DNA from: Gemmatimonadota bacterium
Lineage (GTDB): Bacteria > Gemmatimonadota > Gemmatimonadetes > Gemmatimonadales > Gemmatimonadaceae
Assembly: GCA_021298835.1 (NCBI GenBank)
Contig: JAJTHG010000027.1
Span: forward strand, 1-64,000
Reading direction: 5' to 3'
DNA: 64,000 nt
How positions within the stretch are numbered: the first letter of the stretch is position 1; every line of letters starts with the position of its first letter. Position numbers and translations under genes: made by a program. The notes beneath the pieces are model-generated. The model made no database searches and had not been told where the DNA came from. It worked only from the letters and a program-made list of their open reading frames with translations. Shown here in pieces: positions 1 to 64,000 of this stretch.

Positions 1-1
1 C

Positions 2-877
2 CAGCTCGCCGCCGGCGGGGTTCACCTGATCCCGTTCCTCCCGTGGGACCTGCATCGCGACGTGGCCCGCGTGCCCGGCGTCGAGGTGCGCCGCACGATG
101 GGCAACGGATACGAGCACGTGTCCCTGAACCAGCGGCGCGTCCCCGCGTTCCGCGACGTGCGCGTCCGGCGCGCGCTCTGGCATGCGGTTGACCGCACGC
201 TGCTCGTGCGCACGGTGCTCGACGGCCTCGCGCCGGTGGTGGACGGCGCCATCCAGCCGATGTCGTGGGCACACGCGGCCGACGTGACGGGCCCGTCCTT
301 CGACCCCGCGGCCGCGGCGGCGCTGCTCGACAGCGCCGGGTGGCGGGATCGCGACGGCGACGGCATCCGCGACCGCGACGGGCAGCCGCTGGCCTTCACC
401 CTCATGACGTCGGCGGGGTTCGTGACGCGCGAGCAGGTCGCGCAGGCGCTGCAGGCGCAATGGAAGGCCGTCGGCGTGGCCACGACGATCGACCTGGTGG
501 ATGGCACGGCGATCGCTTCGCGCTGGTTCGCGGGTGATTTCGACGCCTTCCTGCACTGGTGGCAGATGCCGGCCGACCCGGAGATCACGCTGTTCTTCGC
601 CAAGGACCGGACGCCCCCGGCCGGACGGAACATCAACTACCTCGTGGACGACTCGCTCACGACGCTCCTCTACCGGAGCGACGCCGAGATCGATCAAGGG
701 CGCCGTCGGGCCCTGCTCGTCGCCGCGCAGCGGCGCATCATGACGCTCGTCCCCGAGATCCCGCTCTACAACACGACGAAGCTCGACGTCGTGCCGGTTG
801 GCCTTGGCGGCTTTCGCGGCAACCCCACGAACTCGGGGCCGTTCTGGAACGTGCACGAATGGCGCTTCGACCGCTGA
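2..877 (+). CDS. Peptide ABC transporter substrate-binding protein, 3' part
   Basis: C-terminal portion of a family 5 extracellular solute-binding protein (SBP_bac_5, DppA/OppA type), which captures peptides or similar solutes outside the membrane and hands them to the permeases encoded next. The reading frame is open from base 2, so the gene starts before the window and the signal peptide is not visible. Family hallmarks are the segment VSLNQRRVPAFRDVRVRRA, the phrase ALWHAVDR, and a calcium-loop-like DRDGDGIRDRDG stretch before LAFTLMTS. It ends 21 bases before the first permease gene, as expected for an importer operon. Substrate cannot be told from sequence. Confidence 0.88.
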   Translation, partial: QLAAGGVHLIPFLPWDLHRDVARVPGVEVRRTMGNGYEHVSLNQRRVPAFRDVRVRRALWHAVDRTLLVRTVLDGLAPVVDGAIQPMSWAHAADVTGPSFDPAAAAALLDSAGWRDRDGDGIRDRDGQPLAFTLMTSAGFVTREQVAQALQAQWKAVGVATTIDLVDGTAIASRWFAGDFDAFLHWWQMPADPEITLFFAKDRTPPAGRNINYLVDDSLTTLLYRSDAEIDQGRRRALLVAAQRRIMTLVPEIPLYNTTKLDVVPVGLGGFRGNPTNSGPFWNVHEWRFDR

Positions 878-898
878 ACCGGCGCGGGGCGACCTGAG

Positions 899-1840
899 GT
901 GTCCCTCGTCCTGCGGCGTATCGGCCACGCGCTCCCGCTGCTCGTCGCGGTGTCGGGCCTCGCCTTCGCGCTGATCCACGCAGCACCGGGCGGACCGCTC
1001 GAGCTCTATCTCTCGAACCCGAACGTCCGCCCCGAGGACATCGCGCGGCTCCGCAGTGCGCTGGGGCTCGACCGCCCGCTGCCCGAGCAGTACCTGCGGT
1101 GGCTGTCCGGCGTCGCGCGGGGCGAATGGGGCTACTCACTGATGGACGGGCGCCCCGTCCTGCAGCGCATCACCGAGCGACTGCCGGCGACGCTCGAGCT
1201 GGTGCTCGCGGCGCTGGGGCTGTCGCTGGCGGCGGCCGTGCCTGCGGCCGTCGTGTCGGCGCGGGGGCGGCCGCGCTGGCTCGCCCGGGTCCTCCAGGGG
1301 GCGGCCGTCGCGGGGATCTCGCTCCCGGTCTTCTGGCTCGGCCTCGCGTTGCAGCTGGTGTTCGCGGTGTGGCTCGGCTGGTTGCCGGCGGCCGGCCGGG
1401 CCTCGCTCGGCGACGGGGGACTTGGCGATCGGCTCCAGCATCTCGTCCTGCCGGCCGTCGTGCTGGCGGCCGTGCACGCCGCCGCGTGGATACGGTACCT
1501 GCGCTCGTCGCTGGCCGACGTGCTCCCGCTCGCTTGTGTCCGCGCCGCGCGCGCGCGGGGCCTTTCGCCGCGCCGCGTACTGTGGGGCCACGCACTGCGC
1601 ACGGCGTGGGGGCCGTTCGTGACCGTGGCGATGCTCGACGCGGCCCTGCTGCTGTCGGGGGCCGTGGTGACCGAGAGCGTCTTCGCGTGGCCCGGGCTCG
1701 GGACCCTCTTCACCGACGCAATCGCGCGCCGCGACTACCCGGTGCTCATGGCGTTCCTCATGCTCGCGGCCGCGGTCGTGGTCGTGGCGAACCTGCTGGC
1801 CGACCTCGTGCAGGCGCGGCTCGATCCGCGCAGCCGTTGA
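899..1840 (+). CDS. Peptide ABC transporter permease, DppB/OppB type
   Basis: Inner-membrane permease of 313 residues in a dipeptide/oligopeptide importer. An N-terminal membrane segment lies at about residues 8-30, followed by the family's periplasmic region and several further hydrophobic helices. The cytoplasmic coupling loop (EAA-like, about residues 214-232, RAARARGLSPRRVLWG) and the conserved VFAWPGLG (about 261-268) identify BPD_transp_1 of the DppB class. The start is GTG 899, the first start after the binding-protein stop. The stop codon overlaps or nearly abuts the start of the second permease gene, so the two subunits are probably translated together. No ATPase gene follows: the next gene is on the other strand. 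Confidence 0.92.
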   Translation: MSLVLRRIGHALPLLVAVSGLAFALIHAAPGGPLELYLSNPNVRPEDIARLRSALGLDRPLPEQYLRWLSGVARGEWGYSLMDGRPVLQRITERLPATLELVLAALGLSLAAAVPAAVVSARGRPRWLARVLQGAAVAGISLPVFWLGLALQLVFAVWLGWLPAAGRASLGDGGLGDRLQHLVLPAVVLAAVHAAAWIRYLRSSLADVLPLACVRAARARGLSPRRVLWGHALRTAWGPFVTVAMLDAALLLSGAVVTESVFAWPGLGTLFTDAIARRDYPVLMAFLMLAAAVVVVANLLADLVQARLDPRSR

Positions 1841-1848
1841 CGGCGCCC

Positions 1849-2652
1849 GTGCGGTGGCGCGCGACGCCGTGGTGGCCGGTGGGCATGCTGGCGCTGGTCG
1901 GCCTGGCGGCGGCCGCGGCGCCGCTGCTGGCGCCGTACGCGCCGGACGCGATCGACCTCGCCGCGCGGCGCACCCCGCCGTCCATGGCGCACTGGATGGG
2001 GACCGACGACCTCGGTCGCGACCTGCTGTCGCGCTTGCTGTACGGCGCCCGCCTCTCGCTGGCGATCGGGGGGCTTGCCGCAGCGCTGTCGGGCGGGATC
2101 GGCGTGACGGTGGGGGCGGTCGCCGGCTGGCGGCGCGGCTGGCTCGACGACCTGCTCATGCGCGCCACCGACACGATGCTCGTGGTGCCGCGGCTGCCCT
2201 TGCTCATGATCGCGGCGGCGATCCTGTCGCCGTCGCTCGCCGGCCTCGTGGCCCTCGTCGGGGCCGTGGGATGGATGGAGCCTGCACGTGTCGTCCGCGG
2301 CGAGGTGCGCCGGCTCGCCGGCTGGCCGTTCGTGGAATCGGCGCACGCGATCGGCCTCGCGCCGTGGCGCGTGCTGGTGCGACACGTCCTGCCCAATGCC
2401 GCCCCCGCGATGGCGGTCGCCGTCACGCTCGCCGTCGCGCGGGCGATCCTGCTCGAGAGCGCGCTCTCCTACTTCGGCGTGGGCGTACGGCCGCCGACGG
2501 CGTCGTGGGGGACGATGCTGCTGCAGGCGCAGACCGCGATCACGCGCGAGCCGTGGCTCGCGCTCGGGCCGGGTGCCGCCATCTTCGGCACCGTCCTCTG
2601 CGTCAACCTGGTAGGCGACCGGCTCGCGGGCGGCAGCCCGCCGGCGGAATGA
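1849..2652 (+). CDS. Peptide ABC transporter permease, DppC/OppC type
   Basis: Second permease of the importer, 267 residues from GTG 1849; TTG 1837, which overlaps the upstream stop as TTGA, is an alternative start. DppC hallmarks are the phrase HWMGTDDLGRDLLSRLLYGAR (residues about 48-66), the coupling loop SAHAIGLAPWRVLVRH (about 164-179) and SYFGVGVRPPTASWG near the C terminus. Both permeases lie in series behind the binding protein, but the operon ends here without the usual DppD/DppF ATPases, so these must be encoded elsewhere or upstream. A strong inverted repeat spans the stop codon. Confidence 0.9.
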   Translation: MRWRATPWWPVGMLALVGLAAAAAPLLAPYAPDAIDLAARRTPPSMAHWMGTDDLGRDLLSRLLYGARLSLAIGGLAAALSGGIGVTVGAVAGWRRGWLDDLLMRATDTMLVVPRLPLLMIAAAILSPSLAGLVALVGAVGWMEPARVVRGEVRRLAGWPFVESAHAIGLAPWRVLVRHVLPNAAPAMAVAVTLAVARAILLESALSYFGVGVRPPTASWGTMLLQAQTAITREPWLALGPGAAIFGTVLCVNLVGDRLAGGSPPAE

Positions 2653-2666
2653 TCCGCCGGGCTGCC
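2632..2666. terminator. Inverted repeat between convergent genes
   Basis: The arm GGCAGCCCG-CCG-GCGGA at 2632-2648 pairs with TCCGCCGGGCTGCC at 2653-2666, leaving a 3-base bulge and a 4-base loop. It spans the stop of the permease gene and lies 5 bases from the stop of the opposing DUF411 gene. It is probably a bidirectional terminator. There is no T-tract on either strand. Confidence 0.55.
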
Positions 2667-2670
2667 GGCG

Positions 2671-3126
2671 TCAGTGCCGCGCGAAGACGGTCGTGGCGCC
2701 GCCCTTCGCCCACGCCATGACCGAGTACGGCACCTTGGGATCGCCTTCGCGGTACATCCCCGGGGACGACTGGGGCATCCCCGGTGCCGCGAGCCCCAGC
2801 ACCGCGGGCTTCTTTGCGAGGAGCGCGCGGATGTCCTCCGCCGGCACGTGTCCCTCGACGACATAGCCGCCGACCATCGCCGTGTGGCACGACCACAGGG
2901 GCTGCGGCACCGCCATCGCGAACTTGGTCTGCGTCATCGCCTCGTCCGACTGGTCGAACACCTTCGGCGCGAAGCCGTTCTTCGCGAGATAGGTGATCCA
3001 GTCCTTGCAGCAGCCGCACGTCGGCGCCTTGTACACGGTGATCGGCGTGGGCGCCGCGAGCGCGGCCAGATCGCGGGCCACGACGGCGGCGGCCCCCACG
3101 GCGAGAAAACGGCGACGGGTGAGCAT
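2671..3126 (-). CDS. DUF411 metal-binding protein with Tat-like signal
   Basis: DUF411 family protein of 151 residues, a family often tied to copper or other metal handling. The N terminus MLTRRRFLAVGAAAVVA looks like a twin-arginine signal, so export of a folded, metal-loaded protein is likely. The family's cysteine cluster TCGCC is at residues 36-40, followed by WSCHTAMVGGYVVEGHVP with the conserved Cys-His pair. The ATG at 3126 overlaps the stop of the upstream propeller gene as TGATG, which supports this start over the GTG three bases earlier. Coupling to that gene suggests co-expression; no biochemical link is known to me. Confidence 0.85.
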   Translation of the reverse strand: MLTRRRFLAVGAAAVVARDLAALAAPTPITVYKAPTCGCCKDWITYLAKNGFAPKVFDQSDEAMTQTKFAMAVPQPLWSCHTAMVGGYVVEGHVPAEDIRALLAKKPAVLGLAAPGMPQSSPGMYREGDPKVPYSVMAWAKGGATTVFARH

Positions 3127-6100
3127 CACGGCACCACCTCCACGGATCGGCGGGTGAGATCCTTCAACTGCACATCGAGTTCGGCGAAGCGCGCATAGGC
3201 GTCGCGCCCCGGCCGCTGGTCGGCCTGCGTGAGCATGCCGTACAGGTATTGAATCTGTGCGATGAGCATCGGCTGCTGGTAGCGGCCGGGGGCGGTTTCG
3301 AGCGCCGCCAGCAGCGCCTCCACCCGCGCGACGGCTGCGGTGTCGCCCGCCGTGCGCAGCGCCTCACGCCTCGCCTTGAGCTTGCCGGCGAGGACGCGCG
3401 CGGCCCCCAGCTGGTCGCGCACCTGCAGGGTGAGCCCGGTCTGCGCGTTGATGTCGGACGCGGTGACCCCCGTCGGCGCCAGCCGCGGGTCGGCCAGGAC
3501 CACGAGCGGCTGCTCCACCGCGACGTCGTCAGCCGTCAGCCGGAGGGTGTAGGAGCCCGGCCGCACCATCGGACCGCCGCGCTCGTCGGCGACGCCGGAG
3601 TCGCCCAGCGCCCCCGGATGGGTGAGGTCCCACCTGATGCGGTGCACGCCGGCCGCTGCCGGCAGCCGCACCGCGCCCGGACGCGGCGCCGGGGCGCGGC
3701 GCATCGTCGGGTCTTCGACGGCGGCGGGCCCGCCGGGCGTCCCGCCCTCGAACCGCCGCACGAGGCCGCCCGTGGCGTCCCGCACCTCGAGCGCGAGCTG
3801 CGCGGCGGGGGCTCGCAAGGCGTAGGTGATCGTGGCACCCGCCGGGGGCATCTGCGGGTAGTGCGGTTCGTCGGGATACCGGTCGTACCGGAAGCGCACG
3901 GCCGGTCGCGGCCGGAACAGGGTCGCCGGCGCGGCCAGGGCCGCGTCACTGATCGCGCGGAGCGGCGTGATGTCGTCGAGGATCCAGTGCCCGCGCCCCT
4001 GCGTCGAGATCACGAGGTCGCCGCGATGCACGACGAGATCCGTCACCGGCACCACCGGCAGGTTCAACCGGAACGGCTTCCACGACGCGCCGTGGTCGAA
4101 CGAGACGAAGAATCCGAACTCGGTGCCCGCGTACAGCAGGCCCGGCCGCTCCGGGTCCTCGCGGACCACGCGGGTCGGATGGTCGCCCGGAATGCCGCGC
4201 GTGATGCGCGTCCACGTCGCGCCGAAGTCGTCGGTGCGGTACAGGTACGGCGTGAAGTCGCCGAGCAGATGGCGCAGCACCGCCACGTAGGCGCGGCCGG
4301 CCGCGTGCGGCGACGGCGCGATGGCCTGCACGCGCCCGCCGGCCGGCAGGTCGGGCGGCGTGACCTTGCGCCACGTACGGCCACCGTCACGCGTGACGTG
4401 GATCGGGCCGTCGTTCGCCCCGGCCCACAGCACCCCTGCCTGCACCGGCGATTCCGCCACGGCGTAGAGCGTCGAGTAGAACTCCTCGCCCGTGATGTCG
4501 CGCGTGATCGGCCGGCCGCTGATCCCCTGCTTCTCGGGATCGAAGGCCGTCAGGTCGGGTGAGATGCGCTCCCACGTCTTCCCCTCGTCACGCGTGCGGT
4601 GCACGGCCTGCGACGCGTGGTAGATCGTGCGCGGGTCATGCGGCGACACCACGAGGGGGCTCACGCGCTGGAAGCGCTCCTTGAGGTCCTTGGGGTCGTG
4701 ACCGTACATGAACTGTGCGCCGACCCAGTAGTGCTGCTCCTGCCCCGTGCGGCGGTTGAACCGCGAGAACTGGCCCTTGCACGCGGCATAAACGACGTCC
4801 GGGTCGAGCCGGCTCGGCACCGCCGGCCCGGTCTCGCAGCCGCCGACCGGTTGCCACTGCATCATCGGGTCGTCCGGCAGGCTCGCCGTCAGGGGCAGCG
4901 ACGGCACGACGTGCGTCTGCCCCTGATCCTGCTGCGCGCCATAGACGCGATACGGATACTGGTCGTCCACGGCGACCTGGTAGATCTCCGCCGTCGGCTG
5001 GTTGTACTGCGTCGTCCACGTGTCACCGCCGTTGAGCGTGACGTTGGCGCCGCCGTCGTTCGACTGCACCATGATCCGCGGATCGGACGGATTGATCCAC
5101 ATGTCGTGGTTGTCGCCGTGCGGGGTCGGGCGCAGGCGGAACGTCTTCCCGCCGTCCGTGCTGCGGAAGAACCCCTCATTGTTCACGTACACGACGTCGG
5201 CATTGGTCGGGTCGGCATCCACGTTCGTGTAGTAGAACGGGCGGTTCAGCAGCGCGACCGTCGTGTTGACGAGTGTCCAGGTCGCGCCGGCATCGTCGCT
5301 GCGCCACAGGCCCTGCCCGGGCTTCGCCTCGAGCAGCAGGTACACGCGGTTCGGGTTCGCGGGGGAGACCGCGAGGTCGCCCTTCCCCCACAGGCCCGTC
5401 GGCAGCCCGCCGCCGAGCTTCGACCAGGTGAGGCCGCCGTCGGTGCTCTTGAAGACGCCCCCTTCTGCGGCACCCGAGATGATCGCCCACGGCTTGCGCT
5501 CGCCGCGCCACAGGACGGCGTAGATGGTGTTCGGATCGTCGGGCTTGAGCTCCAGGTCCACCGCCCCGGTGGAGTCGCTCGCGAAGAGCGTCTTCGACCA
5601 GGTCCGGCCGCCATCCGTCGTGCGATACACGCCTCGGGCAGACGTCGGCTTGAAGGGATCGCCCATCGCGGCGACCCACACCAGATCGGGATTCATCGGG
5701 TGCACCACCACCGCACCGATCTGCCCGACGTCGGCCAACCCCGCTGGCGACCACGTCGCGCCGGCATCGCGGCTCCGGTACACGCCGCAGCCGATCGAGA
5801 CGTTCGACCGGATGCCGTCGCTCCCCGTCCCCGCCCAGACCGTGCGCGGATCGCTGTCGGCCACGTCGAGCGATCCCATCGAGGCGCAGGCGAAGAATGC
5901 GTCGGAGACATTGCGCCACGTCTGCCCCGCATCGGTCGTCTTCCAGACCCCGCCACCGGTCGAGCCGAAGTAGAAGGTGAACGGCTCCTGCCGCACGCCG
6001 GTGACCGTCGTGACACGCCCGCCGCGCACGGGGCCGATGTGCCGCCAGCGCATCGCCGCCCGAAGGTCGCGTTCGCCGATCGCCACGTCGGACGCCGGCA

Positions 6101-6242
6101 CCGGCGCGGGCGCTGCCGCCGTAGCCTTCGCCGTCGCCGGCTTCGTACGCGCCGGCGGCTGGGCGGTGGCGGGCGCCAGCGCGACGAGGGCCAGCAGGAC
6201 ACCCGGCAGCGCCGGACGGGAGAGGGCTCGAGAGCGCGTCAT
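3126..6242 (-). CDS. VPS10/sortilin-like beta-propeller protein (BNR/Asp-box repeats)
   Basis: Exported protein of 1038 residues in the glycosyl-hydrolase-like VPS10/sortilin group. An N-terminal signal peptide ends near ATAQ (about residue 28). At least ten Asp-box motifs of the S/T-x-D-x-G-x-T-W kind are visible (for example TTDAGQTW, SRDAGATW, STDGGLTW, TRDGGRTW, SFDHGASW), spread over about residues 80-720, which predicts one or two large beta-propellers. The last 300 residues are a separate Ig-like or helical region. The frame is open upstream to 6632, but the signal peptide fixes the start at ATG 6242. Such proteins are often called glycosyl hydrolases or exo-alpha-sialidases by similarity; I see no catalytic triad that would justify an enzyme name. 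Likely periplasmic or surface located. Confidence 0.85.
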   Translation of the reverse strand: MTRSRALSRPALPGVLLALVALAPATAQPPARTKPATAKATAAAPAPVPASDVAIGERDLRAAMRWRHIGPVRGGRVTTVTGVRQEPFTFYFGSTGGGVWKTTDAGQTWRNVSDAFFACASMGSLDVADSDPRTVWAGTGSDGIRSNVSIGCGVYRSRDAGATWSPAGLADVGQIGAVVVHPMNPDLVWVAAMGDPFKPTSARGVYRTTDGGRTWSKTLFASDSTGAVDLELKPDDPNTIYAVLWRGERKPWAIISGAAEGGVFKSTDGGLTWSKLGGGLPTGLWGKGDLAVSPANPNRVYLLLEAKPGQGLWRSDDAGATWTLVNTTVALLNRPFYYTNVDADPTNADVVYVNNEGFFRSTDGGKTFRLRPTPHGDNHDMWINPSDPRIMVQSNDGGANVTLNGGDTWTTQYNQPTAEIYQVAVDDQYPYRVYGAQQDQGQTHVVPSLPLTASLPDDPMMQWQPVGGCETGPAVPSRLDPDVVYAACKGQFSRFNRRTGQEQHYWVGAQFMYGHDPKDLKERFQRVSPLVVSPHDPRTIYHASQAVHRTRDEGKTWERISPDLTAFDPEKQGISGRPITRDITGEEFYSTLYAVAESPVQAGVLWAGANDGPIHVTRDGGRTWRKVTPPDLPAGGRVQAIAPSPHAAGRAYVAVLRHLLGDFTPYLYRTDDFGATWTRITRGIPGDHPTRVVREDPERPGLLYAGTEFGFFVSFDHGASWKPFRLNLPVVPVTDLVVHRGDLVISTQGRGHWILDDITPLRAISDAALAAPATLFRPRPAVRFRYDRYPDEPHYPQMPPAGATITYALRAPAAQLALEVRDATGGLVRRFEGGTPGGPAAVEDPTMRRAPAPRPGAVRLPAAAGVHRIRWDLTHPGALGDSGVADERGGPMVRPGSYTLRLTADDVAVEQPLVVLADPRLAPTGVTASDINAQTGLTLQVRDQLGAARVLAGKLKARREALRTAGDTAAVARVEALLAALETAPGRYQQPMLIAQIQYLYGMLTQADQRPGRDAYARFAELDVQLKDLTRRSVEVVP

Positions 6243-6315
6243 GAACAGGAAGGCAGGTGGACGTTCGTGAGCAAGGCGAACTGGCCGCAACGGCAGGCGA
6301 CTTGCCGGGCGACGA

Positions 6316-6972
6316 CTAGCCATCGGCGCGCTCGAAGACGTTGAGCGCACTCCGGCGATCCGACCGCACCCAGCAATGCATGCCGATGGGCGACAGGCCC
6401 GCAGCACGGAAAGCGCGGCGCCACGTCGCCGGAGGCCGCCAGTGCCAGCCCTCGAAGTCGCCTTCCATCTCGTCCGCCGACGTATAGGCCGGCAGGTAGG
6501 CGACGCCGTCCCCCAGATGCCCGGCCAGTTCCGCGAGTCCCGGGGTGAGGTCCGCCGTGGCGACGTACTGCAGGACGTCGGCGCAGATGACGAGGTCGAA
6601 CCGCCCGCGCACGCCGGCGGCGCGCAGGCCACCGAACGCCCCGAGCCGCAGGTTGCGCCGCCGCCCGAACCGGCGGACCGCGTATTCGCTCGGATCCAGC
6701 CCCACGTAGCGCAGCCCGGGGCGACGACGACCGAGCCACGCGCCCCACGTCCCTTCCCCGCAGCCGACGTCGAGCACGCTCCGGATCGGGCGGTCGAGCA
6801 CGACCTCGGCGACCGCGAGGGCCAGCGCCGCGCGCCGTGCCGTGAGGTCCGGCGTGATCACGCGCGTGCCACCGCGTCGGTACCAGCGGTCGTAGTAGGC
6901 CCGGTCGTAGCGCTTCACCGCGCGAAACGTATCGCCCGGACTCGCCGCGGGAGAGCGACCGGCCGCGGGCAC
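6316..6972 (-). CDS. Class I SAM-dependent methyltransferase
   Basis: Protein of 218 residues with a Rossmann-type methyltransferase fold. Motif I is SVLDVGCGEGTWGAWLG (about residues 65-81), the acidic end of strand beta-2 is YVGLDPS, and the post-motif segment is FDLVICADVLQYV. Substrate is unknown: the C-terminal half has no specificity signature I recognise. The start shown is GTG 6972. An internal GTG at 6918, just before KRYDRAYYDRWY where the conserved part begins, may be the real start. It lies 7 bases after the SpoIIAA-like gene, on the same strand. Confidence 0.8.
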   Translation of the reverse strand: MPAAGRSPAASPGDTFRAVKRYDRAYYDRWYRRGGTRVITPDLTARRAALALAVAEVVLDRPIRSVLDVGCGEGTWGAWLGRRRPGLRYVGLDPSEYAVRRFGRRRNLRLGAFGGLRAAGVRGRFDLVICADVLQYVATADLTPGLAELAGHLGDGVAYLPAYTSADEMEGDFEGWHWRPPATWRRAFRAAGLSPIGMHCWVRSDRRSALNVFERADG

Positions 6973-6979
6973 CGACGGT

Positions 6980-7435
6980 TCACGGGCCGCCGGCGGCGCC
7001 TGATCCGTCGCGCTCCGACGCGTGGCGGCGCAGTTCCGCCAGCAGCCAGACCTCCGCCTCGGCGTCCGATCGAAAGGCGGCGACCGCCATGGCGGCCGCT
7101 TCGGCGAACGATGCGATCATCCGCGCGACCCCGAATTGGAGGGGCGTCTCCGCGAGCATCGCGACCGGCCCCGTCAGGACGTGCCGCAGCTGTGCGAGCT
7201 GCTCGGCCAGTTGCTGCGCCTCGTGCTGCCGCGGCGCGTACGGCGAGCCGCGGAGGTCGAACACCACGGCGTGCGACGGTCCGTCGGCCAGGGCCGCGCC
7301 GGCGGCCGCAATCGCCGCCGCGAAATCCTGCGTGGTGGTCGCCCCGTTGAGCGCGACACGCAGCCGGCGCGCCTTCGGCTCACGCTCGATGCGGATGTTC
7401 GGCAGGGCGTCGTTGGGGCCGGAGCGGTAGTGCAT
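6980..7435 (-). CDS. SpoIIAA/STAS-like protein
   Basis: Soluble protein of 151 residues. The pattern of an N-terminal beta-strand pair (RRLRVALNG), a central hydrophobic strand with VVFDLRGSPYAP, and a C-terminal AFRSDAEAEVWLLAE helix resembles the SpoIIAA-like group (STAS/SEC14-type fold) found in many environmental bacteria. No phosphorylatable serine of the anti-sigma antagonist type is obvious, so a partner-switching role is not supported. The ATG at 7435 has no gene immediately upstream, so this may be the first gene of a short transcript with the methyltransferase. Confidence 0.55.
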   Translation of the reverse strand: MHYRSGPNDALPNIRIEREPKARRLRVALNGATTTQDFAAAIAAAGAALADGPSHAVVFDLRGSPYAPRQHEAQQLAEQLAQLRHVLTGPVAMLAETPLQFGVARMIASFAEAAAMAVAAFRSDAEAEVWLLAELRRHASERDGSGAAGGP

Positions 7436-7456
7436 GCCCGAAATCTGTCATCTGCA

Positions 7457-7486
7457 GGCGCCCGGTGGGTCCCCCCGACCGGCGCC
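7457..7486 (-). terminator. GC-rich hairpin after the lipoprotein gene
   Basis: GGCGCC at 7457-7462 pairs with GGCGCC at 7481-7486, extended by GGT/ACC after a one-base bulge. It lies a few bases past the stop of the lipoprotein gene, at the end of the long der-apt operon. There is no T-tract, so termination is an inference from position and structure. Confidence 0.4.
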
Positions 7487-7493
7487 AGCCCTG

Positions 7494-7970
7494 CTACGGA
7501 GCCCCCTCGCGGTCGGCCGACAACGGCCCGGCAAGGGCACAGCCCCGGTAGGCGACGTCACCCCACCGTACGGTCGCGGTCGAGGGATACTCCCGGTCGG
7601 ACATGCCGTCCCGACATGCCCCGGTCGTGACGACCAGTTCCAGCAGCGGCGCGCTCGCCGCTGGGCGGGAGCGCCAGACGCGCCCCACGACGGCGGTGCT
7701 GTCGCGCGGGTCGGCCCCCCGCGGGACCACCGGGGACGGCGGGACGGGCGGCACGACGACGTCCGGGACGCCCGGCCGCTTGAGCGTGATCGCGTGGGTG
7801 GCCACCTCGACGCGCCAGGACGGCTCGGTACCGACGGCGGTCCAGTGCACGATGCGCGGTCGCGCGGCGCGTCGGCAGCCCACGACCGCCACCAGCAGGA
7901 GTCCCGACGCCGCGACCCATCGGACGCCGCGGAACCGCCGGCACGCGCGCGCGGCGCGACGATCACGCAT
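7494..7970 (-). CDS. Hypothetical lipoprotein, COG3650/META-associated type
   Basis: Protein of 158 residues with a basic N terminus, a hydrophobic stretch and a lipobox ending at Cys32 (VAVVGC), so a membrane-anchored lipoprotein is predicted. Two motifs, GTEPSWRVE and ACRDGMSDREYPSTATV, with a final YRGCA, match an uncharacterised family of small secreted proteins often found near META/HslJ domains; function is unknown. Its start overlaps the end of apt by 8 bases, placing it last in the housekeeping operon. Confidence 0.65.
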   Translation of the reverse strand: MRDRRAARACRRFRGVRWVAASGLLLVAVVGCRRAARPRIVHWTAVGTEPSWRVEVATHAITLKRPGVPDVVVPPVPPSPVVPRGADPRDSTAVVGRVWRSRPAASAPLLELVVTTGACRDGMSDREYPSTATVRWGDVAYRGCALAGPLSADREGAP

Positions 7971-8496
7971 AGCGGACCAGCGCCTCGACGCGACGCCCGG
8001 CCAGCCGCTCGCGCCCCGCGAGGAAGTCGAGCGACATGAGCATGGACAGGCCCACCACCGTCGCCCCGAGCGACTCCATCAGGCGACAGGCCGCTTCGGC
8101 CGTACCCCCGGTCGCGAGGACGTCGTCCACCACCAGCACGCGGGCGCCGGGCCCCACTGCGTCCTCGTGCGCCTCGACGACGTCCTCGCCGTACTCGAGC
8201 GCGTAGGCCTGCTGGCGGGTGCGCCACGGCAGCTTGCCCCGCTTGCGGAGCGGTACGAACCCCGCCCCCAGGGCGATCGCGACCGGCGCACCGAAGACGA
8301 ATCCGCGGCTCTCGGGTGCCGCGACGTGCGTGACGCGCTGCCCCCGCCAGGGTGCGGCCATGGACTCGACGGACAGCGCGAGCAGCCCCGCGTCCCCCAG
8401 GAGCGGGGTGATGTCCTTGAAGACGATGCCGGGGCTCGGGAAGTCCGGGATATCGCGAATCCGGGCGCGGATCGCCGCACGCAGATCAGGGCGCAT
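7963..8496 (-). CDS. apt: Adenine phosphoribosyltransferase
   Basis: Purine salvage enzyme of 177 residues that makes AMP from adenine and PRPP in the cytosol. The N-terminal FPSPGIVFKDITPLL (residues 19-33) is diagnostic for Apt, and the PRPP-binding loop is VLVVDDVLATGGTA (120-133). Length matches the family (about 170-180). It sits 9 bases after the acylphosphatase gene and overlaps the following lipoprotein gene. Confidence 0.96.
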   Translation of the reverse strand: MRPDLRAAIRARIRDIPDFPSPGIVFKDITPLLGDAGLLALSVESMAAPWRGQRVTHVAAPESRGFVFGAPVAIALGAGFVPLRKRGKLPWRTRQQAYALEYGEDVVEAHEDAVGPGARVLVVDDVLATGGTAEAACRLMESLGATVVGLSMLMSLDFLAGRERLAGRRVEALVRYA

Positions 8497-8505
8497 GCAC
8501 GGGCC

Positions 8506-8802
8506 TCAGCGGACGTCGAACGGAAACGGGAACTCGTCGGCGGGCTCGGTCGGGGCCACGGTCAAGGCCGTGATCGCAGCGTGCGGCGGCCCGGCTTCCA
8601 CGGCCCGCGTGAGCGCCTCGACCGCCTCGTCGGGCCCCTCGCACAGCACCTCGACGCGCCCGTCGGGACGGTTGCGCACCCAGCCCGCCAGGCCGAGCGC
8701 CCGGGCGGTGCGCACCACGAAGGCGCGGAAGCCCACGCCCTGCACGAGCCCGTCAATGATCAGGCGACGGCGCAGCGGCTCGGCCGGCCTCAACTCGCCC
8801 AC
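8506..8802 (-). CDS. acyP: Acylphosphatase
   Basis: Small enzyme of 98 residues that hydrolyses acyl phosphates. The phosphate-binding loop GLVQGVGFRAFV (18-29) supplies the catalytic Arg26, and GWVRNRPDGRVEV (40-52) supplies the catalytic Asn44; both match the family. The start is GTG 8802, overlapping the end of pcm; the TTG at 8793, which forms TTGA with the pcm stop, is an equally possible coupled start giving 95 residues. Confidence 0.92.
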   Translation of the reverse strand: MGELRPAEPLRRRLIIDGLVQGVGFRAFVVRTARALGLAGWVRNRPDGRVEVLCEGPDEAVEALTRAVEAGPPHAAITALTVAPTEPADEFPFPFDVR

Positions 8803-9452
8803 CCGGCCGCGCCGATGAGGGGGACGAACCGCACCGCCCCGAGGTCCTCGGTCACGGTCTCGGCACCGCGCCGCGTGACGCAGAGCAGCTGCTGTTCCTC
8901 GCGATCCCCGACGGGAACGACGAGACGCCCCCCCTCCGCCAGTTGCGCGACGAGCGGCGCAGGCACGTCGGGGGCCCCCGCCCCGACGATGATCGCGTCG
9001 AACGGAGCGTACTGTGACCAGCCGAGCGTGCCGTCGCCCTGCAGGAAGCTGACGTTCGTCACCCCGCACCGCGCGAGCGCTTCGCGGGCCGAGGGCAGCA
9101 GGCCCCCGACGCGCTCGACGGAGAAGACCTGCGCGGCGAGGTGCGCGAGGAGGGCGGTCTGATAGCCCGAGCCGGTCCCGATCTCGAGGACCTTCCCGCG
9201 CCCCGTCAGGCACGCCGCCTCGAGCGAGCGCGCGTGGATGAAGGGCTGCGAGATGGTCTGTCCGCTTCCGATCGGCAGCGGGGCGTCCTCGTACGCCCGG
9301 TGCACGACGCCGGTCGGCACGAAGAGGTGCCGCGGCACCTCGTCCACGGCCCGCAGCACGGCGAGGTCGCGGATGCCCTTCTCCTGCAGCACCTCGACGA
9401 GCCGCCGGCGTGCGCCGCGGTACTCGGTGCCGCCAGATGAGGCCCCCGTCAC
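8790..9452 (-). CDS. pcm: Protein-L-isoaspartate O-methyltransferase
   Basis: Repair enzyme of 220 residues that methylates isoaspartyl residues in damaged proteins using SAM. Seen are the family's GSGQTISQPFIHA (residues 62-74), motif I VLEIGTGSGYQTALLA (88-103) and the post-motif VFSVERV. GTG 9452 overlaps the surE stop as GTGA, which decides the start. The surE-pcm pairing is common in bacteria and also seen in E. coli, where both act in stationary-phase survival. Confidence 0.94.
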   Translation of the reverse strand: MTGASSGGTEYRGARRRLVEVLQEKGIRDLAVLRAVDEVPRHLFVPTGVVHRAYEDAPLPIGSGQTISQPFIHARSLEAACLTGRGKVLEIGTGSGYQTALLAHLAAQVFSVERVGGLLPSAREALARCGVTNVSFLQGDGTLGWSQYAPFDAIIVGAGAPDVPAPLVAQLAEGGRLVVPVGDREEQQLLCVTRRGAETVTEDLGAVRFVPLIGAAGWAS

Positions 9453-10216
9453 GGCAGGGCCGGGGCGCGCCACCACGTACCGGCGTCGGTGATGAGCTCG
9501 CGGTGCGTGAGGTCGAGATGCAGCGGGGTCACCGACACGAAGCCGTCGCGCACCGCCTGGAAGTCGCTGTCCGCCGGCCCCGTCCACGTCGCCGATCCGC
9601 CGCCGATCCAGTACACGGTGCGGCCCCACGGGTCGGTCATCGGCTTGAGCGAGCCGCTGTAGTACCGCTGCCCGAGCCGGGTGAGCCGCACGCCCTGCAC
9701 GTGCGGCCCGATCAGCGGCGGCAGGTTCACGTTGAGCAGGGTGTTCCCGGGCCACGACAACTGCGTGAGGTGGCGGATGAGGGTCGTCAGCAGCGGGATC
9801 TGCGCCTCGAGCAGCGAGGCGTCCGCCCGCAGCTCGCCCCCGGCGAACGAGAAGGCGATCGACGGGATGCCGAGCGCGAGCCCCTCCATCGCCGCAGCCA
9901 CGGTGCCGGAGTACAGGACGTCCTCCCCCATGTTCTGGCCGTGGTTCACGCCCGACAGGACGAAGTCGGGCCGCTCGGGCAGCAGTGCCTCGACGGCGAC
10001 CATCACGCAGTCGGTCGGGGTGCCGTCCACCTGCCAGCGGCGCTCGCCGCGGCGCATCGGGCGGATGGGGTGGTGGAGCGTGAGCGAGTGGGACATCGCG
10101 CTCTGCTCGCGATCGGGGGCCACGACCCACGTCTCGCCCAGCGGGGCGGCGGCGCGCTCGAGGCATTCGAGGCCGTGGGCAAGGATGCCATCGTCGTTCG
10201 AGAGCAGGAATCGCAC
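9449..10216 (-). CDS. surE: 5'-nucleotidase SurE
   Basis: Metal-dependent nucleoside monophosphate phosphatase of 255 residues. Metal and phosphate ligands of the family are present: NDDG at residues 7-10, Ser39 in REQSAMS, and SGVNHGQN with Asn91. GTG 10216 directly abuts the stop of the MerR-type gene, and the 3' end overlaps pcm by 4 bases, so all three are likely co-translated. Confidence 0.95.
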   Translation of the reverse strand: MRFLLSNDDGILAHGLECLERAAAPLGETWVVAPDREQSAMSHSLTLHHPIRPMRRGERRWQVDGTPTDCVMVAVEALLPERPDFVLSGVNHGQNMGEDVLYSGTVAAAMEGLALGIPSIAFSFAGGELRADASLLEAQIPLLTTLIRHLTQLSWPGNTLLNVNLPPLIGPHVQGVRLTRLGQRYYSGSLKPMTDPWGRTVYWIGGGSATWTGPADSDFQAVRDGFVSVTPLHLDLTHRELITDAGTWWRAPALP

Positions 10217-10621
10217 TCAGCCGTCCTGGGGAGCGTTGGGGGAATCATCGTCGGGATCGTCGGGGACGTCGCGTCCCGCCAGCAGGTCCAGCACGGCGCC
10301 GAGCTCGCCCTCGAGGTCGCGCGCGACGGCCGCGTCGAGCGCGGCCCGCGCCGCGCGGCGGAGCGTGCCGTCCCGGCGACGCCCCTCGACCTGCGCGCGC
10401 GCGCCGTCGATCGTGTACTTCTCCACGTACAGCAGGTGCTTCACCAGCTGGATCAGCTCGACGTCCTTGCGCTGATAGACCCGGTTGCCGCTGCGGTTCT
10501 TCGCCGGGTGCAGGAACCGGAACTGGCTCTCCCAGTACCGCAGCACGTGCGGCTTGAGCCCGGTGAGCTCGCACACGTCGCCGATCGCGAAGTACTCCTG
10601 CACGACGTCGCCGTCGCTCAC
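10217..10621 (-). CDS. MerR-family transcriptional regulator
   Basis: DNA-binding protein of 134 residues. The winged helix-turn-helix is at about residues 10-75: YFAIGDVCELTGLKPHVLRYWES (split between helix-turn and wing), then NRVYQRKDVELIQLVKHLL. No cysteine ligand set for metal sensing is present, and the C-terminal 60 residues are acidic and low in complexity, as in the MlrA/CarA-like or orphan MerR group. GTG 10621 overlaps the gpsA stop. Target is unknown; the family usually binds spacers of 19-20 bp. Confidence 0.85.
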   Translation of the reverse strand: MSDGDVVQEYFAIGDVCELTGLKPHVLRYWESQFRFLHPAKNRSGNRVYQRKDVELIQLVKHLLYVEKYTIDGARAQVEGRRRDGTLRRAARAALDAAVARDLEGELGAVLDLLAGRDVPDDPDDDSPNAPQDG

Positions 10622-11616
10622 CGCCCCTGCTCGTGCTTGAGGTCGCGCCCCATCAGGCGCGCCAGCGCCCGCGCCGGCGTCTCGCCCTCGAAGAGGATCG
10701 CGTGCGTCGCCTCGACGATCGGCATCTCCACGCCCGTGCGAGCCGCGAGCGCGCGCGCACTCCGCGTCGTCACCACCCCTTCCGCGACCGTCTCCTTGCC
10801 GGCGAGGGCCTCGTCCAGCGTGCGGCCTTCGCCGATCGCGACGCCGACCGCGCGGTTGCGCGAGAGCGCCCCCGTGCAGGTCAGGACGAGGTCACCCATC
10901 CCCGCGAGCCCCGCGAACGTCGCCGCCTCCGCCCCCAGCGCGAGCCCGAGCCGCGTCATCTCGGCGAGGCCGCGCGTGATGAGCGCCGCCCGCGCGTTGA
11001 GCCCGAGGCCCAGCCCTTCGCTGATGCCGGTGGCCACCGCCATCACGTTCTTGAGCGAGCCGCCCAGCTCGACGCCCCGCACGTCGTGCTGCGTGTACAC
11101 GCGGAAGGTGTCCGACGACAGGGCGCGCTGGAACGCCGCGGCGGCCGCGTCGTCGGCGCTGGCCGAAACGATCGCGGTGGGCTGGCGGCGAGCCACCTCG
11201 AGCGCGAAGCTGGGCCCCGACAGCGCGACCACCGCGTGCCCCGGGAGCTCGGCCTCGACCACGTCGCCCATGAGGGCGAGCGAGCCCTCCTCGATCCCCT
11301 TGGTCGCCACGCCGACGGGCACCCCGGGGGGCAGCGCCGCCGCCAACTGCTGCGCCACGCGGCGCAGGAAGGCCGACGGGGCCGCGAGGATCACGAGGTC
11401 GGCCGCCCGAACCGCCGCCGCGGCGTCGCCGGTCGCACGCACGCGCGGATCGAGCGTCGCGCCGGCGAGGAAGCGTGCGTTCTCGTGCCGCGCGTTGACC
11501 GACTCGACCACGTCCGCTTCGCGCGCCCAGAGCGTCACGTCGTGCCCGTTGCGCCCGAGCACGTCTGCCAGCGCCGTCCCCCACGCGCCGGCGCCGACGA
11601 CGGCGACGCGGCTCAT
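10618..11616 (-). CDS. gpsA: Glycerol-3-phosphate dehydrogenase [NAD(P)+]
   Basis: Enzyme of 332 residues that reduces dihydroxyacetone phosphate to sn-glycerol-3-phosphate, the backbone for phospholipids. Seen are the nucleotide-binding VVGAGAWGTALA (residues 6-17), ATKG (104-107), LSGPSFA (132-138) and GGSLKNV with the catalytic Lys189. ATG 11616 overlaps the plsY stop (ATGA). Adjacent plsY uses its product, so the pair forms the first two steps of phosphatidate synthesis. Confidence 0.97.
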   Translation of the reverse strand: MSRVAVVGAGAWGTALADVLGRNGHDVTLWAREADVVESVNARHENARFLAGATLDPRVRATGDAAAAVRAADLVILAAPSAFLRRVAQQLAAALPPGVPVGVATKGIEEGSLALMGDVVEAELPGHAVVALSGPSFALEVARRQPTAIVSASADDAAAAAFQRALSSDTFRVYTQHDVRGVELGGSLKNVMAVATGISEGLGLGLNARAALITRGLAEMTRLGLALGAEAATFAGLAGMGDLVLTCTGALSRNRAVGVAIGEGRTLDEALAGKETVAEGVVTTRSARALAARTGVEMPIVEATHAILFEGETPARALARLMGRDLKHEQGR

Positions 11617-12275
11617 CGCCCCTCCGGCGCGGAGGCCGGTGGCGCCGACGGCGTGCGGCGGAACGACGATTCCTCGCCCCGCCGCAGGCGCCCGATGTTC
11701 GCGCGGTGCGTCCACCACACGAAGCCCGCGATCGCCACGCTCGGCCAGAAGAACACGCTCTGGACGCCCTGCGTCAGCGCCACCGCCGGCGGCAGGGCCG
11801 CCGCCGCGAGCAGCGAACCCAGCGAGACGTACCCGCTCGCGAAGACCGTCACCGCGAAGACGGCGGTGGTGATCACCACCGCGACCGGCGCGAGGCCGAG
11901 GAAGACCCCCGCTCCCGTGGCGACGCCCTTCCCGCCGCCGCGGCCCAAGAGGAAGATCGGCTTGGCATGGCCCGCGATCGCCGCGGCGCCATTCGCGATC
12001 GCCCACCAATCGGCGTGCCCGGTCTCGATGAAGTACGGCACGAGGAACGCGGGGACGAACCCCTTGAGCGCGTCGGCGGCGAAGACCGGTGCCGCCCACG
12101 CCCAGCCGAGCGTCCGCAGTACGTTCGTGGCCCCGAGGTTGCCCGAGCCGACGGTGCGCAGGTCCATGCCCTTCACCCGGCCGGCGAGGTAGGCCGACGG
12201 GAACGAGCCCATCAGGTACGAGAGCACCACTCCCACCCACGGGGCGAGCAGGCCGTCGCGGATCACGGCGTCCAT
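11613..12275 (-). CDS. plsY: Acyl-phosphate:glycerol-3-phosphate acyltransferase
   Basis: Integral inner-membrane acyltransferase of 220 residues that makes lysophosphatidate from acyl-phosphate. The three family loops are visible: VGSGNLGATNVLRTLG (about 42-57), the glycine-rich GRGGGKGVATGAGVFLG, and an extended hydrophobic frame with five or six helices. The charged C-terminal tail of about 30 residues is longer than usual. It lies 3 bases after der. Confidence 0.96.
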   Translation of the reverse strand: MDAVIRDGLLAPWVGVVLSYLMGSFPSAYLAGRVKGMDLRTVGSGNLGATNVLRTLGWAWAAPVFAADALKGFVPAFLVPYFIETGHADWWAIANGAAAIAGHAKPIFLLGRGGGKGVATGAGVFLGLAPVAVVITTAVFAVTVFASGYVSLGSLLAAAALPPAVALTQGVQSVFFWPSVAIAGFVWWTHRANIGRLRRGEESSFRRTPSAPPASAPEGR

Positions 12276-12278
12276 CGC

Positions 12279-13631
12279 TCAGCGACGCCCGTCGTCACGA
12301 TCACGGCGGTCCTCGTTCTTCCGCTTGAGCGTGATCTTGAGCGGGTTGCCCGTCCAGCCGAACGCCTCGCGGAAGCCGTTGTGCAGGAAGCGCACGTAGT
12401 GCTCGGCGACGTACTCCGGGTGGTTGCCGAAGACGACGATGTGCGGGGGAGCGACCTCGACCTGCGTCGCGTAGTTGACGCGCACCTCCTGCCCCACCGC
12501 CTGCGGCGGCTGGCGGCGCGCGACGAGCTCCTGCAACCGGCCGTTGACGTCGCTCGTCGAGACGCGCTTGAGCCGCTCGCGCTCCACCTCGAGGATCACG
12601 TCGAGCACCCGCGTGACCCGCTGCCCCGTGACCGCGCTCGTGAAGAGGAACGGCACGTATTCGAGGAACGGCGCCTTCTCGGTCATCTCCTTCACGTACT
12701 TGGGGGCCGTCTTGTCGTCCTTCTCGACCAGGTCCCACTTGTTGACGATCACGATCAGCCCGCGGCCGGCGTCCCACGCCAGATGCGCGATCTTGAGGTC
12801 CTGGTCCACGAGCTTCTCGGTGCCGTCGATGAGCAGCACACACAGGTCGGCCGACTCGATCGCGCGCCGCGTGCGGAGCGTCGAGTAGAACTCGACGCCT
12901 TCGTCCACCCGCGCCTGACGGCGCAGGCCGGCCGTGTCCACGAAGACGAGGTCGCGACCGTGATACCGGAACGGCGTGTCGATCGCGTCGCGCGTGGTGC
13001 CCGCGACTTCGCTGACGACCAGCCGCTCCTCGCCCAGCAGGCGGTTGATGAACGACGACTTGCCGACGTTCGGCCGCCCGATCACCGCCACGCGCAGCAC
13101 GGCGGCGTCCGGGGGCGGCACGTCGGGGATCCGCTCGATGACCGCGTCGAGCAGGTCGCCGCTCCCCTTGCCGTTCGTGGCCGACACGGGGAACGGGTCG
13201 CCGCCCCCGAGGTTGTAGAGCTCGTAGAACGCCGGGTCGCGCGGGTCGTCCACCTTGTTCGCGACGACCATCCACGGCTTGTCCGCCGCGCGCAGCAGGT
13301 CGAGGATGCGCCGGTCGCTCGGGTGCACCCCGACGGTGGCGTCCAGGACCAGCAGCAGCAGGTCGGCCTCGCCGATCGCCTGCACGACCTGCTTCTTGAT
13401 CTCCACGTCCATCGGCACGCGGTCGTCCATCGTGAGGCCGCCCGTGTCCACGAGATAGAACGAGCGGCCGTTCCATTCGGTCAGGGCGAAGTGGCGGTCC
13501 CGCGTGGTGCCGGCCTCCTCGGAGACGATCGCCGTCCCCTGCCCCACGATGCGGTTGAAGAGCGCCGACTTCCCGACGTTCGGGCGCCCGACGAGCGCGA
13601 TCACCGGCAGCGGCGCTGCGGCCTGAGTCAT
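12279..13631 (-). CDS. der: Ribosome biogenesis GTPase Der (EngA)
   Basis: Tandem GTPase of 450 residues needed for 50S subunit maturation. Two G domains are complete: P-loops GRPNVGKS at 15-22 and 185-192, GTTRD switches at 41-45 and 211-215, DTGG/DTAG, NKVD at 125-128 and NKWD at 297-300. A C-terminal KH-like domain follows from about residue 355. ATG 13631 overlaps the upstream stop as ATGA. In many bacteria the upstream radical SAM/PDZ gene, der and plsY-gpsA occur in this same order. Confidence 0.97.
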   Translation of the reverse strand: MTQAAAPLPVIALVGRPNVGKSALFNRIVGQGTAIVSEEAGTTRDRHFALTEWNGRSFYLVDTGGLTMDDRVPMDVEIKKQVVQAIGEADLLLLVLDATVGVHPSDRRILDLLRAADKPWMVVANKVDDPRDPAFYELYNLGGGDPFPVSATNGKGSGDLLDAVIERIPDVPPPDAAVLRVAVIGRPNVGKSSFINRLLGEERLVVSEVAGTTRDAIDTPFRYHGRDLVFVDTAGLRRQARVDEGVEFYSTLRTRRAIESADLCVLLIDGTEKLVDQDLKIAHLAWDAGRGLIVIVNKWDLVEKDDKTAPKYVKEMTEKAPFLEYVPFLFTSAVTGQRVTRVLDVILEVERERLKRVSTSDVNGRLQELVARRQPPQAVGQEVRVNYATQVEVAPPHIVVFGNHPEYVAEHYVRFLHNGFREAFGWTGNPLKITLKRKNEDRRDRDDGRR

Positions 13632-14914
13632 GCCGCCGCTCCCGCCGGCTCGTGCGCCAGCACATCGACGAAGTCGTACGAGGGATACACCGGCATCGGC
13701 AGCGCCTCGCGCACCACGACGAACCGTTCGTCGTCGAGGAACAGGCCGTCGTCGTTGATGCACTCCGCCGGGATGAGCGCCAGGTCGAGGTCGTGGCGGT
13801 CGGCGAGCGCGCGGCGGATGTCGGCCCCCACCAGCAGCCCCGCGGTCGTCGTCGTCGGGCCGAACAGGGAGTTCTCCGTCGGGATGAGGTCGAAGGTCGC
13901 GCCGGTCCGCGCCGCCAACTCGCCGAGCAGCGCCGGCATGAGCGGCGCCATCGAGGTGCCGGTGACGACGCCGATCCGGCGGCCGTCGAGCCGCGGCAGC
14001 ACCGCGAGCCCCTCCCCGACGCGCTGCCGCAGCCGGGTCACGGCGCCGACGCCGTTCTCGATCTGCGGAAACTCGCCGTAGAAGGCGGCGTCGGGCAGCG
14101 GCGCACCGGCCAGCAGGTACAACTCGTCCGAGCCGAACACCCACCGATCTCCGCGCTCGGCCAGCGCGCGCGCCTGCCAGCGGTTGGCGTGTGCCAGGAT
14201 GCGGCTGGCGTTCGCGGCGTCCATCGGTTGTCCGGTGTACAGGTGGGAGAACTGCGTGACGCCGACCGGCACGATCGCGACGCTCAGGCACGCGTCGCCA
14301 AGGTTCCACAGGTCGGTCAGCGACGCTTCGAGCACGTCCCCGTCGTTGAGCCCGGGCACGATCACCATCTGCCCGTGGAACTGGATCCCGCCTGCCGCCA
14401 ACCGCGTCAGCTGCGCGACGATGTCCGGGACCCGCGGGTTGTTCAGCAGCACCTTCCGCGCCTCGTGCGGCGTCGCGTGCACGCTCACGTACAGCGGCGA
14501 CAGCCGGTATTCGAGGATCCGGGCAATGTCCTTCTCCTTCACGTTCGAGAGCGTCGCGAAGTTGCCGTACGCGAAGGACAGCCGGTAGTCGTCGTCCCGC
14601 ACGTACAGCGGACGCCGCAGCCCCTTGGGCAGCCCCTCGATGAAGCAGAACTCGCACCGGTTCGCGCAGCGCCGGATCGTCGGCGGTTCGAGCTCCACCC
14701 CCATCGGATCCCGGTCGGGGTTCTCGATGTCGAACTCGATCAGTTCCCCGTCCGGCAGGCGGGCCTCGAGCACGAAGGCGTCGTCCGCCGTGAGGAACTC
14801 CCAGTCGAGGAAGTCCTCGAGGTCGCGACCGTTGACGCGCAGCAGTTCGGTGCCGGGCCCGATCCCCAGCGCCTCGGCAATGCCACCGCTCTGAACCCGC
14901 GCTACGCGCACCAT
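13628..14914 (-). CDS. DUF512 radical SAM-like PDZ protein
   Basis: Protein of 428 residues of the DUF512 group. An N-terminal PDZ-like domain (about 1-60) precedes a radical-SAM-type CX3CX2C cluster, with cysteines 83, 87 and 90 in CANRCEFCF; the DUF512 domain fills the C-terminal half. The family is widespread next to der and plsY in bacteria, but its reaction is unknown to me. The start is ATG 14914, first gene of the operon. The spacer upstream (14915-15042) is shared with a divergent gene. Confidence 0.88.
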   Translation of the reverse strand: MVRVARVQSGGIAEALGIGPGTELLRVNGRDLEDFLDWEFLTADDAFVLEARLPDGELIEFDIENPDRDPMGVELEPPTIRRCANRCEFCFIEGLPKGLRRPLYVRDDDYRLSFAYGNFATLSNVKEKDIARILEYRLSPLYVSVHATPHEARKVLLNNPRVPDIVAQLTRLAAGGIQFHGQMVIVPGLNDGDVLEASLTDLWNLGDACLSVAIVPVGVTQFSHLYTGQPMDAANASRILAHANRWQARALAERGDRWVFGSDELYLLAGAPLPDAAFYGEFPQIENGVGAVTRLRQRVGEGLAVLPRLDGRRIGVVTGTSMAPLMPALLGELAARTGATFDLIPTENSLFGPTTTTAGLLVGADIRRALADRHDLDLALIPAECINDDGLFLDDERFVVVREALPMPVYPSYDFVDVLAHEPAGAAA

Positions 14915-15028
14915 TCACAGAAGATCGCAGGTGAACGATCCGAACACAATGCCGCACAACGACTTGCGCCGCCGCTTGCGCACCCGTCACGTCCCATGCA
15001 TCCCGTCATGCCGCGGGCCGCCGCCGCC

Positions 15029-15034
15029 GATACT
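15029..15034 (+). promoter_or_regulatory. Possible -10 element, leaderless start
   Basis: GATACT lies exactly 8 bases before ATG 15043, where no Shine-Dalgarno is seen. Transcription would begin at or next to the start codon. No good -35 is present at the right distance, so this is weak. Confidence 0.25.
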
Positions 15035-15042
15035 CCCCGCGT

Positions 15043-16503
15043 ATGCCGTCTCCCGTCATCGCCCGCCATGACCCCGCGGGTACCGGCGTCCAGTCGCCCA
15101 TCGGCCCGATCGGCCTCGACCGGGCCCTTCCGGCCTTGCTCGAACGCCTTCTCGACGTCGCGCGTGCCTTCGACGGAGCCCCGGCGCCCCAGCCGCCCCC
15201 GGGCTTTCCCTCGGTGCCGGACGGGCCGCCGTCGCGTCGCGAGCGCGCCCTGCTCGTGCAGTTCGCGTGGGTCGCATATACGGTGCTGGCCGGTCGCCCA
15301 CCTGCCGACCGGCCGCCGACGGACTGGCCCTACCGCCTCCCGTCCCTCGTGCCGCTCTCGCAGCGTCGCCCGGACGTCCTGCCGGCGCTTGCCCGGCTCG
15401 TGGACCGGGTGCTCACCGCCCCGCCTCTCGCCCCCCTGCCATCACCGGCGGGCTTCGAAGAACTGCTTCGGCGCGCCTCCACCAAGGTGGCGTCCCTGGG
15501 GAGCCCCGCCTGGCCCGCCAGTGCAGGAGCGCGACCGGCACCGCCCGCGCCCGCCGCGAGCGCGCCGGTCGTCGCGACCATCGACTTCTCTCCCGCGACG
15601 CCGGAGCCGCCGTCGGCCGTCATCGCACGGCTGCAGCTGCTCGCCGGCATCCTCGCGACGGCGACCGATCACTCGCCCCACGCCGAGCGCCGTGGGCTCT
15701 TCCGCCTCGGCTGGACCGGCTGGGAGCGACTGCACGGCGAGCCGCCGTACGACACCGACCGCCCGTACGAGCTCCTGCTCGGGTCCGACGCACCCCGACG
15801 CGTGCCGTCGCGGTCGCCCGTCGCATCGCCGCCGGATCTGGTCCCCCTGCTCACCCGTCTCACCGACCAGCGTCCCGACGCGACCGCACCGTCCCTCTCC
15901 GATGTCCGGCGCGCACTTGGCCGGATGCACCTCGAGGCCACGTGTCCCGCTGACGTGCCGGCGCCTCCGCCGATGGCGACGGCGATCGTCGAGGCGACCG
16001 CCCGCGAGGCCGAGCGCCTGCTCGATGACCTGATCCGTCAGGGGCTGGTTGCGGCCGGCCCGCGCGCCGGTGCCGCGCGCTCCATCGAGGAGCGACTCGC
16101 CGTGACGTCGCTCGCGTGGAGCATCTACCGCGTGGTGGCCGGGAGTTCGCCGATCGTCCTCGAGCCCGATGGCGCGAACCGCTACCGACCGCTCGGCGAC
16201 GTGCGGCCGGAGACCCCGCCCGAACTCGCCGCCGCCGTGGACGCGACGCTCGCGCCGGATGGCCCGCACCTGGTGCCGGGCGCCGCCACGTGGCTCGCTG
16301 CGGCGCAGGCGGCCGCCGCCGCACTCGATGTGGCGTCGCCGACGCGCGTCGCTGGAGGCATGCCCGTCGCCTCGCGCCGCCGACGCGTCAACGTCCTGCC
16401 CGAGGATCGGCTCGCGGCCGCCGCCACCCGCCCGCCATGGGGCCTGGTCGCCGTAGCCGGCACGGCCATCGCTACGGCTTGGTGGCTTTCCGCCGGTCCT
16501 TGA
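15043..16503 (+). CDS. Unrecognised protein with three tandem kinase-C-lobe-like repeats and a C-terminal membrane anchor
   Basis: I do not recognise this 486-residue protein. It contains three degenerate repeats, about residues 66-146, 216-295 and 349-428. Each begins with an aromatic helix (FAWVAYTVLAGRPP, LGWTGWERLHGEPP, LAWSIYRVVAGSSP), runs through a Pro-rich link, continues with a helix of the kind LPALARLVDRVL, and closes with a helix like PAGFEELLRRA. This order resembles helices F to I of bacterial Ser/Thr kinases (the LYELLTGRPPF ... RP.SA.EL stretch), but there is no glycine loop, no ATP lysine, no HRD and no DFG. Each repeat is preceded by an extra amphipathic helix. Linkers are Pro/Ala rich. 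A single hydrophobic helix at about 464-482 ends the chain, so a tail-anchored membrane protein is likely. It overlaps the end of larC by 32 bases. Confidence 0.75.
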   Translation: MPSPVIARHDPAGTGVQSPIGPIGLDRALPALLERLLDVARAFDGAPAPQPPPGFPSVPDGPPSRRERALLVQFAWVAYTVLAGRPPADRPPTDWPYRLPSLVPLSQRRPDVLPALARLVDRVLTAPPLAPLPSPAGFEELLRRASTKVASLGSPAWPASAGARPAPPAPAASAPVVATIDFSPATPEPPSAVIARLQLLAGILATATDHSPHAERRGLFRLGWTGWERLHGEPPYDTDRPYELLLGSDAPRRVPSRSPVASPPDLVPLLTRLTDQRPDATAPSLSDVRRALGRMHLEATCPADVPAPPPMATAIVEATAREAERLLDDLIRQGLVAAGPRAGAARSIEERLAVTSLAWSIYRVVAGSSPIVLEPDGANRYRPLGDVRPETPPELAAAVDATLAPDGPHLVPGAATWLAAAQAAAAALDVASPTRVAGGMPVASRRRRVNVLPEDRLAAAATRPPWGLVAVAGTAIATAWWLSAGP

Positions 16504-17698
16504 GCGCGTGCTGGGCGGCGTGCAGGGCGTCGGTCGCGACGGCGTGCGCCGTCCGACCCGTCGCCGCCGCCACCCGCTGGACGTCGTCGGCCTCGGGCTT
16601 CGGTCGCTCGGTCCCGTCCGGCAAGTGAGAGACCTTCACGCGCACCGGATGCCCGAAGCTCGTCACCTCGAGCATCTCGCGCGGCAGGATCGCGCGCACG
16701 GCGTCCGTTCGGCGCACGCCGAGCGTCGTCGTGTGCAGCAGCAGCGCCTGCATGAAGCGCTCGGCGTCGTCGGGACGGCAGAGCACCTCGACCCGCGTCC
16801 CGGGGCGCCCCTTCTTCATGACGACCGGCACCAGCACCACGTCGAGGGCACCCGCCTCGCGCAGCGCATCCGCGGCCGCCGCGACGAGCTCCGGCGTCAT
16901 GTCGTCCACGTCGCACGCGAGCTGCGCGACGCGCTCGCGGCCGCTCGCCGCGGCGTCGTCCGGCGCACCGGTCTCGACGGTCTCGACATCGGCCAGGATC
17001 ATCCGCAGCACATTGGCCCGATCGGGCAGGTCCTTCGTCCCCGCGCCGTACCCTTGCCCGACCGGCACATACGCCGACGGGAGGCCCGGCGTGGCGAGCG
17101 TGCGCAGGAGTGCGGCGCCCGTGGGCGTGGTGAGCTCGCCCGCGCCCTCGGGACCCGTCCGCGTCGGGAAGCCGGCCAGCAGCCGCACGACCGCGGGGGC
17201 CGGCACCGGCGTCACGCCGTGCGAGAAGTCGATCGTCCCGTCGCCGAGCTGGACCGGCGTGGTGTACACGCGCGCGACGCCCAACTCGGCCAACCCCCAG
17301 ATCGTTCCGACGATGTCGAGGATGGCGTCCACCGCACCGACTTCGTGCAGGTGCACCGCCGCGATCGTGCTGCCGTGCACCGCCGCCTCCGCCTCGCCGA
17401 GCGCGGTGAACGCGCGCGACGCAGCCGCCCGCACCGCCGGCGGGGCGTCCGACGCCTCGATCATCCGGAGGATCGCCGGCACGTGCCGACCGTGGGGTTG
17501 CGGCGGAATGTCGAAGTCCACCTTGACCGCCGCGATGCCGCGCTTGCGGAGCGTCACCACGCGGGCCGTGACGCCGTCGAGGCCGAGCCGTGCCGGCAAC
17601 CCCTCGACAAAGGCGGCCGGGAGCCCCGCGTGCACGAGGGCGCCGAGGCACATGTCGCCGGCGATGCCGGCGACGGGATCGAGGATCGCGATGCGCAT
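16472..17698 (-). CDS. larC: Nickel insertion protein LarC (nickel-pincer cofactor)
   Basis: Protein of 408 residues of the LarC family, the CTP-dependent cyclometallase that inserts nickel into the pincer cofactor used by lactate racemase and related enzymes. Seen are the N-terminal DPVAGIAGDMCLGALVHAG, the segment HLHEVGAVDAILDIVGT, the middle FSHGVTPVPAPAVVRLL and the C-terminal metal-binding part with CDVDDMTPE. In Lactobacillus the protein is made as two parts by frameshifting; here it is a single open frame. No larB or larE is nearby. The C terminus overlaps the convergent neighbour. Confidence 0.9.
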   Translation of the reverse strand: MRIAILDPVAGIAGDMCLGALVHAGLPAAFVEGLPARLGLDGVTARVVTLRKRGIAAVKVDFDIPPQPHGRHVPAILRMIEASDAPPAVRAAASRAFTALGEAEAAVHGSTIAAVHLHEVGAVDAILDIVGTIWGLAELGVARVYTTPVQLGDGTIDFSHGVTPVPAPAVVRLLAGFPTRTGPEGAGELTTPTGAALLRTLATPGLPSAYVPVGQGYGAGTKDLPDRANVLRMILADVETVETGAPDDAAASGRERVAQLACDVDDMTPELVAAAADALREAGALDVVLVPVVMKKGRPGTRVEVLCRPDDAERFMQALLLHTTTLGVRRTDAVRAILPREMLEVTSFGHPVRVKVSHLPDGTERPKPEADDVQRVAAATGRTAHAVATDALHAAQHALKDRRKATKP

Positions 17699-17709
17699 GG
17701 TCACGTCTC

Positions 17710-18864
17710 TCACCAACGGTACGAAGCGCCGCTGCCGGTGTTGAAGAGCACGACTTCCGCATCGCGTGCGAGCCGGCCCTCGGCGACGAGGCGCTCGAGT
17801 ACCGCGAGCGCGCAGCCGCCCTCCGGCGCGGCATCCACGCCGGTGGCCGCCGCGAGCCGCGCCGTGGCCTCGCGCATGACGTCGTCGGGGACGGCCATCG
17901 CGTCGCCGTGCGACTCGCGCAGGGTGCGAAGGACGAGCCGGTCGCCGAGCGGCCCGGGCACGCGCAGTCCCGCGGCATAGGTGACCGGATGCGGCTCGGG
18001 CGTCGCGGCCTCTGCCCCGGCATGGAAGGCCGTCGTGAGCGGGGCGCAGCCGGCCGCCTGCGCGATGATCATCCGCGGCAGCGGGGCGTCGGCCGGCAGC
18101 CACCCATTGGCGCGCATTTCGCCGAAGGCCTTCCAGATCCCGATCGTCCCCTCGCCCCCGCCGGTAGGGTACACGACGGCGTCCGGCAGTCGCCATCCGA
18201 GCTGCTCGGCCACCTCGTAGCCCATCGTCTTCATCCCCTCCACGCGATACGGCTCGCGCACCGTGGCGACGTTGAACCAGCCGTGTTCCTGCGCATGGGC
18301 GTTGGCCAGCTTGCCGCAGTCGCCGATATGGCCGTCGATCGTCACGAGCTCGACGCCCATCGCGCGGATCGATCCGAGAATCGGCGGGGGCGTCGTCTCG
18401 GGCGCCCAGATGCGCACGCGCAGCCCCGCCGCCCGGGCGTAGGCCGCCAGCGCCGCCCCGGCGTTCCCGGCGGTGGGCACCACGACGCCGGGGACGCCAA
18501 GCGCGCGCGCGCGCGTCACGGCGAGCGCCATGCCGCGCGCCTTGAAGCTCGCGGTCGGGTTCACCCCCTCGTCCTTGATCCACAGCCGCCGCACCCCGAC
18601 CGCGCGCGCCAGCGCCGGCGCCTCGAGGAGCGGGGTCATCCCCTCACCGAGCGTGACCACCGGCTCGCCGTCCCGGAGTGGCAGCACGTCCGCATAGCGA
18701 TAGAGCGACCACGGCGCGTCGGCGGGGCGCTCGCGGCGCGTGCCGGTGGCGGCCACGTGCACCATCACCGGCTGCTGGCACGACGGGCAGAGCCCCGTGA
18801 GGACGGTGCCCGATCCGGTCCAGCGACAGGTGGGCGAGGAGCACGCGAGCGACCACTGCGGCAT
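17710..18864 (-). CDS. thrC: Threonine synthase
   Basis: PLP enzyme of 384 residues that converts O-phosphohomoserine to threonine. The N terminus carries a zinc-ribbon (Cys8, Cys13, Cys26, Cys29), as in the short bacterial and archaeal class. The PLP lysine is Lys108 in NPTASFKARGM, the phosphate loop is GNAGAA, and a C-terminal TGSG is present. A related cysteate synthase or threonine dehydratase could share the fold, but the zinc-ribbon and length favour threonine synthase. It lies 7 bases after uvrC. Confidence 0.85.
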   Translation of the reverse strand: MPQWSLACSSPTCRWTGSGTVLTGLCPSCQQPVMVHVAATGTRRERPADAPWSLYRYADVLPLRDGEPVVTLGEGMTPLLEAPALARAVGVRRLWIKDEGVNPTASFKARGMALAVTRARALGVPGVVVPTAGNAGAALAAYARAAGLRVRIWAPETTPPPILGSIRAMGVELVTIDGHIGDCGKLANAHAQEHGWFNVATVREPYRVEGMKTMGYEVAEQLGWRLPDAVVYPTGGGEGTIGIWKAFGEMRANGWLPADAPLPRMIIAQAAGCAPLTTAFHAGAEAATPEPHPVTYAAGLRVPGPLGDRLVLRTLRESHGDAMAVPDDVMREATARLAAATGVDAAPEGGCALAVLERLVAEGRLARDAEVVLFNTGSGASYRW

Positions 18865-18871
18865 GACGTCG

Positions 18872-20734
18872 TCAGGAAGAAGGGAGATCGTCGGTGGCGT
18901 CCGGTGCCACCGGCACGAGGCGCGGCGAGGCCGCCAGCGCCGCGAGCACCTTGGCGGCCGAGCGTTCGCTGAAGCCCGGGAGGGCCGCGATCGCCGCCGG
19001 GTCGGCGCGGCGCACCCCGTCGAGCGAGCCGAAGGCCGCCAGCAGCGCGCGGCGCTTCGCCGGCCCGACGCCGGGAATCTCGAGCAGTTCGGAGGTCAGG
19101 GTACGCCGGGCGCGCTTCGCGCGCTGGAACGTGAGCGCGAAGCGGTGCGCCTCGTCGCGGGCCTGCTGCAGCAGCCGCAGTGCCGGCGAACGGCGCGAGA
19201 GCCGGAGGGACTCGGAGCGCCCCGGCACGAAGACCTCCTCTTCGCGCTTCGCCAGCGAGAGGATCGGCAGCCCGTGCAGCCCCAAGGCGTCGAGCGCGTC
19301 CTTGGCGGCGCCGAGCTGCCCCTTGCCGCCGTCAATGACGCACAGGTCGGGCAGCGGCTTCCCCTCCTCGATGCGGCGCCCGAAGTAGCGGCCGACGACT
19401 TCCTTCATCGAGGCGAAGTCGTCGATCCCGTCCACCGTCTTCACCGCGAACTTCCGGTACTCGCCGCGCCGCGGGCGCCCGTTCTCGAACCACACGGCGC
19501 TCGCCACGGTGTCCTTGCCCTGCGCGTGTGAGATGTCGAAGCACACCAGCGCGCGCGGCACGACCGTGAGGCCCAGTTCGCGCTGCAGCTCGTACACCGG
19601 GTTCGTCGCCCGCTCTTCCGCCTCCGACGAGGCGAGCTTGAACTCCTCGAGGAGGTGGCGGGCGTTCTCCTGCGCGAGGTCCACCAGCTCGCGCTTCGTC
19701 CCCCGCTGCGGCACGTGGAGCCGCGTCCCGGGGATCGCCTGCTCGATCAGTGTGCGGTCCTCGAAGTCGAACGGCACGAGCAGCTCCGCGGCGCGCGCCG
19801 CCGAGGGGACGTACTGCCGCACGAGGTACGCCGACAGGATGTCCGCCTCTGCCTCGCCCTCGACGTGCTCGAGGAGCCGATGGTCGCGGGCGAGGAGCGC
19901 CCCGCCCCGGATCCGCAGCACCGCCACGCACGCGTCGTCGCCGTCGCGCGCGAAGCCCACGACGTCGCGGTCGCCGCCGTCCACCTCGAGCACGACCGTC
20001 GGCTCCTCCATCTTCTCGAGGTGCCGGAGCGAGTCGCGCAGCTCGGCGGCGCGCTCGAAGTCCATCGCGTCGGCCGCCTCGTGCATCCGCTGGCGGACGC
20101 GGGTCACCACCTCGGTCGCGCGTCCGTCGAGAAACAGCACGACCTCGTCGATCATCGCCCGGTAGTCGGCCTCGGTCTGCGCGCCGATGCAGGGCGCCTT
20201 GCAGCGACCGATGTGCCAGTCCAGGCAGGCCCGCTCGGGCAGCTCCCGCGGCATGTCGTAGTGGCACGACCGTACGGTGAAGAGGCGCTTGACCACCGTC
20301 AGCGCCCGTCGCATCGCACCGACGTCAGTGTAGGGGCCGAAGTAGCGCGACCCGTCCTGCTCGAGCCGGCGCGTCACGATCACGCGCGGGAACGGCTCGT
20401 GCAGCGTGACCTTGATGTAGGGGTACGACTTGTCGTCGCGCAGCGCGATGTTGAAGCGCGGTCGGTGCTCCTTGATGAGACTGTTCTCGAGGATCAGCGC
20501 GTGCGCCTCCGTGGGGACGACGATCGTCTCGACGTCGGCCGCCGCGCGCATGAGCGCCCGCGTCTTCACGCTCTCCAGGTGGTCCGACCCCACGTACTGG
20601 CGCACCCGCGAGCGCAGGCGCTTGGCCTTGCCGACGTACAGGACCGTTCCCTCGGCGTCCTTCCAGAGATAGACGCCGGGGGAGTCGGGGAGGTGCGGCA
20701 GCTTGGCCGCGATCGGATCCGGCACCGGGGGCAC
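18872..20734 (-). CDS. uvrC: Excinuclease ABC subunit C
   Basis: Nucleotide excision repair nuclease of 620 residues that makes both incisions around a UvrB-marked lesion. Domains in order: GIY-YIG nuclease (GVYLW at 20-24, LYVGKAK at 32-38), a cysteine-bearing linker (CLDWHIGRCKAPC), UVR motif at about 205-240, RNase H-like nuclease (VCFDISHAQGKDTVAS, later CVIDGGKGQL), and a C-terminal helix-hairpin-helix pair. GTG 20734 is chosen; GTG 20725 in the same frame is also possible. The frame is open far upstream, inside the antisense of murJ, but only this part is UvrC. Confidence 0.97.
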   Translation of the reverse strand: MPPVPDPIAAKLPHLPDSPGVYLWKDAEGTVLYVGKAKRLRSRVRQYVGSDHLESVKTRALMRAAADVETIVVPTEAHALILENSLIKEHRPRFNIALRDDKSYPYIKVTLHEPFPRVIVTRRLEQDGSRYFGPYTDVGAMRRALTVVKRLFTVRSCHYDMPRELPERACLDWHIGRCKAPCIGAQTEADYRAMIDEVVLFLDGRATEVVTRVRQRMHEAADAMDFERAAELRDSLRHLEKMEEPTVVLEVDGGDRDVVGFARDGDDACVAVLRIRGGALLARDHRLLEHVEGEAEADILSAYLVRQYVPSAARAAELLVPFDFEDRTLIEQAIPGTRLHVPQRGTKRELVDLAQENARHLLEEFKLASSEAEERATNPVYELQRELGLTVVPRALVCFDISHAQGKDTVASAVWFENGRPRRGEYRKFAVKTVDGIDDFASMKEVVGRYFGRRIEEGKPLPDLCVIDGGKGQLGAAKDALDALGLHGLPILSLAKREEEVFVPGRSESLRLSRRSPALRLLQQARDEAHRFALTFQRAKRARRTLTSELLEIPGVGPAKRRALLAAFGSLDGVRRADPAAIAALPGFSERSAAKVLAALAASPRLVPVAPDATDDLPSS

Positions 20735-20766
20735 GGCGGGAAATCTACCGGCCCCGGGCGGCGGGG

Positions 20767-22377
20767 TCAGCGCCGCCGCAGGCGCGCGACCAACGCGTTC
20801 GCCTCGGCGACGCCCGCCGCGGCCGTCAGCAGCAGGTAGGCCGCGCCGTAGGTCCCGAGCGTGAGGAGGGCGCGGACGACGGGGCCCGACCCCGGCAGCA
20901 GCGCCGCGACGCCGAGGGCGGCCCCCGCCGACACCCCCGCCATCCCCCACAGGCGCAGCAGCGATCCGGCGGAGACGCGCACGTCGCCGATCCGCGCCGC
21001 GAGCGACCGGCGCAGCATCAGGAACTCGACGATCGCCGCAAGCCCCGCCCCAGCCGTGAGCCCGGCCACGCCCCACATGGCCGCCAGGCCGAGCGCCGAG
21101 CGCACCGGGAAGGCGAGCAGGAGCCCGAAGGCCAGCGTGAGACCGACCCGCAACAGCGCCACCCGCATCGGCACCCGCGGCTGCCGCAGTGCGTACCACG
21201 CCGAGGCGTACAGGCGGCCCATCGTGCCCGCCACGAGGCCGATCGCCGAACCGGCGAGGATCGCCCAGACCCAGCGCGCATCGGCGGCGGTGAAGCGACC
21301 GCCCTGATAGACGAGCGCCACCACATGCCCGCCCAACGCGAGGAACGCCACCGCCGACGGCACCACGAAATACGCCACGCGCCCGAGCGCCGTGCGCAGC
21401 CGGCCGCGCAGCGCCGCCGCCACCGCGTCGGCCTCTCCGAACTCGCTCGCCATCGCCGGCAATTCCGCGGCGGAAACCGACATGCCGAACAGCGAGACCG
21501 GCAGCATGTACAGCAACTGCGCGTACCCCATCGCCGCGACCGCGCCCGGGGCGACCAGCGACGCCAGCACGGCGTCGAGCCAACCGGAGAGCTGCGTCAC
21601 GCCGCGCCCCGCCACCACCGGGCCGAAGCTGCGGAAGGTCGCCCGGACCCCCTCGCGTCGCGCGTCGAACGACAGGCGCAACGTGCGGCACAGCAGCAGC
21701 ACCCCCGGCAGTTGCACCGCGAGTTGCAGGGCGCTGCCGGCCACCGACCCCCACGCCACGATGCGGACGAGTGCGTCCGGGCCCGTGCGCTCGCCCCAGC
21801 CGAGCAGTGCCGCGATCATCGCCGCGTTCCACGCCACCGGTGCGAGGTACGACCACAGGAAACGGCCGTGGCTGTTGAGGATCCCGAGCGCCCAGGCAGA
21901 AAGCGCCAGCAGGGCCGCCCCCGGGAAGAGGATGCGGACGAGCGACGTCGCCAGCGCCTGCTTCTCCGCCGGGAACCCGGGGGCGAGCACTGCCACGAGC
22001 GCCGGCGCCGCCAGCACCCCCACCAGCACGAGCGCCGACATGCCCAGCGCCAGGATGGCGGCCACGGCGCCCGCGACCCGACCGGCCTCCGCCTCGTCGT
22101 GTCGCGCGAGCAGGCCGGCATAGACGGGCACGAACGTCGCCGAGAGCACCCCCTCGCCGAGGAGGTTCTGGAGCAGGTTGGGGACGCGGAACGCGAAGGC
22201 GAACGCGTCGGCCGCGTCGGAGACGCCGAGGTAATGCGTGAACACGCGCTGCCGCACCAGCCCCGCGATCCGGCTGGCAAGGATGCCCGTGGCGACGAGC
22301 GCGGCGCCGAGGCCCGTGTTGCGGACCCGGGCGAGCCGAGCGGTCGGCGACGGAGGGTCGGCGGCGCCGTGGCCCAC
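20767..22377 (-). CDS. murJ: Lipid II flippase MurJ
   Basis: Polytopic membrane protein of about 536 residues in the MviN/MurJ family, which moves lipid II across the inner membrane for peptidoglycan synthesis. Fourteen hydrophobic segments can be traced. Signatures are the N-terminal SRIAGLVRQRVFTHYLG, FRVPNLLQNLLGEG and SATFVPVYA. GTG 22377 is chosen; a TTG six bases earlier is also possible. It follows bshC after 12 bases. Confidence 0.94.
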   Translation of the reverse strand: MGHGAADPPSPTARLARVRNTGLGAALVATGILASRIAGLVRQRVFTHYLGVSDAADAFAFAFRVPNLLQNLLGEGVLSATFVPVYAGLLARHDEAEAGRVAGAVAAILALGMSALVLVGVLAAPALVAVLAPGFPAEKQALATSLVRILFPGAALLALSAWALGILNSHGRFLWSYLAPVAWNAAMIAALLGWGERTGPDALVRIVAWGSVAGSALQLAVQLPGVLLLCRTLRLSFDARREGVRATFRSFGPVVAGRGVTQLSGWLDAVLASLVAPGAVAAMGYAQLLYMLPVSLFGMSVSAAELPAMASEFGEADAVAAALRGRLRTALGRVAYFVVPSAVAFLALGGHVVALVYQGGRFTAADARWVWAILAGSAIGLVAGTMGRLYASAWYALRQPRVPMRVALLRVGLTLAFGLLLAFPVRSALGLAAMWGVAGLTAGAGLAAIVEFLMLRRSLAARIGDVRVSAGSLLRLWGMAGVSAGAALGVAALLPGSGPVVRALLTLGTYGAAYLLLTAAAGVAEANALVARLRRR

Positions 22378-22389
22378 GCGCAACCCCGG

Positions 22390-23946
22390 TCAGCGCGCGG
22401 GCAGGACGGCGGCCTCCACGACCGCGTTGGCGTGCGCCGCTGCGGCGGCGCGCAGCGCCACGAGCAGGGGCTCGCCGTGCCGCGCCAGCAGGGGCGCCCA
22501 ACTGAGGGTGCGCTCCTGCCGCCCGCCTCCGGGATGCAGCGCGCCCCGCACGGTGGCCACGTTGCGCAACAGGCCGGTCTCGACCCGCTTCGTCGCGGCC
22601 ACCAGCCGACGCTCGAGCCGCTCGAGCTTGTGCGCCAGCTGTCGCTCGGCCCCGTCGAGTGCCGGCGCCGGGAGCAGCGACGCTCCGGCCTCGCGCAGCT
22701 CTGCCATGCGGGACGCCACGTCGGACCGCAGCCCCTCGAGGGCGGAGCGGACCCCGGGGGGCATCGCGCGGCGCGCGACCGCACCCTCTGCCACCCCCGC
22801 GTTGCGGACGGCGGTCTGGTCGAGCGCGAGGCGCTCGAGCAGCCGCTGCACGTGCGGTTCGACGACCGTCCCGCTCCACCGGGGCACCGCGAGCGGCGCC
22901 GGCCAGCCGAGCGCCTCGGCGACCGCGGTAACCTGAGCGAAGTACGCGAGTTCGCCGGGCCCCGCGACGTACGCGACCGTCGGCAACAGCACGCGCTCGA
23001 CGACCGGACGCAGCAGCACCGTCGGCGAGAGCGATCCTTCGGGGGCGCGCCGGGCCGCGTCCGGCCCCTCGGCAACGCCGAAGCGACGCCGCGTGCCGTC
23101 GCCCCACGACCACACCAGCGAGAGCCGCTCCACGTCTTGCACCTGCGGTGCGTAGCCGGCGGCGCGGATCGCGTCGCTGCGCGCGCGCAGGGCGCGCGCG
23201 ATCGGCTCGGCGTTCGCCAGCGCCCGACGCAGCGGTCCGCCGGCCGCCTGACGCAGGCTGTCGTCCCAGGCATCCAGGACCGCGATCCCGAGCGGCTGCA
23301 GCACCGTGCGCAGGAGGCCGACGTAGGCGCTCCCGAGCGTCGCGCCGGCGTGGTGGGAGGCCCGGATCGCCGCCGCCGTGTAGGTGCCCGCACCCGACGC
23401 CGCGCCGGTGAGCAGGGTCTCCAGCGCCGAACCCACGTCGCCGAGCGGCACCTCGGCCAGCGCGCGGCCCACCACCCCCGCCGGTGCCTCGAGCGACAGC
23501 GTTCGCACCCCGCCGGGCAGGGCGACCGCCGCATGGCGGGCCTCCTCGAAGTCGGTGTCATCGGTGGCGGCCCAGAACACCGGGGCGGCCGGCACCCCGG
23601 TGGCGGACTCGATCGCGTCGGCGAGCGCCAGGGCGGTGAGCGCCTTGTACAGTGTGTAGAGCGGTCCGCCGAAGAACCCGGCCTGCTGGCCGGTCGTGAC
23701 GACCACGCCTTGCGCGTCGGCGACCCGTTGCAGCCGCTGTGCCGCCGTCGAACTCAACTGGAGGGCCGGCTCGAGCGGGCCCAGCCAGTCGCGACGGCTG
23801 AAGTCGGCGCGCGCCGCGGCCGCGCGGGCGCGCCATGCTTCCCCGCCGACCGGCCGCGGCACGAACCAGGGCGAACCACCCTCGAGGGCCAGCCGCGACA
23901 GGGGACTGCCGGCGAGCGGCTCCGGAATGACCTGCGGGATCTTCAC
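22390..23946 (-). CDS. bshC: Bacillithiol biosynthesis cysteine ligase BshC
   Basis: Protein of 518 residues that adds cysteine to glucosaminyl-malate, the last step of bacillithiol synthesis. The family core VVVTTGQQAGFFGGPLYT and the adjacent FWAATDDTDFEEA are intact, and a long coiled-coil arm is predicted near residues 385-455. The start is GTG 23946. BshA and BshB are not in the window. It lies 57 bases after rlmH. Family assignment is firm; use of bacillithiol by this organism is inferred from it. Confidence 0.92.
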   Translation of the reverse strand: MKIPQVIPEPLAGSPLSRLALEGGSPWFVPRPVGGEAWRARAAAARADFSRRDWLGPLEPALQLSSTAAQRLQRVADAQGVVVTTGQQAGFFGGPLYTLYKALTALALADAIESATGVPAAPVFWAATDDTDFEEARHAAVALPGGVRTLSLEAPAGVVGRALAEVPLGDVGSALETLLTGAASGAGTYTAAAIRASHHAGATLGSAYVGLLRTVLQPLGIAVLDAWDDSLRQAAGGPLRRALANAEPIARALRARSDAIRAAGYAPQVQDVERLSLVWSWGDGTRRRFGVAEGPDAARRAPEGSLSPTVLLRPVVERVLLPTVAYVAGPGELAYFAQVTAVAEALGWPAPLAVPRWSGTVVEPHVQRLLERLALDQTAVRNAGVAEGAVARRAMPPGVRSALEGLRSDVASRMAELREAGASLLPAPALDGAERQLAHKLERLERRLVAATKRVETGLLRNVATVRGALHPGGGRQERTLSWAPLLARHGEPLLVALRAAAAAHANAVVEAAVLPAR

Positions 23947-24003
23947 GGCGCGTGGACGTTGGGCGAATGGAGCGGCACCGGCACGCGGGCCGCCGCGCGT
24001 AAA

Positions 24004-24453
24004 CTACTTGTGGTACGGCTCGCCGCGCCGGATGGTGCCCGCGCGGTAGAGTTGCTCGACGAGCACGAGCCGGGCGAGTTCGTGCGGCAGCGTGAAGGGT
24101 GCCAGCGCGAGGCGGCGCTCGGCGGCGGCTTCCACTGCGGGGTCGAGCCCGTGCGCACCGCCGATCAGCAGGGCCACGTCCCGCGCCGCCTCGTGCCACG
24201 CGACGAGCCGACCCGCGAACGCCGGCGAGTCGAGCGCCTCGCCTCGCTCGGCGCACGCCACCAGCCGCGCGCCGCCGGCCGCGTCGCGGAGCCGGTCTCC
24301 TTCGGCGCGCCGGACATGCGCGGGATCGCCTCGCCCCTCCTTCACCTCGCGGACGGCCAGCGGCCAGTAGCGCGCCGCGCGCCGCTCGTACTCCGTGATC
24401 GCCGCGGCCAGCGGCGCGCGGGGAGCCCCCACCACGCAGAGCAGGAGGCGCAC
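24004..24453 (-). CDS. rlmH: 23S rRNA (pseudouridine1915-N3)-methyltransferase
   Basis: SPOUT methyltransferase of 149 residues that modifies helix 69 of 23S rRNA in the 70S ribosome. The trefoil-knot signature LIGGAHGLDP, the stretch LPHELARLVLVEQLYRA and the terminal RGEPYHK are diagnostic. The start is GTG 24453, 18 bases after gdh. Confidence 0.94.
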   Translation of the reverse strand: MRLLLCVVGAPRAPLAAAITEYERRAARYWPLAVREVKEGRGDPAHVRRAEGDRLRDAAGGARLVACAERGEALDSPAFAGRLVAWHEAARDVALLIGGAHGLDPAVEAAAERRLALAPFTLPHELARLVLVEQLYRAGTIRRGEPYHK

Positions 24454-24471
24454 GCCGCCGCCCCGGCGACG

Positions 24472-25779
24472 TCAGGCGTAGATGCCGCGCAGCCGATGGA
24501 CCGTCGCCACGCGCGAGATGGACAGCATGTACGCGGCGGTGCGCATGTTCACCTTGTGCTGCTGCGACAGCTTCAGCACGTCGTGGAACGACCGCGTCAT
24601 GATGTCCTCGAGCCGGGTGTTGACCTCGGCCTCCGACCAGAAGTAGCCGTGGCGATCCTGCACCCACTCGAAGTACGACACCGTCACGCCGCCCGCGTTG
24701 GCCAGAATGTCGGGGATGACGAAGATCCCCTTCTCGTCGAGGATCGCGTCGGCGGCCGCTGACGTCGGCCCGTTGGCCCCCTCGCAGATGATCCGCGCCC
24801 GGATCTTGTCGGCGTTCCGGGTCGTGATCACGTTCTCGAGTGCCGCTGGTACCAGCCCGTCCACGTCGAGGGCGAAGAGCTCGTCGTTCGAGAGCGCATC
24901 GCCGCCGGTGAAGCCCTCGAGGGTGCCGTGCTGGCGCGTCCACTGGATCGCCGCCTGCACGTCCACGCCCCCCTTGTTGTAGCATCCGCCGGCGCGGTCG
25001 GTGATGGCGACGACCTTGCACCCCTCGCGCTCGAGCAGCATCGCGGCCGTCGAGCCGACGTTCCCGAAGCCCTGCACCGCCACCGTCGCGCCCTGCGGCT
25101 TCATGCCGAAGTGCTGCAGGGCCAGCTTGGTCACCACCGTGCAGCCGCGGCCGGTCGCCTCGCGGCGGCCCAGCGACCCGCCCATTTCCACCGGCTTGCC
25201 GGTCACCACCGCCGTCACCGTGTGGCGCATGTGCATGGAGTAGGTGTCCATGACCCAGGCCATCACGCGCTCGTTGGTGTTCACGTCCGGCGCCGGGACG
25301 TCGCTGTCCGGCCCCAGCACCGAGATGATGCCCGCCGTGTACCGCCGAGTCAGCCGCTCGAGTTCGCCGACCGACATCCCCAGCGGGTCGCAGACCACCC
25401 CGCCCTTCGCGCCCCCGAAGGGGATGTTCACCACCGCGCACTTCCACGCCATCCACGCCGCCAGAGCGGTGACCTCCTCGAGCGTGACCGCCATGTCGAA
25501 GCGGATGCCGCCCTTCCCCGGGCCCCGCGATGTGTTGTACAGCACGCGATGGCCGGTGAACACCTCGACCTCCCCGTTGTCCATCAGCACCGGAACGGAC
25601 ACCGTGATCTGCTTCTCGGCGTGCCGCAGCACCTTGTACAGGCCGGGCTCGAGGTCGAGCAACTCGGCCGCCCGGTCGAAGCGGGACATCATCGCCTCGA
25701 ACGGATTCTCTTCGGCCAGGAACCGGTCCTTGTCGGGCCGGACGATACGATCGGTCGGAAGTCGCAGGTCGGAAGCCAT
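24472..25779 (-). CDS. gdh: Glu/Leu/Phe/Val dehydrogenase (glutamate dehydrogenase)
   Basis: NAD(P)-dependent dehydrogenase of 435 residues that interconverts glutamate and 2-oxoglutarate plus ammonia. Catalytic Lys125 is in PFGGAKGGV, Asp165 in PAPDVNT, and the nucleotide fold starts at GFGNVGS (237-243). [10 protein letters not shown] (85-94) also matches. The frame runs 44 codons further upstream, but similarity begins at ATG 25779. It follows lpxK after 25 bases and may be read from the envelope operon. Confidence 0.94.
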
Positions 25780-25804
25780 GACGCTCGCTGGAAGGGGCGG
25801 CGGG

Positions 25805-26845
25805 TCAGCCCGCCGGAGCCACGGATGCGTTCGCGCGGGCCGCGAGCACGGCAGCCAGCACCCCATCGAGCGCCGGACCGCCGTCCTCCACGACGACGCG
25901 TTGGGAAACATACCAGAGCGGAGGGGCCGTGCGAGGCCACCGCGGGGAGAGCTTGACAGCGTCCTTGAGGGTCGTCACCACGGGTCGGGCACCCGCCTCG
26001 CGAACGAGCGCCGCCACGTCCGCCTCAGTGTATGGATGGTGATCGGCGAAGGCGCGCAGTTGCACACGAGCCCCTCCGGCTCGCAGCTGCTCGGCGAACG
26101 CCCGGGGGTCGCCGACCCCCGCCACCGCGAGCACGTCCTGGTCGGCCAGGGTGTCGAGCCGGCGTGACGCGCCGGGCGCGTCGGCGCGCACCAGCGCATC
26201 GGGCACCAGGTGCACGATCGCCACCGGCACCCCCGGTGCCACGCGTGTCGCCCAGCCAGCCACGCGCAACGCCGCCTCCGCCCCCGCCGCCTTGCGAGTC
26301 ACCACGATCGCCGTCGCGCGCCGCAGCCCCGCAGGCGACTCGCGCCACGGCCCGGCCGGCAGCACCGCCAGGTCCGGGCGCCACCGATCGGCGCTCACCA
26401 GCACGAGGTCGGCGATCCGCCGAGCCCGCCGATGCTGGAACGCGTCGTCGAGCACCACCACGTCGGCCCCCGTGGCCCGCGCCCGCTGCGCGCCCAACAG
26501 CCGGTCAGGCGTCGCGATGACCGGCACGTCGGGGTTGAGCACCCGATGCACCGCCGGCTCGTCGTCCCCGTAGCCGCGCAGGACGATCGCCGGCCGCGCC
26601 CCCTGCGCGCGCAGCCGCGCCGCGCACCAGGCCGCGACCGGCGTCTTCCCTGTGCCGCCCACCGACAGATTCCCCACGGACAACGCCGGCACCGCCGTCG
26701 CCCGCGCGCGGCCCGGCCACCCGTACCACGCGTTCCGGGCCGACGTCACGGCGTGGTACGCGAGCGACGCCGGCGTCAGCGCCCCGCGCGCGAGCCGGGC
26801 CACCAACCCGTCACCGTACCACACGGCATCCACCCACGACGCCAT
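25805..26845 (-). CDS. lpxK: Tetraacyldisaccharide 4'-kinase
   Basis: Membrane-associated kinase of 346 residues that phosphorylates the 4' position of the lipid A disaccharide. The P-loop is in [15 protein letters not shown] (Gly63-Thr68), and a single N-terminal hydrophobic region precedes it. [11 protein letters not shown] is the family's second signature. Sixth step of the lipid A pathway; it sits last in the bamA-lpx operon, 6 bases after the acyltransferase gene. Confidence 0.95.
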
Positions 26846-26851
26846 CGGCCG

Positions 26852-27493
26852 TCAGTCCTCGCACCCGATCGCGACGCCGGCCTCGCGCATCGCATCGGCG
26901 ATGCGGGTCAGCGCGGCCTCGGTCTCGACCTCGGCCAGCGGCACCACCGGCGTGTAGGCGTATGTCACGCGCGCGAACGGCTTCGGCACCACGAAACGAT
27001 CCCAACTGCGGAAGACCCACGCCCGGTCGGCATGCACCCGGACGCCGATCAGCGGCACACCCGTCTTCTGCGCCACCTTCACGACGCCCGGCGCCACCGA
27101 GTGCCGCGGGCCGCGCGGGCCGTCCGGCGTCACTGCCACCACCTCCCCGGCCCTCGCCGACTGCACCGCCCGGACCAGGGCCTCCGCCCCGCCCTTGGAC
27201 GACGACCCGCGGATCGGCCGGCTGCCGAAAGCCGCCGCGATGCGGGCGATCAACTCGCCGTCCTGCGACCGGCTGATGATCGCGTGGGCCCCGTCGGGCG
27301 CATGCTCGACCAGCGCCGGCAGCAACTCGCCGTGCCACAGGACCAGCACGATGCCACCGACGGTGCCGTCCGCCCGACGCCGCGCCGCGTCGAACCCGGC
27401 GCGCGCCTGACGGTCGCGGCGCCACGTCCACGCCAGCAGCCGGATGATCCACGTGCCGACGTGCGCGGCGGCCGTCACCTGCCATGGCTTCAC
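26852..27493 (-). CDS. DUF374 lysophospholipid acyltransferase family protein
   Basis: Protein of 213 residues of the DUF374 branch of PlsC-type acyltransferases. The active-site histidine is His54 in VLWHGELLPAL, followed by a GSSSKGGAEAL motif (96-106) and TPDGPRGPRH (122-131). It lacks the strict HX4D of LpxL. DUF374 genes often sit beside lpxK or waaA, so secondary acylation of lipid A or a precursor is a reasonable guess, unproven. GTG 27493 overlaps the lpxB stop as GTGA. Confidence 0.85.
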   Translation of the reverse strand: MKPWQVTAAAHVGTWIIRLLAWTWRRDRQARAGFDAARRRADGTVGGIVLVLWHGELLPALVEHAPDGAHAIISRSQDGELIARIAAAFGSRPIRGSSSKGGAEALVRAVQSARAGEVVAVTPDGPRGPRHSVAPGVVKVAQKTGVPLIGVRVHADRAWVFRSWDRFVVPKPFARVTYAYTPVVPLAEVETEAALTRIADAMREAGVAIGCED

Positions 27494-28674
27494 GCGGACC
27501 GCCCGGCCGTGCCGGCGCCCGGCACATTCGACGCGACCATGCCCGGCACCGGCACCAGCGACGCCGCCAGCGCCGCCACACGACCAGCCGCCCCGCCCTC
27601 CCCGAGCGACGCCGCGACCGCCGCGAGCCCTTCGAGCTGCGCCCGTCGGGCCGGGGCCGCCGCATCGAGCAGCGGCCGCACGGCGGCGGCGAGCCGCTCC
27701 CCCGTCATGGCGTCCTGCAGCAGCTCCGGCACCACCGCCCGGCCCGCCACGATGTTCACCAGCGACACGTGCGGCAGCGTCACCAGCCGCTTCGCCAGCG
27801 CGAAGGACACCGGGTGCGCCCGATACCCGACCACCAGCGGGCACCCCGCGAGCGCCGCCTCGAGCGTGTTCGTCCCGCTCTTCGAGATGGCGGCATCGGC
27901 CGCGCGATAGACCGTCCCGCTCGCGCCGGCGACCACGCGGTATTCCGTCGCCGGCACCTGGCGACCCGGTGCCGCCGCTACGAGCACCTCGAGCGCCGGA
28001 TCCTCGCGCTGCAGCCGTTCGGCCGCCTCGCGCATCGGCGCCCAGTGCCGGGCGATCTCGCCGCTGCGGCTCCCGGGGAACAGCGCGAGCACGCGTGCCC
28101 CCGGCGCCAGCCCGAGCGCCGTGCGCGCCGCCGTCCGGGTCGGCAGCGACGACGCGTGTTCCGCGAGCGGATGGCCGACGAAGGTCGTGTCGATCCCCGC
28201 CTCCGCCAGCAGGGGCGCCTCGAACGGGAGGATCACCGCCGCCTTCGAGATCACGCGCGCCATGGTCGCCAGGCGCGACCGCCGCCACGCCCACACTTGT
28301 GGCGTGATGTAGTACAGCACGGGGATGCCGGCGCGGCGGGCCGCGGCGGCGACGCGCAGGTTGAACCCGGGATAGTCCACGCAGACCACCAGCGCGGTGC
28401 GCCCCGCTGCGAAGCGGCGTTCGAGCGCAGTCAGCAGCCGCCAATGCCGCGGGATCGCCTCGACGACCTCGACGAACCCCATGGCCGAGAGCGTTGCGCA
28501 GTCCACGACGACCTCGGCCCCGGCCGCGCGGAGCGCGTCGCCCCCGACGGCCACGAGCCGCAGGTCGGGTCGAAGGGCGGCGAGGGCCGCCGCCACCGGC
28601 CCCGCATGCAGGTCGCCGCTCGCCTCCCCGGTGACGAAGAGCACCTCGCGCGCCGGGGCGCCGCCCGTGGCCAC
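27490..28674 (-). CDS. lpxB: Lipid-A-disaccharide synthase
   Basis: GT19 glycosyltransferase of 394 residues that joins UDP-diacylglucosamine and lipid X. Signatures include TGEASGDLHAGPVAAAL at the N terminus, MGFVEV, YYITPQVWAWRR and FVGHPLAEH. Membrane-associated on the cytosolic face. GTG 28674 lies 7 bases after the oxidoreductase gene. Confidence 0.96.
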   Translation of the reverse strand: MATGGAPAREVLFVTGEASGDLHAGPVAAALAALRPDLRLVAVGGDALRAAGAEVVVDCATLSAMGFVEVVEAIPRHWRLLTALERRFAAGRTALVVCVDYPGFNLRVAAAARRAGIPVLYYITPQVWAWRRSRLATMARVISKAAVILPFEAPLLAEAGIDTTFVGHPLAEHASSLPTRTAARTALGLAPGARVLALFPGSRSGEIARHWAPMREAAERLQREDPALEVLVAAAPGRQVPATEYRVVAGASGTVYRAADAAISKSGTNTLEAALAGCPLVVGYRAHPVSFALAKRLVTLPHVSLVNIVAGRAVVPELLQDAMTGERLAAAVRPLLDAAAPARRAQLEGLAAVAASLGEGGAAGRVAALAASLVPVPGMVASNVPGAGTAGRSA

Positions 28675-28681
28675 CGCCCCC

Positions 28682-29659
28682 TCAACCGCCCCGCTGGGCG
28701 ATGCCGTCGGCGATCGCCGTCTCGATCTGGCGCGCCACCGCGAGCGCCGCGCGCCCCTCGGCCAGCGACACCGCCGGCGCGCGCGCGCCCGCCGCGGCCG
28801 CCAGCCAGTCCTGGAACTCGAGCCGCAGCGTCTCGCCCTCGGGCGCCTCCAGCGGCACGCGCTCGGCGAAGGCGGAGGCCTCCTGCGGCGCGGTCGCGAG
28901 CACCGCAGGATCGACGTCCCCGCGAAGGCGCCAGAACGTGGCCGTCCCCGCCGCGAGGTCGCACTCGACGAGCCCCTCGCGCTGCACCACCACGAGCCGC
29001 CGCCGACGTGCCGCCGCCAGCCGCATGGCCGTCAGCGTCGCCGCACGGCCCCCGGTGAACGCGAGCCGCGCCTGTGCCACGTCCGGCGTGGGCTTCATCC
29101 AGGCCGCGCCGTCGGCGGCGATGCCGACGGGCACCGCCCCCAGCAGCCAGCAGGCGAGGTCGATGTCATGGATCATGAGGTCGAGCACGACCGAGACGTC
29201 GGCGCCGCGCGGGGTGTACGGCGCCAACCGCGTGGCCTCGACGTGCCACGCGTCCCGGACGACCGGTCGCGCCGCGCGCACCGCGCGGTTGTACCGCTCG
29301 ACGTGCCCGACCTGCACCACCGCCCGCGTCGCCGCTGCCAGCGTCGCGAGCGCATCCGCCTCCTCGACGGTGGCCGTGACGGGCTTCTCGATGAAGGCGT
29401 GGCGGCCGGCCCCGAGCACCGTCGCCGCCGTCGCGGCGTGGTGCACCGTCGGCACGGCAATGCTGACCGCATCGGCGGCGTCCACCAGCGCCTCGAGCGA
29501 CGGCAGGGCGCGCACGCCGAGTTCCCCCGCCACCCGCGCCGCCCGCTCGGGATCGGCGTCGAAGACGCCGACGAACGCGTCCCCGGCCAGCTCGCGCAGG
29601 ATCCGGGCGTGGTGGAACCCGAGCGCTCCCGCCCCGGCGACGCCGACGCGCAGCCCCAT
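28682..29659 (-). CDS. Gfo/Idh/MocA oxidoreductase inside the lpx operon (GnnA-like candidate)
   Basis: NAD(P)-dependent oxidoreductase of 325 residues. The dinucleotide-binding [13 protein letters not shown] is at residues 6-18, the family's EKPV is at 91-94, and a later [10 protein letters not shown] carries the putative catalytic histidine. The start ATG overlaps the lpxA stop as TGATG, so it is tightly coupled to lpxA and precedes lpxB. This is the position of GnnA in Acidithiobacillus ferrooxidans, where GnnA (the same superfamily) oxidises UDP-GlcNAc at C3 before amination by GnnB. No GnnB-like aminotransferase gene is here. Function is therefore inferred from location. Confidence 0.85.
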
Positions 29660-30435
29660 CAGATGACCACGCCCCGCTCGCTCGCACCCACGAACGCGAG
29701 GAACGCCTGCACCTCGGGCAGCGCCTGCAGCTCCTTCTCCGCGCGTGTCATCGCCTGCGTGACGTTGAGCTCCGAGCGGAAGAAGAGCCGGTACGCCCGC
29801 TTGAGCTCGCGCACGACCTCGGGCGCGAAGCCCGAGCGCTCGAGACCGACCGAGTTCAGTCCGTAGAGCTTGATCGGATTGCCGACCGCCTTGATGAACG
29901 GCGGCACGTCCTTGGGGACGCGCGAGCAGCCGCCGATGAAGCTGTGCCGCCCGATCTTCACGAACTGGTGCACGGCGCAGAGCCCCGAGATGTTCACCCG
30001 GTCCTCGACCGTCACGTGCCCCGCGAGCTGCGACCCGTTGGCGATGATCACGTGGTCCCCCACGTGGCAGTCGTGGCCGAGGTGCACGTACGACATCAGG
30101 AAGCAGTGCTTGCCGACCGTCGTGCGGAACGAGTGCGTCGTCCCGCGGTTGACGGTCGAGTAGTCGCGGATCGTCGTCCCCTCGCCGATCTCGACGGTCG
30201 TGACCTCGCCCTTGAACTTGAGGTCCTGCGGCGCGCCCCCGAGCGCCACGCCGGTACCGAGCGTGACCTGCGGCCCGAGGCGCACGTGGCGCTCGAGGAT
30301 GCTGTAGGGGCCGATCCGGCAGCCGTCCCCGATCTCCACGTCCTCGCCGATGACGACGAAGGGGCCGATCTCGACGTCCGTCCCGATCCGCGCCCCCGGA
30401 TCGACCACCGCCGTGGGATGGATGCGCGCGGTCAC
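29659..30435 (-). CDS. lpxA: UDP-N-acetylglucosamine O-acyltransferase
   Basis: Left-handed beta-helix enzyme of 258 residues that places the first hydroxyacyl chain on UDP-GlcNAc (or a 3-amino analogue). Hexapeptide repeats run from residue 2 to about 185. The catalytic His121 is in LGHDCHVG, and Gln70 is in APQDLKF. The acyl-length ruler of E. coli (Gly173) corresponds to Gly169 in SFIGGCS, which would admit long chains. GTG 30435 overlaps the lpxC-fabZ stop (GTGA). Confidence 0.96.
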
Positions 30436-31712
30436 CGGTCGCGCACCATCGCCGCCATCTCCCCCTCGCAGACGACCTCGCCCTCCACCTTCGCGATCCC
30501 CTGGATGCGGCAGACGCGGCCGCGGATCTGCAGCACCTCGATCTCGAACCGCAGCTGGTCACCGGGCTTGACCGGCCGCCGGAACTTCACGTTGTCCAGA
30601 CTCATGAAGTACACGACCTTCGTGTCCGGGTCCTCGACCGTCCCGAGCAGCAGCAGGCCGCCGACCTGCGCCATCGCCTCGACGATCAGCACGCCCGGCA
30701 TGATGGGGTGGCCCGGAAAGTGCCCCTGGAAGAAGGGCTCGTTGATGGTGACGTTCTTGATCCCCACCACGCGCTTGCCCGGCTCCAGCTCGAGCACCCG
30801 GTCCACCAGCAGGAACGGGTAACGGTGCGGCAGGAGCTTGATGATGTCCTCGATTCCCAACTGCACGGCGTCCTCCTGGGTGGTGGCGTCGGCGACGATG
30901 GCCTGCACGAGCCGCATCGTCCCGCGATGACTGGGCCGGGTGGCGATGATCTTCCCCTGCACCGGGCGCCCCGCCAGCGCGAGGTCTCCCACGCAATCGA
31001 GCGCCTTGTGGCGCACGAACTCGTCGGGCCAGCGGAGCGTCCCCTCCACCAGGCCCCGGTCGTCGAGCACGAGCGCGTTGTCGAGCGACCCGCCCCGGAT
31101 GAGCCCCCGTGCCCGCAGCGCCTCGACCTCCTGCACGAAGCCGAACGTCCGCGCCGAGGCGAGCTCCGCCCGGAAGTGCTCGGCCGTGACCGGCAGCGAG
31201 GTCCGCTGCCTCCCGATCGCCGGATGCGGGAAGTCGATCGTCACGTCGAGCACCAGCCCGTCGGCCGGCAGCGCCTCGTACGACGACTCCCCGTCGGTGA
31301 CGCGGATCGGGCGGCGCACCACGAGGGGGGTGACGGTGCCGCCGTGCTCGACGATGCCGGCCGCCGTGAGCGCCGCGACGAACGCGGCCGCGCTCCCGTC
31401 CGCGATCGGCGGCTCGGGTCCCGTGCACTCGACCAGGCAGTCGTCCACGCCCAGCCCCGCGAGGGCCGCGAGCACGTGCTCCACCGTGTGGAACGCCGCC
31501 TCGCCCGTGCCGAGTTGCGTGCGACGCTCGGTCTGCACCGCGTGCGAGACGTGCGCGGGCACGGGCTCGGCGCCGGGCACGTCGACCCGCACGAAGGCCA
31601 GACCGGTCCCCGGTGCGGCAGGCGCGAACGTCAGCGTGCAGGGTCGGCCGAGATGCAGTCCCGTCCCCGTCACCGAGGCGCGGCCGGCGACCGTGCGGCG
31701 GCCCCGCGTCAT
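30432..31712 (-). CDS. lpxC-fabZ: Bifunctional LpxC-FabZ fusion
   Basis: Fusion of 426 residues. Residues 1-275 are UDP-3-O-acyl-GlcNAc deacetylase: zinc ligands His79 (HTVEH), His235 and Asp239 (RHKALDC), general acid His262. Residues from about 285 are 3-hydroxyacyl-ACP dehydratase: [15 protein letters not shown], catalytic His335 in [11 protein letters not shown], and Glu345 in LIVEAMAQ. LpxC commits 3-hydroxyacyl chains to lipid A and FabZ diverts them to fatty acids, so one chain holds both competing activities. Fused forms are known in Bacteroidetes and other groups. ATG 31712 overlaps the lpxD stop. Confidence 0.97.
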
Positions 31713-32776
31713 GCGCCGTCGCGCTCCGCCGCCGGGGCCGCCGCGCGGGCCCCGGCGGCCAGCAGCCGCTCGAGCGGCTTGAGGAGCGCCGCGAGCTTGT
31801 GCAGCGCGGCGTACGCGCGCATCTGCTCGCGATGCGGCCGGGCCGGGAAGCCGGCCCACGTCTCCCCGGCGGGCACGTGGCCCACGACCCCCGACTGCGC
31901 TGCGATCCGCGCGCCGGCGCCGATGCGCACGTTGTCGGCCACGCCCGCCTGCCCCGCGAGGATCACGCCGTCGCCGATCTCCACCGATCCGGCGATCCCC
32001 ACCTGCGCGATCAGCAGGCACGCCCGACCGATCCGCACGTTGTGCGCGACGTGCACGAGGTTGTCGAGCTTCGTCCCCGCCCCGATCACCGTGTCCGCCA
32101 CCGTGCCGCGGTCGATGCAGCAGTTGGCCCCGACCTCGACATCGTCCTCGAGCACGCACCGCCCGACATGCGGCAGCTTCCGGTGCGCGCCGTCCGACCA
32201 CACGTACTTGAAGCCCTCGTTGCCGATGGCGGACCCGGCGCGCACCCGGACGCGATGCCCGAGCGCGCTGCCGGGATGCAGCACGACGTGGGGGCCGATC
32301 TCGCAGTCGTCGCCCAGCGTGACGCCGCGGCCGACGACGGCGTGGGCGTGAATGGTCGCGCGGGCCCCGAGGCGCGCCCCGGCACCGATGACGGCCCCGG
32401 GGCCGATCGCCGCATCCGCCGGCACGGCCGCGCCCGGCTCGACGACCGCCGAGGGATGCACGCCCGGCTCCCGCGGCGGCGCCGTGAAGAGCAGCGGCAG
32501 GATCGAGAGCAGGGCCGCCTGCGGGTCCGCCACGAGGATGCGGGCCGGCACCTGCGGCGCCGCGTCGGCCAGCGCCGGCGGCAGCAGCAGCACCCCCGCG
32601 CGGGTCGCGGCGGCCAGTGCGGCGTAGCGCGGGGCGCCCAGGAACGACAAGTCGTCGGGCGTCGCGCGATCGAGCGGCGCGACGCCCGCAATGACAACCG
32701 CCGGGTCGCCGGCGAGCGTACCACCGACCCGGCGGGCGATCTCCTCCGCCGTCAGGCCGGCGGGGAGTGTGGTCAC
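31709..32776 (-). CDS. lpxD: UDP-3-O-acylglucosamine N-acyltransferase
   Basis: Lipid A enzyme of 355 residues that adds the N-linked hydroxyacyl chain. An N-terminal uridine-binding domain (about 1-100) leads into a hexapeptide beta-helix; the catalytic histidine is in VHVAHNVRIG. A helical C-terminal tail ends the chain. GTG 32776 overlaps the skp stop (GTGA). It lies between skp and lpxC-fabZ, the common bamA-skp-lpxD order. Confidence 0.96.
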   Translation of the reverse strand: MTTLPAGLTAEEIARRVGGTLAGDPAVVIAGVAPLDRATPDDLSFLGAPRYAALAAATRAGVLLLPPALADAAPQVPARILVADPQAALLSILPLLFTAPPREPGVHPSAVVEPGAAVPADAAIGPGAVIGAGARLGARATIHAHAVVGRGVTLGDDCEIGPHVVLHPGSALGHRVRVRAGSAIGNEGFKYVWSDGAHRKLPHVGRCVLEDDVEVGANCCIDRGTVADTVIGAGTKLDNLVHVAHNVRIGRACLLIAQVGIAGSVEIGDGVILAGQAGVADNVRIGAGARIAAQSGVVGHVPAGETWAGFPARPHREQMRAYAALHKLAALLKPLERLLAAGARAAAPAAERDGA

Positions 32777-33459
32777 CGGGCCGGCGGCTTCGGGCGCTGC
32801 ACGCCGGTCGGCTGGGCCACCGGGCCCGCGGCCTTCGGTGGCGTGGCGGGCGCGCCGGCCGGCGCCGTGGCACCCGCGGGCGGTGCCGCTGCCGCCGGCG
32901 CGCCCGGCACCTTCGCGGCGATGGGGAGCGACGGCTTGGGCATGGTGCGGAGCTTCGCGATCACCCGGTCGGTGAGGTCGAGATTCTTGTCCGACGCGAC
33001 GATCGCCCCGCCCTGAGCGGCGTCGGCGTCGAAGATGATCGCATAGCCCTCGGCGGCCCGCATGTCCTCGAGCGCGAGGCGGATCTGCGCCGTGATCGGC
33101 TGCATCATCTCGGCCTGCCGCTGCTGGAAGCCGCGCTGCATCGCCTGCTGCATGATCTGCAGTTCCGCCTGCTTGGCGCGGAGGGCCGAGTCGCGCGTCG
33201 TGCGCAGCTTCTCGGTCATCGCGGGAGCGGCCTTCTGGAATTCCTGCACCTGGCGACTGAAGGTCTCGTCGAGCTTGCGGGCCGAGTCGGCGAGAGTCTG
33301 GTACTCCTTCTCGAGCGCGGCCTCGGCGTCGACGCGGCCGGGGGCCGACTCGAGCACGGCCTGCGAACGGATGTAGGCGATCTTCCCCCCGGCCGGCACC
33401 TGCGCCGAGAGGGGAGCGGCCACCAGCGCCAGGATGGCGGCGAACACGACACGTGACAT
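32773..33459 (-). CDS. skp: Periplasmic chaperone OmpH/Skp
   Basis: Exported chaperone of 228 residues with a signal peptide ending near PLSAQ (residue 20). The middle is a long alpha-helical pair rich in Gln, Arg and Glu (about 45-140), as in Skp's tentacles; KIAYIRSQAVLE begins the body. The C-terminal 55 residues are Ala/Pro rich, a longer tail than in E. coli. The start ATG 33459 has a GGAG eleven bases ahead. A start at ATG 33489 that overlaps the bamA stop would add 10 residues and is less likely. Confidence 0.92.
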   Translation of the reverse strand: MSRVVFAAILALVAAPLSAQVPAGGKIAYIRSQAVLESAPGRVDAEAALEKEYQTLADSARKLDETFSRQVQEFQKAAPAMTEKLRTTRDSALRAKQAELQIMQQAMQRGFQQRQAEMMQPITAQIRLALEDMRAAEGYAIIFDADAAQGGAIVASDKNLDLTDRVIAKLRTMPKPSLPIAAKVPGAPAAAAPPAGATAPAGAPATPPKAAGPVAQPTGVQRPKPPAR

Positions 33460-33488
33460 GGGAGACTCCGAGGGATTGATGACCGGCA

Positions 33489-35921
33489 TCAGAACAGCAT
33501 GTTGCCGAGCCGGAAGTGGAACTGCCACTGGCCTCGCGGGTTGCCGAATTGATCGATCCGGTCGAAGCCGTAGGCGTAGTCGAGCCCGAGCGGCCCGAGC
33601 GGGGAAATGATCGAGACGCCGACGCCCGCCCCGCGGAACAGGCGCGTCGGGTCGAACTCCTGCGGCCGGCGCCACACGTTGCCGGCGTCGAAGAAGGTCG
33701 AGGCGTAGAACATCTGGTTGACGCGCAGGCCCAGCTCGGCCGTCGTCGAGAAGAACGCCCGGCCGAACGACTCCTGCCGCGCGTTGAAGCCGCCGGTGTT
33801 GGGGATGAAGCCCCCCGGCGTGATCGAGAACTCGGGGTAGCCGCGCAGCGGCTCGCCGAACATCACGCCGCCCATGGCGAAGTTCTGCGTGATGAAGAAC
33901 GGCCCCGGGTCGCCGAAGACACCGCCGCCGCGCACGCTCAGGCCGGCGACGAGCTTGATCGGCGACTGGCCCAGCCCGCCGGCCCCGAACTGGTAGAGCG
34001 GCGCGTACGACCGGAGCTCGGTCGTATAGCGCGCGAAGGTGGCCGTGCCCCCCAGCGGCCCGCCGGTGAAGTTCGCCGTCACCGACTGCAGGCCGCCCTG
34101 CGACGCGAAGGGCATGTCGGCCCGCGTGTCGCGCTGGATGGTCGTCCCGACGGTCGAGCGGAAGCACCGGGTGCAGAACTGCTGCAGCGAGCCCAGCAGC
34201 CCGCCGGAGCCGAACTCCTGCCACTCGAAGTTGTAGTTCACGAACGCCCGCGTGAAGTACGACCGCGGCACGGGGAATCCGAGCTGGAAGTTCGCGCCGG
34301 TGCGGGTGTTGCGCCCGAGGTTCGCGATGATGAAGCGGTTGACGGAGCGGTACCCGTTGACCGACCCGGACAGCCGCGTCTGCCGGATCGCCGGGTCGCT
34401 GTAGGTGGCGTTGAAGTCGTTGATGACCGCGCCGAACTGCCACTGCAGCGACCCGCGCTTGCAGAGCCCGAAGAGGTTCGGCTGGTCAACCCCGATGAAG
34501 CCGCCCAGGCCGACGATCTGGCCGACGGACGCCCCGAAGTTGATGTTGCCCGTCCGCTTCTCCTTCACGCGGAAGATCACGTCCACATCGCCCTGGTCGT
34601 TCGCCGGCCGGGTGTCCGGCGGCGGCATCGGCGTCTCGAAGAGCCCCATGTTCCCGAGACTCTGGTACGAGCGCAGCAGGCGGTCCTGGTTGAACACGTC
34701 GCCCGGGATCATCACCAGCTGGTCGCGGATGCACTGCTCGGTCGTGTAGTCGTTCCCCTGGATGTCGATCCGGTTGACGATCGCCGGGCTCCCCTCGCTG
34801 ACGATCCAGCGCAGGTCCACCCGCGGCTGCGAATCCGGCCCGATCCGCCGCTCGACCACCGGCCGGATCTGCGAGTAGATGTAGCCCTCGTTCGAGTAGG
34901 CCGTCTTGAGCTTCTGCGTCGCGTCGTCCCACTTCGTCTGGTTGAACACGTCCCGCGGCGCCGTGCGCCCGAGCAGCGTGCGCACCCGCTCGCCGACCGT
35001 GGGCGCCTGCTGGCCGAAGGGGTAGTAGATGTTGATCCCCTCGGTGTTGAAGCGCGTGTTCCCCTCGACCTCGAACTTGCCGATCTTGTACTGCGGGCCC
35101 TCGTCCACGACGAGGTCGACCAGCGCCTTCCCGCGCGGGCGGTTGACGAGCAGCGACTCCTTCGCGACCTGGAAGTCGATGTGCCCCCGCTCGGCGTAGA
35201 GCTTCGGCAGTCGCTCGGCGAGGTCCCCCTGGTAGGTCTCGTCGTCGAACTCGCCGTTGCGCCAGAACCAGAAGCCTTCCGGCTTGGTCTTCATCGCGGC
35301 CACGACCGCCCCGGGCGGCACGGACCGCGCCCCCTGCACGCGGATCCCCGAGACGGCGAGCCGCCGGCCCTCGTCCACGGTGAACGTGAGCGACATGCGG
35401 TCGCCGTTGCGCACGGTGTCCACGCCGATCCGCGCGAGGTAGTAGCCCGCCTTCTGGTAGAGCGAGTCGATGCGCCAGACGGAGCGGGAGACGAGCGCCG
35501 GGTCCACCGGCCGCCCGATGAGCACCTCGACCCGGTCCCGCACGTCCCCCTCGCCGATCGCCTGCGGCCCGCGCACGGCGACGGTCGAGAGAATGGGCCG
35601 CTCCTGCACCGTGATCGTGAGCGCCGCCTTGACGCCGTCGGTGGAGACGCGGCAACCGATGGCGACGCGGTCGTACTGCCCCGACTGGTACAGGTTGCGG
35701 AGCGCATTCTGGATCACGCGCGCCGAGATCGCCTCGCCCGTGCGGATCGCCGCGTCCTCGAGGATCGTCAGGTCGTCGATCCGGCGATTGCCGCTGACGA
35801 GGATCGTGTCGGGGGCGACGCAGCGCGGGTCCTGCGCGGCGACTGGCGCGGGCACCGAACAGACGACGAAGGCCGCGACCGCGCACGCGATCGCCGGCCC
35901 GGGGATCCGGGGAAACGGCAT
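33489..35921 (-). CDS. bamA: Outer membrane protein assembly factor BamA
   Basis: Outer-membrane insertase of 810 residues. A signal peptide ends around APVAAQ (residue 29), five POTRA domains follow to about residue 420, and a 16-stranded beta-barrel completes the chain, which ends in Phe (GNMLF), the usual barrel signature. A pair of cysteines (CTRC) lies in a barrel loop. The start ATG 35921 follows a -10-like TATATT by 8 bases and has no Shine-Dalgarno. The first gene of the envelope operon. Confidence 0.96.
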   Translation of the reverse strand: MPFPRIPGPAIACAVAAFVVCSVPAPVAAQDPRCVAPDTILVSGNRRIDDLTILEDAAIRTGEAISARVIQNALRNLYQSGQYDRVAIGCRVSTDGVKAALTITVQERPILSTVAVRGPQAIGEGDVRDRVEVLIGRPVDPALVSRSVWRIDSLYQKAGYYLARIGVDTVRNGDRMSLTFTVDEGRRLAVSGIRVQGARSVPPGAVVAAMKTKPEGFWFWRNGEFDDETYQGDLAERLPKLYAERGHIDFQVAKESLLVNRPRGKALVDLVVDEGPQYKIGKFEVEGNTRFNTEGINIYYPFGQQAPTVGERVRTLLGRTAPRDVFNQTKWDDATQKLKTAYSNEGYIYSQIRPVVERRIGPDSQPRVDLRWIVSEGSPAIVNRIDIQGNDYTTEQCIRDQLVMIPGDVFNQDRLLRSYQSLGNMGLFETPMPPPDTRPANDQGDVDVIFRVKEKRTGNINFGASVGQIVGLGGFIGVDQPNLFGLCKRGSLQWQFGAVINDFNATYSDPAIRQTRLSGSVNGYRSVNRFIIANLGRNTRTGANFQLGFPVPRSYFTRAFVNYNFEWQEFGSGGLLGSLQQFCTRCFRSTVGTTIQRDTRADMPFASQGGLQSVTANFTGGPLGGTATFARYTTELRSYAPLYQFGAGGLGQSPIKLVAGLSVRGGGVFGDPGPFFITQNFAMGGVMFGEPLRGYPEFSITPGGFIPNTGGFNARQESFGRAFFSTTAELGLRVNQMFYASTFFDAGNVWRRPQEFDPTRLFRGAGVGVSIISPLGPLGLDYAYGFDRIDQFGNPRGQWQFHFRLGNMLF

Positions 35922-35929
35922 AGCTCGGA

Positions 35930-35935
35930 AATATA
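35930..35935 (-). promoter_or_regulatory. Likely -10 element of the bamA operon, leaderless start
   Basis: TATATT on the minus strand lies 8 bases before the bamA ATG. It is AT-rich in an otherwise GC-rich spacer of 188 bases. Transcription from it would begin at or within two bases of the start codon. No clear -35 is seen 17 bases upstream. Confidence 0.45.
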
Positions 35936-36049
35936 CACCGGTGCGAGGGCAAGGTCCCACCCGTCGCCCGCCCGCCGCGTCGCTGGTCTCGTCGCCGAGA
36001 CCGCGCGGGCCGCCCCGGATGTCCCGCGCGCGGCACCCCGGCCGGACGC

Positions 36050-36091
36050 GACCGGGGGGCGGCCCTGCGTCGCAGGCACCGCCCCCCGGTC
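36050..36091 (-). terminator. Long GC hairpin after clpC
   Basis: A 13-base arm at 36050-36062 is perfectly complementary to 36079-36091, and the loop contains a second nested stem, CCTGC/GCAGG. It sits just after the clpC stop and before the bamA promoter region, so it is the likely terminator of the prfB-clpC operon. No U-tract follows. Confidence 0.6.
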
Positions 36092-36109
36092 CCGCCGGAC
36101 GCCGCTCCG

Positions 36110-38614
36110 TCAGGCCTGTGGCGCCGGCGACGCCGGCACCGTGAACTCCAGCTTCGAGTTGTCCGCCGACGCGTCCACCAGGATCTCGTCGCCCTTCGCG
36201 AACTCGCCGACGAGGATCTTCTCCGAGAGCGGGTCCTCGATCCAGCGCTGGATCGCCCGCTTGAGCGGCCGCGCCCCGTACTTCTCGTCGTAGCCGTGCT
36301 TGACGAGGAAGTCGTTGGCCCGGTCGGTGAGCTTGAGGGTGAGCTCCTCGTCCTTGAGGCGCGACTGCACGTCGCGCAGCATGACCGAGACGATCTGCCC
36401 GACATGCGCGCGCGAGAGCGGATGGAAGACGATGACGTCGTCGAGCCGGTTGAGGAACTCCGGGTTGAAGGCGTGCTGCAACTCCTCCTTCACCTTGTCC
36501 TGGATCCGCGCGAAGTTCTGCTCGCCCTCCACGGCGTTGAAGCCCAGGCCGCGCCCCTTCGTGATGTCCTTGGCGCCGACGTTGGACGTCATGATGACCA
36601 CGGTGTTCTTGAAGTCGATCAGGCGCCCGTAGTTGTCCGTCAGGTGGCCCTCGTCGAGCACCTGCAGGAGGATGTTGAACACGTCCGGGTGCGCCTTCTC
36701 GATCTCGTCGAGCAGGATCACGCTGTACGGCTTGCGCCGCACCGCCTTGGTGAGCGTCCCCGAGTCCTCGTAGCCGACGTACCCCGGCGGCGCGCCGATG
36801 AGCCGCGACACGGAGAACTTCTCCATGTACTCGCTCATGTCAACGCGGATGAGCGCGCTCGCGTCGGCGAAGAGGAACTTCGCCAGCTGCCGCGCCACCT
36901 CCGTCTTGCCGACGCCGGTGGGGCCGCAGAAGATGAACGAGCCGATCGGCCGCTTGGGGTCCTTGAGACCGGCGCGGCTGCGCCGGATCGAGCGGGCGAG
37001 CGCCTTGATGGCGTCCTCCTGCCCGATCACCTGCGCGTGCATCTCCTCCTCCATCTTGAGGAGCCGCGTGGTCTCCGCCTCCTGCAGGCGCGTCACCGGG
37101 ATGCCCGTCCACCGGCTCACGATGAACGCGATGTTCTCCTCGGTGAGCTCCGGCCGGTGCGACTGCCGGGCCTGCTCCCATTCCTCCTGCTTCCGCCGGA
37201 TCTCCGCCTGCAGCTCGCGCTCCGAGTCCCGCAGCGCCGCCGCCCGCTCGAAGTTCTGGTCGCGGACCGCCGACTCCTTCTCGCCGTTGACCTTCTCGAG
37301 CTGCTCCTTGAGCGCCCCCACCTCCGGGGGCGGCACCTGCGCCGCCATGCGCGCCCGCGCCCCCGCCTCGTCGATCACGTCGATCGCCTTGTCCGGCAGG
37401 AATCGGTCGGTGATGTAGCGCTCGGAGAGCTTGGCCGCCGCGAGGAGCGTCTCATCGGAGATGCGCACCTTGTGGTGGTCCTCGTACTTCTTCCGCAGCC
37501 CCTTGAGGATCTCGACCGTCTCCTCGACCGACGGCGGGTCCACCACCACCGTCTGGAAGCGGCGCTCGAGCGCCCCGTCCTTCTCGATGTACTTGCGGTA
37601 CTCGTTGAGCGTGGACGCGCCGACGCACTGCAGCTCGCCACGCGCCAGCGCCGGCTTGAGCATGTTCGAGGCGTCGATCGCCCCTTCCGCCGCCCCCGCC
37701 CCCACCAGCGTGTGCAGCTCGTCGATGAACAGGATGATGTTCTTGTTCTGGGCGATCTCGTTCATGACCGCCTTGAGCCGCTCCTCGAACTGCCCGCGGT
37801 ACTTCGTCCCCGCGATCACCGCCGCCATGTCGAGCGACAGCACGCGGTTGTCCCGCAGCGAGTCCGGACAGTCGCCCGCGGCGATCAGCTGCGCGAGCCC
37901 CTCGACGATCGCGGTCTTCCCCACCCCCGGCTCGCCGATCAGCACCGGGTTGTTCTTCTTGCGCCGCGAGAGCACCTCCATCACCCGCTCGATCTCCTTG
38001 AACCGCCCGATCGTCGGGTCGAGCTGCCCCTCGCTCGCCAGCGTCGTCAGGTCGCGGCAGAAGTGGTCCAGCGCCGGGGTCTTCGACTTCTTCTCCCCCT
38101 TCTGGCTCGGTGCCGGCGGCGGCGGCGGCGCCCCCCCGCCCTGCGCCTGCGCCGAGGCGTCCTGCGGCATCTCCGTCCCCAGCAGGCGCAGCGTCTCCGT
38201 CCGCGCCGCGTCGAGATTCACCCCCGCGTCCGCCAGTACCTGCGCCGCGATCCCCTTCTCCTCCCGCAGCAGCCCGAGCAGCAGGTGCTCGGTGCCGACG
38301 TAGCTGTGCGACAGCTCGCGCGCCTCGCTCATGGCGAGCTCGAGCACCTTCTTCGCCCGCGAGGTGTACGGCAGGTCGGGGCCGGTCGCCTGCGCCGCCT
38401 TCCCCTTCTTGACCGTGTCCTCGATCTTCTGCTGGATCTCCTCGAGGTCCACGTCGAGGTTCTTCAGCACCGCGGCCGCGACGCCCTCCCCTTCACGGAT
38501 CAGCCCGAGCAGGATGTGCTCGGTGCCCACGTACTCGTGGTGAAGGCGAGCCGCCTCCTCCCGCGCCATCGCCAGGACCTTCCGGACCCGTTCCGTAAAG
38601 TTGTACCCGTTCAT
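36110..38614 (-). CDS. clpC: ATP-dependent Clp protease ATPase subunit ClpC
   Basis: Hsp100 unfoldase of 834 residues that feeds marked proteins to ClpP. An N-terminal Clp_N domain with two repeats (1-145) binds adaptors or phosphoarginine; AAA modules carry P-loops [11 protein letters not shown] (near 212) and [11 protein letters not shown] (near 555); a UVR-type middle coiled segment with [10 protein letters not shown] (near 425) marks ClpC rather than ClpA or ClpB. It ends about 18 bases before a long hairpin. ClpP is not in the window. It lies 28 bases after mcsB, as in Firmicutes. Confidence 0.97.
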
Positions 38615-38642
38615 GCCACGCGCCTCGCGCCCTTGGGAGGAG

Positions 38643-39728
38643 TCAACCCCGCACGGAATCTTCGGCCAGCAACTGCCGCACGTACCGCGCCCGGGCCTGG
38701 TTCGCCTCCCCCTCGCCGAGGGAGCGCCCTTCCGCCCGCGCCAAGTGCGCCGTCTGGCTGAATATCAGGAGCTTGTTGAGCGTGTATACACTCAGGCCGC
38801 CGATCAAGTTCAGACCGACCGCGAGGCGTACCCCGCTTAGGTAATTCATTGCCTCTTCGAAGGAAAGGCTCCGGGCGTACCGCAAGGTTCCATAGGCCCG
38901 CCAGAGCTTGTCCTCGATGATGTACCCCGCCTGCCGGACCAGCACCCGCCGCGCCTCCTGCTCCTGCTCGATCACGTACCGGACCATCTTCTCGAGATGG
39001 TCGATCAGGTCGTCCTCGGACTTCCCCAGCGTCGTCTGGTTCGAGATCTGGAAGAAGTTGCCCAGCACCTCCGACCCCTCGCCATACAGCCCGCGGTAGG
39101 TCAGCCCCACCTGCTGGAGCCCCGTCAGCACCTTCTGGATCTCCTTCGTCAGGACCAGGCCCGGCAGGTGGATCAGAACCGAGGCCCGCATCCCCGTCCC
39201 CGTGTTGGTCGGGCACGCCGTCAGGAAGCCGAACTGGTCGTGCCACGCGTACGGCAGCACCGTCCCCAGTTCCCGGTCGAGCCGCTCCACCGCCGCGTAC
39301 GCCGCGTCCACCGCGAACCCCGACCGCAGCGCCTGGAGCCGCAGGTGATCCTCCTCGTTCACCATCACCGAGGCGTCATGGCCCCCCAGCAGCAGTGCCG
39401 CCCCGATCCGCACCGGGAGCGTCGCCTCGACCCCCGCCAGTTCCTTGCTCACCAGGTGCCGCTCGTGAAGCAGCAGGCGGTCGACCGGCGCGAGTTCGTC
39501 CACCCGCACCAGCACACCGCCCGTCAGCGAGTCCACCTGCGGCATCGCCGAGCGCACCTGCGACAGGATCCGCAGCCGCTCGCCGTCCCGCGACCGCCCC
39601 GTGAAGGCGTATCCCTGCACGTTGCGCGCGAGCCGGATCCGCGTGCTCAGCACGATGTCGGCGTGCGCCCCCGACGCGTCCAGCCAGCCGAGCCCGCCGT
39701 CCGGCAGCAGCGACAGGTCGAGCGTCAT
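38643..39728 (-). CDS. mcsB: Protein arginine kinase McsB
   Basis: Kinase of 361 residues of the phosphagen-kinase fold that phosphorylates arginines on proteins, marking them for ClpC-ClpP. The catalytic Cys172 is in ACPTNTGTGM, NEEDHLR (124-130) is intact, and phosphate-binding arginines such as STRIRLARN (28-36) are present. The C-terminal RDxxRP/A phosphoarginine-binding motif of B. subtilis McsB is not evident: the matching stretch reads EGEANQARAR. ATG 39728 overlaps the mcsA stop (ATGA). Confidence 0.94.
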   Translation of the reverse strand: MTLDLSLLPDGGLGWLDASGAHADIVLSTRIRLARNVQGYAFTGRSRDGERLRILSQVRSAMPQVDSLTGGVLVRVDELAPVDRLLLHERHLVSKELAGVEATLPVRIGAALLLGGHDASVMVNEEDHLRLQALRSGFAVDAAYAAVERLDRELGTVLPYAWHDQFGFLTACPTNTGTGMRASVLIHLPGLVLTKEIQKVLTGLQQVGLTYRGLYGEGSEVLGNFFQISNQTTLGKSEDDLIDHLEKMVRYVIEQEQEARRVLVRQAGYIIEDKLWRAYGTLRYARSLSFEEAMNYLSGVRLAVGLNLIGGLSVYTLNKLLIFSQTAHLARAEGRSLGEGEANQARARYVRQLLAEDSVRG

Positions 39729-40210
39729 TCGAGCCCCCGGATCTGGTCGCGCAGCGACGCCGCCTGCTCGAACTGCTCCGCGTCGATCGCCCGCTTGAGA
39801 GCCGCCCGCAGTTCGAGCAGCGAGTTCTGCCGCTGCGCCCCCTCCGGGAGCGGCGGCTCGTAGCGGCGACCGGCGTGCGTGTGGTCGCCGTGCACCCGCT
39901 TGAGCAAGTCGCGCAGCGGCTGGTCGAACGCCCCGTAGCACGCCGGACACCCCAGCCGCCCCGACGCCCGGAACTCCCGCAGGGTCAGGCCGCACACCGT
40001 GCAGGCCGTCCCGTCGCGCACCGGCCCCGGCAGCTGCTGCTGCGCGGCCTTGATCAGCGCGCCCAGCGGCGTCGTCGGCAGCGCGACCGTCGTCTCCACC
40101 CCCTTCTCGGCCGCGCACCGCTCGCACAGGTGGACCTGCGTCACCGCGTTGTCCACGATCGACGTCAGGTGTACCACCGCATCGCGGTCCTTGCAGTTAT
40201 CGCACAGCAT
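39725..40210 (-). CDS. mcsA: McsA-like activator of protein arginine kinase
   Basis: Protein of 161 residues. Two zinc-finger pairs are visible: CDNC...CERC in the first 40 residues and CTVC...CPAC in the middle. A C-terminal UVR motif (KRAIDAEQFEQAASLRDQIRGL) matches the McsA layout and could contact ClpC. In Firmicutes it activates McsB. The start ATG 40210 overlaps the end of lolD by 14 bases. The frame extends upstream but the zinc-ribbon begins at this ATG. Confidence 0.88.
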   Translation of the reverse strand: MLCDNCKDRDAVVHLTSIVDNAVTQVHLCERCAAEKGVETTVALPTTPLGALIKAAQQQLPGPVRDGTACTVCGLTLREFRASGRLGCPACYGAFDQPLRDLLKRVHGDHTHAGRRYEPPLPEGAQRQNSLLELRAALKRAIDAEQFEQAASLRDQIRGLE

Positions 40211-40916
40211 CCCGTCCTCGCTCCGGTCCCACCTCGCCGGCGACCAGCCGGCCGTCGGCAAGGTGCAGCACCCGATCCGCCCGTGCGGCCAGCGACGGGT
40301 TGTGGGTCACCACCACCGTCGCCGTCCCCTCGTCCTTCGCCAGTCGCACCAGCAGCGCGTGGAGCGCCTCGGCGTTGTGCCAGTCGAGATTCCCCGACGG
40401 CTCGTCGGCCAGCAGCACCCGCGGCTTCGCCGCGAGCGCCCGCGCGACCGCCGTACGCTGCTGCTCCCCGCCCGACAGCGCCGCCGGCCGGTGATGCAAC
40501 CGGGGGCCCAGCCCCACGAGTTCCAACAGCCCCCGCGCCCGGGCCCGCGCCTCGCCCTCCGGCACCCCACCGATCCGCAGGGGCATCATGACGTTCTCGA
40601 GCGCCGTGAACTCCCGCAGCAGGTGGTGGAACTGGAAGACGAATCCCACCGTCCGGTTGCGCAGCGCGGTCCGCTCCGCCTCCGATAGCCCGTCCAGCGG
40701 CTGGCCGCCGATGGCGATCGTCCCCGCCGTGGGGACGTCGAGCGCCCCGAGGAGGTGCAGCAAGGTGCTCTTGCCCGCGCCGCTCGCCCCGACGATCGCC
40801 ACCAGCTCCCCCGGCTCGACGGCGAGGTCCACCCCGTCCAGTACGCGCACCGGCTGGCCGTCGTTGTCCACGTAGGTCCGGACGACGCCGGACGCGAGCA
40901 GGGCCGGGTAGCTCAT
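40197..40916 (-). CDS. lolD: Lipoprotein-releasing ABC ATPase LolD
   Basis: ATPase of 239 residues that powers release of outer-membrane lipoproteins from the inner membrane. Walker A is GASGAGKST, the signature is LSGGEQQRTAVARAL, Walker B is LLADEPSGNLD, and the H-loop is VVTHN. MacB and FtsE share this pattern; pairing with the LolC/E permease supports LolD. ATG 40916 overlaps the permease stop. Confidence 0.9.
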   Translation of the reverse strand: MSYPALLASGVVRTYVDNDGQPVRVLDGVDLAVEPGELVAIVGASGAGKSTLLHLLGALDVPTAGTIAIGGQPLDGLSEAERTALRNRTVGFVFQFHHLLREFTALENVMMPLRIGGVPEGEARARARGLLELVGLGPRLHHRPAALSGGEQQRTAVARALAAKPRVLLADEPSGNLDWHNAEALHALLVRLAKDEGTATVVVTHNPSLAARADRVLHLADGRLVAGEVGPERGRDAVR

Positions 40917-42163
40917 TCGTGGCGGATCGCCTCGACCGGCTGCAGCGCGGCGGCGGCCCGGGCGGGCCAGATCGTCGCCACGCCGGCGATGATCAAGCTC
41001 GCCACGGCCGTCACCGCGACGTCGGACCAGTCGGTGAGCACCGGCAGGTGGTCGATGAAGTACACCGACGAGTCGAGCGCGATCAGCTTCCCCCGGTCCA
41101 CCGCCACCGAGGCGCCCAGGCCGAGCACGAGCCCGAGGAACGTCCCGAAGCCGCCGATCAGCACCCCCTGCAGCAGGAACACTGTCCGCACCGACGCGGC
41201 GGGGAGGCCCATGGCCCGCAGGATGCCGATCTCGCGCGTCTTGTCCGCCACGACCATCGTGAGCGTGCTCACGATGTTGAACGCCGCGACCAGCACGATG
41301 AGCAGCAGGATCACCCCCATGCCGAGCTTCTCGAGCTTGAGCGCCTGGAACAGGGAGCGGTTCTGCTCCTGCCAGTCCACCGTGCGATACGGATAGCCGA
41401 GCGAGTCGGCCAGCGCTCCGCCGACGAGCGGCGCCCGCCACCGGTCGGTGGTGCGCACCTCGAGCCCGGTGACGGCGGTACCGAGCGCGGCGAACTCCTG
41501 CGCCGCCTCGAGCGGCAGGTACACGTAGCCGTTGTCGTACTCGTACATCCCGGTGCTGAAGAGCCCGGTGACCTCGAACGCGTACGTGGCGGGGACGAAC
41601 GTGCCGAGCGTGGGCGACAGCCGGGCCCCCGCGAACGCCACCAGCCGCACCGTGTCGCCCGGGAAGACGTTGAGCCGCTGGGCCAGCAGGCGCCCGAGCA
41701 CGGCGCCGCGCCGCTGGCCCGCGCGCGTCCGGAACGAGAAGTCGCCCGAGACGGCGTGCGTGCGGATCGGCGTGACGGCATCGCCGACGGGCTCGGTCTC
41801 GAGCCCGTACACGTACACCCCCTCGGCGTACCCCGCGCCGGCGCTGATGCCCCCCTGCGTGATCACGAAGGGGGCCGCCGCCACCACGCCGGGAAAGCCC
41901 CGGACGCGGTCGCGAAGCGGGCCCCAGTCGTCGAGGGTCAGCGCGTCGCCGTACGTCAGGACGCGCACGTCGGGACTGCCGACCAGGATCTTCTCCCGCA
42001 GGTCGGTCTGGAGCCCGTTCATGACGCCCATGATCAGCACGAGCGCCGCCACCCCCACCACGACCCCGCCGATGGCGATGGCCGAGATGAGCGAGACCAC
42101 GCGCGACCCCCGCCGGCTGCGGAGGTAGCGGAGCGCGATCGACCACTCGAGCGGCGTCGCCAT
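40913..42163 (-). CDS. lolC: Lipoprotein-releasing ABC permease LolC/LolE
   Basis: Inner-membrane protein of 416 residues. One helix near the N terminus, a large periplasmic domain of about 220 residues, then three helices in an FtsX-type domain; the N terminus SIALRYLRSRR and the phrase VVSLISAIAIGGVVVG match the LolC/E family. Only one permease gene is present, so a homodimer (LolF-like) is likely. It lies 8 bases after lysS. Confidence 0.9.
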   Translation of the reverse strand: MATPLEWSIALRYLRSRRGSRVVSLISAIAIGGVVVGVAALVLIMGVMNGLQTDLREKILVGSPDVRVLTYGDALTLDDWGPLRDRVRGFPGVVAAAPFVITQGGISAGAGYAEGVYVYGLETEPVGDAVTPIRTHAVSGDFSFRTRAGQRRGAVLGRLLAQRLNVFPGDTVRLVAFAGARLSPTLGTFVPATYAFEVTGLFSTGMYEYDNGYVYLPLEAAQEFAALGTAVTGLEVRTTDRWRAPLVGGALADSLGYPYRTVDWQEQNRSLFQALKLEKLGMGVILLLIVLVAAFNIVSTLTMVVADKTREIGILRAMGLPAASVRTVFLLQGVLIGGFGTFLGLVLGLGASVAVDRGKLIALDSSVYFIDHLPVLTDWSDVAVTAVASLIIAGVATIWPARAAAALQPVEAIRHE

Positions 42164-42171
42164 CGGACGGC

Positions 42172-43695
42172 CTACTGTTCCGGCCGCAAGGCCGGGAAGA
42201 GGATCACGTCGCGGATGTGCGACGTCCCGGTCAGGAACATGAAGAGCCGGTCGATGCCGATCCCCACGCCCCCCATCGGCGGCATGCCGTACTCCATCGC
42301 CCGGAGGTAATCCTCGTCCACGCCCGAGGCCTCCTCGTCACCCGCATCGCGGAGGACGGCCTGCGCCTCGAGCCGGCGGCGCTGGTCGAGCGGGTCGTTG
42401 AGCTCGCTGAAGGCATTGGCCAGCTCGGTGCCGCGCGCGAACAGCTCGAAGCGCTCGGTGAGCCGCGGGTCGCCGCGCTTGGGCTTCGCCAGCGGCGAGA
42501 GCTCGAGCGGGTAGTCGAGCACGAAGGTCGGCCGGTCGAGCGTCCGTTCGACGAGCGCACCGAAGAGCTCGTCGAGGAGCTTCGGACGGCTCATGGCGTC
42601 CACCCCGGCCACGCCCGCCCGCGTCGCCGCCGCCCGCAGGGCGGCGTCGGTCAGGTCGAGCACGTGCGGCACGCCGAGCCGGGCCGAGAGCGTCGGCGCC
42701 CAAGCGACCCGCGCGAACGGCGGCGCGAGAAAGTCGCCGTCGAGCGTCCCCGTCCGCTCGGCCAGCGGCCCGAGGGCGTCGCGCACCGCACCGGCCGCAC
42801 GCACGAGCAGCGCCTCGACGATGTCCATCATCGTCGTGTAGTCGGCGTAGGCGTGGTAGAACTCGAGCATCGTGAACTCCGGATTGTGCGTCCGGTCGAT
42901 GCCCTCGTTGCGGAAGTCGTGGCCGATCTCGTACACCCGCTCGAAACCGCCGACGACCAGCCGCTTGAGGTAGAGCTCGTCGGCGATGCGCAGGTAGAGC
43001 GTCTGGTCGAGCGCGTTGTGGTGCGTCGTGAAGGGTTTCGCCATCGCGCCGCCGTACTGCGGCTGCAGCACCGGCGTCTCGACCTCGAGGTAGCCGAGGC
43101 CGTCGAGGTGGGCGCGGATGGCGGAGATCATGCGGGAGCGGGCGGCGAAGTGCCGCCGCACCTCGGGGTGGACGGCGAGGTCGGCATACCGCTGGCGGGA
43201 GCGCTGCTCCCCGTCCTCGAGCGCCCCGTGGCGCACCACCGTGCCGTCCGCCTGCAGCTCCTCCTTGCCGAAGGGCAGCGGGCGCAGCGACTTGGCGAGC
43301 AGCGTCACGGCCGTCGCCTGCACGGTCGTCTCCCCGGTGCGCGTGCGCATGAGCGTCCCTGCCACCCCCACCACGTCGCCGATGTCGAGCAGCTCGACGA
43401 GCCGCCACGCCTCGCCGAGGTCGTCGCGGCGGAAGTAGCACTGGATCCGCCCGGTGTCGTCGGCGAGATGCGCGAAGGCGGTCTTGCCGTGGCCGCGCCA
43501 GTTGACGAGTCGCCCCGCGACGCGCACGGGCACCGGCGCCGCGTCGGCCGACTCGGCGGGCGGGATCGCCGCCAGCGCCTCCGCCGCGTGGTGCGTGCGG
43601 TCGTAGGCGTACGCGAACGGGACGAGCCCCGCCGCCTCGATCGCCGCGAGCTTCTCGCGGCGCGCCTGCATCACGAAGTTGAGGTCCTCGCTCAC
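42172..43695 (-). CDS. lysS: Lysine--tRNA ligase (class II)
   Basis: Class II synthetase of 507 residues that charges tRNA-Lys. An N-terminal OB anticodon-binding domain (about 65-170) is followed by motif 2 in FRNEGIDRTHNPEFTM and motif 3 in GIGIDRLFMFLTG. GTG 43695 overlaps the prfB stop as GTGA. prfB-lysS pairing is seen in other bacteria, including E. coli. A tRNA-Lys gene is present at 53963. Confidence 0.97.
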   Translation of the reverse strand: MSEDLNFVMQARREKLAAIEAAGLVPFAYAYDRTHHAAEALAAIPPAESADAAPVPVRVAGRLVNWRGHGKTAFAHLADDTGRIQCYFRRDDLGEAWRLVELLDIGDVVGVAGTLMRTRTGETTVQATAVTLLAKSLRPLPFGKEELQADGTVVRHGALEDGEQRSRQRYADLAVHPEVRRHFAARSRMISAIRAHLDGLGYLEVETPVLQPQYGGAMAKPFTTHHNALDQTLYLRIADELYLKRLVVGGFERVYEIGHDFRNEGIDRTHNPEFTMLEFYHAYADYTTMMDIVEALLVRAAGAVRDALGPLAERTGTLDGDFLAPPFARVAWAPTLSARLGVPHVLDLTDAALRAAATRAGVAGVDAMSRPKLLDELFGALVERTLDRPTFVLDYPLELSPLAKPKRGDPRLTERFELFARGTELANAFSELNDPLDQRRRLEAQAVLRDAGDEEASGVDEDYLRAMEYGMPPMGGVGIGIDRLFMFLTGTSHIRDVILFPALRPEQ

Positions 43696-44802
43696 GCCGC
43701 GTCGCCCTGCCGCTTGAGGTACGCCTCGATGAACGGGTCGATCGCCCCGTCGAGCACCTTGTGCACGTCCGTGACCTTCAGCTCGGTCCGATGGTCGTTC
43801 GCCATCGTGTACGGCTGGAGCACGTAGCTGCGGATCTGCGAGCCGAAGCTCACGTCCTGCTTCGTCGAATCGAGCGCCGCTCTGGCCGCCTGCTGCTTCT
43901 CCAGTTCCCGCAGGTACAGCTTGTTCTTGAGCTGCTTCATCGCATGCTCCCGGTTCTTGTGCTGCGACCGTTGCTGCTGGCACGAGACGACGATCCCCGA
44001 CGGCAGGTGCGTCAGCCGCACTGCCGAGGACGTCTTGTTGACGTGCTGGCCGCCCGCCCCCGAGGCGCGGAAGACGTCCATCTTGATGTCCTCGTCGCGG
44101 ATCTCGATGTTGATCTCCTCGTTCACCACCGGATACACGAAGATCGACGCGAAGCTCGTGTGCCGCCGTGCCTGCGAGTCGTACGGCGAGATGCGCACGA
44201 GCCGGTGCACGCCGGTCTCCGCCCGGAGGAACCCGAACGCCGACGGCCCCTTGATCTCCAGCACCGCCCCCTTGATCCCCGCCTCCTCGCCCTCCGACAG
44301 GTCGAGGATCTCCACCGCGTAGCCCTTCCGCTCGGCCCAGCGTGTGTACATCCGCATCAGCATCTGGGCCCAGTCCTGCGCCTCCGTTCCGCCGGCACCG
44401 GCGCTGATCTCCACCTGAGCGTCGCGGAAGTCGTCCTTCCCCTGCAGCAACGAGCGGAGCTCGAACGCCTCGGCCTCGTCACGGATCGCCTCGGCCTCGC
44501 GCGTCGCATCGGCCTCCATGGCCGGGTCCGGCTCGAGCGCCAGCAGTTCCTCGAGCTCCCGCGCGTCCGCGACCCGCTGCTGCAGGCCGTCGTGCGGCTC
44601 GACCCAGTTCTTGAGGGTCTTCACTTCCTGCACCGTCGCCTGCGCCGCCGCCTGGTCGTTCCAGAAGGCGGCGTCGGCCATCCGGCCCTCGAGTTCGCTC
44701 AGCCGCGCGCGCTTCGCGTCGAGGTCAAAGGAACCTCCGGAGCTCGACGAGCTTCTCGGCGGCGGCGGCCAGCACCTGGCCGCGATTCGTGGCGTCGGAC
44801 AT
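43692..44802 (-). CDS. prfB: Peptide chain release factor 2, with programmed +1 frameshift
   Basis: Translation release factor of 369 residues for UGA and UAA codons, made by ribosomal frameshift. The first 25 codons run from ATG 44802 to the CTT at 44728 and meet an in-frame TGA (44727-44725). Reading one base on gives GAC CTC GAC..., which continues the protein to the stop at 43692. GGAGG lies three bases before the CTT, as in the classic autoregulatory site. The GGQ motif is intact (GAGGQHVNKT). The stop-codon tripeptide is SPY rather than SPF. Low RF2 favours the shift, so the factor controls its own level. Confidence 0.96.
44725..44738 (-). promoter_or_regulatory. prfB +1 frameshift site
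   Basis: On the minus strand the order is GGAGG (44738-44734), TTC, CTT (44730-44728), TGA (44727-44725), then C. The anti-SD pairing and slippery CTT-TGA-C are the two known stimulators of RF2 shifting. Confidence 0.93.
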
Positions 44803-44823
44803 CGGCGTGGGGAACAAGTCGGA

Positions 44824-44860
44824 CGCGGGCCGCTCCTGCCGGTTGCAGGGGCGGCCCGCG
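44824..44860 (-). terminator. Long GC hairpin between the zinc-ribbon gene and prfB
   Basis: The arm CGCGGGCCGC at 44824-44833 pairs with GCGGCCCGCG at 44851-44860, and inside it a nested CCTGC/GCAGG stem adds five pairs. It lies in the 129-base gap before prfB and would end the GGDEF-zinc-ribbon transcript or attenuate prfB. No U-tract is seen. The same nested CCTGC/GCAGG layout occurs after clpC. Confidence 0.5.
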
Positions 44861-44931
44861 ACGTGTCGGTAAGCTAGCGGAACGCCCCGGCGTTCTGCAC
44901 TGCGCGCGGGGCGCCCGGGGCCGCGCCGACC

Positions 44932-46272
44932 TCAGAACACCTTCGAGCCGTTCGCGAGGATCTCGTTCAGCGCGTCCGTGAAGTGCGACGTGGACTCGGC
45001 GAACTCCTTGCCGAGCTGGTCCACGTACTCCTCGTAGCTCTTCCTGATCTCCTCGTCGAAGAGCTGCGGCAGCGTCCCGTTCCTGAGACCATCCTCGCGA
45101 CGCTGCGGATGGTACACGACGAGGTCGCTGATCAGCGCCCGGGCCAGCCGCTTTGCCTTGGCGTTCGGGTCGTTGGCGAGGAACGGATTGATCGGACGAC
45201 GGCCCTCCGGGGTCGCCCCGACCGTCTGCGACGGCCTCGCGGAGGCGGGGACCGGCGCGGCGGGCGCAGACGGCGGCGGCGTGGGCGCAGGGGCCGACAT
45301 GGCGGGCGCGGACGGCGGCGGCGTGGGCGCAGGGGCCGACATGGCGGGCGCGGACGGCCGAGGCGGCGTGGCGGGCATGGGCGGCCGAGGCGGTGCCGGC
45401 GCGGCAGCCGGACCAGCCGGACCAGCCGCGAACGGCCGCTGCGGAGGCGCCGGAGCCGCGGGTGGCGTCCTCGGGCCCGGGGTCGGGGCGCCGATCGCCG
45501 GTCGCGGCGGCGACGCGCCGGGGGCAACCGGCGGCATCGGCGGCATGGGCGGTCTGGGAGCCGCCCCCGGCGCGGACGGAGCCGCTCCGGCAGCCGTAGG
45601 TGCCCCCATCGGCGCCGGCGCAACCGGCGGGCGCGGGGGCATCGGGGGCATCGGGGGCATCGGCGACGGCGCGACGGACGCCGCAGGAGGCATGCGAGGG
45701 GGTGGAGCGGGCGGCATGACCGGGGCGGCCGTGGGACCAGGGGCGCGCGGCGCCATGGCCGGCACCGCCGCCGGTGTCGGGGCGCGCGGCGCCATGGCCG
45801 GCACCGCCGCCGGTGTCGGGGCGCGCGGCGCCATGGCCGGCACCGTCGCCGGTGTCGGGGCGCGCGGCGCCATGGCCGGCACCGCCGCCGGTGTCGGGGC
45901 GCGCATCGGTGTCCCACCGAAGCCGCCAGCCACGGCGGCCCCGCCGGCCGGAGCCGGGGGCTCGATACCCATGAATCCCTTGGAGACCCGCTGCGTCGGG
46001 GTCGGCCTCGCGACCGGGGCCTCCGCGGGAGGCATGGCCGGGCTCGAGGCCGGCCTCCCCACGCCCGAGGGCCCGGCAGCCGGAGTGGCGACCGGCGCGT
46101 TGCGGAACAGCGGCGACGCCGACCGTGCGAAGTCGGCATTCGCCGAGGCAGGGTCCCCCGCGATGCGGATCACCGCACCGCACACCTCGCACCGGGCGCG
46201 AATCCCGCCCGTCGGTACCTTCGCCGGATCGATCCGGTAGACCGACTGGCACTCCGAGCAACTGACGTTCAC
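44932..46272 (-). CDS. MJ0042-type zinc-ribbon protein with Pro/Ala-rich repeats
   Basis: Protein of 446 residues. A zinc-ribbon of the zinc-ribbon/MJ0042 type is at residues 1-36 (CSEC...CEVC, with YRIDPAKVP and GGIRARC). A Pro/Ala/Met-rich linker of about 300 residues follows, with a 13-residue repeat (APTPAAVPAMAPR) four times and a 14-residue repeat twice. The last 80 residues form a charged helical domain (DPNAKAKRLARALISDLV, later SYEEYVDQLGKEF). No membrane segment is seen. GTG 46272 overlaps the GGDEF stop and has GGAG ten bases before. Function is unknown; pairing with the GGDEF gene hints at signalling. Confidence 0.8.
   Translation of the reverse strand: MNVSCSECQSVYRIDPAKVPTGGIRARCEVCGAVIRIAGDPASANADFARSASPLFRNAPVATPAAGPSGVGRPASSPAMPPAEAPVARPTPTQRVSKGFMGIEPPAPAGGAAVAGGFGGTPMRAPTPAAVPAMAPRAPTPATVPAMAPRAPTPAAVPAMAPRAPTPAAVPAMAPRAPGPTAAPVMPPAPPPRMPPAASVAPSPMPPMPPMPPRPPVAPAPMGAPTAAGAAPSAPGAAPRPPMPPMPPVAPGASPPRPAIGAPTPGPRTPPAAPAPPQRPFAAGPAGPAAAPAPPRPPMPATPPRPSAPAMSAPAPTPPPSAPAMSAPAPTPPPSAPAAPVPASARPSQTVGATPEGRRPINPFLANDPNAKAKRLARALISDLVVYHPQRREDGLRNGTLPQLFDEEIRKSYEEYVDQLGKEFAESTSHFTDALNEILANGSKVF
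45260..45358. repeat. Tandem 42-bp coding repeat
   Basis: Two full copies (45260-45301 and 45302-45343) and a partial third. It is in frame and encodes the 14-residue APAMSAPAPTPPPS unit. Copies are nearly identical at the nucleotide level, suggesting recent slippage. Confidence 0.85.
45743..45904. repeat. Tandem 39-bp coding repeat
   Basis: Four full copies of a 39-base unit plus a partial fifth, starting GCGCGCGGCGCCATGGCC. It is in frame and encodes APTPAAVPAMAPR repeats. The third copy has one substitution (Ala to Thr). Copy number is likely to vary between strains. Confidence 0.9.
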
Positions 46273-47264
46273 TTGGCGTCTCCGTGCGGCTGGCCGCCTG
46301 CCGGTGTCGGGCGATGGCCGATGTCCGCCCCCAGGTCCTGGCGGCGGTCGAAGGTGTAGACCGAACCGGGCAGCGTCTTGGCGTAGCTCTTCATCTCGGT
46401 CGCGAGTTCGGAGACCTGCGCGGCGTGGGTGAAGTGCCGGCGCTCGTTGCTGACGACGCCGATCGAGACCGTCATGAGCGGCACCCGGTGCAGCTGGCCC
46501 CGCCGGTCCTTGCCGAAGAAGTAGCCGGCGCGCCGGTCCTGCTCGGAGTACTGGAAGGGCACGAGCGTGTCGAAGACGTCGACGACCTCGGCGCACACCT
46601 GCCGCACCGCATCGAGGGGGACGATGAAGATGAAGTCGTCCCCCCCGATGTGGCCGACGAAGCCGGCCTCGCCGCAGATCCCCTTGACGATGTCGTGCAG
46701 GATGCGCGCGAGGATGCGGATGACCCGGTCGCCGTCGTAGTAGCTGTAGCGATCGTTGAATTCCTTGAAGTGGTCGAGGTCGGCATAGCAGACCCCGAAG
46801 ATCTCGCCGGCCGCGAGGCGCTTGCCGATGTCCAGCTCGATCTCGTGCGAGCCCGGCAACCGCGTGGACGGATGCACGACCGTGTCCCGGTCGGACCGCC
46901 GCAGCAGCACGTCGAGCCGGAGTCCCGCCTCCCCCGGCGTGGTCGAGGCGCGCAGGACCTCATCGGCCCCGGCATCGAAGGCGGCCGCGAAGGCCGTGTC
47001 GTCGTCGCGCGTCACGACGACGCACGGCACGATGCCGGTGAAGGAATCGGCCTTGAGCCGACCGCACGCCTCGAGTGCCGCGACCTGGTGGGTGCGGGCG
47101 TCGATCATGACCACGCGCGGCCGGCCGCGGAGCGCTATCGCCATCAGGTCGTCAGCGGTGGCGATCGTCTGCGAGGGCCAGCCGCGCCGGATCACCCACG
47201 CCGACAGGATCTCGGGGGGTGCCTGGCTATCGGGGCTGAAGAAGATGGCGGACGAATTGGCCAC
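46269..47264 (-). CDS. Receiver-like/GGDEF domain protein
   Basis: Protein of 331 residues (335 from the TTG at 47276). The N-terminal 125 residues resemble a response-regulator receiver but lack the acidic pair and have only the central VVMIDART aspartate, so phosphorylation is doubtful. A GGDEF domain follows (about 140-310) with VCYADLDHFKEFND and GHIGGDDF; the active loop is GGDDF, a permitted variant, and no RxxD inhibitory site lies upstream. It may make cyclic di-GMP. GTG 47264 is chosen since similar proteins begin at ANSSAIFFSPDSQ. It precedes the zinc-ribbon gene with a GTGA overlap. Confidence 0.82.
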   Translation of the reverse strand: MANSSAIFFSPDSQAPPEILSAWVIRRGWPSQTIATADDLMAIALRGRPRVVMIDARTHQVAALEACGRLKADSFTGIVPCVVVTRDDDTAFAAAFDAGADEVLRASTTPGEAGLRLDVLLRRSDRDTVVHPSTRLPGSHEIELDIGKRLAAGEIFGVCYADLDHFKEFNDRYSYYDGDRVIRILARILHDIVKGICGEAGFVGHIGGDDFIFIVPLDAVRQVCAEVVDVFDTLVPFQYSEQDRRAGYFFGKDRRGQLHRVPLMTVSIGVVSNERRHFTHAAQVSELATEMKSYAKTLPGSVYTFDRRQDLGADIGHRPTPAGGQPHGDAK

Positions 47265-47401
47265 TCGCGGACGCAATCGGGGTGTCGGTCGAAGTTACCG
47301 GTTCGGACGACCGATGGTCAAACGGCGTGCCGACGCGGTGGCCTGCGGTGGGGCACTCCGGGAAATGACGCCCGGTCCTCCCCTGGGGTCACGCCCGGCG
47401 C

Positions 47402-47575
47402 CTAGCCGATCGGCAGGGCGTCATCCACGATAAGGATCGGGATGCCGTCGCGAACGGGATACGACAGGCGACAGGCGGCGCACTCGAGCGCCTCGGGGGC
47501 CGCCCCCCGGGGCAGGAGCGGCCCTCGGCACTTGGGGCACACGAGGATCTCGAGGAGTTCGAGGGGCAGCGTCAT
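47402..47575 (-). CDS. Trm112-like small zinc-binding protein
   Basis: Protein of 57 residues of the Trm112/YcaR family. Two CxxC pairs are seen: CPKC near the start (residues 13-16) and CAAC (34-37), with LLEILVCPKCRGPL and YPVRDGIPILIVDDA. In eukaryotes such proteins activate methyltransferases; in bacteria the role is poorly known. ATG 47575 overlaps the era stop (ATGA). Confidence 0.85.
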   Translation of the reverse strand: MTLPLELLEILVCPKCRGPLLPRGAAPEALECAACRLSYPVRDGIPILIVDDALPIG

Positions 47576-48447
47576 GCGTCGGATTCCGGGGCGCGATAGC
47601 CGAAGCGCGCCATGGCGTCCGGCGAGCGTCGCCAGTTGGGGGTGACCTTGACCCAGATGTCGAGGAACACGGGGCCTCCGGTCAGGCGCTCGAGCTTCAG
47701 CCGGGCGGCCGTGCTCAGCGCCTTGATGCGTTGTCCCCCTGCCCCGAGCAGGATGCCCTTCTGGCTGTCGCGCTCGACATGGAGGGTCACGCGAATGTAG
47801 GTCGGGGACCGGTCCTCGCGGAACTCCTCGACGACGCAGGCCACCGAGTAGGGGACTTCCTCGTCGAGCTGCTCGAGCGCCGTCTCGCGGATGAGTTCGG
47901 CCGCGAAGAACCGCAGGGACTGGGTGGAGAGCTCGTCGGGCGGGTAGAGGAACGGATGGTCCGGGAGCCGGTCGGCGATGCCTCGGAGCAATCCCTCGAT
48001 CCCGGCGCCGCTCTTGGCGGAGACGACGTGGTCGACCGAGGGGGCGAGCGCCTCCCGCTGCTGTCGGGTCAGGGTGTCGCCCTTGTTGAGGACCCGGAGG
48101 ACCGGGGCACGGAGGGGGTGTCCGACCTCCGGGACGAGGGTCGCCAGGGGCGGAGGGGGCCCGTCGGCGACGTCGGCGAGGTGGACGACCACATCGGCCT
48201 CCCGCAGGGCGGCGATGGCGACGCCCCGCATGACCGCGTGCAGGGCGTACTCGGGATCGAGCAGTCCCGGGGTGTCGAGAAAGACGAACTGGCGGTCGTC
48301 GTCGGTGCGGATGCCGACGACGCGGTCGCGCGTGGATTGGGGCTTGGGACTCGTGATCGCGAGAGTCTCGCCCACGAGGCGATTGAGCAGCGTGGACTTG
48401 CCGGCGTTTGGCTTTCCGACGAGGGCGACGAATCCGGCCTTGGGCAT
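47572..48447 (-). CDS. era: GTPase Era
   Basis: Ribosome-assembly GTPase of 291 residues that binds the 3' end of 16S rRNA. P-loop GKPNAGKS is at 11-18, with DTPGLL and NKGD, and a C-terminal KH domain holds GILLGAGGQRIKALS and VFLDIWVKV. It lies only 33 bases beyond the rRNA terminator, on the same strand. I see no promoter in that short gap, so it may be read through from the ribosomal operon. Confidence 0.96.
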   Translation of the reverse strand: MPKAGFVALVGKPNAGKSTLLNRLVGETLAITSPKPQSTRDRVVGIRTDDDRQFVFLDTPGLLDPEYALHAVMRGVAIAALREADVVVHLADVADGPPPPLATLVPEVGHPLRAPVLRVLNKGDTLTRQQREALAPSVDHVVSAKSGAGIEGLLRGIADRLPDHPFLYPPDELSTQSLRFFAAELIRETALEQLDEEVPYSVACVVEEFREDRSPTYIRVTLHVERDSQKGILLGAGGQRIKALSTAARLKLERLTGGPVFLDIWVKVTPNWRRSPDAMARFGYRAPESDA

Positions 48448-48477
48448 GGCGGCGGTTCGGGGGCGACGGGGAACGCG

Positions 48478-48510
48478 AAACCCCCGCCAATCACGGGGAT
48501 TGACGGGGGT
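48478..48510 (-). terminator. Terminator after the rRNA operon
   Basis: A 12-base arm (48481-48492) pairs with 48498-48509 with one mismatch, and the minus strand then reads TTT. Loop of five bases. It lies about 11 bases past the 5S 3' end, so it is the intrinsic terminator of the operon. Confidence 0.75.
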
Positions 48511-48520
48511 CTCACAGGGG

Positions 48521-48637
48521 TGCCGGCGACGGCCTACTCTCCCGCGCTCTCTCGAGCGGAGTACCATCGGCGCTGCAAGGCTTAACGACCGTGTTCGGAA
48601 TGGGAACGGGTGTGGCCCTTGCGCTCTAGTCGCCAGC
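48521..48637 (-). rRNA. rrf: 5S ribosomal RNA
   Basis: About 117 bases with the 5S consensus on the minus strand: the start CTGGCGACTAGAGC, the central CACACCCGTTCCCATTCCG, GAACACGG and the 3' region GGAGAGTAGG. The ends pair. It follows 23S by about 97 bases. End coordinates are approximate. Confidence 0.93.
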
Positions 48638-48678
48638 GAACATGGCAACGAAGGGTGACAGTGATCTGGAATCAACGC

Positions 48679-48697
48679 GATCGCGATAAGCGTCGCG
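48679..48697 (-). other. 3' arm of the 23S rRNA processing stem
   Basis: 19 bases between 23S and 5S that are complementary to 51681-51700 in the spacer before 23S: CGCGACGCTTA pairs exactly, then CGCGATC after a small bulge. Such a stem is the usual RNase III substrate that frees pre-23S RNA. Confidence 0.7.
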
Positions 48698-48735
48698 GTA
48701 AGGGGACACACGGTTTGCATGTCCGTGGTCCATAA

Positions 48736-51668
<2,933 letters not shown>

Positions 51669-51680
51669 GCATAACAGTCT

Positions 51681-51700
51681 CGCGACGCTTACGCGCGATC
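51681..51700 (-). other. 5' arm of the 23S rRNA processing stem
   Basis: Complementary to 48679-48697 past the 3' end of 23S, as described there. It lies 13 bases before mature 23S. Confidence 0.7.
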
Positions 51701-51838
51701 TACAGTGAATTGCAATCGAAATTGCTTTCACGGTGTTGATTCCACGACACGGACTCGGGGGAGTCCATGCCGCATGATCACTGCCACCTTCCGTTGTCAA
51801 ACAGCGCGAACGCGCCACGGCGCCTTCGCAAAAAAGAC

Positions 51839-51867
51839 ATCGAGAGAGACGAGTAATGTGCGGGCGG
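51839..51867 (-). other. 3' arm of the 16S rRNA processing stem
   Basis: 29 bases in the spacer. In RNA it is complementary to the leader arm at 53565-53593 at 27 of 29 positions, bracketing mature 16S. Confidence 0.82.
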
Positions 51868-51922
51868 GCGACTTCCGAGGACTTTCCGCCAACCCCGAAG
51901 GGTGGCTTACTCGTCGCTCCGA

Positions 51923-53443
<1,521 letters not shown>

Positions 53444-53564
53444 AGAGTTCTACATATGGCTCTGATCGTGGCCGTCCGAAGACGGTTCCACGTCCGAATC
53501 AACTGTCTATTTGGTCAGGTCAGACTCTCCACGGAACCCCTGCCAGGATTCCGCTTCATCGAGT

Positions 53565-53593
53565 CCGCCCGCACATCACGCGTCTCTCTCGAT
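53565..53593 (-). other. 5' arm of the 16S rRNA processing stem
   Basis: 29 bases in the leader, about 120 bases ahead of mature 16S. Identical at 27 of 29 positions to the opposite-strand copy at 51839-51867, so the two arms pair in the precursor. Confidence 0.82.
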
Positions 53594-53777
53594 TGTCAAT
53601 CAGCTTTGGTCCTGCAAGCAACCCGCATTTCAGCGGGAGCCCATATACTTACTCAACTCGAACGCCTTCCGCAAGGGGCACGCGACTCTTTTTTCAACTT
53701 CGCCGCAGTACCGCCCCGCAACGACCCTCGAGCCGATCCGCCCCTCGACCATTCCCCCGGTCAACAAGCGGGTCGCA

Positions 53778-53806
53778 AGTGTACCACCATCCCTTCAGGT
53801 ACACAA
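53778..53806 (-). promoter_or_regulatory. Candidate rRNA operon promoter
   Basis: On the minus strand TTGTGT (53806-53801) and TACACT (53783-53778) are separated by 17 bases, about 330 bases before mature 16S. The two boxes also form an inverted repeat GTGTACC/GGTACAC. Both are 4 of 6 from consensus. Rest of the 53444-53962 leader shows no gene. Confidence 0.4.
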
Positions 53807-53933
53807 GCCCCACCCGTTCGGGCGGCGCTCAACCTCGAAATCACCGAAGCGAGACCGTCGAATCAACAGAAACGCGTCCCCGCCGATGACGAAGGCGACC
53901 CCGTTGCCGGAGCCGCCTCCGATCTAACGCCGT

Positions 53934-53958
53934 CCCGACGCAACCGCTGTCGGGTTTT
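53934..53958 (+). terminator. Hairpin with T-run between tRNA-Lys and the rRNA leader
   Basis: CCCGAC (53934-53939) pairs with GTCGGG (53949-53954), followed on the plus strand by TTTT. On the rRNA strand the hairpin is present but lacks a T-tract, so it may only slow or attenuate transcription between tRNA-Lys and rRNA. Confidence 0.35.
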
Positions 53959-53962
53959 CCCA

Positions 53963-54035
53963 TGCACCCTGAAGGACTCGAACCTTCAACCTACTGATTA
54001 AGAGTCAGCTGCTCTACCAGTTGAGCTAAGGGTGC
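53963..54035 (-). tRNA. tRNA-Lys(CTT)
   Basis: 73 bases that fold as a cloverleaf: acceptor GCACCCT/AGGGTGC, D-arm GCTC...GAGC, anticodon loop CTCTTAA giving anticodon CTT, T-arm with GGTTCGAGTCC. CCA is not encoded. Last of three tRNAs ahead of the rRNA genes. Confidence 0.95.
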
Positions 54036-54060
54036 TTCGGTTGTCGTGCACTTCGCCTCT

Positions 54061-54138
54061 TGGCGCGCCAGGAGGGATTCGAACCCCCGACCAGCAGCTT
54101 AGAAGGCTGCCGCTCTATCCAGGCTGAGCTACTGGCGC
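54061..54138 (-). tRNA. tRNA-Arg(TCT)
   Basis: Acceptor GCGCCAG/CTGGCGC, anticodon loop CTTCTAA giving TCT, T-loop GGTTCGAATCC. The 3' CCA is encoded (TGG at 54061-54063), unlike its two neighbours. Confidence 0.94.
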
Positions 54139-54199
54139 ATCGTGCGGTGCGGAGCCGCCCCGCGCGTCGGCTCCTTCACGCGGGGCGACCCTGCAGAGG

Positions 54200-54273
54200 T
54201 CGGGGCGGCCGGATTCGAACCGGCGACCTCCTGCTCCCAAAGCAGGCGCGATACCGGGCTACGCTACGCCCCG
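54200..54273 (-). tRNA. tRNA-Pro(TGG)
   Basis: 74 bases: acceptor CGGGGCG/CGCCCCG, anticodon loop TTTGGGA giving TGG, T-loop GGTTCGAATCC. CCA is not encoded. First gene of the tRNA-rRNA group, with a strong promoter just ahead. Confidence 0.94.
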
Positions 54274-54283
54274 CGAGCCACGA

Positions 54284-54311
54284 AGGATAACCGAACAGGG
54301 ACCGTTGTCAA
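54284..54311 (-). promoter_or_regulatory. Promoter of the tRNA cluster
   Basis: On the minus strand a perfect TTGACA (54311-54306) and TATCCT (54289-54284) are 16 bases apart. The predicted start is about 4 bases before tRNA-Pro. Strongest sigma-70-like promoter in the window. Confidence 0.8.
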
Positions 54312-54330
54312 CCGGACATCGATCACACGG

Positions 54331-54420
54331 TCCCACGAGGCGCGCACTACCGCGACCCCACGAGGCGCGCGCTACCGCGACCCCACGAGGCGCGCGCTAC
54401 CGCGACCCAGCGAGCCGCGA
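54331..54420. repeat. 25-bp tandem repeat at the 3' end of rdgB
   Basis: Three copies of a 25-base unit (54331-54355, 54356-54380, 54381-54405) and a partial fourth. One copy contains the rdgB stop codon (54397-54399). The period is not a multiple of three. The unit seems to derive from the gene's last codons. Confidence 0.8.
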
Positions 54421-55023
54421 CAACAGCGCCCGCACGGCCCGGCCGCGATGACTCACCCCCGCCTTCGCCTCGCGCGTCGCTTCCGCGAACGTCACGCCGA
54501 GCTCGTCGCTCAGGAAGTACGGATCATACCCGAAGCCCCCGCTGCCCCGCGGCGCCGACAGCAGCACGCCGCGCGTCTCGCCGCGCGCCGTCCGCACGCC
54601 GTCCGCACCCACCCACGCCACGACGCACACGTACTGCGCGCGCCGATCCGTCGCCCCGGCGAGCGCCCCCTGCAGGAACACGTTGTTCGCGTCGTCCAGC
54701 GCCGGTCCCGACAGGTCGTGGCGTCCCGACCAGCGCTTCGAGTGCACCCCGGGCCGCCCGCCCAGCGCGTCCACGCACAGCCCCGAGTCGTCCGCCAGCA
54801 CCGGCCGCCCGCCGCACCGCGCGAAGAACCACTGCGCCTTGGCCACCGCGTTCGCCTCGAACGTGTCGTGGCACTCGAGCGACTCCTCGTCGGCCGTCTC
54901 CGGCACGCCGAGGGCCTGCAGGGTCGTCGCCGACCAGCCCGCCGACGCCAGCATCGGCCCGAGTTCGCGCAGCTTCCCCGCGCTGCGGGTCGCGAGCACC
55001 ACGCAACGGCTGTCCTCCGCCAC
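54397..55023 (-). CDS. rdgB: Non-canonical purine NTP pyrophosphatase (RdgB/HAM1)
   Basis: House-cleaning enzyme of 208 residues that hydrolyses dITP and XTP so they are not built into DNA. Seen are VLATRSAGKLREL near the start, the catalytic ADDSGLCVDALGG and GFGYDPYFL. GTG 55023 lies 7 bases after rph; the frame extends further upstream but homology begins at AEDSRCVVLATRS. rph-rdgB is a common pair. Confidence 0.93.
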   Translation of the reverse strand: MAEDSRCVVLATRSAGKLRELGPMLASAGWSATTLQALGVPETADEESLECHDTFEANAVAKAQWFFARCGGRPVLADDSGLCVDALGGRPGVHSKRWSGRHDLSGPALDDANNVFLQGALAGATDRRAQYVCVVAWVGADGVRTARGETRGVLLSAPRGSGGFGYDPYFLSDELGVTFAEATREAKAGVSHRGRAVRALLSRLAGSR

Positions 55024-55030
55024 CGCCGCC

Positions 55031-55759
55031 TCAGCCGATCCCGAGCGCCGCCACTTGGGCCGCGTCCAGCGCATCGAGCCCGCGCTCGGCGACCGTCAGC
55101 AGCCGGTCGAGCTGCCCGCGATCGAAGAGCCCGTGCTCCCCGGTCCCCTGCACCTCCACGAACGCGCCCGTCGAGGCGCGCACGACGTTCATGTCCACCT
55201 CCGCACGCACATCCTCGACGTACTCGAGGTCGAGTCGCACGTCGCCCTCGACCACCCCGACCGAGACGGCCGAGACGCGGCGGCGGACCGGCGACGCCGG
55301 CAGGTGCCCCTGCCCCACCATCCACGCGAAGGCATCGCACACCGCGACGCTCGCCCCGGTGATCGCTGCCGTCCGCGTACCGCCGTCCGCCTGCAGCACG
55401 TCGCAGTCCACCTTGAGCGTCCACTCGCCGAACGCGAAGTCGTCGAGCATCGCCCGCACACTGCGGCCGATGAGCCGCTGGATCTCCTGGGTCCGCCCGC
55501 CGATCTCCCGGCGTTCGCGCGCCGTGCGGGTGTGCGTCGCGCGCGGCAGCATCGCGTACTCGGCGGTCAGCCATCCCTGTCCGCTCCCCTTGCGCCAGCC
55601 GGGCACGCCGGCCTCGACGCTCACGGTGCACAGCACCCGCGTCTCGCCGAACGCGACGAGGCACGAGCCCTCCGCGTACGGCGCCGCTCCGCGCGTGAGG
55701 GAGACGGGACGCAGCGCGTCGAGGGGACGCGCGCGCGGCGGCAGCGGATCACGGGGCAT
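55031..55759 (-). CDS. rph: Ribonuclease PH
   Basis: Phosphorolytic 3'-5' exoribonuclease of 242 residues that trims tRNA 3' ends. Family signatures are [43 protein letters not shown] and [10 protein letters not shown], with a full PH core and a C-terminal half of [12 protein letters not shown]. It overlaps the hldE-like gene by 11 bases. Confidence 0.96.
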
Positions 55760-56246
55760 CGGGGGAGGCCGAAAGTTGGCGGACGATCCGCGTCGTCGAT
55801 TGGCCGGGCACCAGCGGCACGATCACCACGCGGCCGCCGGCGGCGCGCACCACATCCGCACCGACGACGGTATCGGGGCGGTAGTCGCCCCCCTTCACGA
55901 TCACGTCGGGCACGAGCGCCGTGACGAGCGCGAGCGGCGTGTCTTCGTCGAACACGCACACGGCGTCCACGCTCTCGAGGCCGGCGAGCACGTACGCCCG
56001 GTCGACCTCGGGCCGGATGGGCCGTTCGGGCCCCTTGCCCAGGCGTCGGACCGACGCGTCGCTGTTCACGCCGACGACGAGGGCATCCCCCTCGGCCCGC
56101 GCGAGACGCAGGACGTCCACGTGCCCGGGATGCAGCAAGTCGAAGACGCCGTTCGTGAACACGACGCGCCCCGCCTGCGCCCGTCGCCACGCGACGAGCG
56201 CGGCGCGATCCATGACCTTGTCGGCCGGCGCGCGGACGCCGCTCAA
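55749..56246 (-). CDS. rfaE2: D-glycero-beta-D-manno-heptose 1-phosphate adenylyltransferase
   Basis: Cytosolic nucleotidyltransferase of 165 residues, the stand-alone equivalent of the HldE C-terminal domain, that makes ADP-heptose for the LPS core. Nucleotidyltransferase HIGH-type motif HPGH (39-42) within [18 protein letters not shown], then VKGGDY and STTRIVRQL. Starts at TTG 56246; ATG 56213 is an alternative that would drop part of the conserved KVMDRAAL. The kinase half is absent here. Confidence 0.93.
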
Positions 56247-56250
56247 CGGC

Positions 56251-56784
56251 TCACCACTGCGACTGCGCCCCTTCGATCACGTCCGCGACGATACGATCGA
56301 TTGCCTGACGCCGCCCCGCGACCTCCTGCCGCTCGGCGTACTCGCCCTCGGCCGTCACCCCCTTCTTCTCCCACAGGACACGGCCGGTGACCTGATCGAA
56401 GATCTCGATGTCCACGACGATCTGCATCCGCCGGCGAATCGAGGTCGAACGCGACGCGTCCGCCGAGAACGCCACCGGTGCGTCCGGCTCGAACCGGACG
56501 ATCGTCCCGCGCACGATGGCGTCGGCCCGGTCCTCGGCGGCATCGCGTAGCCCCAGCCGCTGTTCGAAGGCGACCCGCAGCGCCTCGTTGATCTCGCGCT
56601 GCAGCTCGGGGAGCGGCGTCTGGTTCTCGAAGGGAATCACCGCCACGGTGCGGACGTGGCGCGGCAGGCCGCCCCCCGCGAACCCGTACACGCAGCCCCC
56701 GAGGAGGGGCAGCAGCGGCAGGAGGCGCCACACCGACGTCCGTCGCGGATGCGGCACGGGGTCAGCGGGGCCAGATCGCGGCAT
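56251..56784 (-). CDS. LptE-like LPS assembly lipoprotein
   Basis: Protein of 177 residues with a lipobox ending at Cys31 (LLPLLGGC). After it come [36 protein letters not shown] and a [16 protein letters not shown] strand set, the pattern of the LptE/DUF4136-like group that plugs LptD in the outer membrane. ATG 56784 is chosen; GTG 56805 is also possible. It overlaps the next gene by 23 bases. LptD is not in the window. Confidence 0.75.
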
Positions 56785-57436
56785 CGAAGGGCGGGACGGC
56801 GGCACGCCGAAGGATGGTCAGGTCGAGCGACCGCCGCGAGGCCAGTTGCCGGTATCGCACGACATCCCCCACCCGGTCCACCCGCTCGAGCACCCGACCG
56901 TCCACGATGCGCTCGAGCTGCACGAGCGAGTCGCGGACGAACGACGCCCGGAAGATCCCCCGGGTGCCGGCGATGTCGGTGCGCAGGGTGTCCGCGACCA
57001 CGCGAACGATGGTGTCGCCCGGGGGAACGGCCAGTCGTCCGACCGCGCCCCAGAAGAGCGCGGCCGGCGGGATGAGTCGGTCGCCCATCGGAATCCGGGC
57101 CTGCACGGTGTCGCCGATGACGAAGGCGTTGCCGCTGCCGAATCCGCCATCGAGGAAGAGGTCGAGGCGCGCCGAGTCGGGGGGCGCGAGGCGTGCCGCC
57201 CCCTCGCCGCGGATCGTCAGCTGCTCCTCGCGGAACTCCCAACGGAAGCCGACCTGGGTCGGGACCCGCAGCGCGGCCGTCGCGGGAATCGCCGAGACGG
57301 GGGCGACGCGCCCGTCGAGCGGACGCGCTGCGGGAGCACAGGCGACGAGGCCGAGCACGGCCGCAGCGGCCCGCGCACGCGCACGCGCACGCGAACGCGC
57401 CCGCGCGGACGCGCGACCGGACGGGGATGCCGTCAT
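56762..57436 (-). CDS. Hypothetical LolB/DUF4292-like lipoprotein
   Basis: Protein of 224 residues. An Arg/Ala-rich N terminus (ARARSRARARARAAAA) is followed by a lipobox VLGLVAC near residue 33. The rest is a beta-rich fold (RWEFREEQLTIRGEGAARLAPPDSARLDLF and GDTVQARIP) like LolB or DUF4292 outer-membrane lipoproteins. Assignment rests on layout and predicted strands, not on a conserved active site. It lies between a cyclophilin and an LptE-like gene, all probably envelope proteins. Confidence 0.55.
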   Translation of the reverse strand: MTASPSGRASARARSRARARARAAAAVLGLVACAPAARPLDGRVAPVSAIPATAALRVPTQVGFRWEFREEQLTIRGEGAARLAPPDSARLDLFLDGGFGSGNAFVIGDTVQARIPMGDRLIPPAALFWGAVGRLAVPPGDTIVRVVADTLRTDIAGTRGIFRASFVRDSLVQLERIVDGRVLERVDRVGDVVRYRQLASRRSLDLTILRRAAVPPFDAAIWPR

Positions 57437-59613
57437 GGCACCACCGACAGGCGCACGATCAGGTCGTGCTGCCGAAGCGCGTCGAGCACCTCCCACCCTG
57501 CGGTTACGCGTCCGAAGACCGTGTAGCCGCCGGTGAGGTGCGGCTGCCATGTCAGCGTCAGGAACCACTGGCTGCCTCCGGTATCGGGTCCCGAGAGCGC
57601 CATGCCGAGCGTCCCCCGCTCGTACGGCGTCGGCGACAACTCGTCGCGGATGGCATACCCCGGTCCGCCGCTGCCGGTGCCCGTGGGATCCCCTCCCTGG
57701 GCCACGAACGCCGGAACGACGCGGTGGAAGGCGAGGCCGTCGAAGTACCGACGGCGTGCGAGGCGCGAGAGATTCTCGACCGTCAACGGGGCGGTCGCGC
57801 CGTCGAGCGTGATGAGGAGCTGCCCGCGGGAGGTCGCGAGGCGTGCGCGCGGTGGACGACCGCCAAGCGCCGGCCACACGATGGCGCGCACCACCGAGTC
57901 GTACCACGCAATCGGGCGGTCGGTGGCCGGGACGTCCATCTCCGGGTCGGCGACGCGCCAGGCGGGGCGCAGGGAACCGAAGAGCCCCATCAGACGCGCG
58001 GCCTCGGCCGGGTCCGTCGGCGGAGGCAGTGCGCGGATGGCCTCGGTCCACGCCTCCTGCCAGTCGCGGCGCGGCATCGTGTCGCCCGGGGCCGGCGCTG
58101 TCGCACGCCCGTACGCGACACCGAGGAAGCGGGCGATCCCGGTGCGCGCGTCTTCATCCACCGTGTCGCGCACGGCCACGGCCCACGCGGCGATCGCGCG
58201 CGGCACGTCCGCCGTGTCGGGAACGCCGCGCGCCATCGCCCCCCACGCGGCCGCACGCACGAGGGGTGATGCGTCGTCGGTGGCGCGGCGGAGGCGTTCG
58301 GGCGTCCCGCGCGGCGGGAACGGCGGGGCGCCGGCCAGCAGCATCCCCTCGAGCGCCGCGCGGCGGACGCGCGCGTCGGCATCGGCGAGCGGCGCGTCGA
58401 AGGCGGCGGCATCACCCAGCGCGTAGCGGACCCGGCTCGGCAGGACCCACTGCGCATGCAGGGCCCGGCGCCGCCAGTCCGCGTCGGAGGCCCACGCCTT
58501 CGCCTCGGCGGGCATGGGATCGCCGCCCCATGCGCCGAGCGCCTGCAGGACGGCCTCCCGCAGGTGGAGCGCGGTGTCCGCCTGCCACGCCAGTCGCACG
58601 GCGCCCGTATCGCCGCGTCGTGCCGCGAGGAACCCGACGACCGCGGCCTGCCGAACGAGAGCGTGCGGGTCTCGCAGTGCCGCCGCAAGGGGGTCGGCGG
58701 CTGCGGCGCCATGCGTCCCGAGCGCAAGGACTGCCTCGGTGCGGACGACGGGGTCCCGATGCTGCACCAGACTCGCAAGCGCGCGGCGCGCGGAATCGGC
58801 CAGCGAGTCGCCGGTGGCGGCGCGACCCAGCCCGCGCGCTACGAGGGCGAGCACGCTCGACGGCGACGGCTGGGCGGCGCGCGCGAGGAGCGCCCGGGCG
58901 AGCGCCGGTCGGCGCAGGCGCGCCGCCGCATAGACGGCCGCGCGCGCGACCCCGGTGTCGGCCGACGCGATCAAGGCGGCGGGGGGCGCCGGGGCATCGC
59001 GCACGAGGCCCGAGATGATCAGCGCCTCGATTTGCGTGGCCCGCGGGGCGGCGGAGTCGGCGAGGATCCGACGCACGACGCGGCCGACGCGGCCGGGCTG
59101 CGTCGTGAGGGCGCGCACGGCAGCGGCAGCGGCTGGACCGCCGCCGATGGCGACCGACTCGAGGACCTCCCACGTCGAATCGGGAAGTCCCGCGCGGCCC
59201 CGCGTCCCGAGCGCGAAGGCCGCGGCGGCGGCACGGTCGGGCGACGAGCCGCGCAGGGACGCGAGCAACCACGCCTGCCCCTCATGGGCACGCAGTTGCC
59301 CGAGGGCATGCAGCGTGACCACGGCCAGGGACGACGGAGCGTCGGAGGCCAGCGCGACCGCCACGGTCGCCGAGTCGTAGTCGCGCCGGTCGGCCATCCG
59401 GAGCACCGCCGCCCACGGGCGTCTCCACCGCGCGTCGGGCACCCGTGTCGCGAGGGCCCGCGCCGTCGGCCCCGCCGGGCGCTGGGCCGCGGACGTCCCG
59501 CCGAGGGTGAGGGAGGCGACGATGCCCAGGACCAGCGGCACGGCCACGCCCCCGGTGATCGCCCGCGGGCGTGCCCCCCGTGGTGCCAGGCACGCGGCGC
59601 GAGGCCGCGTCAC
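57433..59613 (-). CDS. HEAT-repeat protein fused to a cyclophilin-type peptidyl-prolyl isomerase
   Basis: Exported protein of 726 residues. A signal peptide ends near TSAAQ (about 44). From about 60 to 560, a long array of Ala/Leu-rich helix pairs of the HEAT/PBS kind (for example DPVVRTEAVLALGTHG, DPHALVRQAAVVGFLA, DASPLVRAAAWGAMA). The C-terminal 137 residues form a cyclophilin: YFDGLAFHRVVPAFVAQGGDP, GTLGMALSG, GSQWFLTL and YTVFGRV. The catalytic arginine is in FHRVVP. Probably a periplasmic folding factor that binds clients through its HEAT arm. GTG 59613 overlaps the thioesterase stop. Confidence 0.9.
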   Translation of the reverse strand: MTRPRAACLAPRGARPRAITGGVAVPLVLGIVASLTLGGTSAAQRPAGPTARALATRVPDARWRRPWAAVLRMADRRDYDSATVAVALASDAPSSLAVVTLHALGQLRAHEGQAWLLASLRGSSPDRAAAAAFALGTRGRAGLPDSTWEVLESVAIGGGPAAAAAVRALTTQPGRVGRVVRRILADSAAPRATQIEALIISGLVRDAPAPPAALIASADTGVARAAVYAAARLRRPALARALLARAAQPSPSSVLALVARGLGRAATGDSLADSARRALASLVQHRDPVVRTEAVLALGTHGAAAADPLAAALRDPHALVRQAAVVGFLAARRGDTGAVRLAWQADTALHLREAVLQALGAWGGDPMPAEAKAWASDADWRRRALHAQWVLPSRVRYALGDAAAFDAPLADADARVRRAALEGMLLAGAPPFPPRGTPERLRRATDDASPLVRAAAWGAMARGVPDTADVPRAIAAWAVAVRDTVDEDARTGIARFLGVAYGRATAPAPGDTMPRRDWQEAWTEAIRALPPPTDPAEAARLMGLFGSLRPAWRVADPEMDVPATDRPIAWYDSVVRAIVWPALGGRPPRARLATSRGQLLITLDGATAPLTVENLSRLARRRYFDGLAFHRVVPAFVAQGGDPTGTGSGGPGYAIRDELSPTPYERGTLGMALSGPDTGGSQWFLTLTWQPHLTGGYTVFGRVTAGWEVLDALRQHDLIVRLSVVP

Positions 59614-60041
59614 GGCAGCACCTCGGCTTCGAGCAGCGCACGGAGATCGGGCCAGAGCACCGTCAGCCGCCGGCTGGCATCGAGGGCGACGAGTTGCGTC
59701 GTGGCCTCGACGAGCCGCGCGTCGGTTTCGCCGTGGCGAATTTCGTAACCGAAGGCCAGCGCGCGGGACTTCACCGCCGTCAGCCGGGTGCGCACGACCA
59801 CCGGATCGTCGTACCGCGCCGGCGCCAGGAACCGCAGCGCGGCGTCGGCGACGGCGAGCTGCAGGCCGCGGCGCTCCATCTCGGCGTACGACAGCCCGAA
59901 GCGTCGGATGTAATCGGTGCGACCCACCTCGCACCACACGAGGTAGTTGGCGTGGTACACCACGCCCATCTGGTCGGTCTCCGCGTAGCGGACGCGGAAG
60001 CGGCTTTCTTCGACGTGCGGCACGAGGGAAATCAAGCGCAC
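59610..60041 (-). CDS. Acyl-CoA thioesterase, YbgC/FadM type
   Basis: Hot-dog fold protein of 143 residues. The family signature FRVRYAETDQMGVVYHANYLVW holds the catalytic Asp (in ETDQMG), and GRTDYIRRFG follows. GTG 60041 is chosen, with GTG 60023 an alternative. In E. coli YbgC is in the tol-pal operon; here it lies divergent from lpxH. Substrate is not known. Confidence 0.88.
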   Translation of the reverse strand: MRLISLVPHVEESRFRVRYAETDQMGVVYHANYLVWCEVGRTDYIRRFGLSYAEMERRGLQLAVADAALRFLAPARYDDPVVVRTRLTAVKSRALAFGYEIRHGETDARLVEATTQLVALDASRRLTVLWPDLRALLEAEVLP

Positions 60042-60086
60042 GCACCGTCGTGGCGGCATTGGGGGGCGGGCGGCTACCCTTCCGAT

Positions 60087-60866
60087 GTGCTGCCGACGCC
60101 CTGCTTCGTCTTCGGGGACGCCCACCTGGGGGCCGTGCCGCCCGCGGTGGAGCCGACGGTCCTCGCCTTCCTGCGCCACGCCCGAACGGCGGCCCGGAGC
60201 GTGGTGGTCAACGGCGACCTGTTCGACTTCTGGTTCGAGTGGCGTCACGTGATGCCCCGGCAGGGGTTCCGCGTCATCGCCGCGCTCGCCGACCTGGCCG
60301 ACGCGGGGATCCCCGTGCGCTGGCACGCCGGGAACCACGACTGCTGGGGCGGTGCCCTGTTGCGCGAGGACGCCGGCGTGACGTACGGGGACGGGCCGTA
60401 CGAAGGCCCGATCGGCGGGTGGCGCGCCTGGATCCACCACGGAGACGGCCAGCGCGCGGAGGCCGACCGCAGCTACCGCCGCTGGCAGACGGTGCTGCGG
60501 CATCCCGCGGCCATCCGGGCGTACCGGTGGCTGCATCCCGACCTGGGTACGGCCCTCGCACTGGGCACCTCGCGGACGAGCCGCCAGCACAACGCCCACG
60601 ACGAGGGCGCGGGGCTGCGCGACGTCGCCTTCGCGCGCCTGGGGGCGGCAGGTGGTCCGTCGCTGGTGGTCTTCGGGCACGCCCACGCGCGCACCCTCGT
60701 GCGCGCGCCGTCCGGCGGCGTGTACGCCAATCCGGGGGCGTGGATGGACGACCCGGTGTTCCTGCGCGTGGACGATGATCGCGTGGCGCTCGTGCGCCAC
60801 CGTGGGTCAGGCGAGGCCGACGTGCTCGACGCGCTCGACCGGCGCGCCGAGGAAGCGCGCCGCTAG
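60087..60866 (+). CDS. lpxH: UDP-2,3-diacylglucosamine pyrophosphatase, LpxH-like
   Basis: Metallophosphoesterase of 259 residues that would yield lipid X from UDP-diacylglucosamine, the step between lpxD and lpxB. Metal-ligand motifs in order: FGDAHLG, NGDLFDFW, GNHD, HHGDG and GHAH. LpxH features (FDFWFEW, YRRWQTVLRHP) support it over a generic phosphoesterase, but LpxI or LpxG do the same job in other groups and distinction needs a search. GTG 60087 is chosen. The 3' end overlaps murI by 60 bases. Confidence 0.8.
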   Translation: MLPTPCFVFGDAHLGAVPPAVEPTVLAFLRHARTAARSVVVNGDLFDFWFEWRHVMPRQGFRVIAALADLADAGIPVRWHAGNHDCWGGALLREDAGVTYGDGPYEGPIGGWRAWIHHGDGQRAEADRSYRRWQTVLRHPAAIRAYRWLHPDLGTALALGTSRTSRQHNAHDEGAGLRDVAFARLGAAGGPSLVVFGHAHARTLVRAPSGGVYANPGAWMDDPVFLRVDDDRVALVRHRGSGEADVLDALDRRAEEARR

Positions 60867-61619
60867 CGTCGCGAAGGCGTCGGGGGCGTCCGTCGCCGCG
60901 AGCCGCAGCCCCCCCCGGCGGCCGGCGGGCGCCGTCAGCCCGCGCGACGCGAGCAGGGCGGCGGTCTCGCGCGCCGTCTCGGCTGCGCTGTCGATGAGCG
61001 TCGTGCCGGCCGGCAGGACGCGCGCGAGGACCGGGGCGAGGAGGGGATAGTGCGTGCAGCCGAGGACCACGGTGTCCACGCCGGCGGCGACCAGCGGCGC
61101 GAGGTATTCCCGCGCGACCTGCTCGGTGACGGGATGGTCCACCCACCCCTCCTCGACGAGCGGCACGAAGAGCGGACAGGGCTGCTCGACGACGAGCGCC
61201 TCGGGCGCCAGCGCCGCGAGCGCGCGGCGGTACGCGTGCGAACGGATGGTGCCGCTGGTGCCGATGACGCCGACGTGTCCGCGGGTCGCGCGCGCCGCGG
61301 CGCGGGCGCCGGGCTCGATGACGCCGACGACCGGCACCGGCAGCGTGGCCCGCAGGTGCTCGAGCGCGTGCGCCGTCGCCGTGTTGCAGGCGACGACCAC
61401 CGCCTTCACCCCCTGCGCAAGCAACCAGCGGCAGATCTCGTCGGCGTAGCGCCGCACCGTGTCCGGGCTCTTCGGCCCGTAGGGCACGCGGGCGGTGTCG
61501 CCGAGATACACGAGGTCCTCGGCGGGCAGCGCGTCCCGCAGCGCATGCACGACCGTGAGCCCGCCGAGGCCGGAGTCGAAGATGCCGATCGGGGCGACGG
61601 GCTCCGGGCTCAGCGCCAC
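60807..61619 (-). CDS. murI: Glutamate racemase
   Basis: Enzyme of 270 residues that makes D-glutamate for peptidoglycan. The two catalytic cysteines are Cys78 (VVVACNTATA) and Cys188 (VVLGCTHYPLL), with the N-terminal IGIFDSGLGGLTV. GTG 61619 overlaps the upstream DUF5683 gene by 10 bases. The C terminus overlaps the convergent lpxH. Confidence 0.96.
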   Translation of the reverse strand: MALSPEPVAPIGIFDSGLGGLTVVHALRDALPAEDLVYLGDTARVPYGPKSPDTVRRYADEICRWLLAQGVKAVVVACNTATAHALEHLRATLPVPVVGVIEPGARAAARATRGHVGVIGTSGTIRSHAYRRALAALAPEALVVEQPCPLFVPLVEEGWVDHPVTEQVAREYLAPLVAAGVDTVVLGCTHYPLLAPVLARVLPAGTTLIDSAAETARETAALLASRGLTAPAGRRGGLRLAATDAPDAFATLAARFLGAPVERVEHVGLA

Positions 61620-62275
61620 CGGTAGCCGAGCGAGATCGTTGCCCCACCCATCGGGCCCGGCCGCAGCGACACCTGCGCCGGGAGGTCCCACAACTGCGCC
61701 GCGACGAACGCGTCGATGCCGGCCAGGAGGTGGACGAAGACGACGGCGGCGATCCAGTCCTCGCGGAAAGTCGAGCGCGCGGCCCCGATGTTCCCCTGCA
61801 CCCAGCGGTTCGGCACGAGGGGCGTCGCGGGGATCGGGCGACCCAGCGTGTCCCGTGCCTCGCGGCCGTTGCTCGTCTGGAACGCGCCGATGACCACCGA
61901 GTCGGCCCCCCAGCGCTGCGCCTCGCGGAGGTCGTATGCGGCCTTGCGCCACATCGCCAGCGAGAAGACCTCCGCGACGAAGAAGACCGCGCCGGCGACG
62001 GGACGGTCGAGCTGCGCCTGCCCGAGGCCCGGCAGGAGGGCCGAGCGCAGGAAGGCGGCGCCGGGCGCGAGCGGCGCGACCTTGGCGGGATCCACGGGGG
62101 ATCCCGGGCGTCGCGACGGCGCCGCCGCCGGGGCGGGACGCGGACCGATCCGCGCGGAGTCGGCCTGCTGCGCGGCCGCGGGCGCGCGCCACGCCAGCAC
62201 CGCGCCCGCCAGCGCGGCAGCGGCGCGCCGTGCGCTCGCCCCTGTACGGCTCGGCCGTCGCGACGGGTCGCGCAT
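61610..62275 (-). CDS. DUF5683 domain protein
   Basis: Protein of 221 residues with a signal peptide or membrane anchor near residues 16-36 and three further hydrophobic stretches. The segment LRSALLPGLGQAQLDRPVAGAVFFVAEV matches the DUF5683 family, whose function is unknown. ATG 62275 overlaps the ridA stop as TGATG. Likely membrane located. Confidence 0.75.
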   Translation of the reverse strand: MRDPSRRPSRTGASARRAAAALAGAVLAWRAPAAAQQADSARIGPRPAPAAAPSRRPGSPVDPAKVAPLAPGAAFLRSALLPGLGQAQLDRPVAGAVFFVAEVFSLAMWRKAAYDLREAQRWGADSVVIGAFQTSNGREARDTLGRPIPATPLVPNRWVQGNIGAARSTFREDWIAAVVFVHLLAGIDAFVAAQLWDLPAQVSLRPGPMGGATISLGYRWR

Positions 62276-62661
62276 CAGCGCGGCAGCACCGCCACGAGCT
62301 CGATCTCCACCAGCACATTGCGCGGCAGGCCGACCACCGCCACGGTGCTGCGTGCCGGAGCGGCATCGCCGAACGCCTCGGCGTACACGGCGTTCATCGC
62401 CGCAAAGTCGTCCATCGTGCGCAGGAACACCGTCGTCTTGGCGACGTCGGCGAAGGTGCACCCCGCCTGCGCCAGCACCGCCCGCAGGTTGGCGAGCACC
62501 TGGCGGGTCTGCGCTGCGACGTCGCCGGGCACGACGTCCATCGTGGCGGGGTCGAGGGCGATCTGCCCTGCCGTGAACAGGAAGCCCTGGGCGGCGGTCG
62601 CCTGGCTGTAGGGCCCGATCGCCTTGGGGGCGGCGTCGGTGTGGATGCGCGCGATGGCCAT
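62275..62661 (-). CDS. ridA: RidA family enamine/imine deaminase
   Basis: Protein of 128 residues that hydrolyses reactive enamine intermediates from PLP enzymes. Family features are PKAIGPYSQA (12-21), FTAGQIALDP and the C-terminal ARSTVAVVGLPRNVLVEIE with the substrate-binding Arg. It lies 14 bases after fhs. Confidence 0.95.
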   Translation of the reverse strand: MAIARIHTDAAPKAIGPYSQATAAQGFLFTAGQIALDPATMDVVPGDVAAQTRQVLANLRAVLAQAGCTFADVAKTTVFLRTMDDFAAMNAVYAEAFGDAAPARSTVAVVGLPRNVLVEIELVAVLPR

Positions 62662-62675
62662 GGGAGCAGCGGAGG

Positions 62676-64000
62676 TCAGAAGAGCCCGTCGATCGTGCCG
62701 TCGGGATGCAGGCGCATCCGCTCGGCAGCCGGCCCCTTGGGGAGGCCCGGCATGGTCATGATGTCGCCGGCGAGCGCCACCACGAAGCCGGCACCGGCCG
62801 AGGGATACGCGTCGGCGATGGTGATCCGGAAGCCGGTCGGGGCACCGAGCTTCGCGGGGTCATCGGAGAACGAGTACTGGGTCTTGGCGATGCAGACCGG
62901 CACGTGGCCGAGGCCCGCCGCCTCGATGCGCTGCAGGGCCTTGGCCGCCGTCGGCGTGTAGTCCACGCCGTCGGCCCCGTACACGCGGCGGGCGACGGTC
63001 TCGATGCTGGTCGTCACGGGCTGTGCCGCGTCATACAGCGGCGCGAACGCCGCGTTCCCCCCGGCCAGCGTCTCGAGCACGAGGCGGCCGAGCGCCTCGC
63101 CCCCCGCGCCGCCCCGCGCGAACACGTCGCTCTCGGCGACGCGCGCGCCCTGCGCCTCGACGAAGCGCGCGACGGCCGCCAGTTCCGTCGCGCTGTCGGT
63201 CGCGAAGCGGTTGAGCGCCACGATGGCCGGCACCCCGAATTGCCGGACGTTCGCGAGGTGCCGCCCGAGATTGGCGAGCCCGCGCTCGAGCGCGGCGACG
63301 TCCTCGCGCGCGAGCTCGGCCTTCGGGGCGCCCCCGTGCATCTTGAGCGCGCGCACGCTCGCCACGACGACCGCCGCCGCCGGGGTGAGCCCGCCCGCGC
63401 GGCACTTGATGTCGAAGAACTTCTCCGCGCCCAGATCGGACCCGAAGCCGCCCTCGGTGACGACGACGTCCGCCAGCGCGAGCGCCGCACGCGTGGCGAC
63501 GAGCGACGAGCAGCCGTGCGCGATGTTCGCGAAGGGCCCGGCGTGCACGAACGCCGGGCCGCCTTCGAGCGTCTGCACGAGGTTCGGACGGATGGCGTCC
63601 TTGAGCAGGAGTGCCATCGCGCCGGCGGCGCCAAGGTCGCCGGCGCGCACGGGATCCCCCGCGGGGGTGAAGCCGACCACGATGCGCGCGAGCCGCGCCT
63701 CGAGGTCGGCCGCATCGGACGCCAGCGCCAGCACGGCCATCACCTCCGACGCCGAGGTGATCACGAAGCGGTCCTCGCGCACGACGCCGTTGGCCGGTCC
63801 GCCGAGGCCGATCGTCACCTTGCGCAGGGCCCGGTCGTTCATGTCCACGGCGCGCGGCCACGTGACGCGGCGCGGATCGAGCCCCTTCGCGGTGCCGTGG
63901 TGCAGCGCGTTGTCCATCATGGCCGCGAGCAGCGCGTGCGCCGCCGAGACGGCGTGGAAGTCGCCGGTGAAATGGAGGTTGATGTCCTCCATCGGAACGA
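62676..64000 (-). CDS. fhs: Formate--tetrahydrofolate ligase, 3' part
   Basis: C-terminal 441 residues of an enzyme of about 555 that makes 10-formyl-THF from formate and ATP. The frame is open to the right edge, so the ATP-binding N terminus lies outside. Visible: MEDINLHFTGDFHAVSAAH, GGFGSDLGAEKFFDIKCR and the C-terminal PGLPKGPAAERM. It feeds one-carbon metabolism. Confidence 0.95.
   Translation of the reverse strand, partial: VPMEDINLHFTGDFHAVSAAHALLAAMMDNALHHGTAKGLDPRRVTWPRAVDMNDRALRKVTIGLGGPANGVVREDRFVITSASEVMAVLALASDAADLEARLARIVVGFTPAGDPVRAGDLGAAGAMALLLKDAIRPNLVQTLEGGPAFVHAGPFANIAHGCSSLVATRAALALADVVVTEGGFGSDLGAEKFFDIKCRAGGLTPAAAVVVASVRALKMHGGAPKAELAREDVAALERGLANLGRHLANVRQFGVPAIVALNRFATDSATELAAVARFVEAQGARVAESDVFARGGAGGEALGRLVLETLAGGNAAFAPLYDAAQPVTTSIETVARRVYGADGVDYTPTAAKALQRIEAAGLGHVPVCIAKTQYSFSDDPAKLGAPTGFRITIADAYPSAGAGFVVALAGDIMTMPGLPKGPAAERMRLHPDGTIDGLF

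Follow-up and report, generated by a model that had tools for sequence, protein, structure and literature searches.

A Gemmatimonadota gene encoding three tandem, non-catalytic kinase C-lobe modules: a probable interaction scaffold comparable to KIND

The KIND domain of SPIRE and v-KIND is a non-catalytic kinase C-lobe domain that occurs as two tandem copies in v-KIND and is considered a protein-protein interaction module (PMC5338823, PMC11231147). In bacteria, the pseudokinases EssB/YukC, MviN (ActPs3), and ActPs2 are single degraded kinase domains by review description, and a word search of a 2025 review of bacterial pseudokinases found no C-lobe-only, tandem, or truncated case (PMC12599244). 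Here, we analyzed a gene of a Gemmatimonadaceae-like bacterium of the Gemmatimonadota (GCA_021298835.1; draft genome of 3.46 Mb) that lies in a window of 64,000 nt, the whole stretch of DNA studied (contig JAJTHG010000027.1, positions 1 to 64,000, forward strand). Because that search found no such case, the combination seen in its product, bacterial, C-lobe-only, and threefold, appears to be new among pseudokinases as far as checked. The initial annotation called the repetition of a C-lobe half a layout not known to it. This overstates the novelty because the metazoan KIND domain is likewise C-lobe-only and non-catalytic, with two in tandem in v-KIND (PMC5338823). The features of the gene and its product are listed here, with the repeat scores given as bits from the wider and the own-kinase C-lobe HMM described below.

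15043..16503, plus strand: triple C-lobe pseudokinase gene (ATG start, 486 amino acids plus stop; the only stop-free, codon-positive frame)
15106..15177, plus strand: predicted helix before repeat 1 (residues 22 to 45; low-confidence model; relation to kinase alpha-E suggestive at most)
15238..15498, plus strand: repeat 1, alpha-F to alpha-I (about residues 66 to 152; 26.5 and 16.3 bits; kinase matches in relatives)
15610..15663, plus strand: predicted helix before repeat 2 (residues 190 to 207; high confidence in the repeat 2 model)
15679..15942, plus strand: repeat 2, alpha-F to alpha-I (about residues 213 to 300; 31.4 and 27.5 bits; pLDDT 85.8; kinases by Foldseek)
15970..16071, plus strand: predicted helix before repeat 3 (residues 310 to 343; low-confidence model)
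16084..16338, plus strand: repeat 3, alpha-F to alpha-I, the most degenerate (about residues 348 to 432; alpha-G eroded; 13.2 and 8.7 bits)
16375..16386, plus strand: basic stretch RRRR ahead of the hydrophobic tail (residues 445 to 448; read from the sequence)
16432..16500, plus strand: uncharged C-terminal tail, a possible tail anchor (residues 464 to 486; longest uncharged run; insertion energy about +0.7)

The open reading frame at 15043-16503 is coding. Among the frames compared, it is the sole stop-free one and the sole one with a positive codon log-likelihood under a model trained on 25 genes, which led to rejection of a wrong frame. GC3 is 0.79 to 0.89, with a lower GC2, over all codons except the last ones, and the 1458 bases are open, with frameshifts and stops absent. 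At 73% G+C, long ORFs often arise by chance, and the frame could in principle be a spurious one on the wrong strand or in the wrong register of such DNA; however, the GC3 pattern, the codon likelihood, and the in-frame kinase homology along the chain are all contrary to this explanation, which is hardly credible. No promoter-like match was found for the gene. It is flanked by a radical-SAM/DUF512 gene (13628-14914, minus strand) and by a LarC nickel-insertion gene (16472-17701, minus strand), with which it converges; the two genes share 32 bases at their 3′ ends (16472-16503). Elsewhere in the window, an rRNA operon (5S, 23S, and 16S) with three upstream tRNA genes (Lys, Arg, and Pro) occupies 48521-54273 on the minus strand and accounts for a local dip in G+C. 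Mycobacterial MurJ/MviN bears a pseudokinase domain; the MurJ lipid II flippase at 20767-22383 is of ordinary length, with no pseudokinase domain seen.

Searches of Pfam, at E values up to 10, and of NCBIfam placed the protein in no family, and the cutoff of the PF00069 Pkinase model was not reached. A wider C-lobe HMM scored 64.3 bits against the protein (26.5, 31.4, and 13.2 bits for repeats 1, 2, and 3). Because the kinases of an earlier HMM had been chosen by similarity, the HMM was rebuilt from kinases of the host genome only, selected by PF00069 alone. This own-kinase HMM scored 45.3 bits in total over three domains, at residues 68-170 (16.3 bits), 213-307 (27.5 bits), and 376-436 (8.7 bits), compared to a maximum of 10.4 bits in 4000 shuffles and 9.5 bits for the next-best ORF of the window. 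A profile made from the repeats, with no kinase inside, was run against 177,635 PDB sequences and picked Mycobacterium tuberculosis PknB first, followed mostly by Aurora kinases; the matches were almost exclusively kinases and every alignment fell in the C-lobe, with modest E values (best, 0.0015). Remote tblastn matches were present in 35 of the 179 family genomes, and the eight loci opened among these encode catalytically intact Ser/Thr kinases aligned on their C-lobe. Two own-genome profile matches outside kinases, on contigs C70 (E = 0.04) and C69 (E = 0.46), were weak and were taken as chance.

These comparisons confirm, at the level of sequence profiles, that the protein is a derived homologue of the protein kinase superfamily (PF00069) through its C-lobe, the origin that had been proposed at the outset. 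The source of the repeats is likely to be the PknB-like Ser/Thr kinases of Gemmatimonadota, with which they share homology over alpha-F to alpha-I and the same lineage; host kinases do resemble those of Gemmatimonadota, since C-lobes from the host's family, searched against named genomes, returned mostly assemblies of that phylum. The likeness could alternatively arise by chance or from Ala/Leu/Pro composition in an unrelated helical repeat protein. Such a protein would fit the lack of a Pfam or NCBIfam family, the high Ala/Pro content (the two make up one third of residues), and the uninformative structure model obtained without aid. However, shuffles that keep the composition, overall or locally, reached less than one-fourth of the own-kinase score and less than one-sixth of the wider HMM score, and the repeats-only profile picked kinases out of the PDB. 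With a shuffle maximum of 10.4 against 45.3 bits, chance composition was rejected as the source of the likeness, and an unrelated fold is very improbable and already strongly disfavored.

Three tandem repeats are borne out by the three HMM domains and by direct alignment. In Smith-Waterman comparisons, repeat 1 aligned with repeat 2 at z 9.6 and with repeat 3 at z 7.6 (0 of 1000 shuffles as good), whereas the alignment of repeats 2 and 3 was weak (z 2.3); repeat-to-repeat similarity, set in the initial annotation as a point on which its reading depended, thus survives for two of the three pairs. The homologous unit runs from alpha-F to alpha-I, about 85 amino acids. The helix preceding it is not demonstrably homologous between repeats: Smith-Waterman comparison of the preceding helices detected no similarity. 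In a test for kinase alpha-E, 8 of 500 shuffles were as good as the helix before repeat 1; support was weak for the first two repeats, and the third gave a negative result. Given the weak or negative sequence test and the lack of repeat-to-repeat similarity, an alpha-E origin of these helices is not claimed. Within the unit, repeats 1 and 3 have an eroded alpha-G, the helix usually used for docking in kinases.

Structure prediction and Foldseek, proposed earlier as a check, were informative for one repeat and not for the full chain, which folded alone with a pLDDT of 36; that model was discarded. Repeat 2, modeled with 50 aligned C-lobe sequences as input, gave five helices with a pLDDT of 85.8 and a pTM of 0.78. 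The best 50 listed Foldseek matches of this model in the PDB were all kinases, with a TM score of up to 0.71 (query normalized) to PknB and E values of just 0.04 to 0.1. Because the kinase C-lobe alignment makes the model partly circular, it shows compatibility with a kinase fold rather than proof. Together with the repeats-only profile, it again points to kinases and to no unrelated helical domain. The Foldseek alignments spanned 150 to 167 columns for a query of 119 residues, and the excess of columns in this model would fit an alpha-E followed by a deletion.

The absence of a catalytic core, as first described, also held. An HMM covering the N-lobe to DFG had no match in the protein, and the chain lacks an N-lobe with its glycine loop and Lys as well as HRD, DFG, and APE. 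The three tandem copies differ from PknB-like kinases in these elements and in two further residues. First, at the alpha-F position where 64 of 64 kinases (alignments of 16 and 48) have the Asp that secures the catalytic loop, the repeats carry L, G, and A. Second, none of the three repeats retains the alpha-I Arg, the partner of the APE Glu, whereas 16 of 16 kinases have it. In addition, a Trp follows the alpha-F Gly position in all three repeats and in none of the 64 kinases. Positions that form the fold (the Gly-x-x-Pro turn, the aromatic, and Pro-Leu) are kept, and the residues lost are just those serving the missing kinase parts. Judged from these residues, the protein cannot phosphorylate by the known kinase mechanism; its layout is that of neither an active bilobal kinase nor a bilobal pseudokinase, as alpha-F to alpha-I alone was detected. 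The common Trp and the lost Asp and Arg suggest a single dead C-lobe triplicated within the gene. We infer that the C-lobe of a Gemmatimonadota Ser/Thr kinase may have lost its catalytic segments and that the dead C-lobe may then have been triplicated in place.

The predicted C-terminal membrane helix was only marginally supported. The longest stretch of the protein free of charged residues is its final 23 residues, which are also the segment least costly to insert into a membrane. Their insertion energy is marginal, about +0.7 on an approximate scale, and falls inside the range spanned by three hydrophobic segments from related kinases. A C-terminal tail anchor is plausible but marginal, and through it the product would sit at the inner membrane face. 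A soluble interaction protein, its C-terminal segment packed within the protein, would agree with the slightly unfavorable energy and with another Ala-rich helix that is equally hydrophobic on the Kyte-Doolittle scale; the uncharged run, however, lies at the very C terminus behind a basic stretch and scores as the segments of related kinases do, and a soluble form is quite improbable.

The initial annotation proposed to look for homologues and neighbor kinases in related genomes. No orthologue was detected in 179 family genomes, 395 phylum genomes, or collections of genome contigs and plasmid or viral contigs, and a genus-level search, comprising one genome, that of the host, returned the gene from that genome alone; the gene thus appears to be lineage specific. 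At an E value of 1e-9, the sole two non-self matches were ordinary kinases. In ten relatives, the gap between the DUF512 and LarC genes holds, on the opposite strand, a conserved TPR-like, probably secreted protein of ∼520 amino acids, which is not orthologous to the triple C-lobe protein; it is missing at the window locus, and a 33%-identical copy lies on host contig C73. The host genome has 27 Pkinase matches, none on the contig of the gene, whose neighbors include no kinase, phosphatase, or obvious partner. Two other host proteins have altered kinase motifs. One (C49:1618-2472, minus strand) combines hydrophobic segments at the N terminus with a kinase domain at the C terminus that reads HGR for HRD and DIT for DFG; by sequence, it is apparently a bilobal membrane pseudokinase. 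The other (C70:89291-89629, minus strand) is a divergent kinase-like protein with HSD for HRD and DID for DFG.

With KIND (PF16474), which can be tandem, the protein shares a C-lobe-only, non-catalytic, and tandem design. It differs in that its modules are three, each is shorter, and they most resemble bacterial kinases, whereas KIND is known from animals and their relatives, in SPIRE and similar proteins. The KIND profile matched neither the protein nor the host genome, where a positive control was likewise silent; any KIND-like working would thus be convergence.

We favor the reading that this is a non-catalytic triple C-lobe protein, probably a tail-anchored interaction scaffold and an analogue of KIND that evolved independently. 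Its most likely role would be to scaffold interactions or to serve as a decoy within the kinase network of the host, perhaps at the membrane. The helical C-lobe surface would make protein-protein contacts, as animal KIND modules do, and the protein may hold kinases, substrates, or other partners together or act as a decoy. A stricter version, a selected scaffold made of a triplicated dead kinase half-domain, an independent KIND-like invention for keeping kinases or substrates tethered to the membrane, is a tentative proposal with somewhat less than an even chance. Several points weaken a scaffold. First, there is no orthologue to show conservation or selection. Second, the gene has no neighboring kinase, phosphatase, or obvious partner. 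Third, two of the repeats, 1 and 3, have an eroded alpha-G. Fourth, the confident model is partly circular and the unaided one has a pLDDT of 36. Finally, the membrane tail is marginal and a promoter-like match is absent.

The main rival is a kinase C-lobe fragment duplicated in place, which would now be an orphan gene, either young or in decay, that has no selected function. Occurrence in one genome among those searched, a chain of which one-third is Ala or Pro, a strongly degenerate repeat 3, the lack of a promoter-like match, and a different conserved gene at the locus in ten relatives would all suit such a relic. However, a frame of 1458 bases whose codon usage is that of a real gene over its whole length, free of frameshifts and stops, and losses confined to residues serving the missing parts while fold-forming positions are kept argue against decay, and we consider a relic possible but rather unlikely. 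The weight of a functional scaffold is limited, as the gene is a single-genome orphan known from sequence analysis. If the protein is functional, a repeated module consisting of just the alpha-F to alpha-I half of a kinase can persist in bacteria, and a KIND-type solution has arisen two or more times. The protein would also serve as a natural test of which C-lobe residues folding and binding still require without catalysis.
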